From contig NZ_JAGDWX010000018.1 in assembly GCF_023256195.1 (NCBI RefSeq), positions 1-45,030 on the forward strand: a DNA stretch of 45,030 nucleotides, written 5' to 3'. The notes beneath the pieces were generated by a model. It was given only the letters and a program-made list of their open reading frames with translations. It did no database searches and had not been told where the DNA came from. Position 1 is the first letter of the stretch, and every line of letters begins with the position of its first letter. This DNA is from Acidithiobacillus sp. (GTDB lineage Bacteria > Pseudomonadota > Gammaproteobacteria > Acidithiobacillales > Acidithiobacillaceae). Positions 1-45,030 of this stretch are shown in pieces. The translations under genes and the position numbers were made by a program.

Positions 1-522
1 CTGGATCAGTTCCCGGCCAACGATCGCCCCGATGTTTGGGTACCGTTCTATGCCTTCCGGGCCATGGTCGCCATCGGCTTCTTCCTGTTCTTCGTAGCGC
101 TGTGGGGCAATTGGCTGCGCCTGCGGGGCAAGCTCTCTGCGCGTGAACTGCAGAAGCGTCCCTGGTTCCTGCGTGCCCTGGTACTCTCCAGCCTTCTGCC
201 CTTCCTGGCCATCTGGACCGGCTGGTGGGTGCGGGAGATCGGCCGGCAGCCCTGGCTGGTCTACGGCATGATGCGCACCTATGAGGGGGTCAGCCACATG
301 AGTGTCGCTCAGGAGATCGTCTGGTTTGCTGGCTACATCGTCTTCGAACTCGTGGTCTGGGCGGGCGCCTGGTACTTCTTCACCCGGGTCATCGCCAAGG
401 GTGTGGATGACATCGCGCCTTCCGAGACGCTCTTCCACCACTCGGAAGAGGACGAGAGCCAAGCCGGCGGTGGCCATGCCCGGCCGAGCTTCGCCAAGCC
501 GGTCATGGAACGCAATCGCTGA
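1..522 (+). CDS. cydA: Cytochrome bd ubiquinol oxidase subunit I, C-terminal part
   Basis: The reading frame is open from the first base, so the gene starts upstream; 173 C-terminal residues are visible. CydA is the quinol-oxidising, haem-carrying inner-membrane subunit of cytochrome bd oxidase. The visible part has hydrophobic spans around FRAMVAIGFFLFFVALWGNW and LVLSSLLPFLAIWTGWWVRE, followed by a GRQPWLVYGMMRT segment typical of the C-terminal third of CydA, and a last span near residues 100-125. The tail after it is charged and probably cytoplasmic. A complete cydB follows after 71 nt, as usual for this operon. The haem ligands and Q-loop are outside the window, so canonical and CIO types cannot be separated here. 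Confidence 0.95.
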   Translation: MDQFPANDRPDVWVPFYAFRAMVAIGFFLFFVALWGNWLRLRGKLSARELQKRPWFLRALVLSSLLPFLAIWTGWWVREIGRQPWLVYGMMRTYEGVSHMSVAQEIVWFAGYIVFELVVWAGAWYFFTRVIAKGVDDIAPSETLFHHSEEDESQAGGGHARPSFAKPVMERNR

Positions 523-544
523 GGCCGTAACGGAGACCGTACTG

Positions 545-569
545 CAGGGTCGGCACGGTGCCGACCCTG
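545..569 (+). repeat. Perfect hairpin between cydA and cydB (REP-like)
   Basis: An 11-bp perfect stem (545-555 with 559-569) with the 3-nt loop CGG lies in the 71-nt cydA-cydB gap, ending about 9 nt before the cydB ribosome binding site. No T-run follows, so it is not a classical terminator. A near copy with compensatory base changes lies at 21387-21409. It may stabilise the upstream mRNA or tune cydB relative to cydA; that role is inferred. Confidence 0.75.
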
Positions 570-593
570 TAGCCAATAAAGAGGATTGCCATC

Positions 594-1682
594 ATGGAAT
601 TGACTCACGATATACTGCGCATCAGCTCCGCACTGTCCACCTGGTGGTGGCTGCTGCTGGCGCTGATGTTTCTGTTTTACATCGCTCTGGATGGGGCGGA
701 TCTGGGGGCAGGCATCTTTGCCCTCTTCTCCAAGGACGAGGACGAACGCGGCGCCATCATGGCGTCCATGGCCGGCTTCTGGGACGGCAACGAGACCTGG
801 CTGGTCGTCGCCGGCGGCGTACTCTTCGGAGCTTTCCCCGTCGTTTATGGTTCGGCCTTCAACTATCTCATGATTCCGCTGATGCTGGCGCTCTGGGCCA
901 TCATCATGCGCGCGGTAGCCTTCGAGTTTCACATTCACGCCCGCAGCAGCCGCAAGATCTGGGGCTGGTTCTTCGCGCTGGGCAGCCTCATTGCCACCTT
1001 CTTCGCCGGCGTCGCTCTGGGCGCCACACTGCAGGGCTTCCCCATGAGTTCCGGCTTGGCCATTGCCGGGGTCGAGAGCGGCGGCTACACCAGCCCAGTC
1101 CTGCACTTCTCCGGCTCGGCCATGCACTGGCTCAGTCCCTTCTCCCTGTGGACGGGTGTGGGCGCGGTCATTGCCGCCGGTCTCGCGGGCGGTCTCTATC
1201 TCTGTGCCCGTTTCGTCCCCGGGGACGTCATCCACGAGCGGGCCAAGACCTGGACCAACATCTTCTCGCTGCTGGCCTTGGCGGCCATCGTCGTCACCAT
1301 CGTCTGGTCCTACGCCATCTTCCCTTGGGCCGCGGCCAAATGGACCGGTCCCTACTGGTACATCTGGGCTGGCTGGCTCTTGCTGACCCTCTTCTTCGCC
1401 TACCAGTCCATGACCAGTCACAGCAGCGGCCGCAACTTCACCGCCCTGCTCTGGGGTGAGGCAGTGGTGGTCTCCCTCTGGGTCGCCATGTGGGCAACCA
1501 TGTATCCCTACATCGTGCCCGGAACCTGGACCATCGAGGCGGCGGCCAATCCGGCCAACTCCCTGGCGGTCTTCACCCTGTTCATGACCGGATTCGTACC
1601 GGTGATGATCATGTACAACTGGTACCAGATCTGGGTCTTCCGCGGCCGCTTCACCAAAAAGAGCGTCTACGGCGGACACTGA
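594..1682 (+). CDS. cydB: Cytochrome bd ubiquinol oxidase subunit II
   Basis: This 362-residue polytopic inner-membrane protein is the second core subunit of the bd-type quinol oxidase, which passes electrons from quinol to oxygen without pumping protons. The N-terminal first helix runs into LDGADLGAGIFALF, the conserved glycine-rich CydB signature, followed by NETWLVVAGGVLFGAFP. About eight to nine hydrophobic segments are visible, and the length suits the shorter CydB/AppB class. The ATG has a good ribosome binding site (AAAGAGG at 578-584). It forms an operon with the upstream cydA and ends at a strong intrinsic terminator. Confidence 0.97.
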   Translation: MELTHDILRISSALSTWWWLLLALMFLFYIALDGADLGAGIFALFSKDEDERGAIMASMAGFWDGNETWLVVAGGVLFGAFPVVYGSAFNYLMIPLMLALWAIIMRAVAFEFHIHARSSRKIWGWFFALGSLIATFFAGVALGATLQGFPMSSGLAIAGVESGGYTSPVLHFSGSAMHWLSPFSLWTGVGAVIAAGLAGGLYLCARFVPGDVIHERAKTWTNIFSLLALAAIVVTIVWSYAIFPWAAAKWTGPYWYIWAGWLLLTLFFAYQSMTSHSSGRNFTALLWGEAVVVSLWVAMWATMYPYIVPGTWTIEAAANPANSLAVFTLFMTGFVPVMIMYNWYQIWVFRGRFTKKSVYGGH

Positions 1683-1705
1683 GCCAGCCTGGCAAGGAAA
1701 GGAAC

Positions 1706-1727
1706 GGGGCCCGATGGGCCCCTTTTT
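1706..1727 (+). terminator. Intrinsic terminator after cydB
   Basis: A 7-bp GC stem (GGGGCCC, 1706-1712, with GGGCCCC, 1716-1722) with a 3-nt loop is followed by five T residues. It starts 23 nt past the cydB stop and closes the cydAB operon. Confidence 0.9.
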
Positions 1728-1816
1728 CATGGCTGTGGACGCAACTTTATGCCTCGTCTTTGGTCTACTCACCCACAGGGATATTGCCGCAAAACCTTCG
1801 CAAAAAAGGATTCACC

Positions 1817-2182
1817 GTGAGTGCCATACACCTACTCAGCCGACTGAGCCGCTGCCGCAGCTCCCACAATCAGAATCCGCCGGACCTCACCGAGGTCCTC
1901 GCCGCCGTCTCCGAGCGCCAGTGGGTGCTGGAGCGGCAATGGCAGAGCATCATCCAGTCCTTGCCCGAGGCCTCACCAGCAGAGATCACCAGCCGTCTCC
2001 TGGCGCTGGATGAGGAGAGAGTACGCTATCGGCGATTCTGGACGCTCTGGCGCGCCAATCTGCGCGCCGCCCGTGGAGAGCAGGCGGCGCAAGCAGACTA
2101 CGGCGATACCCCAACGCAGCATGCCCGCGACGACGGGAGCGCTGTCAGCGATTGCCTTGACAGCAGGCCCAGCGCTCGGTAG
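1817..2182 (+). CDS. Small hypothetical protein between cydB and rplM
   Basis: A GTG start at 1817 has a good ribosome binding site (AAAAGGA, 1804-1810) and opens a 121-residue frame. The protein has no signal peptide or membrane span. Residues 22-85 look strongly alpha-helical and charged (EVLAAVSERQWVLERQW, then ALDEERVRYRRFWTLWRANL), and the C-terminus is polar and low in complexity. I do not recognise a family. It lies alone between the cydB terminator and the rplM promoter; that promoter overlaps its last codons. A competing overlapping frame at 2010-2228 has no comparable start signal. The helical part is credible as protein, and the tail may be poorly conserved. Confidence 0.55.
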   Translation: MSAIHLLSRLSRCRSSHNQNPPDLTEVLAAVSERQWVLERQWQSIIQSLPEASPAEITSRLLALDEERVRYRRFWTLWRANLRAARGEQAAQADYGDTPTQHARDDGSAVSDCLDSRPSAR

Positions 2183-2185
2183 TCT
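2157..2185 (+). promoter_or_regulatory. Sigma70-type promoter for rplM-rpsI
   Basis: A perfect -35 box TTGACA (2157-2162) is separated by 17 bp from TAGTCT (2180-2185). The start point is predicted near 2192, about 33 nt before the rplM ATG. It overlaps the 3' end of the small upstream gene. Confidence 0.7.
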
Positions 2186-2224
2186 TTGCACCCTTGGCAA
2201 AGAACCCCTAACCGGAGTTTCCCG

Positions 2225-2653
2225 ATGAAAACCTATTCCGCCAAGTCCCACGAGGTGCAGGGGGACTGGTTCGTTGTTGACGCAACCGACAAGGTGCTGG
2301 GGCGCCTGTCGGCGGAGCTTGCCCGTCGTCTGCGCGGCAAGCACAAGCCCGAATTCACGCCGCACGCGGACATCGGGGACTACATCGTCGTCGTCAACGC
2401 GGCCAAGGTCGCCGTCACCGGCAATAAGGCGAAGGACAAGATGTACTATCGCCACACCGGCTACGTCGGCAACCTCAAGAGCGCATCCTTCGAGAAGATG
2501 ATGGAGACGCACCCGGAACGGGTCATCGAGATCGCGGTCAAGGGCATGCTGCCCAAGAATCCTCTGGGGCGGGCCATGTATCGCAAGCTTCGGGTCTATG
2601 CCGGCGCCGAGCATCCGCACTCGGCACAACAGCCCCGCCCTCTCGATATTTAA
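2225..2653 (+). CDS. rplM: 50S ribosomal protein L13
   Basis: L13 is an early-assembling protein of the large ribosomal subunit, and 142 residues is the normal bacterial length. The protein starts [20 protein letters not shown] and contains [19 protein letters not shown] and the C-terminal [20 protein letters not shown] signature. I chose the ATG at 2225 rather than the in-frame upstream one at 2186 because family members begin at this residue and it follows a GGAG-like site. It is co-transcribed with rpsI, 13 nt downstream, the usual L13-S9 pair. Confidence 0.98.
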
Positions 2654-2666
2654 GGCGAAAGAATCC

Positions 2667-3053
2667 ATGGAACAGTATTACGGTACCGGACGTCGAAAGA
2701 GCGCTACGGCACGCGTCTATCTGCGGCGCGGTTCGGGTAAGATCATCATCAACAAGCGTAGCCTGGAAGAGTACTTTGGCCGTGAGACCTCACGCATGGT
2801 GGTCCTCCAGCCGCTGGAACTGACGGGTCATGGCAGCCAGTTCGATATCCTCGTCAATGTCAGCGGCGGCGGCGCCAGTGGCCAGGCCGGCGCCATTCGT
2901 CATGGCATCACCCGCGCCCTCATGCGCTACGACGAAACCTTGCGGCGCCCGCTGCGCAGTGCCGGATTCGTCACCCGGGATGCTCGCGAGGTAGAACGCA
3001 AGAAAGTGGGCAAGCACAAGGCGCGGCGCAGTCATCAGTTCTCCAAGCGCTGA
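2667..3053 (+). CDS. rpsI: 30S ribosomal protein S9
   Basis: S9 is a small-subunit protein whose C-terminal arm reaches towards the P-site tRNA. The 128-residue product begins [20 protein letters not shown] and ends [16 protein letters not shown], with the invariant basic tail ending SKR. The ATG at 2667 is set by the family N-terminus and the upstream AAGGCGAAAGAA region. It is the second gene of the L13-S9 operon and is closed by a strong intrinsic terminator. Confidence 0.98.
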
Positions 3054-3074
3054 TTTCTGCTGCACTTCCAGCCG

Positions 3075-3098
3075 AAAGCCGCCTCAGGGCGGCTTTTT
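3075..3098 (+). terminator. Intrinsic terminator after rpsI
   Basis: The stem AAAGCCGCC (3075-3083) pairs with GGCGGCTTT (3088-3096) around the loop TCAG, with a run of T from 3094. It lies 22 nt past the rpsI stop. Confidence 0.92.
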
Positions 3099-3140
3099 CG
3101 TTGCAGCCCATGACCCTTTATCAGACTCTAGGTGGCGGCC

Positions 3141-4175
3141 ATGATTCGTGTGGGGATTGTCGGTGGTACCGGGTATACCGGCGTTGAACTGGTGCGCTTG
3201 CTGGCGGGGCACCCCGAGCTACAGCTGGAGGTCGTTACCTCCCGCACGGAGGCGGGACAATCGCTGGTGGATTTTTTCCCTAATCTGCGCGGCCACACGA
3301 CCTTGCGCTACGAGGCACCGGATCTGGCGCGCCTGCGAGAGCTCGACCTCGTTTTTTTTGCCACACCGCACGGCGTTGCCATGGATATGGCACCAGGTCT
3401 GGTCGCCGCGGGGGTTCGGGTCATCGACCTTGGCGCCGACTTTCGTCTGAAAGATCCAGCCAGCTATGAACACTGGTACGGTCTCGCCCACAGTGCCACG
3501 GATTTGCTGGCCGAGGCCAGCTACGGCCTACCGGAACTCTTTCGGGAGGAAATCCGCGGCAGTCGCCTGGTGGCCAATCCCGGCTGTTATCCCACGGCGG
3601 TGATCCTTGGCCTGCAGCCGCTCTTACAGGCGGGCCTCTTGCACCTGGACAGCCTCATCGCCGACTGTAAATCCGGGGTAAGTGGCGCGGGGCGGACGGC
3701 GCGCCTGGGCCTCATCCTCGCGGAGACCTCGGACAACGTCCAGGCCTATGGCGTCAGCGGCCACCGCCATCGCCCCGAGATCGAGGCGGTGCTCGGCCGC
3801 AGCTGCGGACGGGATCTGGAGCTGCAGTTCAGCCCACACCTCATGCCCATGATCCGCGGCATCCACGCTACCCTCTACGGGCGCCTCAATCGCTCGCTGA
3901 GCGACGCGCAGCTGCAGGAGATCTACGCGCAGCGCTATGCCCATGAGCCTTTTGTGGACGTACTGCCATGGGGCAGCCATCCGGCCACCCGGTCCGTACG
4001 CGGTGCCAATGTCTGTCGGATCGCCGTGCATCAGCCGCGGCCGGGACAGGTCGTCGTGCTCTCGGTGATCGACAATCTGGTCAAAGGCGCTGCCGGCCAG
4101 GCCTTGCAGAATCTGAATCTACTCTTCGGCTTTCCAGAGACCCTGGGTCTGGAGCAGATTGCCCTCTTACCCTGA
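3141..4175 (+). CDS. argC: N-acetyl-gamma-glutamyl-phosphate reductase
   Basis: ArgC makes N-acetyl-glutamate semialdehyde from the acyl phosphate with NADPH, the third step of arginine synthesis in the cytoplasm. The Rossmann motif [10 protein letters not shown] is at residues 5-14 and the catalytic cysteine is C149 in [18 protein letters not shown] and the C-terminal [16 protein letters not shown] are also typical. The 344-residue length matches type-1 ArgC. I prefer the ATG at 3141, with AGGTGG at 3130-3135 as its ribosome binding site, over an in-frame GTG at 3132. It stands alone after the rpsI terminator, with no other arg gene nearby. Confidence 0.97.
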
Positions 4176-4386
4176 AGCCATGGGCCTTGCCGAATAAAGC
4201 GGGCGATAGACTTGATGCCAGTCAGGCGCGGTGCCGCCGGTCCGCGCCCCAAGAAAAGAGCTGGTGCGACAGGATTCTTCAACAGAGTCAGCTTGTTAGA
4301 CGGTCCTTTCAAGAATTGTCGACGTTTTGCTACAACAGCTGCCCGAACGGCTGCCGCAAACCCAGCAAAACCAGACTCAGAGAATA
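4176..4386. other. Non-coding stretch upstream of the lipoprotein gene
   Basis: No coding frame here looks real. The stretch leads into a sigma54-type promoter, so it may hold activator sites. One partial dyad, TGTC at 4317-4320 and TACA at 4331-4334 with 10 nt between, lies about 55 bp before the -24 element; it resembles the TGTC-N10-GACA pattern I recall for E. coli GlrR, with one mismatch. No terminator for argC is evident. Confidence 0.4.
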
Positions 4387-4402
4387 TGGCACGATATGTG
4401 CT
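4387..4402 (+). promoter_or_regulatory. Sigma54 (-24/-12) promoter candidate
   Basis: TGGCACGATATGTGCT matches the sigma54 consensus TGGCACG-N4-TTGCW at every fixed position except one (G for the first T of the -12 box). The spacing GG-N10-GC is exact. The predicted start near 4413 leaves about 27 nt before the ATG at 4440. No convincing sigma70 promoter is visible in the same gap. Confidence 0.65.
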
Positions 4403-4439
4403 TCCAAAAGCTTTCGAGAACTCTGTCGGAGCATGACCT

Positions 4440-4772
4440 ATGAAAGCACACAGACGATATCGGACGGCCGCCTTCGGCCTGATGCTGGGGGGCGCTCTGC
4501 TCGCAGGCGCGTGCAGTCAGACTGTGCAAGCGGACGATTTTTCTTTGGGTGTCGCGATCCCCGGGGCAAGCCTGTACCTGGGTCAGGCTCCACGGTATTA
4601 CTACGCCCCGCCGGTGGTTGTCGCGCCTCCGCCACAGCCCGTGTACTACGTGGCCCCGCCGGCGCCCGGGTACTATGTCGTGCCGGAAGGACGACGCTGG
4701 AAAAGGCACGGTCCGCCACCCTGGGCACGTGGCCATCACGATAGACACTGGGAACACTGGGACGACGATTGA
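4440..4772 (+). CDS. Small exported Tyr/Pro-rich, His-rich (lipo)protein
   Basis: The 110-residue product has an N-terminal export signal: basic MKAHRRYR, a hydrophobic stretch, then LLAGAC, a slightly atypical lipobox with the candidate lipidated cysteine at residue 25. The mature part is dominated by Tyr, Pro and Val (YYYAPPVVVAPPPQPVYYV) and ends in a His/Trp/Asp-rich tail (GHHDRHWEHWDDD). Such low-complexity envelope proteins are common but poorly characterised. The ribosome binding site CGGAG is at 4428-4432. The gene sits behind a strong sigma54-like promoter, suggesting stress-induced expression. The His/Asp tail could bind metal; that is speculation. It could also be a plain periplasmic protein. 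Confidence 0.8.
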   Translation: MKAHRRYRTAAFGLMLGGALLAGACSQTVQADDFSLGVAIPGASLYLGQAPRYYYAPPVVVAPPPQPVYYVAPPAPGYYVVPEGRRWKRHGPPPWARGHHDRHWEHWDDD

Positions 4773-4851
4773 GAGTAACTCAGATGGTCGCAATGGAATC
4801 TTTCCCAGGACCCTGGGTCCATAACTCTACACGGATAAAGAGAGGAACCTT

Positions 4852-5109
4852 ATGACGACTCAAAACCTTGGAACGGTAGCGCGGGCCGGTGTCCTGGCCC
4901 TGGCAGTGATCGGCCTTGCCGGCTGCGCGAACATGAGCCCAACGGGCCAGCGCGCCCTCAGTGGCGGCGCCATCGGTGCCACGGGTGGTGCGGTACTGGG
5001 CGCTGTGGCTGGTGGCAATCCGGCCCTTGGCGCCGCAGTGGGTGGTGCGGTGGGCGCCGGCGTCGGCGCCGCCCTGCCCAGCATCGAAAGAACCCTCAAC
5101 GGCGGCTGA
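4852..5109 (+). CDS. Glycine-zipper lipoprotein
   Basis: This is an 85-residue predicted lipoprotein. The signal peptide ends in a clear lipobox LAGC, with the cysteine at residue 25. The mature part is almost entirely Gly/Ala with GxxxG spacing (GGAIGATGGAVLGAVAGG, then GAAVGGAVGAGVGAAL), a glycine-zipper pattern of membrane-associated helices like those of the OsmB/SlyB-type small outer-membrane lipoproteins. The ribosome binding site AGAGGAA lies just upstream of the ATG. It follows the preceding lipoprotein gene by 79 nt and ends at its own terminator, so the two may be co-expressed. Its role is unknown; envelope integrity or stress is the usual guess. Confidence 0.85.
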   Translation: MTTQNLGTVARAGVLALAVIGLAGCANMSPTGQRALSGGAIGATGGAVLGAVAGGNPALGAAVGGAVGAGVGAALPSIERTLNGG

Positions 5110-5148
5110 GCGGAGCGCGCACTCCTACGGCCTATTTTCGATAGAAGC

Positions 5149-5186
5149 GCCTGGACGTCCACGGAACCGGACGTCCAGGCGTTTTG
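5149..5186 (+). terminator. Intrinsic terminator after the glycine-zipper gene
   Basis: A 13-bp perfect stem (5149-5161 with 5170-5182) with an 8-nt loop is followed by TTTT. It is the longest perfect stem among the terminators in this window. Confidence 0.9.
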
Positions 5187-5279
5187 CCGTTGGACGCCTC
5201 GCCAGTACGCCCGGCGGGCACCCCGGCCCATTTTCCAGTATCCTGAAGGCCCATCGACCCCGTCGGTTGAGGCCTCAGG

Positions 5280-6938
5280 ATGAATCCCGAAACCCTTCTG
5301 ATCCTTTTCGTCTGCGCATCGCTCCTGGCGGTGGTCGCCAATCGGGTGCGCATTCCCTATGTGGTGGCGCTGGTCCTGGGCGGCCTGCTCCTCGGCTCAT
5401 TGAAGCTTTTTCAGGCGCCCGTCCTCAGTCAGGACCTGCTTTTCAACGTGGTTCTGCCGGGCCTGATCTTCGAGTCCGCCTATCATCTGCCAGCGCCCGC
5501 CCTCTGGCGTGACCGCCTCGCCATCTTTGGTCTTGCAGTGCCGGGGGTTCTGCTGTCCATCGTTCTGACCGCCGCGGTCTTCGTCTGGAGCAGTCATTTT
5601 CTCGGCGATCTGGAGGGCGTGGTCATGCCCTTCGGCATCGCTCTGGTATTTGGCGCCATGGTGGCCGCCACCGATCCCATCTCGGTCGTCGCCATCTTCC
5701 GTCAGTTGCAGGCCCCCGCTCGCCTCACCCTGCTTGTGGAAAGCGAGAGCTTGCTCAACGATGGTACTGCCATCGTCTTCTTCACGCTCTTTCTCGGTAT
5801 CGCCACGGGCGCTTCGGCTCACTGGACGACCTTGGCCACGAGCTTTTTTGAGATCGTCGGCGGCGGCATTCTGGTGGGGGGCTTCATCGGCTGGCTGGCG
5901 GCGGAGTGGATCAAGCGGGTGGACGACGCCATGGTGGAGATCACCCTCACCATCCTGGCCGCCTATGGGAGCTTTCTTGCCGCCGATCAGCTGGGCTACT
6001 CCGGCGTCATCAGTACCGTGGTGGCGGGTCTTGTCTGTGGCGCGACGGGTATCCGCCAAGGTATGGCGCCCAGTGTCAGCCTGGCAGTGAATACCTTCTG
6101 GGAGTATCTGGGCTTCGTCCTGAACTCCCTGGTATTCCTCCTGGTGGGCTTTACCATCCACCTGCCGGAGCTGTTCCGGGTCTGGCCCCTGATTCTGGCC
6201 GCCTACGTTGCCATCACCGTCGCCCGTGCCAGCGTGGTCTACGGCGTCGGCGCCCTGCTCAGCAAGACCCGCTCGCACATTCCCTGGATCTGGCACTTCA
6301 TCCTGCTCTGGGGCGGCGTACGCGGGGCTCTGTCCATGGTGCTGGTGCTCAGTTTGCCGCCGCATTTTCCCTATCGCGAGATCCTGGTCAACCTGGTGTT
6401 CGGGGTCGTCCTGCTGACTATCCTCATCCAGGGTCTGACCATGACTCCCATCGCCAGGAGCCTCGGCATCATCGATCCCAGTGATCGCTGGAGCATCCTG
6501 GAGGCCCGCCGCATGCGTCTGCGCCTGGCTCAGAGTACCCTGGACGATCTGGAACGCCTGAGCCGCGAGGAGTTCTATTCCGAGGAGGCCATCGAGCTCA
6601 TCCGCAAGCACTTTACCATGATTCGGGAGGAATCCCGGGCGAGCCTGGGCAGCCTCGACTTTGATCCCGCCAAACGCCTTCAGGGGGATTTCACGCGACT
6701 GTACCAGCGCCTTCTGGCGCGCCAAAAAAAGCGGCTTCTGGACGCCCAGCAGGCGGGCCTCATCAGCCAGCGCACCTTCGATGAACTGCGAGCCGACCTG
6801 GACGCCGAGACCCTGGATCTGGAGTCGCAGCCGCGAAACCTGAGGGAGCGTTGGCTGGAAGAGATCCGTGAGCGCGAGGGAGGTGGCGAGTCGTCCTCTC
6901 ACCCGGCCGCGATCGACAAAGATTCGGCGAGGGAATAA
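5280..6938 (+). CDS. CPA1-family Na+(K+)/H+ antiporter
   Basis: This 552-residue inner-membrane protein belongs to the monovalent cation:proton antiporter-1 family (NhaP/NHE-like). Residues 1 to about 395 form 11-13 membrane spans. The ion-site motifs are visible: ATDPISVVAIFR (the family Thr-Asp-Pro) and ESESLLNDGTAIVFF (the NDG signature). GGVRGALSMVLVLSLP is the late conserved arginine helix. Residues about 400-552 are a soluble, charged helical tail, likely a cytoplasmic regulatory domain. For a possible acidophile it would help pH or cation homeostasis. The ribosome binding site is weak (GAGG at 5269-5272). Sodium versus potassium preference cannot be read from sequence. Confidence 0.93.
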   Translation: MNPETLLILFVCASLLAVVANRVRIPYVVALVLGGLLLGSLKLFQAPVLSQDLLFNVVLPGLIFESAYHLPAPALWRDRLAIFGLAVPGVLLSIVLTAAVFVWSSHFLGDLEGVVMPFGIALVFGAMVAATDPISVVAIFRQLQAPARLTLLVESESLLNDGTAIVFFTLFLGIATGASAHWTTLATSFFEIVGGGILVGGFIGWLAAEWIKRVDDAMVEITLTILAAYGSFLAADQLGYSGVISTVVAGLVCGATGIRQGMAPSVSLAVNTFWEYLGFVLNSLVFLLVGFTIHLPELFRVWPLILAAYVAITVARASVVYGVGALLSKTRSHIPWIWHFILLWGGVRGALSMVLVLSLPPHFPYREILVNLVFGVVLLTILIQGLTMTPIARSLGIIDPSDRWSILEARRMRLRLAQSTLDDLERLSREEFYSEEAIELIRKHFTMIREESRASLGSLDFDPAKRLQGDFTRLYQRLLARQKKRLLDAQQAGLISQRTFDELRADLDAETLDLESQPRNLRERWLEEIREREGGGESSSHPAAIDKDSARE

Positions 6939-6953
6939 ACCGGTCGCACAGAC

Positions 6954-7163
6954 TCAAGGGTCGGCGTGGCGACCGGCAGGGACGCCGCCACGGCATCCCT
7001 TGCGCCGACAGGCGTCGCTGCAATACTGGATCTCATCCCAGCAGCGCGCCCAGGCCTTGCGCCAGGTCATGGGCCGCCCACAGGCTGCACAGATCTTGCT
7101 GGGCAGAAAACTTTTATTGCCTTTGAAAGGCCGCGATTTCCTCACGAAAGGCGCTCCTGACAT
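6954..7163 (-). CDS. DUF2256 small zinc-ribbon-like protein
   Basis: The 69-residue product carries the DUF2256 pattern: a basic KGNKSFLPSKICAACGRPM, then WRKAWARCWDEIQYCSDACR. The cysteines are arranged CxxC...C...CxxxC, suggesting a small metal-binding ribbon. DUF2256 proteins are usually 50-70 residues, which favours the ATG at 7163 over the longer in-frame start at 7253; an AAGGG site lies just upstream of it. The gene converges on the antiporter, leaving a 15-nt gap. The family's function is not established. Confidence 0.85.
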   Translation of the reverse strand: MSGAPFVRKSRPFKGNKSFLPSKICAACGRPMTWRKAWARCWDEIQYCSDACRRKGCRGGVPAGRHADP

Positions 7164-7304
7164 CCATCCCTTGCTGCGACGATGCGTGTAGGCTCGTGTC
7201 TGTCCGCGGACTTGGCTCCGTCCCGAGGACAAGGCACCGGGGTCCCCGACCAAGACTCTATGGGGACCTGACCTCTACAGCCTGCATCCGCGTGCCGCAG
7301 CCGC

Positions 7305-7739
7305 TCAGGAGCCCAGGGAGGGGTCATCACCGGCATCACCCTCGGCATAGTAGCGCAGCTCGATCTGATTGCCATCCGGGTCCCGCAAATAGACCGAGAT
7401 CCCCGTGCCGCGGGCACCATAGCGCCGCACGGGTCCGGACTCTACGGGCACATCATGGGTTCTGAGTCGTTCTACTAGGTGATCCCATGCCGTCTTCGTC
7501 GTGGAAAGGCAAAAATGATTGAGGTTGCCGGGATCCACCCTGTGTTGCCCAGGCTTCGCCCAAAAGTCTCTTGGAAAGAGGTCGATGATGGTCTGCTCGT
7601 TGATGCGCACCGAAGGAAAGGGCGCCTTGCCGGAACGATAAGCATCCAGTCGCTCCGGCTGAAGCTCGAGAACCTCCCGGTAGAAGGCGATCATCTCCTC
7701 CATGTTTTCAACATTGAGAACGATGTGATCCATCTGCAT
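7305..7739 (-). CDS. VOC (glyoxalase/dioxygenase superfamily) protein
   Basis: This 144-residue single VOC domain has two beta-alpha-beta-beta-beta modules. MDHIVLNVENMEEMIAFYREVL opens module 1 with the usual first metal-ligand His. NLNHFCLST opens module 2 with the second His, and YLRDPDGNQIELRYY ends it with the typical metal-binding Glu. This pattern fits ring-cleaving dioxygenases, glyoxalases and fosfomycin-resistance-like enzymes; the substrate cannot be read. I chose the internal ATG at 7739 because the 16 residues before it do not fit the fold. It lies downstream of the tRNA-Arg gene on the same strand but behind that gene's terminator. Confidence 0.88.
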   Translation of the reverse strand: MQMDHIVLNVENMEEMIAFYREVLELQPERLDAYRSGKAPFPSVRINEQTIIDLFPRDFWAKPGQHRVDPGNLNHFCLSTTKTAWDHLVERLRTHDVPVESGPVRRYGARGTGISVYLRDPDGNQIELRYYAEGDAGDDPSLGS

Positions 7740-7944
7740 AGGCACGCGCTTGCTCCTGGGGCCCGAAAGGCCCTGTTCCTGCATCACCGGGCTCGAACTT
7801 CAAAGCTGTACCGCAAGGCGCCATCCACTCCCACGGGTGCTCGTGGTAACGCTTGCTTCAGCACCGGCATCCTCAGTATAAATCACCCGGCCTGGCCCCT
7901 CGGCTTCTGCCGGAAAGAGAACGGGCCGTGGCTCCTTGGGGACC

Positions 7945-7982
7945 AAAAAAAGGAAAGGCCCCGGATGATTATCCAAGGCCTT
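7945..7982 (-). terminator. Intrinsic terminator after tRNA-Arg
   Basis: Read on the minus strand, AAGGCC..GGAT (7982-7971) pairs with ATCC..GGCCTT (7966-7955), with one 2x2 internal mismatch and a 4-nt loop, followed by a T-rich run to 7945. It starts 8 nt after the tRNA 3' end. Confidence 0.8.
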
Positions 7983-7990
7983 GCTAGATA

Positions 7991-8067
7991 TGGTGCGCGA
8001 TACTGGATTCGAACCAGTGACCTTTGGCTTCGGAGGCCAACGCTCTATCCAGCTGAGCTAACCGCGC
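7991..8067 (-). tRNA. tRNA-Arg (anticodon CCG)
   Basis: The reverse complement folds as a 77-nt tRNA with encoded CCA. The acceptor strand is GCGCGGT paired with ATCGCGC (one G-T pair), followed by discriminator A and CCA. The D arm contains GCTCAGCTGGATAGAGC. The anticodon stem TTGGC/GCCAA encloses loop CTCCGAA, giving anticodon CCG. The T loop is GTTCGAATC-like. It reads the CGG arginine codon. Confidence 0.97.
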
Positions 8068-8160
8068 GCAAAGCGCATTATAGGGCGGAGTATTCGCAGC
8101 TGTCCACGGATAGGGGGACAAGACGTCAGCGCGCCTGGGGTCGAAGCCCCCATCGGCGTC

Positions 8161-8784
8161 TCAGGGGCGCGGTCGATAATCCAGAGCCAGCCAGTACTGC
8201 TCTGCGGAGCGGGCGCGCGAGGCCTCGGGCTTGCGCACGACGATGCGGCGAAAGGAACTTTGCAGTTCTCGGCGCAGCTCCTGCGCTCCGGCCCCCATGA
8301 ATACCTTCATGAGCAGCTTGCCGCCCGGGACGAGCCATTCTCGCGCCAGATCCAGCGCCAGTTCGCACAGGGCCATGGCACGCGCCTGGTCGGCGCTGGC
8401 GATACCCGAGAGATTTGGCGCCATGTCGCTCAAGATGAGGTCGACGCCCTCCGGAAAGGCGGCACGGCATTGGGCGATGACGGACTCATCGTAGATATCT
8501 CCCTGGATCACCAGGGCTCCCGCCACGGGATCCATGGCCAGGCGGTCCACGGCGACGAGTCGTCCCTCGGGCCCGACGATGGCGGCGGCTACCTGGGTCC
8601 AGCCGCCCGGTGCCGCCCCCAGATCCAGGACCCGCAGCCCTCGCCGCAGGAGCCCGTCCTTGTCCTGGATCTCCAGCAATTTGTAGCTGGCCCGAGAGCG
8701 ATAGCCCTCACGTGCCGCCCGCTGTACGTAGGGATCCTGAAAATGTTCGCGTAACCACTGCTTACTGGATTTGCTGCGCGCCAC
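8161..8784 (-). CDS. rlmE: 23S rRNA 2'-O-methyltransferase (U2552)
   Basis: RlmE (FtsJ/RrmJ) methylates the ribose of U2552 in the 23S A-loop with SAM, late in 50S assembly. The SAM site VLDLGAAPGGW is at residues 52-62. The catalytic tetrad K-D-K-E appears as K35 (SYKLLEI), D120 (LSDMAPNLSG), K160 (LLMKVF) and E195 (SAEQY), with spacing like E. coli RrmJ. I chose the GTG at 8784 because GGGGAG stands 5 nt before it and it gives 207 residues, close to E. coli's 209; the longer frame to 8856 adds an unrelated N-terminus. It is divergent from yhbY. Confidence 0.96.
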   Translation of the reverse strand: MARSKSSKQWLREHFQDPYVQRAAREGYRSRASYKLLEIQDKDGLLRRGLRVLDLGAAPGGWTQVAAAIVGPEGRLVAVDRLAMDPVAGALVIQGDIYDESVIAQCRAAFPEGVDLILSDMAPNLSGIASADQARAMALCELALDLAREWLVPGGKLLMKVFMGAGAQELRRELQSSFRRIVVRKPEASRARSAEQYWLALDYRPRP

Positions 8785-8821
8785 CTGCACTCCCCAGGAC
8801 ACGACATCGGGGCCCGCGGCT

Positions 8822-8850
8822 TTGACCACCCGCAGGCTGGGCCGTACACT
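8822..8850 (+). promoter_or_regulatory. Sigma70-type promoter for yhbY
   Basis: TTGACC (8822-8827), a 17-bp spacer and TACACT (8845-8850) predict a start near 8857, 24 nt before the yhbY ATG, in the gap between the divergent rlmE and yhbY. Confidence 0.65.
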
Positions 8851-8880
8851 CTTCACTCTTAGTCATCGGGAAAGCATAGC

Positions 8881-9222
8881 ATGTTGAGCAGCAAAGAAAG
8901 ACAGGCCCTGAAGGCGCGCGCCCACCCGCTGCAGCCGGTCCTCATGGTGGGTAGCGCGGGCCTCGGTCCCGCCCTCATGGAAGAGCTGGACAGGGTCCTG
9001 CTCCACCATGAACTCATCAAGCTGCGCCTGCCCGCTCTGGAACACGAGGCCCGGGATGCCATGGTCGCCGAAATCCTGGCCGGCAGCGGTGCCGAGGCTG
9101 TCGCCCGAATCGGCCGGATTCTGATTCTGTATCGTCCGCGCCCGCCCGAGCCGGTGCGCGTACCGGCCAGCAAGCCGGCCCCCACCAAGGCCGCTGCCGC
9201 TCCCCGGCGCCTGCGGCATTGA
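8881..9222 (+). CDS. yhbY: YhbY-family RNA-binding (CRM domain) protein
   Basis: The 113-residue protein has one CRM (YhbY) domain at residues 1-85: LSSKERQALKARAHPLQPVLMVG, then LMEELDRVLLHHELIKLRLP and a final IGRILILYRP. The GxxG-like loop is present as VGSAGLG. YhbY associates with pre-50S particles in E. coli. The last 28 residues are a Pro/Ala/basic tail not found in the short forms. It lies back to back with rlmE, another 50S maturation gene, which is a common arrangement. Confidence 0.93.
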   Translation: MLSSKERQALKARAHPLQPVLMVGSAGLGPALMEELDRVLLHHELIKLRLPALEHEARDAMVAEILAGSGAEAVARIGRILILYRPRPPEPVRVPASKPAPTKAAAAPRRLRH

Positions 9223-9313
9223 GTCGTGCTGTCGCCCGGCGTCCGCTTTTCTTCACAACGCTCACCTGCACTGCAGGCAGTCCACCCTGTCCCCGACGGA
9301 AGTCCAGTACACC

Positions 9314-11785
9314 ATGAGTGACATCCTGAACGAACGATCCTACCAGCCCCAGACCCTCGAGGCAGAAATCCAGAAGTTCTGGGAAGCGCGCGAAGACCAC
9401 CGCGCCCCCGCCGAGCCCGACGGTGAAAAATTCTACGTCCTCGCCATGTTCCCCTATCCCTCGGGTCAGCTGCACATGGGGCACGTGCGCAACTACAGCA
9501 TCGTCGACGCCATTGCCCGCTACCAGCGCATGCGCGGCAAGAGCGTGCTGCACCCCATGGGCTGGGACGCCTTCGGGTTGCCCGCCGAAAATGCGGCGCT
9601 GAAACATGGCGTGGCACCGGCGCAGTGGACCTTCGAGAACATCGCCCACATGCGCGGTCAGCTCAAGCGCCTGGGTCTGTCCTACGACTGGTCCCGGGAG
9701 TTTGCCACCTGCACCCCGGAATATTATCGCTGGGAGCAGTGGCTGTTCCTGAAGCTCTGGGAAAAGGGACTGGTCTATCAAAAGGAAAGCACGGTCAACT
9801 GGGATCCCGTGGATCAGACCGTACTGGCCAACGAACAAGTGGTGGATGGCCGCGGCTGGCGTTCGGGAGCGCTGGTGGAGCGCCGGGAGATTCGTCAGTG
9901 GTTCCTGCGCATCACCGCCTACGCCGAGGAACTGCTACAGGGCCTCGAGCAGCTGCAAGGACACTGGCCGGAGCAGGTGCTGACCATGCAGCGCAACTGG
10001 ATCGGTCGCTCCGAGGGAGCCGAGATCCACTTCCCCCTGGTGGGCGAGGACGCGGTCATCAAGGTCTTCAGTACCCGTCCCGATACCCTGATGGGGGCCA
10101 CCTACGTGGCCCTGGCGCCGGAGCACCCTCTGGTGCTGGCCAGGGCCAGTGCGGATCCGACCCTCGCGGCCTTCGTCGAGCGCTGCAAGCACGTCGCCGT
10201 ATCCGAGGCCACGGTGGAGACTCAGGAGAAAGAGGGCCATCCCCTGGGCATCACGGTGCGGCACCCTCTGACCGGCGAAAGCCTGCCGGTGTGGACGGCC
10301 AATTTCGTGCTCATGGGCTACGGCGAGGGTGCGGTGATGGCCGTACCGGCGCACGATCAGCGCGACTTTGAATTTGCCCGGAAGTACGGTCTGCCCATTC
10401 GCCCGGTGATCCAACAGCCCGGGGCGGCGACCGATGAGCAGCCAGAGGCCGCGTATACGGGTCCTGGACGCCTCTTCCACTCCGGACCCTTCGATGGCCT
10501 CGACTCGGAGGAAGCCAAGACCCGCATCACCGAGACCTTGGCCGCCCAGGGACTCGGCCGCAAGACCGTAAACTGGCGTCTGCGCGACTGGGGTATCTCG
10601 CGCCAACGCTATTGGGGCACGCCCATACCCATGATCCACTGCCCCCACTGCGGCGTCGTACCGGTGCCGGAGGCAGATCTACCGGTGATCCTGCCCACCC
10701 ACTATCAGCTGCAGGACCCCCGCTCACCACTGCTGGAAGATCCGGCCTTCCGCGATGTAGCTTGCCCCCAGTGCGGCGGACCGGCACAGCGCGAGACGGA
10801 CACCATGGATACCTTTGTGGAGAGTTCCTGGTACTTTGCCCGTTTCACATGTCCCGATGCCCAAACCATGCTGGACGGGCGTGCCCAGGCCTGGATGCCT
10901 GTGGATCAGTACGTGGGTGGGGTCGAACACGCGGTGCTGCACCTCCTCTACGCCCGCTTTTTCAATCGGCTCCTGCGCGACTTCGGGCTCCTGCCCGCGG
11001 ACGGTCGTTTCGATGAGCCCTTCCGCCGCCTTCTCACTCAGGGCATGGTCCTCAAGGACGGTGCCAAGATGAGCAAATCCAAGGGCAATACCGTCGACCC
11101 CCAGGAGCTGCTGGATCGTTATGGGGCCGATACCGCGCGGCTCTTCATCCTCTTCGCCGCCCCCCCGGAGCAGTCGCTGGAGTGGTCCGACAGCGCCGTG
11201 GAGGGGGCCTATCGCTTCCTGCAAAGGGTCTGGCGCCTGGTACAGGACTACGGTGAGCGGCCCAGCCCTTTGCCTACGGAACTCTCACCGGCCGCCCGAG
11301 ATCTGCGTCGTGCCATTCATCAATGCATAGAGCGGGTGACCTTCAACCTGGAGGAACGTCAGCATTTCAACGTCGCCATCGCCGCGTGCATGGAACTGAC
11401 CAACCACCTGGCGCGGGTGGATGGCGATGATGCCGAGCTCCGCGCCGTTCTGGGCGAGGGCCTGCGCGCCCTGGTACGGATGCTGGCACCCTTCACGCCA
11501 CACCTGGCCGAGGCCTGCTGGATGACGCTGGGTGGGGAGACGGCCCTGGCCCACACTCCCTGGCCCGAGGTGGATCCCGAGGCGCTGCTGACCGAAACTT
11601 TGACCCTGGTCGTCCAGGTCAACGGCAAGCTGCGGGAACGTCTGGATTTTCCAGCGAGCGCCGACGAGGCGGAAATCCGCGCCCTGACCCTGGCCCACCC
11701 CCGTGTGCAGAAACACGTGGAAGGCAGAGAATTGCAACGGGTCATCGTCGTGCCGGGCCGACTCGTCAATCTGGTGCTCTCCTGA
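9314..11785 (+). CDS. leuS: Leucyl-tRNA synthetase
   Basis: LeuS charges tRNA-Leu with leucine. The 823-residue class I enzyme has the HIGH motif as HMGH (residues 54-57, in PYPSGQLHMGHVRNY). The connective-peptide editing domain includes TRPDTLMGATYVALAPEHPL. A zinc-type CPHCG...CPQCG segment follows, then KMSKSKGN, the anticodon-binding helical bundle and the C-terminal LVVQVNGKLRERL domain. Its length is typical of bacterial LeuRS. It heads a run in which lptE and holA each overlap the preceding stop by one base. Confidence 0.98.
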   Translation: MSDILNERSYQPQTLEAEIQKFWEAREDHRAPAEPDGEKFYVLAMFPYPSGQLHMGHVRNYSIVDAIARYQRMRGKSVLHPMGWDAFGLPAENAALKHGVAPAQWTFENIAHMRGQLKRLGLSYDWSREFATCTPEYYRWEQWLFLKLWEKGLVYQKESTVNWDPVDQTVLANEQVVDGRGWRSGALVERREIRQWFLRITAYAEELLQGLEQLQGHWPEQVLTMQRNWIGRSEGAEIHFPLVGEDAVIKVFSTRPDTLMGATYVALAPEHPLVLARASADPTLAAFVERCKHVAVSEATVETQEKEGHPLGITVRHPLTGESLPVWTANFVLMGYGEGAVMAVPAHDQRDFEFARKYGLPIRPVIQQPGAATDEQPEAAYTGPGRLFHSGPFDGLDSEEAKTRITETLAAQGLGRKTVNWRLRDWGISRQRYWGTPIPMIHCPHCGVVPVPEADLPVILPTHYQLQDPRSPLLEDPAFRDVACPQCGGPAQRETDTMDTFVESSWYFARFTCPDAQTMLDGRAQAWMPVDQYVGGVEHAVLHLLYARFFNRLLRDFGLLPADGRFDEPFRRLLTQGMVLKDGAKMSKSKGNTVDPQELLDRYGADTARLFILFAAPPEQSLEWSDSAVEGAYRFLQRVWRLVQDYGERPSPLPTELSPAARDLRRAIHQCIERVTFNLEERQHFNVAIAACMELTNHLARVDGDDAELRAVLGEGLRALVRMLAPFTPHLAEACWMTLGGETALAHTPWPEVDPEALLTETLTLVVQVNGKLRERLDFPASADEAEIRALTLAHPRVQKHVEGRELQRVIVVPGRLVNLVLS

Positions 11786-12300
11786 TGCGACGCCAGTTTT
11801 CGGGTCCTGCGCTACGGCTGACGGTACTGCTGTTGGGGGCGAGCCTCAGTGCCTGTGGCTTTCACCTGCCCACGGGCAGCACCATCCCACCGCGCCTGCA
11901 GGGCCTGCAGGTGGTTGCCTCGGGGCCGGCGGGGGGGTCGCTGGCCACTGCCGTGGAGCGGGAACTTGCCCGCGACGGAAATCACAGCTCTGCCACCGCA
12001 CCGGTGCTGCACATCAGCAATGCCTATGTCAGCCAGCGTATCATCAGCATCAGTCCCAGTACCGGCGTTGCGCTGGAGTTTCTCAATACCTTGCACGCCG
12101 AGATCAGTCTGCGCCAGGGGGATCGGGTCCTGCTGCCACCGCAACCCTTGTTGGTGGAGCACAGCTTTACCTATAACAGCTCCAACCCCCTCGCCACCAA
12201 CGTACAGCAGGAGGAAGACCAGCGCCTGCTGTTCCAAGAAGGGGCCCGCGATATCCTGCGTCGAGTCCTCTATAACCAGGGTCTGCGCGACGGACACTGA
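11785..12300 (+). CDS. lptE: LPS-assembly lipoprotein LptE
   Basis: LptE plugs the LptD barrel and helps deliver lipopolysaccharide to the outer-membrane surface. The 171-residue product has a signal peptide with lipobox LSAC (Cys 24) directly followed by GFHLPTG, the hallmark CGF(H/Q)L start of mature LptE/RlpB. SFTYNSSNPLATNVQQEEDQ and the final LRRVLYNQ fit the family. The ATG overlaps the leuS stop in TGATG, as in many proteobacteria where leuS-lptE-holA is conserved. Confidence 0.94.
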   Translation: MRRQFSGPALRLTVLLLGASLSACGFHLPTGSTIPPRLQGLQVVASGPAGGSLATAVERELARDGNHSSATAPVLHISNAYVSQRIISISPSTGVALEFLNTLHAEISLRQGDRVLLPPQPLLVEHSFTYNSSNPLATNVQQEEDQRLLFQEGARDILRRVLYNQGLRDGH

Positions 12301-13289
12301 TGCGCGTCAAGGGCGAGCGGTGGTCGGCGCATGTGCAGCAGGCTCTGCCCGCCGTTGCCGCCATCTTCAGCGACGAGATCCTGCTGCGCCAAGAGGCGCT
12401 GGCGCATTATCTGGAGGCGGCCCGAGTGCAGGGTTACACCGCACGCCAGCGGCTCTACCAGCAGGATGAACCCTGGGAAGCACTGCGGGACGAGCGCGAC
12501 GCCCTCTCCCTCTTCACCGAGAATCGCTGCCTGATCCTGCAGCTGGATCATCTGAAGTTGCCCAAGGCCGCTACCACGGCCCTGGCACACTGGCTCGCCG
12601 CCCCCGCGGAAACGACCCGCCTTTGTCTGGTCGGCCCCCGCCCCGATCCCGGGCAGCAGAAGCAGGAGTGGTTCCGCACGCTGGAAAAATCGGCGGCAGT
12701 GCTCATCCTGTACCCACCCAACGCCCAGGAATGGCCGCAATGGGTGGCAGCGCGACTGCGCCAGGCCGGCCTCGCGGCCGATGACGCGGGCCTGCAGCTG
12801 CTCTGCGAACTGACCGCCGGCAATCTTGCGGCCTGTCAGCAGGCCATCCTGCGACTGGGCGAGTCTGCCCAGGGCCGCATCGATGCCGTTACCATCCGGG
12901 AACAGCTGGCCGATGATAGCCGCTTCACGGTCTTTGAACTGGCCGATGCCGCGCTGCGCGGCGAGATGGAACGGGTAGACCACATCTTGGGCCGGCTGCG
13001 AGGCGGTGACGCCGAGCCCGTGCTGCTGCTATGGGCACTGCACCGCGATCTGCGGCTCTTGCTACGCCTGCAGAGCGAAGACGCCACCACCCTGTGTCGC
13101 GAGGAGCGACTCTTCCCTCCCCGGAGTCTGTGGCTGCGCCAGGCAGCGGCGCGCATCCCGGCCAAGACGCTGTGGGACGGCCTGGCCAGCTGCCGCGCCA
13201 TCGACGCGCGCATCAAAGGTCAGGATCCGAGTCCTTTGTGGCCGGCCATCGGCAGCCTTGCCCTGCGCATTGCCGCTGCCCGCCCCTGA
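12300..13289 (+). CDS. holA: DNA polymerase III subunit delta
   Basis: The delta subunit opens the beta clamp within the clamp-loader complex. The 329-residue protein has the family architecture: an N-terminal RecA-like domain (IFSDEILLRQEALAHY, the degenerate P-loop region), a middle domain (LCELTAGNLAACQQAILRLG, close to the signature LxxxxxGNLxAxxxELxKL) and a C-terminal helical collar. Like all delta subunits it lacks a functional Walker A motif. The ATG overlaps the lptE stop in TGATG. Confidence 0.95.
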   Translation: MRVKGERWSAHVQQALPAVAAIFSDEILLRQEALAHYLEAARVQGYTARQRLYQQDEPWEALRDERDALSLFTENRCLILQLDHLKLPKAATTALAHWLAAPAETTRLCLVGPRPDPGQQKQEWFRTLEKSAAVLILYPPNAQEWPQWVAARLRQAGLAADDAGLQLLCELTAGNLAACQQAILRLGESAQGRIDAVTIREQLADDSRFTVFELADAALRGEMERVDHILGRLRGGDAEPVLLLWALHRDLRLLLRLQSEDATTLCREERLFPPRSLWLRQAAARIPAKTLWDGLASCRAIDARIKGQDPSPLWPAIGSLALRIAAARP

Positions 13290-13370
13290 AGGCACAATGC
13301 GGCTTTACGCCATGGGCATTGCGGCAAGAAAGGCCGCCCTGCTCTGGCCTGCCACTAGCGAGGAGACCGT

Positions 13371-14633
13371 ATGACTCAGAAAATCGAGGCGGAAGTCCGC
13401 ACCCTCGGCCAACGCGCGCGCCGGGCCCAGGGGCAGCTGCTGGGCAGCGACAGCGGTGCCAAGAATCGCGCACTGCTGGGAATGGCGGAATTCCTGCGCC
13501 GCGACGCCGAGGATATCCAGCGCGCCAACCGCAAGGATCTACGCGCCGCCGAGGCGGCCGGTCGGGATCCGGCCTTCATGGATCGCCTGCGCCTGGACGA
13601 GGGCCGCATCGAGGCCATGGCCACGGGCCTCGAGCAGATCGCCGCCCTCCCCGATCCCGTGGGGGAGATCACCGATCTGGCCTATCGCCCCAGCGGTATC
13701 CAGGTGGGGCGCATGCGCATGCCCCTGGGCGTCATCGCCATGATCTACGAGTCCCGCCCCAATGTAACGGCCGATGCCGCGGGTCTCTGCCTGAAATCCG
13801 GCAATGCCGTGATCCTGCGCGGTGGCTCCGAATCCCTGCACAGCAATCTGGCCATCGCCGAGCGTCTGCGTGCCGCGCTGGGCCGGGCGCAGTTGCCCCT
13901 GGACGTGGTGCAGTACCTACAGATTCCCGATCGGGAGGCTGTGGGAGCCCTCATCCGTATGGACGATCTGGTGGACGTGATCATTCCCCGGGGCGGCAAG
14001 GGTCTCTTGAGCCGGATCCGCGCGGAGGCCACGGTGCCGGTCATCATGCATCTGGACGGCAACTGCCACGTCTACGTGGATCGCGACGCCGACGCCACCA
14101 AGGCTCTGAAGATCGTGGTCAATGCCAAGACCCAGCGGCTCGGCACCTGCAACACCGCCGAGAGTCTGCTCATCCATCGCGACCGGGTGGACGACCTGCT
14201 GGAGCCCCTGACGACGGCTCTGCGCGAGAAAGGCGTGGAGATCCGTGCCTGTAGCGAGAGTCTGCCCCGCATTCCTGGGGCGGTGGCGGCGACGGAAGAG
14301 GACTTCGCCACGGAATATCTGGCGGCCATCCTCTCCCTCAAGATCGTCGACGACCTCGATGCCGCCATCGCCCACATCGCCCGCTATGGCTCCGGGCACA
14401 CGGAGTCCATTGTCACCGAAAACATCACGACGGCTCGCCGCTTCCTGCGGGAGGTAGATTCCAGCTCGGTGATGGTCAATGCCTCCACCCGCTTTGCCGA
14501 CGGCTTCGAGTATGGTCTGGGGGCAGAGATCGGTATTTCCACCAACCGTCTGCACGTACGCGGGCCGGTAGGCCTGGAGGGCCTGACCCTGCAGAAGTGG
14601 ATCGTGCTGGGGGACGGTCATATCCGCTCCTGA
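13371..14633 (+). CDS. proA: Gamma-glutamyl phosphate reductase
   Basis: ProA reduces gamma-glutamyl phosphate to glutamate semialdehyde with NADPH in proline synthesis. The 420-residue protein has the aldehyde-dehydrogenase fold. It shows [20 protein letters not shown], the catalytic cysteine in [26 protein letters not shown] and the C-terminal [14 protein letters not shown]. The ribosome binding site GAGGAG precedes the ATG, 81 nt after holA. proB is not in the window. In many relatives nadD and rsfS follow proA; here birA and coaX take that place. Confidence 0.97.
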
Positions 14634-14643
14634 ACCCTCGGCC

Positions 14644-15555
14644 TTGCTGCGCCAGGTGATGACTGCTGCCGCCGGTAACGGGGCAAGGGCGGCGGCAGAG
14701 AGCGCGGCGGCAAGGCTGGATGCCTCGACCCAAGCGGTAGTCCTCGCCGAGGCGAGGCACTGGGGTTTGCCGCTGCGCTTCGACCGCGATAGACCGGTTC
14801 TGGACTATCCCGCCGAGCGCCTGGATGCCGCGCGCATCGCCAAGCTGGCTGGCCCGGGTCTACCGCCCGCCGAGATTCTGCCCTTCTGCGACTCCACCAA
14901 TACCCGCATACTGGAACAGGCCGAGCTCCAGCTCTGTCTGAGCGAAGCACAATGGGCAGGGCGTGGTCGGCGTGGCCGGAGCTGGTACTCGCCCTTTGGC
15001 CGCCACCTCTATCTCAGTCTGCGCCTGTCTGCCCCGGCCAAACCGCCGGCGAGCCTGCCCCTGGTAGCGGCACTGAGCGCATACCAGGTGCTGGCTGCCC
15101 AACTCCCGGGACTGTGGGTCAAGTGGCCCAACGATCTCTGGCTGGACGGACGCAAGCTGGGCGGCTTTCTCGCCGAAGGTCGGCGGCGGGGCGGGCAGCA
15201 GGATTGGGTGCTGGGCATGGGTCTCAACTGCCACCTGGACCCGGGTCTGGATGCCAGCGGCACCTGCCTTGCCGAGCATGGCCAGCGGGTCGACCGCAAC
15301 GCCCTGGCCGCCGCGATCCTGCGGCAGTGGCAGGTAGACTTCCCGCTGCTGGCCAGCGCGGGTTTCACCGCCTTTGCCGAGCGCTGGGCGGCGGCCGACC
15401 GCCTCTGCGGCCAGACAGTGGAAGTCCAGCGTGATGGCCAGTGCCGGCTGGGACAGGCCCGTGGCGTCGACCACGCTGGCCGTCTGCGCGTCCAGATCGC
15501 TGGTGAGGAACGGTATCTCGATGCCGCGGATGTCCGTATTCGACCGGCCCCATGA
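14644..15555 (+). CDS. birA: Biotin-[acetyl-CoA-carboxylase] ligase
   Basis: BirA activates biotin with ATP and attaches it to the carboxyl carrier protein. The catalytic core (about residues 75-255) has CDSTNTR, the adenylate loop GRGRRGRSWYSP, VKWPNDLWLDGRKLGGFLAE and a GMGLNCHLDP segment. The C-terminal SH3-like domain (about 258-300) is present. The first 70 residues align only loosely with the winged-helix of repressor-type BirA (LDASTQAVVLAEARHWGLPL), so DNA binding is doubtful. The start is a TTG 11 nt after the proA stop, inferred from spacing; a slightly different start is possible. It overlaps coaX by 4 nt. Confidence 0.93.
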   Translation: MLRQVMTAAAGNGARAAAESAAARLDASTQAVVLAEARHWGLPLRFDRDRPVLDYPAERLDAARIAKLAGPGLPPAEILPFCDSTNTRILEQAELQLCLSEAQWAGRGRRGRSWYSPFGRHLYLSLRLSAPAKPPASLPLVAALSAYQVLAAQLPGLWVKWPNDLWLDGRKLGGFLAEGRRRGGQQDWVLGMGLNCHLDPGLDASGTCLAEHGQRVDRNALAAAILRQWQVDFPLLASAGFTAFAERWAAADRLCGQTVEVQRDGQCRLGQARGVDHAGRLRVQIAGEERYLDAADVRIRPAP

Positions 15556-16280
15556 TCCTCATCGCCATCGGCAACACCCACACGCAGATCGCCCACACCG
15601 AAGACGGACGGAACTTTCGTGTCGAGCGCCGTCCCAGCGGCGCCGCCATTGCCGAGATACTTGCCGGATTACCATCGCCCTGGTCCTCCTGGCTGGCGGA
15701 AGAACCCATCTACCTTGGCGGTGTCGTCCCGGAGCGGGAAGCGCTCTGGCGAGCATGCCTCGCCTCGGGGCAGATACGCGACTGGGATGCGGAGCGTTTT
15801 CACGCACTGCTGCCCAACGCCTATGAGCCGCCCCAGAGTCTTGGCTTCGATCGCCGCTGCTGCCTGCTCGCCGCCGCCCGGGACTGGCCGGATCGAAACC
15901 TTTTGGTGGTGGATGCGGGTACCGCCATCACCTTGGATCTGCTGGCCGATGGGCGCTTTCACGGTGGCCGTATCCTACCAGGGTTGGGCCTCTCCTTGCG
16001 CGCGCTGGCCCAGCACACGGCCCAGCTTCCGACGCTGTCCCCCCAATCCTGCGCCGTGGATTTTGGTAACTCCACCGAGGAGTGTCTACTGCTGGGGGTG
16101 ACGGCGGGGGCAGCAGCGGCCGTGGATGCCGCCCTGCGGGACGGGCGCCGTCGCTATCCGGACCTGGGCCTCCTCCTGACGGGCGGTGACGCCCCTTTAC
16201 TGCAGGCCCGGCTCGGGCAGGGCGAGTTGGTCCCGAATCTCCTGCTGCGTGGTTTTTTTCTACTGACTTCAGTAACTTGA
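15552..16280 (+). CDS. coaX: Type III pantothenate kinase
   Basis: CoaX phosphorylates pantothenate, the first step of coenzyme A synthesis. The 242-residue ASKHA-fold protein shows the N-terminal phosphate loop IGNTHTQIA, the LGFDR motif with the presumed catalytic Asp, and VVDAGTAITLDLLADGRFHGG, followed by ILPGLGLSLRAL and LLLTGGDAPLL. The usual Asp of the DVGNT motif is Ala here (residue 5), as I also recall for some cyanobacterial members. The ATGA overlap with birA implies translational coupling; birA-coaX neighbours are common in bacteria. Confidence 0.9.
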   Translation: MILIAIGNTHTQIAHTEDGRNFRVERRPSGAAIAEILAGLPSPWSSWLAEEPIYLGGVVPEREALWRACLASGQIRDWDAERFHALLPNAYEPPQSLGFDRRCCLLAAARDWPDRNLLVVDAGTAITLDLLADGRFHGGRILPGLGLSLRALAQHTAQLPTLSPQSCAVDFGNSTEECLLLGVTAGAAAAVDAALRDGRRRYPDLGLLLTGGDAPLLQARLGQGELVPNLLLRGFFLLTSVT

Positions 16281-16380
16281 TCTCATCTCATTGATTAGCA
16301 AGGCGTATAAGCAGGCTATTGATTTAGGCAGGTTTTTTTGAGATAGTTTGCGACCCAAAAACCATTGCTGGTGGATAAAA

Positions 16381-16396
16381 GCGCTTTATAAAGCGC
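16381..16396. repeat. 16-bp perfect palindrome upstream of the 3D-domain gene
   Basis: GCGCTTTATAAAGCGC is a perfect palindrome lying 43 nt before the TTG start of the next gene, in a locally AT-rich gap. It is symmetric enough for a dimeric repressor or activator site, or it may form a hairpin in the leader. No clear sigma70 promoter is positioned around it. Confidence 0.5.
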
Positions 16397-16439
16397 AGAG
16401 ATCTCGGCGAAGATCGCACTAGGCAAAAGGAGTTGAAGA

Positions 16440-17003
16440 TTGTTCAAAGGTATCTTCGTGGGTGCCGGTGTCGCCCTGTTGGCGTTCGCGCTCCCCAATA
16501 CCCTCTCTCTGGCGCGGCCAGAACTTTCCTGGGCCTGGGCCCAGCCTTTGGACGCCCCGGCAGCAGCGTCGGCGTCCCTGAACCTCACCCCGACCGTTGC
16601 GACGGCTACGAGCACGACGCTCCAGGACCAGGACCATGGTACCCTGCTCCTGGACCATCGCGTCTTTTATCTGCACCGGGTGACCGCCTACAACGCCGTG
16701 CCCTGGCAGACCAGCAGCGATCCCGAGATTTCGGCCTGTGGCCCCACCCGACCGGATCAGATCGCCCTGTCGCAGGATCTCTTTTTTCGCAAGGACGGTG
16801 GCAATCGCTGCGGTGAGCGGGTGGAGATCGTTCTATCCTCGGGAAAGGTGGTCCGGGGCGTGGTCTGGGACACCATGAATGCCCGCTACAAGATGGCCGC
16901 GGACATCCTCATGGACTCGGTGCACGAGGCCGTGCAGTTTGGCGTCAAGGAAGCGGAACTGCGCATCCTGCCCGCCAAGCTGCCATCCAGCACGGATTCC
17001 TGA
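16440..17003 (+). CDS. Exported 3D-domain (RlpA/MltA-like double-psi barrel) protein
   Basis: The 187-residue product starts with a signal-like segment (residues 1-25, FKGIFVGAGVALLAFALP) and a disordered Ala/Thr linker. From about residue 80 it has a 3D domain: VTAYNAVPWQTSSDP, then SACGPTRPDQIALSQDLFF and GVVWDTMNARYKMAADILM, which fits the Asp-containing barrel seen in RlpA/YuiC-type proteins and lytic transglycosylases. A periplasmic cell-wall-related role is likely but unproven. The TTG start is supported by AAAGGAGTT at 16426-16434 with 5-nt spacing. It converges on pepP. Confidence 0.85.
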   Translation: MFKGIFVGAGVALLAFALPNTLSLARPELSWAWAQPLDAPAAASASLNLTPTVATATSTTLQDQDHGTLLLDHRVFYLHRVTAYNAVPWQTSSDPEISACGPTRPDQIALSQDLFFRKDGGNRCGERVEIVLSSGKVVRGVVWDTMNARYKMAADILMDSVHEAVQFGVKEAELRILPAKLPSSTDS

Positions 17004-17028
17004 GCGGGCGGGCGACGGATCACGCCGG

Positions 17029-18357
17029 TTAACTGCCCAGGGCCATGAGGGACTCGATCTCTTCGATCTCCTTGGGTGCCGCCGCCGAGAGAATCTCCAC
17101 GCCCGTCTCGGTAATCAGGCAGTCGTCCTCGATGCGGATACCAATGCCGCGGTAGCGCTCCGGGCAGGCGGGGTGTTGTGGAGCGAAGTAGAGTCCGGGC
17201 TCCGCCGTCACCACCATGCCCGCCTCCAGCGGTCGCCAGCTGCCGTCGCGTTGGCGATAGGAACCGGCGTCGTGTACGTCCAGACCGAGCCAGTGGCCGG
17301 TGCGGTGCATATAGAAACTGCGGTAGAGCCCCTGCTCGAGAATGGCTTCGCGGCTTTCCGACAGGATCTTGAGATCGCGCAGACCATCCACCAGCACAGC
17401 CACCGCCGCCTCGTGGTAGTCAGCGACGGAGCGGCCGGGGACGAGGGCGGCGATGGCCGCCTTCTGGCTGGCGAGTACCAGCTCGTAGATTTCTCGTTGT
17501 GCCGGGCTGAAGACGCCGTTGACGGGATAGGTGCGGGTGATGTCGCCGGCATAATTGCCGTATTCCGCGCCGGCGTCGATGAGGACGAGGTCGCCGTCCA
17601 CGAGTTCGTCGCTGTTTTCGGTGTAATGCAGGATGCAGCCATTGACCCCGCCGCCGACGATACTGGGATAGGCGACGCTGCGCGCGCCCAGGCGCTGGAA
17701 GACGAACTCGATCTCTGCCTGCAGTTGGTATTCGGTCATCCCAGGACGGCAGACCCGCATGCCATGGCGATGACCAGCAGCACTGATCCCCACGGCCGCA
17801 CGCAGGTGTTCCTGCTCGATCGGATCCTTGATGACCCGCATCTCGTGCAACAGAAAACCGAGATCCACCAGCTCCTGGGGGTAGCGTATGCCCGCCCGGG
17901 AGCGGCTGCGGGCCTGATTACGCCAGAGCATCAGGCGGGCGTCGAAGTCGGCAGAACGTCCCAGGGGTGCGCAGAGCAACTCCCGGTTCTGCAAAAGCTC
18001 GGGTAGCAGGCTGTCCAGCTCGGCGATGGAGCGAGTCTGGTCGACACCACAGAGCTCCTTGGCGCCCTCCAGACCTGCACGACGACCGTCCCAGGTCTCC
18101 CGTTCCGGGTCGCGTGGCCGACAGAACAGCCACTGCTCGCCCTCGGGATGACCCGGTACCAGCACCAGCACCGCCTCGGGCTCGGCAAAGCCGGTCAGGT
18201 ACCAGAAATCGGAATCGGGGCGAAAGGGATAGTGGACATCGGCATTACGGAATTTTTCAGCGGCCGTCGGGACGATGGCCACCCCACCGGGGAGCCGCTC
18301 CATGAGGCGACGGCGGCGGCCAGCGTAATCGGGCCGGGGCAAGGCATGGCTGGACAT
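17029..18357 (-). CDS. pepP: Xaa-Pro aminopeptidase (aminopeptidase P)
   Basis: PepP removes an N-terminal residue preceding proline. The 442-residue protein has the aminopeptidase-P N-terminal domain (ADVHYPFRPDSDFWYLTGF) and a C-terminal pita-bread M24 domain. The dinuclear metal ligands are visible: Asp in LIDAGAEYGNYAGDITR (both Asp), His in MHRTGHWLGLDVHD, Glu in TAEPGLYF and Glu in GIRIEDDCL. The ribosome binding site AGGAG precedes the ATG. It is divergent from metG across 112 nt. The protein is expected in the cytoplasm, as there is no signal peptide. Confidence 0.96.
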   Translation of the reverse strand: MSSHALPRPDYAGRRRRLMERLPGGVAIVPTAAEKFRNADVHYPFRPDSDFWYLTGFAEPEAVLVLVPGHPEGEQWLFCRPRDPERETWDGRRAGLEGAKELCGVDQTRSIAELDSLLPELLQNRELLCAPLGRSADFDARLMLWRNQARSRSRAGIRYPQELVDLGFLLHEMRVIKDPIEQEHLRAAVGISAAGHRHGMRVCRPGMTEYQLQAEIEFVFQRLGARSVAYPSIVGGGVNGCILHYTENSDELVDGDLVLIDAGAEYGNYAGDITRTYPVNGVFSPAQREIYELVLASQKAAIAALVPGRSVADYHEAAVAVLVDGLRDLKILSESREAILEQGLYRSFYMHRTGHWLGLDVHDAGSYRQRDGSWRPLEAGMVVTAEPGLYFAPQHPACPERYRGIGIRIEDDCLITETGVEILSAAAPKEIEEIESLMALGS

Positions 18358-18432
18358 GGCAACTCCTGAACCACAAAGCCCCAGTATGCCACAAAGGCAA
18401 CGAATCTGCCGCGCCAGATCGTCCGCCGCCCA

Positions 18433-18461
18433 TTGCTCCGCGCCGGCAAGGCAGGTAATTT
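18433..18461 (+). promoter_or_regulatory. Sigma70-type promoter for metG, almost leaderless
   Basis: TTGCTC (18433-18438), a 17-bp spacer and TAATTT (18456-18461) put the start near 18468, only about two bases before the ATG at 18470. There is almost no room for a ribosome binding site. Confidence 0.55.
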
Positions 18462-18469
18462 AGCGGACT

Positions 18470-20524
18470 ATGAAACGCAAGATCCTCGTCACCAGTGCTC
18501 TCCCCTACGCCAACGGGCCTCTGCACCTTGGCCACCTCGTGGAGTACACCCAGACGGACATCTGGGTGCGCTACCACAAGCTGCGGGGCCACGACTGCAC
18601 CTACGTCTGCGCCGACGATGCCCACGGTACGCCCATCATGCTGCGAGCCCAGAGTGAGGGCATAACGCCGGAGACCTTGGTCGCCCGCATGCAGACGGAG
18701 CATCTGCGCGATTTCACCGCCTTTGGCATCGGCTTCGACTGCTATCACAGCACCCACTCGCCGGAAAACTTTGCCATCTCTCAGGAAATCTATCGCCGTC
18801 TACGCGCCGGAGAGCATATCGTCGTGCGCGAGATCGAGCAGGCCTACGACCCCGTAGCCGGAATCTTCCTGCCGGACCGTTTCATCCGGGGCACCTGCCC
18901 CAAGTGCGGAGCTGCCGATCAGTATGGGGACAGTTGCGAAGTCTGCGGTGCCACCTACAGCCCCACCGACCTGCTGGATGCCGTCTCCGCCATCTCCGGC
19001 GCCACCCCCGAGCGGCGCCCTACGGAGCACTATTTCTTCGCCCTGGGGGACTTTTCCGACTTTCTGCGGCAGTGGATTCACAGCGGTACCCTGCAGGAGG
19101 AGATGGCCAACAAACTGGACGAGTGGTTTGCGACGGGCCTCGCGGACTGGGACATCAGTCGCGATGCGCCCTATTTCGGCATCCCCATCCCCGATACTCA
19201 GGACAAGTTCTTCTACGTCTGGCTCGACGCCCTGCCCGGTTACATGGCCGCCACCCGCCGCTGGTGCGAGGAGCACGGCCGGGACTTCGACACCTACTGG
19301 GGCGCTGATGCCGAGAGTGAGGTCTACCACTTCATCGGCAAGGACATCATCTACTTTCACGCCCTGTTCTGGCCGGCCATGCTCAAGGGCGCCGGCTATC
19401 GCCTGCCGACGGCCGTGTTCACCCACGGTTTCATGACCGTCAACGGCGCCAAGATGAGCAAGTCCCGCGGTACCTCTATCACCGCTGCCCAATATCTGGA
19501 GCGCCTGGAGCCGGAGTTCCTGCGCTACTACTTCGCCAGCAAGCTCCATCCGCGTGCGGAGGACATCGACCTCAACCTCGAAGATTTCCTGCTCAAGGGC
19601 AATGGCGACCTGGTGGGCAAGGTCGTCAATCTCGCGGCTCGCAGCGCTGGTTTCATCCATCGGTACGGTGGCGGTCGATTGGCCCCGAGCCTGGGCGAGG
19701 ACACCGACTTCTACCGCGAACTGGCGGCGCAACGGGAAGGGATCGGTGCGGCCTACGCCGAACGGGACTATGCCCGCGCCATCCGTGACATCATGGCTCT
19801 GGCAGATCGCGTCAATGCCTACGTGGACCGCGCCGCCCCCTGGCTTCTGGCGAAAGACCCCAGTCAACACGAAGCCTTGCTGCGCGTCGCCAGCACGACC
19901 CTCAACGCCTTCCGTCTGCTGGTCACCCTGCTGAGCCCCGTGGTGCCACAACTGGCGCGCCGATCCCTGGATTTCCTGCACTGCCCCCTGGACTGGGACG
20001 CCACGGCCGAACCGCTGCTCGATCACGACATCGCGCCCTACCAGCACCTGCTGCAAAGAATGGAGAAGACCATCGTGGACAGTCTCATCGCCAGTCCCTC
20101 AAGCCCGGCCAGCGAGGCTCCGAAGACCAAGCCCACCGACCAGACTCCCAAGACTCAGGCGCCGGGCGGGAGCGCGGAAGGGGCAGAAGCCACGCCCACC
20201 ATCAGCATCGACGACTTTACCCGGGTGGAGCTGCGGGTGGCCCGTATCGTCGCTGCCGAGGCAGTGGAAGGAGCGGAAAAGCTCCTGCGCCTCAGTCTCG
20301 ACATCGGCGAAGACAAGCCGCGCCAAGTCTTTGCCGGCATCAAAGCCGCCTATCGTCCGGAGGATCTGCAGGGTCGGCTGACGGTGATGGTCGCCAACCT
20401 CGCCCCACGCAAGATGCGCTTCGGCCTTTCCGAGGGCATGGTCCTGGCCGCGAGCGGCCCCGAGGGAGGTCCTTTCCTTCTCTCCCCCGACAGCGGCGCC
20501 GTCCCCGGCATGCGTATCAAGTAG
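18470..20524 (+). CDS. metG: Methionyl-tRNA synthetase
   Basis: MetG charges initiator and elongator tRNA-Met. The 684-residue class I enzyme has HIGH as HLGH (residues 19-22, in [15 protein letters not shown]), a zinc knuckle [32 protein letters not shown] and the KMSKS loop in [13 protein letters not shown] Pro/Thr/Lys-rich linker near residues 543-577 joins a C-terminal tRNA-binding EMAP/Arc1p domain ([17 protein letters not shown] to the end), the dimeric form found in E. coli. The promoter is so close that the mRNA may be leaderless. Confidence 0.98.
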
Positions 20525-20568
20525 CCGGTCCGCGGCCTCCACCCCGGACGGCGCTATCCCCTTCCTTA

Positions 20569-20598
20569 TTGCCTTTTCAATAACTTAGTCCTTATACT
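20569..20598 (+). promoter_or_regulatory. Sigma70-type promoter for the DUF805 gene
   Basis: TTGCCT (20569-20574), an 18-bp spacer and TATACT (20593-20598) predict a start near 20605, leaving a leader of almost 200 nt before the ATG at 20801. Confidence 0.6.
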
Positions 20599-20600
20599 GA

Positions 20601-20800
20601 GCATCGCGCGATGCGCGCGGCGCAGACTGCGCCCGCTTGCGTCCAAACCGCGGGCCGCTCGTGCAGCCAAACTAAACACCACAGCAAGTGGGGGGAGCGT
20701 ACGGGCGGCTTCGGTGCATCCACACTACCCGTGCGCCCCACCTTGGCCGGCAGGCCGCATGGTGCGTCCTGCCTATGACCGGTACGAAAGGAGGGAGTGC
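20601..20800 (+). ncRNA. Long structured 5' leader of the DUF805 gene
   Basis: The 200-nt leader contains several inverted repeats: a perfect palindrome GCATCGCGCGATGC (20601-20614); GGCGCA/TGCGCC (20619-20624 with 20628-20633, loop GAC); a long arm in which 20688-20693 pairs with 20736-20741 and, after a 4-nt bulge, 20698-20705 pairs with 20728-20735; and CCGGCAGG (20747-20754) facing CCTG and CCGG (20768-20771, 20779-20782), just before the AAAGGAGGGA ribosome binding site. It matches no riboswitch class I can name. It could be a regulatory leader or a small RNA. Confidence 0.45.
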
Positions 20801-21235
20801 ATGGGATTGTTGGACATCTACAAGTACGAAATTTATCGGAATTACGCGAATTTTCAAGGGCGTACGAAGCGTGCTGCCTTTTGGTGGTTCACTTTGAGCT
20901 TCTACCTGCTGCTTTTGGGATCAGTCGCTTTGCTCATGGTTCTTTTTCCCCAAGATCAAGGGGGACTGGGGATCTTCGGGACGGTTCTTGTCTTGGGGTT
21001 CTTCGTACTCTTACTCGGCATGATGATCCCCCTGTACGCCATCACCATCCGACGCCTGCACGACGCTGGATTGTCTGGTTGGTGGGTCCTGCTGAATTTC
21101 GTCCCGATCCTCGGTCTTGCCCTTATCTTCTTGCTCCTCTTGCCGAGCCGTCCCGGCGGCGAGCGCTACGGCACCTATGTACGCTATGGGGAAGACGGGG
21201 TGGCGCAGGAATATTCAAGGGCAACAACTAATTGA
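20801..21235 (+). CDS. DUF805 inner-membrane protein
   Basis: The 144-residue product matches the DUF805 pattern (YhaH/YhaI type). A short amphipathic N-terminus with YKYEIYRNYANFQGRTKRAAFWW (the family's FxGRxxRxxFW core) is followed by spans at about residues 28-48, 57-80 and 96-115. The loop ITIRRLHDAGLSGWWVLL carries the highly conserved RRLHDxxxSGW signature. The ATG at 20801 has a very strong ribosome binding site (AAAGGAGGGA). The family's function is unknown. The C-terminal hydrophilic tail (RPGGERYGTYVRYGED) is typical. It ends at a REP-like terminator hairpin. Confidence 0.92.
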   Translation: MGLLDIYKYEIYRNYANFQGRTKRAAFWWFTLSFYLLLLGSVALLMVLFPQDQGGLGIFGTVLVLGFFVLLLGMMIPLYAITIRRLHDAGLSGWWVLLNFVPILGLALIFLLLLPSRPGGERYGTYVRYGEDGVAQEYSRATTN

Positions 21236-21386
21236 CGAATCCTTGGGGCCTTTGCGGCGCAACGCGGCTCGTTGGGTGAGTTGCGGGCGTCCGGACGATT
21301 GGCTTCACCTGTGTCTAGCTTTTGGCCCAACCTTGATCGAGACAAGACTTGTAGCTACCCATTAGACGGTTTCTGTTGACCTGAGC

Positions 21387-21414
21387 AGGGCGGGCACGGT
21401 GCCCGCCCTCTTTT
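21387..21414 (+). terminator. REP-like hairpin terminator
   Basis: A 10-bp perfect stem (21387-21396 with 21400-21409) with the loop CGG is followed by CTTTT. It acts as a plausible terminator for the DUF805 gene 150 nt upstream. It shares its template with the cydA-cydB hairpin at 545-569, differing at two stem positions where both arms have changed in step. Confidence 0.75.
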
Positions 21415-21453
21415 GTCAACGGCTTCGGCTTGGACAAGACGCTGTGAGGCGCC

Positions 21454-21837
21454 TTGTTGGGCTGCCTAGCTGAAGACGTTGGTTACATCCGTTACGTCCT
21501 GGCAGGCTCTGCCGCCGATACGGTCGCACGCTACGACCGAGAACACCACGAAAACCCCTTTGCCTACGCAGACGATCTCCTGCGGCCGCCCGCTGTCCTC
21601 CCGCATCTGCACCAAGGGCTACAAAATCCGCCGATCCTGTATATTGGCCACCCCGTCGGCGCCATGATCGGCATCATCGCCGCCATTGACCGGCCCCAGC
21701 GGTTTCAAGCCCTTTTTCTCATCGGCGCCTCGTTCTGCTATCTGCGCGTGCCCGATCGTACCGAGGGACGGACGCCAGCGGACCGCATCCTCTGTGGAGC
21801 CAAAAGGAAAGGACGCAATCGCCTGGTCTGGCTCTAG
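21454..21837 (+). pseudogene. Decayed alpha/beta-hydrolase (RsbQ-like) fragment
   Basis: The translation keeps the middle of an RsbQ/KAI2-type alpha/beta hydrolase: a cap-side ARYDREHHENPFAYADDLL, then ILYIGHPVGAMIGIIAAIDR and PQRFQALFLIGASFCYL. Family members have GHSVxAMIG, with the Ser as catalytic nucleophile; here it is Pro, so the active site is lost. The N-terminal oxyanion region is missing. After about residue 103 the sequence no longer resembles the family, and the catalytic Asp and His regions are absent. No good start signal is seen. I read this as a relic rather than a working gene. It runs into the oppositely oriented DAHP synthase gene. Confidence 0.7.
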
Positions 21838-22958
21838 CTGCGGGCGAAGTGCTGCGCCTCCGCCAACAGCCGACGCTCCTCATAGGCCTCCCGCGCCAGA
21901 CGCACGTCCTCCAGGAACCAAGGCAACTCTTCCAAACGCAGGGCCTGCGGTCCATCTACCAGAGCGGTAGCAGGATCGGGATGAAAATCCACCAGGATCA
22001 TGTTGGCGCCGGCGATCACGCCCTGCGCCGTCACCTGAAACACCTCCGGGATACCGTCCGGTCCCACCTCCCGACTACCGACGGAGTGGGAGGGATCGAT
22101 GCAGACGGGCATACGGGTCAGCCGCTTCACCACCGGCACCTGGGCAAAATCCACGAAATTGCGATGTGGGTCTCCCAGGTTGGTCTTCATGCCACGCAGC
22201 CCGAAGACCACGCGATCGTTGCCCTCGGAAGCCAGGTATTCGGCGGCATTGAGGGATTCTTCCAGGGTAATGCCGAAACCGCGCTTGAGCAGCACCGGAA
22301 AATCCCGCTGCCGTCCCACCGCCTTGAGGAGTTCGAAGTTCTGGGTATTGCGGGTGCCGATCTGCAGCATGACGCCGGTAGGCTGCCCGGTCTGCTCCAG
22401 GGCCTTGCGGATTTCATCCATGTGCGCCTCGTGGAGGATCTCCATGGCGATGACCTGGATGCCGTACTTACCGGCCAGCTCAAAGACATAAGGCAGACAG
22501 GCGGCACCGTGGCCCTGGAAGGCATAGGGACTGGTGCGGGGCTTGTAGGCCCCCATGCGCGTGCACACCTGACCGTTGTCCTTAAGGGCGCGCATCATGG
22601 CCTCCACATGCTCGCGGGTGTCCACGGCACACAGTCCGGCGAAAACGTTGAGGTTATCCTGGCCAAAGTGGACGCCGCGGTAATCGAAGCCCGTGGGCCG
22701 CTCGTCCCCCGCGTGTCGCCCCAGCACCCGGTATTCCCGCGACACCCGGATCGCTCTGGCAACCCCTGGTAAAGCCTCCATATCCTCGATGCGCAGGGCC
22801 TTGGTGTTGCCAATGAGATAGATCTCGCGCAGGGTCTGTTCGGCTCCCTGCACCCGATGCACCCGATGCTCGATCCCCTCCAGGCCGCGCAGATGCTGCA
22901 AGAGCGCCTGAAAGGTCGGCGATTCTTCGGTGAGGTCGGTATCCAGAATCAAGATCAT
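21834..22958 (-). CDS. aroF: 3-deoxy-7-phosphoheptulonate (DAHP) synthase, type I-beta
   Basis: The enzyme condenses phosphoenolpyruvate and erythrose 4-phosphate, the first step of aromatic amino-acid synthesis. The 374-residue protein has an N-terminal ferredoxin-like domain (residues 1 to about 80, ILILDTDLTEESPTFQALLQ), the regulatory domain seen in Thermotoga-type enzymes. The barrel contains MGAYKPRTSPYAFQGHG, LLQIGTRNTQN, PVLLKRGFG and IDPSHSVGSREV. I chose the ATG at 22958 because AAGGAAG lies just upstream and the domain starts there. It is 46 nt downstream of fumC on the same strand. The symbol follows common usage for this class; allosteric type cannot be read. Confidence 0.93.
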   Translation of the reverse strand: MILILDTDLTEESPTFQALLQHLRGLEGIEHRVHRVQGAEQTLREIYLIGNTKALRIEDMEALPGVARAIRVSREYRVLGRHAGDERPTGFDYRGVHFGQDNLNVFAGLCAVDTREHVEAMMRALKDNGQVCTRMGAYKPRTSPYAFQGHGAACLPYVFELAGKYGIQVIAMEILHEAHMDEIRKALEQTGQPTGVMLQIGTRNTQNFELLKAVGRQRDFPVLLKRGFGITLEESLNAAEYLASEGNDRVVFGLRGMKTNLGDPHRNFVDFAQVPVVKRLTRMPVCIDPSHSVGSREVGPDGIPEVFQVTAQGVIAGANMILVDFHPDPATALVDGPQALRLEELPWFLEDVRLAREAYEERRLLAEAQHFARS

Positions 22959-23004
22959 GAACGCTTCCTTTTCGTGGCCAGAAGAGTGGGAATGGCGACT
23001 ATCT

Positions 23005-24397
23005 CTATGGCGCGGTCTGTGGCGCAGCCGGCCCCAGCATCTGCTCGGGCTGCAGCAGCCGCTCCGCCTCCTCGCGCTCCAGGTAGCCCAGGGCAAGCAC
23101 CGCGCTCAGCAGATCGAGGTCGTGCCGGTGGGCGTACTGCGCGACCATCGCCGCTTTCTCGTAACCGAGGCGCGGCGCCAGAGCCGTGACCAGCATGAGG
23201 GAACGGTGCAGGTGCCGGCCCAGGACCTCGCGCCGCGGCTGCAGGCCATCCAGACAGTGACGGCCGAAGGAATCGAGAGCGTCACCCAGAAGCCGCAGGG
23301 AGTCGAGCACGTTCTTGGCTATGACCGGCTTGAAGACATTCAGTTCGAACTGCCCCTGGGAGGCGGCAAAGGCCACCGCCGCATCGTTGCCGAAGACCTG
23401 CACGCAGACCATGGTCAGTGCTTCGGCCTGGGTGGGGTTCACCTTGCCCGGCATGATGGAAGAGCCCGGCTCGTTTTCCGGTAGCGCCAGCTCGCCCAGA
23501 CCAGCCCGCGGTCCCGAGCCCATCCAGCGGATGTCGTTGGCTATCTTCATGGCCGACATGGCGAGAGTACGCAGGGCAGCGCTCAAGGTCGTCAGCGCCT
23601 CATGCCCCGCCAGCGCCGCAAAGGGATTTTCCGCCGGATGCAGGGGCATACCGGTGGCATCGGCGAGCCGAGCGCAGACCCGTCGGGCAAAGTCCGGGTG
23701 GGTATTGAGCCCCGTACCCACCGCCGTCCCCCCCAGGGCCACCGCGCCGAGCCCCGAAAGGCTTGCCCGCAGGGCGTCCTCGCCCTGACGCAGTTGATCG
23801 GCATAGCCGGAAAACTCCTGCCCCAGGCTCAAAGGTACAGCGTCCATGAGGTGGGTGCGGCCGATCTTGAGGATCTCGGCAAAATCGCGCGCGCGTGGCG
23901 GCGAGGCGCGGCAGGAAGTGTTCGTGCACCTGCTGCAGCACCGCCAGGTGCATGGCCGTCGGAAAGACATCGTTGGAGGACTGCCCCAGGTTGACGTGGT
24001 CGTTGGGGTGCACCGGACACTTGCTGCCCCGTGTCGATCCCAGGCGCTCGTTGACGAGATTGGCAATGACCTCATTGACGTTCATGTTGCTCTGGGTGCC
24101 GCTGCCCGTCTGCCAGACGCGCAGGGGGAAATGGGCATCCCAGCGCCCCGCCGCCACCTCCGCTGCCGCCTCGGCAATGGCGGCGGCCAGCTCGGCGGGG
24201 AGCAGACCAAGCTCAGCATTGACCAGGGCCGCTGCCCCCTTGATCTGCGCCAGGGCGTGGATCAGCTCCAGCGGCATGGTCTCGGTGCCAATGGCAAAAT
24301 GCTCCAGCGAACGCTGGGTCTGCGCGCCCCAGAGGGCGTCCGCCGCCACCCGTACCACCCCCAGGCTGTCCCGCTCGTCGCGCCAGGCCTCAGACAT
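23005..24397 (-). pseudogene. fumC: Class II fumarase, broken by a frameshift
   Basis: Fumarase interconverts fumarate and malate in the TCA cycle. The first frame (24397 to about 23890) carries [28 protein letters not shown] and [13 protein letters not shown]. The second (about 23890 to 23005) carries [33 protein letters not shown] and [13 protein letters not shown], with the catalytic His (GRTHL) and Ser (GSS). The frames meet near a CG-repeat tract (23886-23895). Compared from memory with E. coli FumC, six to seven residues of a helix are also missing, consistent with a 17- or 20-nt deletion rather than a single-base slip. All catalytic motifs survive, so the lesion is recent or an assembly error. 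Its ATG overlaps the pepF stop by 8 nt. Confidence 0.88.
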
Positions 24398-26189
24398 CGC
24401 CGCACTCCTGCGCCAGGGACTCGGCCTGCACCACCAGACTTTCCAGGTAATCCAGGGCGCTGGACCAGATGTTCGGATCCGTGAGATCGACACCCGTCAC
24501 CCCAACCACCTCCACCGGACTGCGGGAACCGCCCAGCCGCAGCATCTCGATGTAGCGCGGGACGAAGGCCTTACCCTCGGCGCGATAACGCTGGATGAGC
24601 GCCAGGGTCAGGAGTTCGCCGAAGGCGTAGGCATACACGTAGCCCGGCGAGCCGATGAAGTGCGGTATGTAGCTCCACCACCAGCGGTAGCCGGGGCTGA
24701 AGTGGACCGAATCACCGAACTGCTCGGTCTGGGTGGCAAGCCAGAGCTGCGCCAGCCGCTCGCGACTCAGTTCGCCCTCCCGCCGGCGCGCCTCGTGCAT
24801 TTGCCCCTCGAAGCGATGCATCGCCATCTGCCGAAAGACCGTGGCGAAGGTATCTTCGATCTTGCCGCAAAGGAGCGCCAGGCGCCCGCGTGGATCGCTC
24901 TCTTCCCGCAGAAGCTGCTCGAAAGTGAGCATCTCCCCGAAGACCGATGCGGTCTCTGCCGTGGTCAGGGGGGTGTCGGCGTTGAGGAAACCCTGCTCCC
25001 GCGCCAGATACTGATGGATACCGTGTCCGAGCTCGTGGGCCACGGTCATCACGTCGCGGGTCTGGCCCGTATAGTTGACCATGAGATAGGGGTGCACGTC
25101 GGGCGTGACGGGGTGGGCGAAGGCGCCGCCCCGCTTGCCCGGGGCCAGGGCCGCGTCGATCCACTCCTCGTCAAAGAAGCGTTGACCGATGGCGGCCATT
25201 TCCGGCGAGAAGTCCGCGACCGCCGCCAGCACGATGCGGCGGCAGTCCTGCCAGTCGTGGGTGCGGGACTTGCCCGGCAGGGGGGCGTAGCGATCGTAGT
25301 CCATGAGTCGGTCGATACCGAGTAGCTGCGCCTTGAGCCGATAGTAACGGGCGACCAGGGGGTAGCGCGCCACCACGGCAGTCTCGAGACTCGCCACCGT
25401 AGCGTCGTCGATCTCGTTGGCGAGATTGCGCTCTGCCAGCCAGTGGGGATAGCGGCGCAGACGATCGTCCAGGGCCTTGTCCGCGAGAATGGCATTGAAG
25501 CAGGTGGTGAGCGTGTGCAGTCGCCCCTCCAGCCCGCGACTGAGAGCCTCCGCCGCATCGTGGCGCAAGGCCCGGTCCGGATCCGAGAGCTTGCTCAGGA
25601 TCTCCTGCTCACTCAGGCTCTTGCCGCGCAGGGAAAAGCGCATCTCCGTCAGGGTCTCATCGAAGAGGCGCGCCCATAGGCCAGCCCCGGTCACCCGTTT
25701 CTCCGCCAAGAGCCGCTCCTCGGGCTCGCTGAGAAGATGCTCGCCATAGGCGCGCCAGTGATGGAGCAGGTGACGCCAGGACGCCAGCTCCGTCGCCGCC
25801 ATGAGTTCATGGGCTCGGGTCTCATCCAGGCGTGCCCAAGCGATATCGAAAAAGATCAGGGCATTGCCGATCTGCGTGGCGCGCTCCTCATAGGCCTGCA
25901 GGGCGGCACCGTAGCTCGCCTCGTCGGCGTGCGTGACATAGCTCAGGTAGCGATAGCTGCCGACCCGGGCCAGGCGCTGGCGGATCTCCTGCAGGCGGTC
26001 AAGGGCCTCGGCCAGTTGCGCGGCACCGAGGCTGGGTAAGGCTTCCCGATAGGTCTCGGCGAAAGCCATCGCGGCCTCCTCGGCCCAGGCCATGTCCTCC
26101 TCCAGGCGCGGGTCGGCCGGTCCGGAGTAGAGATCTTCCAGCCGCCAATGCACCTGTTCGGCACCTGTCTGCCCTGCCCGCTTATGCAT
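24390..26189 (-). CDS. pepF: Oligoendopeptidase F (M3 family metallopeptidase)
   Basis: PepF cleaves short peptides in the cytoplasm. The 599-residue protein has the M3B architecture: an N-terminal helical domain ([21 protein letters not shown]), the PepF N-terminal domain, and a catalytic part with [16 protein letters not shown], zinc ligands H385 and H389 and catalytic E386. The third ligand is probably the Glu in [37 protein letters not shown] near the C-terminus is also typical. The length is normal. It follows the DUF1841 gene by 11 nt and overlaps fumC by 8 nt, so all are probably co-transcribed. Confidence 0.95.
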
Positions 26190-26200
26190 CGTCTACCTCC

Positions 26201-26680
26201 TCAAAGTCCGTCGTCGGGGTCCCTCCCGAAGCGGCGTTTTCCGGTTCCATCATCCGGGTGCAGGCGCCGCACACAGGGGAGCAGTTCCTGAAGATCCGGT
26301 TCGCGGCCTACCCGCTGGCCCTGCCAGATCAACTCCCCCAGACACTCGACGAAGGCATGCTCCGCGGCATGCCGGTCCAAGCGTGCGGTGAGTCTGGCGA
26401 AAGCCTCGACGATACCTGCCGGCTGCCCGTTTGCCAACAACTCCAGGAGGGCTACGTGCAGACCCATGTGGGCAAAGGGATTGGTTTCGCCCTGGACCGG
26501 TGAGAAATCGGCGGCGAGGGCCTGGTCCGGGTGCTCCAGGAGCCCATGGTATTCCGGATGCTCGAGGATCACCGCAACGATGCGCTGACCGATGCCATCC
26601 GGCGGCAGCCCCTGACGATAGCGCTGCCATTGATCGATGAACACCTGTCGATAAGTCTCTCGTTTGCTGCCATAAAGCAT
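26201..26680 (-). CDS. DUF1841 family protein
   Basis: The 159-residue product matches the DUF1841 pattern: it begins MLYGSKRETYRQVFIDQWQRY and contains ILEHPEYHGLLEHPD, then NPFAHMGLHVALLE, ending in HAFVECLGELIWQGQR. It is all-helical with no signal peptide or membrane span. The ATG at 26680 is taken because family members start at this MxxxxRxxxRxxF segment; the frame extends to 26740. The function is unknown, but an HxxxE pair in the last helix could hint at metal binding. It is the first gene of the DUF1841-pepF-fumC-DAHP synthase string. Confidence 0.88.
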   Translation of the reverse strand: MLYGSKRETYRQVFIDQWQRYRQGLPPDGIGQRIVAVILEHPEYHGLLEHPDQALAADFSPVQGETNPFAHMGLHVALLELLANGQPAGIVEAFARLTARLDRHAAEHAFVECLGELIWQGQRVGREPDLQELLPCVRRLHPDDGTGKRRFGRDPDDGL

Positions 26681-26887
26681 GTTTGCAAGACCTCCGGCCA
26701 AGGTTGCGCGATGATACGGCCCATGCACCCGCCCGCCCACCTGGCGTACCGTGCCACAGCGAGGCCAGAGCGGTGTCGGACTGGGAACGCCGTGTTTTTT
26801 GTGGTAAATAAGGAAAACTTTGAGTAGAGCTCCATTCCACCAGAACTAGCCTGGTACAGCCATATTTTAGCGGGAGAATAGCACGTC

Positions 26888-28591
26888 ATGGCCAACGCAA
26901 ATGCAGTCGCATCCTCGGACAACACCGTTACTCCTCTGACGCCCAAACAGTGGGAGGGTTTGGGCAAGGTCGGAGATGCTGCTCTGCAAATACAGAGTCT
27001 CCTGCAGATGCTTCGCGACGTGCTCGCCGAGTTGCCCAACGCCATCGACACCGAAAAGCTCCTCGCCAAATACCAGCCGCAGCTGGACGCCCTGCGCGAA
27101 ACGGTGGAAAGCCTGCAGGGCATGCTCACCGTCGAGGGCGGCACGGAACGTCTCAAGGCCCTGCTCTCCGAGGTCAAGGAAGCACAGTTGGACAAGACCC
27201 TCGGCGAGCTCATCACCATCCTCAACAACCTCCAGAAATCCGGCTTCTTCGCGTCCCTGGCGGCCCTGAGTGGCGAACTGCGTTGCCCGCTCATCGGCGA
27301 CTCCCCGGAGGACATGGTGCAGAAGTTGCGCGCCGCGGCGGCCAATCTGCAGTACTGGGCCAATAGCGCCAGAGAAGGCGTCGGCGTGATCGGCAACGTC
27401 GTCAGCCAGCTGGACCTCCCCGACCGTCTCGACGAGATTCAGGAAATGGCGGATCAGTGGCTGCAGCTGGCCAAGCGTGCGCAGCGCCTCATCCAGGGCG
27501 ATGCCCCCAGCCTGCACGACCGTCTGGACGGTATTCTCAACATGGGCGAGATTCTCGCCGGACAGATGAGCGTGGCTATCGGTACCCTGACGGATACGGC
27601 TCCGGAGCTGCTGAAGTCGGCAGATATGAGTGGCGCTCTGGCCACCATCGGCAGCGGCGGGCGGCGCTGGCTGGGCATCGCTCTGCGGGTCAAGGCCCTC
27701 GCCCAGGGCGATGCCCCGGATCTGGCCGCCCGCGTGGAAGGCTTGCTGGACCAGATCGAGCACCTCGCCGGCTATGGGGAAAACCTGCGCTTCTTCCTGC
27801 AGGCGGGCAAGGATGGCCTGAATGTGGTGAAGGACATGGTCAGCGAGATGCAGCTACCCGATAAACTGGATGAGCTGGCCAGTGAAGCCGAGAAGTGGCT
27901 GAAGATCGCGCAGCGCGCCAAGGCCCTGGCACAGGGCAATTCCGAGAGCCTCGCCGATCGGGTGGACGGTCTTTTGGTCATGGCCGAGACGCTCAGCCAG
28001 TCCATGGCGGCGGCCGCCCAGTCCCTGGAGGCCCAGGGTATCCACCTCAAAAACATCTTCTCGACGGAGGGTGATCTCAATATCGCCTTCGGCACCGCGG
28101 CCGACTTCCTGGGGGAGATGTGGCGGGACGGTACCATCCAGCGCATCGGCGGGAACATCGCTCAGGGTGCGACCATCTGGCTCGAGATCGCGCAGTTGGG
28201 TGGCAAGGCTCTCAAAGGCGACGCCGAATCCATCGCCAGCCGCGTGCGGGAAATCGTGCAGGGCCTGCACGACGCCAAGCTGCTGGATATGTTGCCCGAG
28301 CTCTTCGCCCTGCTCGGCAACCTGCAGAAGGCCGGCCTCCTACACAAGGTCAATCTCGTCATGGCACAGGTCGTACCCCTCATGCCCTCGGATCAGGCCT
28401 TTGCCAGCGGCGTCGACAAGGCCGCCAAGGCCCTGGCTCAGACGCAGCAGGAGATGAAGGACGAAAGCAATCGCGGCGGCGGTATCTTTGGTCTGATCAA
28501 GATCTTTTTCGCCAAGGATACCCAGTACGTGCTGCGCTACGTGGTGCGCTTTGCCAGTATCTTCCTGAAATCCATGAAGTCGCCCGCCTGA
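26888..28591 (+). CDS. Large helical repeat protein of unknown function
   Basis: The 567-residue protein is almost entirely alpha-helical by composition, with no signal peptide, no long hydrophobic span and no catalytic motif. A unit of about 28 residues occurs four times, at 191-218, 261-288, 337-363 and 431-458: Trp-Leu-x-(Ile/Leu)-Ala...Leu-x-(Gln/Lys)-Gly-(Asp/Asn)...Ser/Asp-(Leu/Ile)...Arg-(Val/Leu). Copies 1 and 3 are extended upstream (163-192 resembles 309-338, with LPDRLDEI versus LPDKLDEL). A second motif, LxxxLxNLQK(S/A)G, brackets the array at 106-120 and 470-485. The last 30 residues are amphipathic and basic. There is slight resemblance to DUF1641-type helices; I cannot name a family. 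The ribosome binding site is GGGAGA at 26872-26877. A strong terminator follows, so it is monocistronic. Confidence 0.9.
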   Translation: MANANAVASSDNTVTPLTPKQWEGLGKVGDAALQIQSLLQMLRDVLAELPNAIDTEKLLAKYQPQLDALRETVESLQGMLTVEGGTERLKALLSEVKEAQLDKTLGELITILNNLQKSGFFASLAALSGELRCPLIGDSPEDMVQKLRAAAANLQYWANSAREGVGVIGNVVSQLDLPDRLDEIQEMADQWLQLAKRAQRLIQGDAPSLHDRLDGILNMGEILAGQMSVAIGTLTDTAPELLKSADMSGALATIGSGGRRWLGIALRVKALAQGDAPDLAARVEGLLDQIEHLAGYGENLRFFLQAGKDGLNVVKDMVSEMQLPDKLDELASEAEKWLKIAQRAKALAQGNSESLADRVDGLLVMAETLSQSMAAAAQSLEAQGIHLKNIFSTEGDLNIAFGTAADFLGEMWRDGTIQRIGGNIAQGATIWLEIAQLGGKALKGDAESIASRVREIVQGLHDAKLLDMLPELFALLGNLQKAGLLHKVNLVMAQVVPLMPSDQAFASGVDKAAKALAQTQQEMKDESNRGGGIFGLIKIFFAKDTQYVLRYVVRFASIFLKSMKSPA

Positions 28592-28637
28592 GCCGGTGGT
28601 TCGACGGCCCCGTGCGGGTCGTCTTGCGTGAGGCCAC

Positions 28638-28670
28638 ACACCCCGCTTTCCTAGCGGGGTGTCTTTTTTT
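28638..28670 (+). terminator. Intrinsic terminator after the repeat protein gene
   Basis: The perfect 10-bp stem ACACCCCGCT (28638-28647) and AGCGGGGTGT (28653-28662) with a 5-nt loop is followed by CTTTTTTT. It lies 46 nt past the stop. Confidence 0.95.
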
Positions 28671-28724
28671 CGGGACCGCCGTGGCCGGACCGAATCGATA
28701 TCCTGGCCGCTGGGCTGCGTCCAG

Positions 28725-28758
28725 AAAAAAGGCCCGGAACCAATGGGATCCAGGCCTT
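28725..28758 (-). terminator. Intrinsic terminator for the His/Lys-rich gene (minus)
   Basis: On the minus strand, AAGGCCTGGA (28758-28749) pairs with TCCGGGCCTT (28738-28729), with one T-G pair, followed by a T-run to 28725. A second hairpin (28764-28771 with 28775-28782) lies between it and the stop codon. Confidence 0.8.
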
Positions 28759-28795
28759 CGGCGCAGCCCCCAGAGGGGGCTGACGATGCGGTAAC

Positions 28796-29026
28796 TTACT
28801 CCGCAGGAGCGGCTTCCTTGGCCTCTTCCTTCTTCTCCATCGCCTTCTTGTGATGGGTGTTCTTGTGGTGATGGTAGGCCTTGTGCTCCATCTTCTTCTC
28901 CGGAGCCTTGTGGGGGGCAGCCATCTCAGAACCCTGCTCAGCGGCGGGGGCGGCAGCCTCGGCAGCGAAAGCGCTGCTGGCGGTGAGGAAAGACAGGGCG
29001 ACGCTCAACGCAATGATCTTCTTCAT
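28796..29026 (-). CDS. Small exported His/Lys-rich protein, acid-shock-protein-like
   Basis: The 76-residue product has a clear Sec signal peptide (MKKIIALSVALSFLTASSAFA, likely cut after AFA). The mature part is very rich in Ala, Lys, His and Glu (KMEHKAYHHHKNTHHKKAM, then KKEEAKEAAPAE). It has no cysteine or predictable fold. Composition and layout resemble enterobacterial Asr, the periplasmic acid-shock protein, but low-complexity similarity proves no homology. The ATG at 29026 follows GGAGAG. A sigma54-like promoter lies about 70 nt upstream and a good terminator downstream, so it is a single-gene unit. Histidine clusters could buffer protons or bind metal; that is inference. Confidence 0.8.
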   Translation of the reverse strand: MKKIIALSVALSFLTASSAFAAEAAAPAAEQGSEMAAPHKAPEKKMEHKAYHHHKNTHHKKAMEKKEEAKEAAPAE

Positions 29027-29436
29027 AAAAAAGCTCTCCAGATAGGTGATGATCCACCGCAGATGCGGGCCGCATGGGCGGCGCAGGTACCAATGCACAA
29101 GCCATGCCAGCACGCTTTATCGCTTTTTATTCAGAGTGTTGCGGGATTTCTGTGGCCCCAGGAACGGCGGCGGCGTCGGTTTTTTGTACTGGGTTCTGCG
29201 TCGAAGCCTTTGGACGCGCTCCCGCAGCCTCACCAGACGCGCTTGGAGTTCGCTCCCCCATCCATCAAAATAGTAATGACAGTCATATAGATGCATTTAT
29301 TGATAGACTTTTCACCCGGAGCTGCTGCGATCCAGCACCGAGCTGTGCATGCGTCACCTTCCGGCGACGCGCACCGCGGCGATCCGTGCAAATCCGCGTC
29401 GTTGCTGCATCGCCTTTGTCGGGAAAGAGGAACAGT
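29027..29436. other. 410-nt gene-poor stretch
   Basis: No convincing gene is seen. It holds the upstream region of the His/Lys-rich gene (minus), including the sigma54-like element at 29094-29109, an unusually AT-rich island at about 29260-29320 with the small dyad ATGACAGTCAT (29275-29285), and the tail downstream of yggX. Frames here are open only because of GC bias and lack start signals. Confidence 0.5.
29094..29109 (-). promoter_or_regulatory. Sigma54 (-24/-12) promoter candidate
   Basis: Read on the minus strand, TGGCATGGCTTGTGCA fits TGGCACG-N4-TTGCW with two mismatches and the exact GG-N10-GC spacing. The -12 half GTGC(A/T) is shared with the element at 4387. The start is predicted near 29083, about 57 nt before the ATG of the His/Lys-rich gene. 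Confidence 0.5.
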
Positions 29437-29709
29437 TCATTCCTTGGGCGGAACGTAGCCCTCAGGGGCCTGGGCGCCTTCTCCAAAAAAGTAGGCCTCC
29501 ATCTGCTTCTCCAGAAAACTGCGAGACTTGGGATCGATGGGAGAGAGCCGATACTCGTTGATGAGCATGGTCTGATGCTTGAGCCAGTCGGCCCAGGCCT
29601 CCTTGGAAACTTCCTGATAGATGCGCGCCCCCAGGGGGCCAGGATAGGGGGGACGATCGAGACCTTCTGCCTCACGCCCCAGTTTCACACAATGCACCAT
29701 ACGGGTCAT
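29437..29709 (-). CDS. yggX: Fe(II)-trafficking protein YggX
   Basis: YggX is a small cytosolic protein linked to iron handling and protection of Fe-S clusters from oxidation. The 90-residue product begins [17 protein letters not shown] with the conserved Cys at position 6. It continues [20 protein letters not shown] and [16 protein letters not shown], then the C-terminal [10 protein letters not shown]. The ATG at 29709 is the family start. It follows mutY by 50 nt; the asmA-mutY-yggX order is the same as I recall in Pseudomonas. MutY itself is an Fe-S enzyme, so coupling makes sense. Confidence 0.96.
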
Positions 29710-29759
29710 GCCAGCACTCCTGTCGTTCACGAAAGCAGAATACGGTTGCGCAGTGTAGC

Positions 29760-30842
29760 TCAATCCAGCTGCTCTAGCAGCCGTCGGATGGGACTTGGCA
29801 GACCGAGCTGGAGGGCGGCGGCAAGATCCCAGCAGAGCAGCGGAGAACCCTTGTCGGCCACCGCCTGGACGCGCAAGCTTGCGTGGAGCACGGCGTATTC
29901 CAGCGAAAAATGGCTGAAGGTGTGGCGCTGCACCGGACCCAGGGACTGCTCGTGCAAGACGAGGCCCACGGCAGCGGCGTAGCGCTCCAGAACCTGCGCG
30001 CGCAGACTACTATCCACGAGAATCTGCTCATCGTCCAAGCTGGGTAGGGACCATAGCCCACCCCAGATGCCGCGCTCGGGCCGTCGCTGCAGCAGTACGC
30101 GCCCGCCGTCGTCCCGCGCGAGCAGCAGGGTGGCGTAGCGCCGCGGACGCGCACTGCGGTCACCCTCCCTGGGCAGTTCCCGGCGCTTGGGCAGGGCGGC
30201 AGCACGACATCGGCTTTGCACCGGGCAGTTTGGACAATCGGGCCGGGCGGCACGGCAGAGGACGGCACCCAGATCCTGAATCGCCTGGTTGTAGTCGTGG
30301 GCGGCGCCGGCGGGCGTCTCCGCCTCGGCGATACGCCACAGCTTCCGGTCGTTGGTACTACTGCGGGGTTCGCCGACGAGCCCCGCGGCACGGAACAGCA
30401 CTCTCCGGGCATTGGCATCGAGAATGGCCTGATCCTGGCCATAGGCACTCGCCAGGACCGCTGCCGCGGTGCTGCGCCCGACACCAGGCAGCGCCATGGC
30501 AGCGGCCATGGTCGGCGGAAATCGGCCACCGTGCTCCTGCACCACCATCTGCGCCGCGCGGTGCGCGTTGCGTGCCCGAGCGTAGTATCCGAGCCCACTC
30601 CACTGGGCCAGGACGGCATCCAGCGGCGCACTGGCCAGATCCTGCCAGCTCGGAAAGGCGCTGAGGAAACGCCCATAATAAGGCAAGGCAGTGCGCACCT
30701 GGGTCTGCTGCAGGAGGACCTCGGCCAGCCACAGGGCATAGTCGTCCCGGGTCTGTCGCCACGGCAGCTCGTGCCGGCCATGGTCGCGATACCAGGGCAG
30801 CAGCAGCTGCGCGAGCCCGAGCCGCTCCTCTGCCAACGCCAA
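29760..30842 (-). CDS. mutY: Adenine DNA glycosylase
   Basis: MutY removes adenine mispaired with 8-oxoguanine. The roughly 360-residue protein has the HhH-GPD core: [20 protein letters not shown] with the catalytic Glu, the hairpin [18 protein letters not shown], and [10 protein letters not shown] with the catalytic Asp. The [4Fe-4S] loop is C-x6-C-x2-C-x5-C ([17 protein letters not shown]). A Nudix-like C-terminal domain ([20 protein letters not shown]) recognises 8-oxoG. The start is uncertain: no ATG fits, and the frame is open to 30962. I place it at a TTG (30842) preceded by AGAGG; another TTG is two codons on. Confidence 0.95.
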
Positions 30843-32114
30843 GGTGCCGGCCTCTGGAGATTGCTGTCGGCGCCTCAGGGCCGGATCTCCATCACCACGC
30901 CCCGCGCCGTGTAGCCTTGCCAGTGCAGCCGCCCGATGGTGACCCGACCCTGCACCGGCCACTGCGTAGGCAATACTGGCAAAGGGCTGGGGGTGGTGCG
31001 GGGCGACGACCGGGGGAGGTAAGGGTCAAGGTCGAGGGAGGGGATGCTCAGAGCGAGGTCGAGCCGCAGGGGATGCAGCCGCAGCTGCAGCCGGCCGCGA
31101 AAATGGGTTGTCCCCAGGCGCCCCTCCACAGCGCTCATGGACCAGTCGGCTGGCCAACGCCCGCTCAACTCGCCCTCCAGTTGCAGGGGATCCAGGGCAG
31201 TGCGCGCCGCCGCCGCAAAGTGTGGAGTGTGGATACCGAACTCCTGAGCGATCGCCTGCGGCTTTGCTATGTGCATCTGCAAGCGAGTCTCGAAGGACTG
31301 GGATGGCCGCAAATCGAAGCGAAAGTCGCGCAGTCCAAGGGCGGCACCGCTGGTCTGTACCTGTGCGCGCACACAGGAAAATCGGGCGCTCTGCGCCTGC
31401 CAGGTGAGCCCATCCATATTCAGAAAAAAGTCCCGACGGCGCCAGTGGCCTTCGCCCTCGAGCCGTGCAAGAGCAAGATTGGCGCCGTCGCGCTGCAGCC
31501 CCTGCAGTCTGAGGTGGAGGCGATCATTGCCGCGGCTGCTGCGGATCGCCAGTTGCAGCTCGCCCATCTGTGGGCCGGCCGATGTCGGCAGACGCCCTTG
31601 TAGAGTCAAATCGCCCGCCGCGCCGGGCATGGACCAGCGCCCGCGCGCATCCAGCCGACCCTGCTGCCAGCGTAGATCCAGATGCCTCAGGTGCAGCGTT
31701 CGCCCTGCCTGCGTCCACTGGAGAGTCGCACCACGCAGCAGCAGCTCCCGCGGCAGTGGCGGCAGGCTGGCGCCGGCGCCACTGCCCGGCCAGGGACCCC
31801 GGATCCTGGGGGCATCGGCGGACACCCGACGCAGACGCAGATGTCCCCGCAGGAGCTCGGCCAGGGAAAGCTCCGTCTGCAATCGGGGCACCCGTAGCAA
31901 GGGGTCCGGCGAGGGTCCGATGACCAGACCGCGCAGCACGATGCCGAGGTCGCCCTGGTCCAGAAAAAAGCCGGGGTTGGCAGCCAGGCGAACCCTCTGA
32001 CCTACACCGGCACTCAGGGCCTGGGCGACGAGGTAGCGAGGCCCCTGCGCCAGCCAGAAAAGCAGTAGCGCCAGCAAGAGACCAAGGGCGAGGATCGGCA
32101 GCAGCCCCCGGCCT

Positions 32115-33832
<1,718 letters not shown>

Positions 33833-33836
<4 letters not shown>

Positions 33837-34105
33837 TCCCCCTCTCCGAATCGATCCATGGTCAGCGCCAGCAGGGCATCGGCGCACTCCTGCTCGGCCT
33901 CGCCGGAGGTTTCCAGCTGCAGCGTGCTGCCCTGGGCCGCTGCCAAAGTCATCAGACCCATGATGCTCTTGCCGTTGACTCGCTGACCGTCGCGCTCCAC
34001 CCAGACCTGGCAGGGAAAACGCGCGGCAATGCTGACGAAGCGCGCCGACGCGCGCGCGTGGAGACCCAGACGATTGAGGATCGGAAAATCGATTCGGACG
34101 GTCAC
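33833..34105 (-). CDS. ptsH: HPr phosphocarrier protein
   Basis: HPr shuttles phosphate from enzyme I to EIIA proteins. The 90-residue protein has the phosphorylated His at H16 (NRLGLHARASARF) and the Ser region NGKSIMGLMTLAAAQG with S47, the residue that HPr kinase modifies in organisms that have one. The C-terminal half is ordinary HPr fold. The GTG start is preceded by GAGGAAA. It is the first gene of ptsH-ptsI-asmA-like-mutY-yggX and is divergent from nadK. EIIA and HPr kinase are not in the window. Confidence 0.94.
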
Positions 34106-34224
34106 AGGCTTTCCTCACCAGGTAAAGATCGTGGTTGAGGATAGCGCGCCGCGGCCTTCGCCTCCAAGGCCCGCGACGCTCGGGTCGGCACGGTGGGGCG
34201 CCCCGTCGCGGCGACAGCCGCCCC

Positions 34225-34253
34225 TTGGCGCCGGCCATGGCCCAAGGTACGCT
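34225..34253 (+). promoter_or_regulatory. Sigma70-type promoter for nadK, apparently leaderless
   Basis: TTGGCG (34225-34230), a 17-bp spacer and TACGCT (34248-34253) place the start at about 34260, the A of the nadK ATG itself. No ribosome binding site stands at a useful distance. Confidence 0.5.
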
Positions 34254-34259
34254 AACAGC

Positions 34260-35153
34260 ATGGCACCCATCTTTCCGCGCGTCCTGCTCATCGGCAAGTA
34301 TCGAGACTCGGGTTCGGGACCAGGTCTCGCGCGCCTGGCAACCCTGCTGCACAGCCTGGGTGCCGAGGTTTTTCTAGAAAGCCAGTGCGCGCCGGCACTG
34401 CAGCACGATCTGCGCCTGCCCTTGCTGAACCTGGACGACCCCGACCCTGACCTCGATCTCGTGATTTCCTTGGGTGGCGACGGCACCTTGCTGAGCTCGG
34501 CCCGACGTCTCGCCGGCAGCGGGGTTGCCGTCCTGGGCGTCAACCAGGGGCGACTCGGCTTTCTCGCGGACATTCCCCTGGATACCATCGACGAGACCTT
34601 ACCAGCCATCTTCCGTGGCGCCTATCGGGAGGATCGTCGCAGCATGTTGGTGGCCGAACTCTGGCGCGATGAGCTCCGCGTCGTCAGCGGCCTTGCCCTG
34701 AACGAGGTCTTCGTCCACAAAGGCTGTGGTGAGAGCATGGTGGAGCTGCGCGTGCAGCTCGGCGATCGCCCCCTCTACACCGAGCGTGCCGATGGTCTGA
34801 TCATCGCCACACCGACGGGCTCCACCGCCTATGCCCTGTCGGCGGGAGGACCGATCCTGAGCCCCGGACTGCCGGCCTTGCTGCTGGTGCCCATCTGCCC
34901 GCACACCCTGAGCGCACGGCCCATCGCCATCGACGACCGACTGGAACTGCGCCTGTCCCTGCTGGCTGCCCGCCACCCCGCCGCCTTGAGCCTGGACAGC
35001 CACCATTCCTATCCCATGCAGGCAGGCGATGAGGTGCGGGTCCGCCGCTCTCCCTGTGAGGCGCGCTTCATCCACCCGCTGGACCACGATTTTTACGGTA
35101 TTCTGCGGCGCAAGCTGCACTGGGGCGAGCTGCCGGGTGAGGAGCGATGCTGA
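34260..35153 (+). CDS. nadK: NAD kinase
   Basis: NadK phosphorylates NAD to NADP. The 297-residue cytosolic protein has the signature GGDGT at residues 72-76 (SLGGDGTLLSS), GVNQGRLGFLAD, NEVFVHKG and the TPTGSTAYALSAGGPI loop. I prefer the ATG at 34260 to the longer open frame because family members begin close to this beta strand (FPRVLLIGK). The gene ends overlapping recN by 7 nt (ATGCTGA), the frequent nadK-recN pair. The promoter lies directly against the start codon. Confidence 0.96.
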   Translation: MAPIFPRVLLIGKYRDSGSGPGLARLATLLHSLGAEVFLESQCAPALQHDLRLPLLNLDDPDPDLDLVISLGGDGTLLSSARRLAGSGVAVLGVNQGRLGFLADIPLDTIDETLPAIFRGAYREDRRSMLVAELWRDELRVVSGLALNEVFVHKGCGESMVELRVQLGDRPLYTERADGLIIATPTGSTAYALSAGGPILSPGLPALLLVPICPHTLSARPIAIDDRLELRLSLLAARHPAALSLDSHHSYPMQAGDEVRVRRSPCEARFIHPLDHDFYGILRRKLHWGELPGEERC

Positions 35154-36826
35154 CCCGCCTGGAGATCCGTAATTTTGCCCTGATCGAGTCCCTGGAGTTG
35201 GAACTTGCTGCAGGCATGACGGTGCTGACGGGAGAGACGGGCGCGGGCAAGTCCATCGTCGTCGATGCCATCTCCCAGATCCTGGGCGACAAAGCCAGCG
35301 CCGATCTGGTGCGTTTTGGCGCCGAGCAGGCGGAGATCGCCGCGGGCTTCAGCCTGGCGGAGGCTTCGCCGGCCCGCCAATGGCTGCGCGATCAGGGTCT
35401 GGACGACGATACCGAGGACTGCATCGTCCGTCGACTCATCCCCCGGCAGGGGCGCAGTCGGGCCTTCGTCAACGGTCGTCAGGTAGCGGGCAGCCAGCTT
35501 CGTGAACTAGGGGAGTATCTGGTGGAACTGCTCGGCCAGAACGCGCAGCAGGGTCTGCTGCGACCGGAGCGCCAGCGCGCCCTGCTGGATCGCTTCGCGC
35601 GCCTGGACAAGGAGTTGGACGAGCTGGCGCGTCGGCAACGCGCCTGGCGTGCTGCTCAGGATGCCCTCGAGCAGTACCGCAGCGAGCGCGAGCGCAGCGG
35701 GGCAGAGCGGGAGTGGCGCCGCTTCGTGCTGGAGGAACTGGAGCGGGTCGGTCTGCGCGCCGGTGAATGGGAAGCACTGAGCGATGAGGCGCGTCGCCTG
35801 GGGGCCGTGGAACAGCTTCGGGAAGCCGTGGCGACGGCCCTGGCGGCGCTGGAGGACGACGGCGGTGCCCTGGGTCTGCTGGGGGAGGCGCAGCACGCTC
35901 TGTTGGCAGCCTGCCAGAAGGATGCTCAGCTCGGCGACAGCGCCGCGCTCATCGACAGTGCGGAAATCCAGGTGCAGGAAGCCTGCCGCTTCCTACGCAG
36001 CTACCACGAGGATCTGGAGGCGGATCCCGCGCGTCTGGAACAGATCGGCCAGCGTCTGCAAGTACTGCAGGATCTGCAACGCAAGCACCAGAAGGATATG
36101 CCCGGACTGCTGGCATTGCTGCAAGAGCTGCGCGCGGAAATAGGCGACGGGGAGCAGGATGAGGAGCGTCTGCGGCGTCTGCAGGCAGCGGCGCACCAGA
36201 GCGAGGCTTCCTACCGCGAGCAAGCGCAGCGGGTCAGCAGCGCGCGCCACGCCGCGGCACCGCAACTGGCGGCGGCCATTGCCGCCGAAATCCAGGGGCT
36301 CGGCATGCCCCACGCCACGGTGAAGGTCGAGATTGAGAGCTACCCTGAGGATTCCAGCCTTTGGCAAGGCAAAGGCTGGGACCGGGTGGAACTGCACTTC
36401 AGCGCCAATCCGGGACATCCCCTGCAAGCACTGGCCCGGGTCGCCTCTGGCGGTGAACTCGCCCGCATCGGCCTCGCCCTGCAGGTGATTCTGGCGGAGC
36501 CGGAGCAGGTCGACACTTTGATCTTCGACGAAGTGGATGTGGGTGTGGGTGGCGCCGTGGCCGAGCGTATCGGTCGTCTGCTCCGCCGCCTGGGTAAGGC
36601 GCAGCAGGTGCTGTGCGTGACGCACCTGCCGCAGGTGGCGGCCCAGGCACACCACCAGCTCCTGGTAGAGAAAGTGGTGGAGGATGGGGCAACCCGCAGT
36701 CGCCTGCGGGTACTCGATGCTCAGGGACGACGAGACGAGGTCGCCCGTATGCTCGGTGGGATCGAACTGGACGACAGCATCCACATGGCCGCCCAGCGGC
36801 TTCTGGATGAGGCCAACAAAGCCTGA
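35147..36826 (+). CDS. recN: DNA repair protein RecN
   Basis: RecN is an SMC-like ATPase acting in double-strand-break repair. The 559-residue protein has the N-terminal Walker A GETGAGKS (residues 29-36). Its two coiled-coil arms, about residues 155-225 and 295-370, are rich in Arg, Glu, Gln and Ala. The C-terminal half-ATPase has the ABC signature VASGGELARIGLALQ, Walker B TLIFDEVDVGVGG and VTHLPQVAAQAH. The length is normal. The ATG lies inside the end of nadK, implying coupled translation. No SOS box was noticed; it would have to lie upstream of nadK. Confidence 0.97.
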   Translation: MLTRLEIRNFALIESLELELAAGMTVLTGETGAGKSIVVDAISQILGDKASADLVRFGAEQAEIAAGFSLAEASPARQWLRDQGLDDDTEDCIVRRLIPRQGRSRAFVNGRQVAGSQLRELGEYLVELLGQNAQQGLLRPERQRALLDRFARLDKELDELARRQRAWRAAQDALEQYRSERERSGAEREWRRFVLEELERVGLRAGEWEALSDEARRLGAVEQLREAVATALAALEDDGGALGLLGEAQHALLAACQKDAQLGDSAALIDSAEIQVQEACRFLRSYHEDLEADPARLEQIGQRLQVLQDLQRKHQKDMPGLLALLQELRAEIGDGEQDEERLRRLQAAAHQSEASYREQAQRVSSARHAAAPQLAAAIAAEIQGLGMPHATVKVEIESYPEDSSLWQGKGWDRVELHFSANPGHPLQALARVASGGELARIGLALQVILAEPEQVDTLIFDEVDVGVGGAVAERIGRLLRRLGKAQQVLCVTHLPQVAAQAHHQLLVEKVVEDGATRSRLRVLDAQGRRDEVARMLGGIELDDSIHMAAQRLLDEANKA

Positions 36827-36833
36827 GACGCGC

Positions 36834-37397
36834 TCAGGCGGCGCGGTGCTTCCGTTGCTGCGCCAGCGTCAGCACCTGTCCACGCGCGGCGTGCCAGCTT
36901 GCCACCGCGAGCCCGCTGTCGGGCAGTCCGGCGCTGTACAGGCGCGTACTGGCTGGCAGATGCCGGACTCGCTGATAGCCCACTTCGTCTCCGCGCCAGC
37001 GACCGTGGCGGTCCCAGACGGCGGTACACAGGCAGTGTCCCGGAGCGTGGACGCCCCAATGGCCATTGCCCAGACGAATGAGCTGCAGTGGTTGCCGACC
37101 CAGGAACAGAGGCCCTATGGCGCTTTGGTCCCAGTTTCCCTCACTGGGCAAGAGCAGGCGGGCATCGGGCAGGAGCAGAGCCAGGCGTTCCGCGGCCTCG
37201 TTGAGATCGGGGTCGCTATGACTGACCAGGATATAGCGCGGCCGCATGTCCGGGTCCTGTTCCAGCAGCTGGTCCAGATCCGCCTCCAAAGCAGCGCTGG
37301 TGAAATCCAGAAGCAGCGCCTCGTGGCTCGCCCCATCCCACAGGGCCTGACGGTACTGGTGGCGCGGTCGCTCTGAGGAAAAAGCTAGTATCTGCAT
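36834..37397 (-). CDS. Unrecognised protein, possibly a degenerate metallo-beta-lactamase fold
   Basis: I do not recognise this 187-residue protein with confidence. It begins MQILAFSSERPRHQYRQALW and has an LLLDF strand, then RYILVSHSDPDLNEAAERLA and later HWGVHAPGHCLCTAVWD. The second and third resemble the HxHxDH and APGHxxG segments of metallo-beta-lactamase proteins in the expected order, but the first keeps only one His (SHSDPD), so a full metal site is unlikely. The ribosome binding site AAGGAG is 6 nt before the ATG. No signal peptide is seen. It converges on recN with a 7-nt gap. ODP-type flavodiiron-like sensors are one alternative. Confidence 0.7.
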   Translation of the reverse strand: MQILAFSSERPRHQYRQALWDGASHEALLLDFTSAALEADLDQLLEQDPDMRPRYILVSHSDPDLNEAAERLALLLPDARLLLPSEGNWDQSAIGPLFLGRQPLQLIRLGNGHWGVHAPGHCLCTAVWDRHGRWRGDEVGYQRVRHLPASTRLYSAGLPDSGLAVASWHAARGQVLTLAQQRKHRAA

Positions 37398-37679
37398 CGT
37401 GACTCCTTCACCGTCGGTTCATTAGAACATGGTATTTTTCTGATTTTATGCAGTTTGCCTAAGCAGAGTCCGTGCCAGCCGAGAAAAAACCTGCTCCAGC
37501 GCGGTAAGTAGTGGCCGCGGCGCGAGCCATCGGTCCCCCGGGAGCGGTCTTTCTGTAGACGAATACCGACGCCCACGGCCACGCCATCGTCATGGACCGG
37601 CCAGACGCTCCCGGACACAGGACTTCCGCTGCCGTAGCGAGATGACTACAGTGGGCGAAAGACTGTCGCTCCCGTACAC
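37398..37679. other. Long upstream region of the kinase operon
   Basis: Beyond the AT-rich first 70 nt next to the divergent gene, this stretch has no gene I can support; a minus-strand open frame (37459-37974) runs through the promoter and lacks start signals. It contains the 8-mer CGCTCCCG three times: inverted at 37539-37546, then direct at 37606-37613 and 37667-37674. These could be activator or IHF-context sites for the sigma54 promoter at 37680. Confidence 0.5.
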
Positions 37680-37694
37680 TGGTGCCTTGCTTGC
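37680..37694 (+). promoter_or_regulatory. Sigma54 (-24/-12) promoter candidate for the qseE-like operon
   Basis: TGGTGC-N5-TTGC has exact GG-N10-GC spacing and a perfect TTGC -12 half; the -24 half has two transitions from TGGCAC. The start is predicted near 37706, about 30 nt before the kinase ATG. The last gene of the operon encodes a sigma54-dependent activator. Confidence 0.5.
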
Positions 37695-37735
37695 CAGAAT
37701 CGAGGGGGCCCCAAAGCACTGCGGGGGTTTCAGTC

Positions 37736-39220
37736 ATGAGCGTAGTCAAAGGATTGGAGACGGAACGGAGCTGGTTTTCCGGCAAACCCGAGGACCGAAG
37801 TCGAGCCGGGTCCATCCCACGGCGGGTACGAGCCGCTGCCATACTCATATTCCTCATGGTGGCATTGCTCGTTGCCCTCGCCCTGCAGGCCATCCACAGC
37901 CTCAGCAGCAGCAGCGATGTATTGCTGGATACGGCACTGCCGGTGCAACGGCAGCTTCTGGAGATCCGTGACACTCAGGGACAGGCCGAATTCTACCGGC
38001 GCCTGGCGGGAGTGCTGCCGCACAGCGGCTATGAGCACACCTTTCACGCCCTGGTGCAGAGGGAACAGCAGGAATTGCAAGCATTGCTGCCCATCGTCCA
38101 GAAAAAGCATCCCGAGCTTGGCAGTCGGGTCCTCGCCCTCAGTCGCGCCCTCACCGAATACGGTCGCGCGGCTATCCAGGCAAACGGTGCGGATGTTGGC
38201 CAGAGAGGCGTGGACGCTGCTCTGGCAGAGCTCCACGGCAGTCTGCAGAAACTCTTTCTCAAGGAGTCACAACAGGCCGCCGAAGCACGGACCCGAGCGG
38301 TCTGGCTGCTCTACCTGCTGGTGGCGGTGACGGCGGCCCTCGCCCTGTGGATTCCCTGGCGGGTCGCGGTGGCGCTGACGCGTCCTCTGGGGGAGATCCG
38401 CCGCGCTCTGGAAGATCTCGGCGCAGGGCGGGCAACGCGGTTGATACGGGAGGGTCCCCAGGAGATCCGCGATCTGGCGGCGAGCATCGAGACCATGCAG
38501 AGCCGCCTGCGTGAGGAGGAGCGCCTGCGCCACGTCTTTCTGAGCCAGGTGTCGCACGAACTGAAAACCCCACTGGCCTCGGCCCGCTCTGGCGCCGAGC
38601 TGATGCTCAGCGAGCGCCTGGGCAAGCTCTCGCAGGCCCAGCGCGAGGTGTTGGAGATCATCTCCCGCCAGGTCCAGGAGCTCTACGTCGCCATCCAGGA
38701 GATGCTGGACATGCACGCGCTGCAGGCGCAGAGTCTGGAGTATTCGCTGACGGACCTGCCCCTGTCGGCGCAGTTGCAGGAGTTGCGTGGCCGGATGCAG
38801 CCCCTGCTGGACCGTCGCCAGCAGACCTTGGAGATCGCGGTGGACGAGGGACTCCAGGTGCGCGCCGATCCCAAGCGTCTGCTCCAGATCCTCAGTAATC
38901 TGGTGAGCAATGCCCACAAATATAGCGTCGCCGGCGATACCATCCGCGTCGCCGCACAGGCGGAGGGCGGCGGAGTGCGGATTCAGGTTCGCGACCACGG
39001 GCCGGGCATACCCGAGGCACTCCTGGGCCGCGTTTTCGAACGCTTCTTTCAGGTCTCTGCCAGCAGCAACCTGCCACGCGGAACGGGTCTCGGTCTGGCC
39101 ATCGCCCGCGAACTCGTACTGGCCCAGCACGGCGAGATCCGCGTGCGCAATCATCCACAAGGGGGTCTCAGCGCCGAGGTCTGGCTCCCCTGTCCACCCC
39201 CCAGAGAGTCGCGCCCATGA
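37736..39220 (+). CDS. Sensor histidine kinase, QseE/GlrK-like
   Basis: This 494-residue inner-membrane kinase has spans at about residues 33-53 and 189-208 enclosing a 135-residue helical periplasmic sensor. A HAMP linker (RPLGEIRRALEDLGAG) follows, then a HisKA domain with the phospho-acceptor H274 in SQVSHELKTPLASARSG. The ATPase domain has SNLVSNAHKYSVAG, RDHGPGIPEALLGRVFERFF and GTGLGLAIAREL. The start at 37736 is preferred to the longer GTG frame at 37682, which would lie inside the sigma54 promoter. It overlaps the lipoprotein gene by ATGA. The kinase-lipoprotein-activator order is that of qseE-qseG-qseF in E. coli. Confidence 0.92.
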   Translation: MSVVKGLETERSWFSGKPEDRSRAGSIPRRVRAAAILIFLMVALLVALALQAIHSLSSSSDVLLDTALPVQRQLLEIRDTQGQAEFYRRLAGVLPHSGYEHTFHALVQREQQELQALLPIVQKKHPELGSRVLALSRALTEYGRAAIQANGADVGQRGVDAALAELHGSLQKLFLKESQQAAEARTRAVWLLYLLVAVTAALALWIPWRVAVALTRPLGEIRRALEDLGAGRATRLIREGPQEIRDLAASIETMQSRLREEERLRHVFLSQVSHELKTPLASARSGAELMLSERLGKLSQAQREVLEIISRQVQELYVAIQEMLDMHALQAQSLEYSLTDLPLSAQLQELRGRMQPLLDRRQQTLEIAVDEGLQVRADPKRLLQILSNLVSNAHKYSVAGDTIRVAAQAEGGGVRIQVRDHGPGIPEALLGRVFERFFQVSASSNLPRGTGLGLAIARELVLAQHGEIRVRNHPQGGLSAEVWLPCPPPRESRP

Positions 39221-39711
39221 ACCTTCGCACACCCTTTCTGCTCATGGCCCTGCCGACCCTCGCTGCCTGCGCCCAGATACTGCCGTCGGCACAACCTGCC
39301 CCCAACTCCAGTCGGGCGCAGCTGTTGGCAGACCTTGGCCACTGCGGCGCAGCCGACGGCGTCGACTGCGCCCGCATCCATCTCGCTCTCGCCCGCAGCT
39401 ATCTGCAGCAGACGCCACTGAACCGTACCAGTGTCGACAATGCCGGTCGGGAACTGCAGCTGGCCGCCCAGAACCCCAGCGTCGCCGCAGAGATTCGGCC
39501 ATGGCAGAACCTGGTGGCCTACAGCCGCTCGCAGCAGCACGGCCTTTCCTGTCCACCGGCGGAGGCGACCAGAAGCCCGCGTGCCGCTGCTCCCGCTACC
39601 ACCCCCGCCCGATCCGCGGCGGAAGAATCGGCGGCGCAGCGCCTGCAGCGCCTGGAGCAGCTCCTACATCAACAGGCGCAGGAAAGTCTTAGCAGCAAGG
39701 CCCCGCAATGA
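39217..39711 (+). CDS. QseG-like lipoprotein
   Basis: The 164-residue protein has a signal peptide with lipobox LAAC (Cys 18). A helical middle follows (ADGVDCARIHLALARSYLQQ, then NAGRELQLAAQNP), then a Pro/Ala-rich linker and a final coiled-coil-like helix (RLQRLEQLLHQQAQESL). Sequence similarity to E. coli QseG/YfhG is weak by eye; the assignment rests on position between the kinase and the sigma54 activator, with ATGA overlaps at both ends. In E. coli, QseG is an outer-membrane lipoprotein that contacts the kinase QseE and controls its activity, so a similar sensor-partner role is plausible here. Confidence 0.8.
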   Translation: MNLRTPFLLMALPTLAACAQILPSAQPAPNSSRAQLLADLGHCGAADGVDCARIHLALARSYLQQTPLNRTSVDNAGRELQLAAQNPSVAAEIRPWQNLVAYSRSQQHGLSCPPAEATRSPRAAAPATTPARSAAEESAAQRLQRLEQLLHQQAQESLSSKAPQ

Positions 39712-41108
39712 CTCAGAAATCCCTCGGCATAGACCCCGCGCACATCTGCATCATCGACGACGACCCCGACTTCCTGCGGCTTCTGGGCCTATGGCTCGAG
39801 AGCGAGGGACACCAGGTGCAGGCCTTCAGCGCGCCGATGCAGGCCGTAAAGGCCCTGGAGCGGGAGACCCCGGATCTGGTCATCACCGATCTGCGTATGC
39901 CCGAGATGGACGGCATGGAAGTTCTCGAAGCGGTGCAGGAGCTGGATCCCGATTTGCCGGTGATCATCCTCACCGCCCACGGCAGCATCCCCAATGCCGT
40001 GGCTGCCATGCGCGCACAGGCCTTCGGCTATCTGGGCAAGCCCTTCAGCAGTGAGGAGCTGGAATCCCTGGTCGCCGCCGCCTTGCGGCAACGCCAGGCG
40101 AGCCGCGAGACTGGCCGACTGCGGGCCACGCTGAAGGATCTGGCCGGGCAGATGATCCTGCACCGCAGCCCGGTCATGGCCAAGCTCGTGGACGAACTGA
40201 CCCGCGTCGCCCACTCGCAGGCCAGCGTCTTCCTCACCGGCGAGAGCGGTTCGGGCAAGGAGCGGGTAGCACGCGCCATCCACGCCGCCAGTCCCCGCGC
40301 CCAGGGGCCCTTCATTGCCGTCAATTGTGGCGCCATCGTCGCCGACCTCGCCGAAAGCGAACTCTTCGGTCACGTCAAGGGGGCCTTCACCGGCGCCAGC
40401 CAGGACCATCTCGGCCTCATTCGCGCCGCCGATGGTGGCACGCTCTTTCTCGACGAGATTGCTGATCTTCCCCTCAATCTGCAGGTCAAGCTCCTGCGCG
40501 TCCTGCAGGAGGGTACCCTGCGGCCTGTGGGTTCCCGGGAGGAGTATCGCGTGGATATCCGCGTCATCAGCGCTACCCACCAAGACATCTACGCACTGAC
40601 GGCCAGCGGCGCCTTTCGTGAGGATCTTTATTATCGTCTGCACGTCATCCCGCTGCGGGTACCGAGCCTGGCCGAGCGACCCGAGGACATCCTCCTGCTG
40701 GCCCAGCATTTTCTCGACCGGGAGATTGCCCGCCTGGGCCGCCCCATCCAAGGCTTCAGCCCTGAGGCCCTGGACAAGCTGATCTGTCGGCCCTGGCCAG
40801 GCAACGTCCGCGAGCTGGAGAACGTGGTCACCCTGGCAGCTGCCTTGACAGAAAAAGGCTGGGTCGCGGCCGAGGCCATCCCCGACGCCAGTCGTACCGG
40901 CGGCCGCAGCGCCTTCCCACCGCTGCAGGACGCCAAGGCAGCCTTCGAGCGCAGCTACCTGGAGAACCTGCTGCGGGCGACGGACGGCAACATCTCCCGC
41001 GCTGCGCGGATTGCCGGCCGCCACCGTACGGATCTCTATAAACTGATGCGCAAGCACGAACTCACGCCTCAAGAGTTCAAGAGCCAGGGCGACGAAGACG
41101 ATCTGTGA
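39708..41108 (+). CDS. Sigma54-dependent response regulator, QseF/GlrR-like
   Basis: This 466-residue NtrC-family activator has three domains. The receiver (residues 11-125) has phospho-acceptor D61 in DLVITDLRMPEMDG. The AAA+ domain has Walker A GESGSGKE at 178-185, the sigma54-contact loop GAFTGA at 225-230, Walker B GGTLFLDEIADL, and RPWPGNVRELENVV. The C-terminal Fis-type helix-turn-helix is DGNISRAARIAGRHRTDLYK. The GAFTGA loop is intact, so it should drive sigma54 promoters; candidates lie at 4387, 29094-29109 and 37680. In E. coli, GlrR activates glmY and rpoE. Confidence 0.95.
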   Translation: MTQKSLGIDPAHICIIDDDPDFLRLLGLWLESEGHQVQAFSAPMQAVKALERETPDLVITDLRMPEMDGMEVLEAVQELDPDLPVIILTAHGSIPNAVAAMRAQAFGYLGKPFSSEELESLVAAALRQRQASRETGRLRATLKDLAGQMILHRSPVMAKLVDELTRVAHSQASVFLTGESGSGKERVARAIHAASPRAQGPFIAVNCGAIVADLAESELFGHVKGAFTGASQDHLGLIRAADGGTLFLDEIADLPLNLQVKLLRVLQEGTLRPVGSREEYRVDIRVISATHQDIYALTASGAFREDLYYRLHVIPLRVPSLAERPEDILLLAQHFLDREIARLGRPIQGFSPEALDKLICRPWPGNVRELENVVTLAAALTEKGWVAAEAIPDASRTGGRSAFPPLQDAKAAFERSYLENLLRATDGNISRAARIAGRHRTDLYKLMRKHELTPQEFKSQGDEDDL

Positions 41109-41124
41109 CGGATGCGCTGCCGCT

Positions 41125-41152
41125 TTGCCCCGGGAGGTGGCCTTGCTATGCT
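41125..41152 (+). promoter_or_regulatory. Sigma70-type promoter for the DUF502 gene
   Basis: TTGCCC (41125-41130), a 16-bp spacer and TATGCT (41147-41152) predict a start near 41159, about 27 nt before the ATG. It lies in the 77-nt gap after the activator gene. Confidence 0.5.
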
Positions 41153-41185
41153 TCCCTGGCCACTACTGAATTTCGCTGAGGCACC

Positions 41186-41884
41186 ATGCTACCGGTATCC
41201 AGTCCTCCGAAAGCCCCTTCCTCGCGGCGCTGGCACCTGCGCCGCTGGTTCGTTCAAGGCCTGCTCATCTCCCTCCCCATCGGACTGACCATCTATTTCG
41301 TCCTGATGGTGGGTCGCTGGGTGGATGGGATCTTCAACGGCCCGATCCACGCGCTCTTCGGCGTCGACATTCCGGGCCTCGGTATCCTGCTGACCCTGGT
41401 CACCATCCTCGGCGTCGGCTTTCTCGCCTCGCACACCCTGTCGGCCTGGATCTTCGAACGAATCAATGCCGTGCTCGAGCGTATCCCAGTGTTCCACAGC
41501 ATCTACAGCACCATCCAGGAAACCGTGGAACTGCTGCTGGGCGGCAAGGACCGTGGCTTTCGCAGCGCCGTGCTGGTGCCGCAGAACGGCGCCGGCGCCT
41601 ACGTCATCGGCCTCGTCACTCGCGACGAATTGAGCGAGATACCGGGCCTGGGCGAGGACTGTCTGGCCGTCTACGTCCCCATGGCCTACAACATCGGCGG
41701 CTTTACCTACGTGGTGCCACGCGACCAGCTCATTCCTCTGCCGGAGCTCTCGCCGCAGCAGGCACTGCGCTTTGCCATGGCAGGCGGTGTGGGCAGTGGC
41801 CGGCATCTGCGTGAAAAACTACAGGCGGTCAAGGCCGCCGCGGAAGCCACGGATAAAACCGAAGCGGGGGAGGCCCCGCACTGA
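41186..41884 (+). CDS. DUF502 membrane protein
   Basis: The 232-residue protein matches DUF502. Two membrane spans (about residues 25-47 and 60-82) surround a loop with FNGPIHALFG. These are followed by IPVFHSIYSTIQETVELLLG, RSAVLVPQNGAGAYVIGLVT and YVPMAYNIGGFTYVVPRDQL, the family's conserved P-x-P/YxxxxQ region and soluble domain. The last 35 residues are charged. DUF502 proteins are widespread in proteobacteria and plants, but their function is undefined. A GAGG site precedes the ATG. It has its own predicted promoter, as does galU downstream. Confidence 0.93.
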   Translation: MLPVSSPPKAPSSRRWHLRRWFVQGLLISLPIGLTIYFVLMVGRWVDGIFNGPIHALFGVDIPGLGILLTLVTILGVGFLASHTLSAWIFERINAVLERIPVFHSIYSTIQETVELLLGGKDRGFRSAVLVPQNGAGAYVIGLVTRDELSEIPGLGEDCLAVYVPMAYNIGGFTYVVPRDQLIPLPELSPQQALRFAMAGGVGSGRHLREKLQAVKAAAEATDKTEAGEAPH

Positions 41885-41893
41885 GCTCGACTT

Positions 41894-41922
41894 TTGCCGC
41901 GCTCGACGCGGCTCACTATACT
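41894..41922 (+). promoter_or_regulatory. Sigma70-type promoter for galU-rmlA-rmlC
   Basis: TTGCCG (41894-41899), an exact 17-bp spacer and TATACT (41917-41922) predict a start near 41929, 22 nt before galU, with GTGAGGAG as ribosome binding site between them. Confidence 0.7.
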
Positions 41923-41950
41923 GGCGCCAACGATACAGTGAGGAGACGAC

Positions 41951-42847
41951 ATGGAGCTCGTGCGTAAAGCCGTATTCCCCGTAGCCGGTCTGGGTACCCG
42001 CTTTCTTCCCGCCACCAAGGCCAGTCCCAAGGAGATGATGCCGGTGGTGGACAAGCCGCTCATCCAGTACGCGGTGGAGGAAGCCATCGCCGCCGGTATC
42101 GATCAGCTCATCTTCGTCACCGGCCGCGGCAAGCGCGCCATCGCTGATCACTTCGATGTCTCCTACGAGCTGGAAATGGAACTGGAAAAAAAGCAGAAGA
42201 CCGCCCTGCTGGAACAGGTGCGGGCCATTCTGCCGAGCCATGTGAGCACCATTTTCCTGCGTCAGCCCTACCCCCTGGGCCTTGGCCATGCTGTGCTCAT
42301 GGCGCGCCCGGTGGTGGGCAATGAACCCTTTGCGGTGCTGCTGGCGGACGATCTCATGCTGGCGACGGAGCCGGTGCTCGGGCAGATGGTGGAGCAGTAT
42401 CGGCGCTACCAGGCCGGCATACTGGGTGTGGAAGAGATTCCGCGGGAGCACAGTTCCCGCTACGGTATCGTCGATGCCCGTCCCTGGGACGACAACATCT
42501 ATCAGGTGAGCCGCATCGTCGAAAAACCCAAGCCGGAAGAGGCCCCCTCCAATCTCGGTGTGGTGGGGCGCTATATTCTGCCGGCCCGCATCTTCCATTT
42601 TCTCGAGAATCTCGGCAGCGGCGCCGGTGGGGAAATCCAGTTGACAGACGCCATAGCGAATCTCTTGGGCGAGCGTCAGGTTCTCGCCTACCGCTTCCAA
42701 GGACAGCGTTTCGACTGCGGCGACAAACTTGGCTACCTGCAGGCCACCATCGCCTTTGCCCAGCTTCATCCGGAGGTCGGTCCGGCTTTCGTGCGCTACC
42801 TCGACGGACTCTGCCAGGCGCGTGCCGGCGAGCAGCCGCATGCGTAA
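41951..42847 (+). CDS. galU: UTP-glucose-1-phosphate uridylyltransferase
   Basis: GalU makes UDP-glucose for exopolysaccharide, LPS and glycogen precursors. The 298-residue nucleotidyltransferase begins [20 protein letters not shown], the GxGTRxxP nucleotide loop, then [20 protein letters not shown]. The metal-binding ADD is in [31 protein letters not shown] and the C-terminal [13 protein letters not shown] are diagnostic for bacterial GalU. It heads an operon with its own promoter and overlaps rmlA by 8 nt. Confidence 0.97.
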
Positions 42848-43724
42848 GGGCATCATTCTCGCGGGCGGCTCAGGCACCCGTCTCTATCCGCTGACGCAGG
42901 TTCTGAGCAAACAGCTCATGCCCGTCTACGATAAACCGCTGATCTACTATCCGCTGTCCACCCTGATGCTCGCTGGCATCCGCGAGATCCTGATCATCTC
43001 CACCCCCACCGATCTGCCTCGCTTTCGGCAACTGCTGGGCGATGGTCGCCAGTGGGGGCTGGAGTTTCACTATGCGGAACAGGCCCAACCCGAAGGGCTG
43101 GCCCAGGCCCTCATCATCGCCGAGGACTTTCTGGCCGGCGCGCCCTCGGCTCTGGTACTGGGCGACAACGTCTTCTACGGGCACGAGCTCAGCGACAAGC
43201 TACAGGCAATCGCGGCACAGGCGGATGGGGCCACCATCTTTGCCTACCACGTAGCCAATCCCCGGGCCTACGGCGTGGTGGAATTCGATGCCACGGGCCG
43301 GGCGCTCAGCCTGGCCGAAAAACCGGCCCAGCCACGCTCCTCCTTCGCCGTCACCGGTCTGTACTTCTACGACGGGGATGGCAGTCGGCTGGCACGGCAG
43401 CTGCGCCCCTCGGCCCGCGGTGAGCTGGAGATCACCGACCTCAACAACCTCTATCTCAGCCACGGCCGATTGCGGGTGGAAATTCTCGGCCGCGGTACCG
43501 CCTGGCTCGACACTGGGACGCACGCCGATCTCCTCAACGCCGCCCAATTCATCCGCACCTTGGAGGAACGTCAGGGTCTCAAGGTGGCCTGTCCCGAGGA
43601 AATCGCCTGGCGCCTGGGCTACATCGGCGATGACACGCTGTGCCGGCTGGCCGAGCCCCTGCGCAAGAGTGGCTATGGCGAATATCTGCTGCGCCTGCTC
43701 GAGGAGGAGCCACGCCAGCCATGA
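42840..43724 (+). CDS. rmlA: Glucose-1-phosphate thymidylyltransferase
   Basis: RmlA (RfbA) makes dTDP-glucose, the first step of dTDP-L-rhamnose synthesis. The 294-residue protein starts [20 protein letters not shown], then [20 protein letters not shown]. It has the metal-site Asp in [20 protein letters not shown] and [17 protein letters not shown]. The ATG at 42840 lies inside the end of galU, and the stop overlaps rmlC in ATGA. rmlB and rmlD, needed to complete dTDP-rhamnose, are not in the window, so they must be elsewhere if the pathway is complete. Confidence 0.97.
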
Positions 43725-44269
43725 AGATCGAAGCCCTGAGCATCCCCGATGTACTGCTCATCACGCCTCGGGTCTTTGGTGATGCCCGTGGTTTCTTCCT
43801 GGAGAGCTGGAATCGCCGCAGCTTTGCCGCCGCCGGGCTGGATCTGGATTTCGTCCAGGACAACCACAGCCGCTCCCAGCGCGGGGTCCTGCGCGGCCTG
43901 CACTATCAGATCCGCCAGCCGCAGGGCAAACTGGTGCGCGTCGTGGCGGGCGAGGTATTCGACGTGGCCGTGGACCTGCGTCGCAGTTCGCCACATTTCG
44001 GCCGCTGGGCCGGCGCCACCCTGAGTGCCGGCAATGCGCAGATGCTCTGGGTGCCGCCGGGCTTTGCCCACGGTTTTCTGGTGCTGTCGGAGCAAGCGGA
44101 CTTTCTCTACAAGGCAACGGACTACTACCTGCCCGAGGCGGAGCGCTGCCTGCGCTGGGACGATCCTACGGTGGGCGTCCGCTGGCCCTTGTCGCCCGGA
44201 ACCCTGCCTACGCTGGCCGCCAAGGACGCCGCCGGCAGCCTGCTTGCGGACCTGGAGTGTTTCCCCTGA
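43721..44269 (+). CDS. rmlC: dTDP-4-dehydrorhamnose 3,5-epimerase
   Basis: RmlC epimerises dTDP-4-keto-6-deoxyglucose at C3 and C5. The 182-residue cupin has the substrate-binding [19 protein letters not shown], with the catalytic His in [41 protein letters not shown] and the Tyr-rich [19 protein letters not shown] are typical. Its length matches RfbC. The ATGA overlap with rmlA implies coupled translation. The product feeds LPS or exopolysaccharide rhamnose synthesis. Confidence 0.97.
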
Positions 44270-44271
44270 CT

Positions 44272-44301
44272 TTTCCTGACCGCCCTGCTTTGCGGTATGC
44301 T
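44272..44301 (+). promoter_or_regulatory. Possible sigma70 promoter for the DUF3579 gene
   Basis: TTTCCT (44272-44277), an 18-bp spacer and TATGCT (44296-44301) predict a start near 44308, about 22 nt before the ATG. The -35 match is weak. Confidence 0.4.
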
Positions 44302-44329
44302 ATGGCGCCGGTTCACGGAGGGGCGCTGC

Positions 44330-44665
44330 ATGATCATCATTGAAGGAATCACGGCCAGCGGGCGCAAGTTCCGACCCTCGGCCTGGGCGGAGATGCTCAT
44401 CGAGGGCGTGGGCCTCGCCCACTTTGGAAGCGACCACAAGATCCACTACCTGCCGTACATCGAGCCTGCCACCATCAACGGCAACGCCGCCATCCTCATG
44501 GACGAGGAGCTCGAAAAGATCCGCCCCGAGGCCTACAAGGAGATTCTCCACTTTGCCAAGGAGAACCACCTGGTGATGCACTACGAGCCAGGCAGCGTAG
44601 CGCAGAAGCGGGCCAGCCTGCTCGGTGAGATTCCGCGGCGCGACTCGCGCCGCAGCAACGTCTGA
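44330..44665 (+). CDS. DUF3579 family protein
   Basis: The 111-residue product matches DUF3579. It starts MIIIEGITASGRKFRPSAWA, the family's opening strand with the (T/S)xxGRxFRPSDWAER-like motif, then IHYLPYIEPATINGNAAILM and a helix LEKIRPEAYKEILHFAKENH. It is probably a small cytosolic protein and has no catalytic motif. The ATG is preceded by GGAGGGG. The last base of its stop overlaps the next ATG in TGATG, so the two are coupled. The family occurs mainly in beta- and gamma-like proteobacteria and has no known function. Confidence 0.9.
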   Translation: MIIIEGITASGRKFRPSAWAEMLIEGVGLAHFGSDHKIHYLPYIEPATINGNAAILMDEELEKIRPEAYKEILHFAKENHLVMHYEPGSVAQKRASLLGEIPRRDSRRSNV

Positions 44666-45030
44666 TGACCGCCCCCTCGCCCAGCGCACGCCGCCTTTTT
44701 GCCTGGCTTCTACTGGGCATCATCGGCGCTTATGGTATTGGCGCCATCGCCTTGAGTGTGCACATCATCCATCGCCAGGCCGCCGTCCGGACGGAACTCA
44801 CCCTGGCCCTGGAAAACCTGGATCGCCTGCACCAGCTCGTGGCCATCAGTGCGCCACAGGACCGTGCGGCCGTCGATGCCGCCTGGACCGATCGGCGGGC
44901 CCTGCTGTTGCCCTCGGCCAAGGTCGCTGCCAAGCTCGAGGACAGTCTTCTGCGGGAATGGCGCGACGCTGCCCCGCGTGCCGCCTGCGGCGCCGCCGAC
45001 TCGCCCTTCCAGACGGAGCTGCCCAGTGCC
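44665..45030 (+). CDS. Membrane-anchored protein, N-terminal part
   Basis: The frame starts at the ATG overlapping the DUF3579 stop and stays open to the end of the window (122 codons). It has a cytoplasmic basic N-terminus (TAPSPSARRLFAW), one membrane span at about residues 11-35 (LFAWLLLGIIGAYGIGAIAL), then a helical soluble region (RTELTLALENLDRLHQLVAI). This layout is typical of a sensor kinase, chemoreceptor or diguanylate cyclase with a periplasmic sensor, but the output domain is outside the window. No function is assigned. Confidence 0.75.
   Translation, partial: MTAPSPSARRLFAWLLLGIIGAYGIGAIALSVHIIHRQAAVRTELTLALENLDRLHQLVAISAPQDRAAVDAAWTDRRALLLPSAKVAAKLEDSLLREWRDAAPRAACGAADSPFQTELPSA

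Follow-up and report, generated by a model that had tools for sequence, protein, structure and literature searches.

In Escherichia coli, the two-component system QseE/QseG/QseF (GlrK/QseG/GlrR) is encoded by an operon for a kinase, a lipoprotein and a sigma54 activator, and its target is the small RNA gene glmY. The binding site of QseF/GlrR has been published as TGTN12ACA (PMC6075780), and the QseF consensus also as TGTCN10GACA (PMC8745638); three such sites, TGTCTGTAAATCACGACA, TGTCGCTTTCTGGCGACA and TGTCTCTTTTTAGCGACA, lie upstream of E. coli glmY. For Acidithiobacillia, both a GlrR/GlrK and a GlrR_2/QseE system were predicted in a 2025 survey (PMC12194929). In the portions of the survey considered here, the circuits presented are those of HupR, NtrC, NtrX and TspR, and neither targets nor a binding site were found for either GlrR system. 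It is a general theme that sigma54 genes act in the envelope or bacterial exterior (PMC3162934), and that account, in the part considered, concerns the biosynthesis of exterior components broadly, not a regulon of the type described below. Little was found in the literature on targets of GlrR/QseF-type systems outside Enterobacteriaceae, and no description of a GlrR-type envelope regulon in Acidithiobacillaceae was found in the open-access literature.

The locus examined here lies in a 45,030-nucleotide stretch of Acidithiobacillus sp. DNA, hereafter the window (Table 1). It resembles the E. coli system in its kinase-lipoprotein-sigma54 activator operon, in a TGT-N12-ACA site placed before a near-consensus sigma54 promoter, and in the envelope theme of its output. 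Based on sequence comparisons, we propose that the promoter upstream of a gene for a 110-aa Tyr/Pro/His-rich protein (YYAPP protein) is a sigma54 promoter which would be activated through the upstream dyad by a GlrR/QseF-type protein, most likely GlrR_2, as part of an envelope regulon. We estimate the probability of this reading as a whole at about 0.72.

Table 1. Positions of the promoter elements, upstream dyads (UAS) and genes of the window that are discussed in the text.
Feature	Position	Strand	Basis or remark
UAS TGTCGACGTTTTGCTACA, TGT-N12-ACA dyad	4317-4334	+	Sequence, family-wide position and form, QseF/GlrR consensus
Sigma54 -24/-12 promoter TGGCACGATATGTGCT (YYAPP promoter)	4387-4402	+	Sequence, score, conserved upstream of orthologues
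110-aa Tyr/Pro/His-rich secreted protein (YYAPP protein)	4440-4772	+	Predicted signal peptide, cleavage between VQA and DD
85-aa glycine-zipper lipoprotein	4852-5109	+	Lipobox LAGC; Pfam Gly-zipper_YMGG, E=1.6e-6
76-aa Lys/His-rich secreted protein	28796-29026	-	Behind the 29094-29109 promoter
Sigma54 promoter TGGCATGGCTTGTGCA	29094-29109	-	Conserved ahead of the start codon in family genomes
187-aa protein	36834-37397	-	Divergent from the kinase operon, behind the 37462-37477 promoter
Sigma54 promoter TGGCACGGACTCTGCT of the 187-aa gene	37462-37477	-	Score 9.3
UAS CGTCGGTATTCGTCTACA	37554-37571	-	94 bp ahead of the 37462-37477 promoter
Second UAS copy TGTAGTCATCTCGCTACG	37633-37650		Further copy of the dyad
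GlrK/QseE-like histidine kinase	37682-39220	+	Pfam (HAMP, HisKA, HATPase)
164-aa lipoprotein in QseG position	39217-39711	+	Position and lipobox LAAC
GlrR_2, sigma54 enhancer-binding protein	39708-41108	+	Pfam (receiver, AAA+, Fis-type HTH)

The YYAPP promoter occupies part of the 264 bp that separate argC (3132-4175) from the 110-aa ORF. It reads T-GG-CACGATATGT-GC-T with ten bases between GG and GC, as the initial annotation had described, and TGGCACGATATGTGCT fits the TGGCACG-N4-TTGCW context, scoring 9.3 on a -24/-12 consensus scale for which we chose the weights (maximum 9.9). Since the GC ends at 4401 and the ATG is at 4440, a transcription start 11-13 nt past the GC would leave a leader of ca. 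26-28 nt, in agreement with the ca. 27 nt that had been claimed. Only this site and the minus-strand site at 37462-37477 reached at least 9.3 in the window, as against 0.095 expected per 45 kb from shuffled windows, and shuffling of the 264-bp intergenic region produced such a score in 2 of 20,000 shuffles. When two mismatches were allowed, on the other hand, seven motifs were present and 7.3 were expected by shuffling. The loose motif is at chance level, and it is the near-perfect match alone that is unusual. Genome-wide, 15 strict TGGCAYGNNNNNTGCW sites were counted in 1.98 Mb, three of them inside the window; among the others, four fall within long ORFs and look like chance occurrences. The genome encodes both enhancer-binding proteins and rpoN, the latter on the same contig 11.5 kb past the end of the window, and the earlier suggestion of a putative promoter dependent on an enhancer-binding protein is supported.

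Relatives of the 110-aa protein were found in 24 of the 40 genomes searched, every one within the family. In the 200 bp upstream of the 21 loci treated as orthologous, which share ancestry and do not represent 21 independent events, a site of at least 7.95 was present in 21/21 and of at least 8.4 in 19/21, whereas control windows from the same loci (n=762) contained such sites in 3.4% and 2.4% of cases, respectively. Conservation of the element before the orthologous genes had been put forward as a check, and these are the counts it returned. Between genera, the surrounding sequence, the leader and the neighbours of the promoter all differ. The element was confirmed, by this comparison, as a real sigma54-type promoter element, for which conservation is stronger evidence than score. 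It is very improbable that the site is a chance resemblance and the gene is expressed from an unrecognised sigma70-type promoter: loose motif matches are indeed common in this G+C-rich window, but the site is found in every orthologue, it co-occurs with a helically phased dyad (see below), and, as previously claimed, no sigma70 site was found in a scan of 4100-5300.

The first gene behind the promoter had been annotated as a tiny Tyr/Pro/His-rich lipoprotein. Its size and composition were borne out, but its assignment as a lipoprotein was rejected because the sister species has no Cys25 (LATVASQSARADD versus LLAGACSQTVQADD), the other orthologues either lack this Cys or have one at a different place, and the signal-peptidase-I site (AxA followed by DD) is conserved. 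The YYAPP protein, for which neither Pfam nor NCBIfam gave a match, is most likely exported to the periplasm or beyond. The lipoprotein is the product of the next gene; its Gly-zipper_YMGG match falls slightly below the curated cut-off. The two genes are separated by a 79-bp gap in which no plus-strand terminator was found, their pairing is kept in relatives, and they are probably co-transcribed.

The upstream dyad starts 70 bp ahead of the -24 element and ends 52 bp ahead of the promoter. The initial annotation had noted a half-matching TGTC-N10-TACA dyad ca. 55 bp upstream; a dyad is present there and forms part of the switch, but it is a full TGT-N12-ACA instead. It resembles the E. coli glmY sites, for example TGTCGCTTTCTGGCGACA. 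Relatives carry TGTCGACGTTTGGCGACA, TGTAGCCATTTCCCTACA and similar sequences at the equivalent place, and the forms in the family vary from TGTCG..CGACA to TGTAG..CTACA. The family genomes were searched with a composite pattern consisting of the dyad and the promoter with 38-66 free bases between them, and the reversed pattern was used as a control. The composite matched 51 times, in 22 of 25 family genomes, as compared to three matches of the reversed control, and the sole match in the source genome was the site at 4317-4402. Measured from the start of the dyad, the promoter lay at distances of 58-62, 68-71 and 80-83 bp only. The 11-bp periodicity of these spacings, which was not built into the search, had a p value of ca. 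5e-5 when orthologues were collapsed to 23 groups, and such spacing classes are expected if an activator loops to the polymerase on one face of the helix. Outside the family, the composite was at background level, with matches in 6 of 229 genomes of the class, the source genome included, against five control matches. Within the reach of this pattern, the arrangement appears to be specific to the family.

These observations bear on the kind of activator involved. The genome encodes ca. nine enhancer-binding proteins, of which two are GlrR-type and seven have other full sigma54-activator domains; together with the variation of the UAS, this leaves several candidates. An activator unrelated to GlrR, such as NtrC, NtrX, TspR, PilR or an orphan, could draw on these seven, but it is unlikely to act at the YYAPP promoter, since the dyad has the form and spacing of GlrR/QseF sites and the strict sigma54 sites before one c-type cytochrome gene and one pilin gene in the same genome are without such a dyad. 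Control by a GlrR-type protein is quite probable.

Two GlrR-type systems are encoded in the source genome. The operon of GlrR_2 lies 33 kb from the YYAPP promoter. Its kinase shares 32% identity with E. coli GlrK across 273 aa, and 24/25 family genomes each contain one strong match to it. Its 164-aa lipoprotein gave no significant BLASTP match to E. coli QseG (E 4.5) and no Pfam match. The best NCBIfam family of GlrR_2 itself is GlrR (498 bits), although the 763-bit equivalog cut-off was missed. The second system, with matching three-gene order, is elsewhere in the genome (G000:C9), with GlrR at G000:C9:35408-36766. Both systems were found throughout the family, the few absences corresponding to less complete assemblies, and in a tree GlrR and GlrR_2 formed two clades which grouped with E. 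coli GlrR apart from the other activators included.

It is possible, though less likely than not, that the activator at the YYAPP promoter is GlrR and not GlrR_2. Of the two, GlrR has more in common with E. coli GlrR (58% identity versus 49% for GlrR_2), with a nearly identical recognition helix (RNRTEFYRLL). In genus g4, the UAS of the YYAPP gene is TGTCGAC..GCGACA, which is like the E. coli sites and closer to the GlrR type, and the site beside the glrK_2 operon differs from it; these g4 sites point away from GlrR_2. In several g4 genomes, glrR is also located ca. 16 kb from the YYAPP gene. Against GlrR, the half-sites TGTAG/CGACA in the source genus are the same beside glrK_2 as at the YYAPP site, and the g2 form TGTAGCC..CTACA matches the sites upstream of glrK_2, whereas the Lys/His-rich genes, neighbours of glrR in g2 and g3, have sites of the form GTCG..GAC nearby. 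The shared half-sites weakly favour GlrR_2. In many relatives, the same dyad is found next to the glrK_2 operon; in g1 and g4, it precedes a divergent, conserved sigma54 promoter by 70-94 bp. On balance, GlrR_2 specifically may be the activator, with chances slightly short of even.

Based on these results, the following mechanism is hypothesised, in which we infer the sigma54 transcription itself, the GlrR that binds, the signal and the function of the 110-aa protein. Sigma54-RNA polymerase would be held as a closed complex at the YYAPP promoter. Upon envelope disturbance, GlrR_2, as the most likely activator, would be turned on by its kinase and the QseG-like lipoprotein; the phosphorylated protein would occupy the dyad on the appropriate helix face, loop over to the polymerase and open the complex, driving the operon for the small secreted protein and the glycine-zipper lipoprotein, which would be placed in the outer membrane. 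GlrR may act instead of or alongside GlrR_2.

Other sigma54 promoters in the window were also considered. The initial annotation had tentatively grouped the YYAPP promoter with sites at 29094-29109 and 37680 into a small envelope regulon. The former site is real and conserved, since 23/23 family upstream regions examined have a promoter of this type 81-90 bp ahead of the ATG, and its membership in such a regulon is supported. The site at 37680 on the plus strand was rejected as a promoter, being weak (6.75 when scored by hand) and not conserved, and no plus-strand site of at least 7.4 was found around this position in the window or in any relative. The real promoter nearby is the one on the minus strand at 37462-37477, which is conserved in the sister species and in genus g4 and precedes the gene of the 187-aa protein, for which no Pfam or NCBIfam match was found. 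In g2 and g3 genomes, the Lys/His-rich gene immediately precedes the glrK-glrR operon of the second system. A GlmY-like RNA at that place was considered and rejected, as the sigma54-driven unit encodes the Lys/His-rich protein; in the window, an Rfam search matched a tRNA only and no GlmY-like RNA was found.

Across the family, small secreted proteins and glycine-zipper lipoproteins make up most of the composite targets. Besides YYAPP orthologues and paralogues, there are glycine-zipper lipoproteins of three kinds and other Pro/Tyr-rich secreted proteins; the further targets are an MdoG-like protein, a basic protein of 65-72 aa and a small regulator of the ArsR type. Unrelated glycine-zipper lipoprotein genes elsewhere have their own composite element, and this separate copy of the switch links the YYAPP and lipoprotein gene types. 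The target list points to an uncharacterised family-wide envelope regulon under a putative GlrR/QseF-type two-component system. In E. coli, the target is the small RNA glmY, with three sites farther out. In the present case, a single UAS lies near the promoter, and the predicted output consists of glycine-zipper lipoproteins and small secreted proteins, with mdoG as a probable further target. The family also differs in having two paralogous systems and a QseG-like protein without recognisable QseG sequence. We consider it an even chance that, in Acidithiobacillaceae, the QseEGF-type envelope sensor has been duplicated and, in place of glmY, directly activates a set of targets peculiar to the family: tiny secreted proteins of low complexity, glycine-zipper lipoproteins and, probably, the synthesis of periplasmic glucans. 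This would amount to a response to envelope stress, possibly caused by acid or metals, in which each paralogue has its own, slightly different dialect of the site.

Two GlrR systems had already been predicted in Acidithiobacillia; the proposed QseF/GlrR-type sigma54 circuit with envelope-protein output is new as far as the open-access literature searched shows. For bioleaching acidophiles, this study contributes a candidate binding site together with a spacing rule and a set of candidate targets, some of which are envelope proteins without a known family. An ancestral or parallel role of the GlrR/QseF circuit in controlling envelope proteins directly is suggested by these results.

Several individual loci were observed alongside these searches. 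A conserved 65-72-aa basic protein (LLAALRRVR..HSFMA..) is encoded behind a sigma54 site and a dyad at L208, L045, L068 and L182; no Pfam family was found for the L208 protein. In the source genome, a strict sigma54 site lies 12 bp before an MdoG/OpgG gene (L215, G000:C32:68803; Pfam E 4.7e-161), and a homologue in another genome (L047) has the full composite of UAS and sigma54 promoter. Strict sigma54 sites accompanied by GlrR-like dyads were seen at L213 and L217, where the products are a second Lys/His-rich secreted protein and a regulator of the ArsR type.
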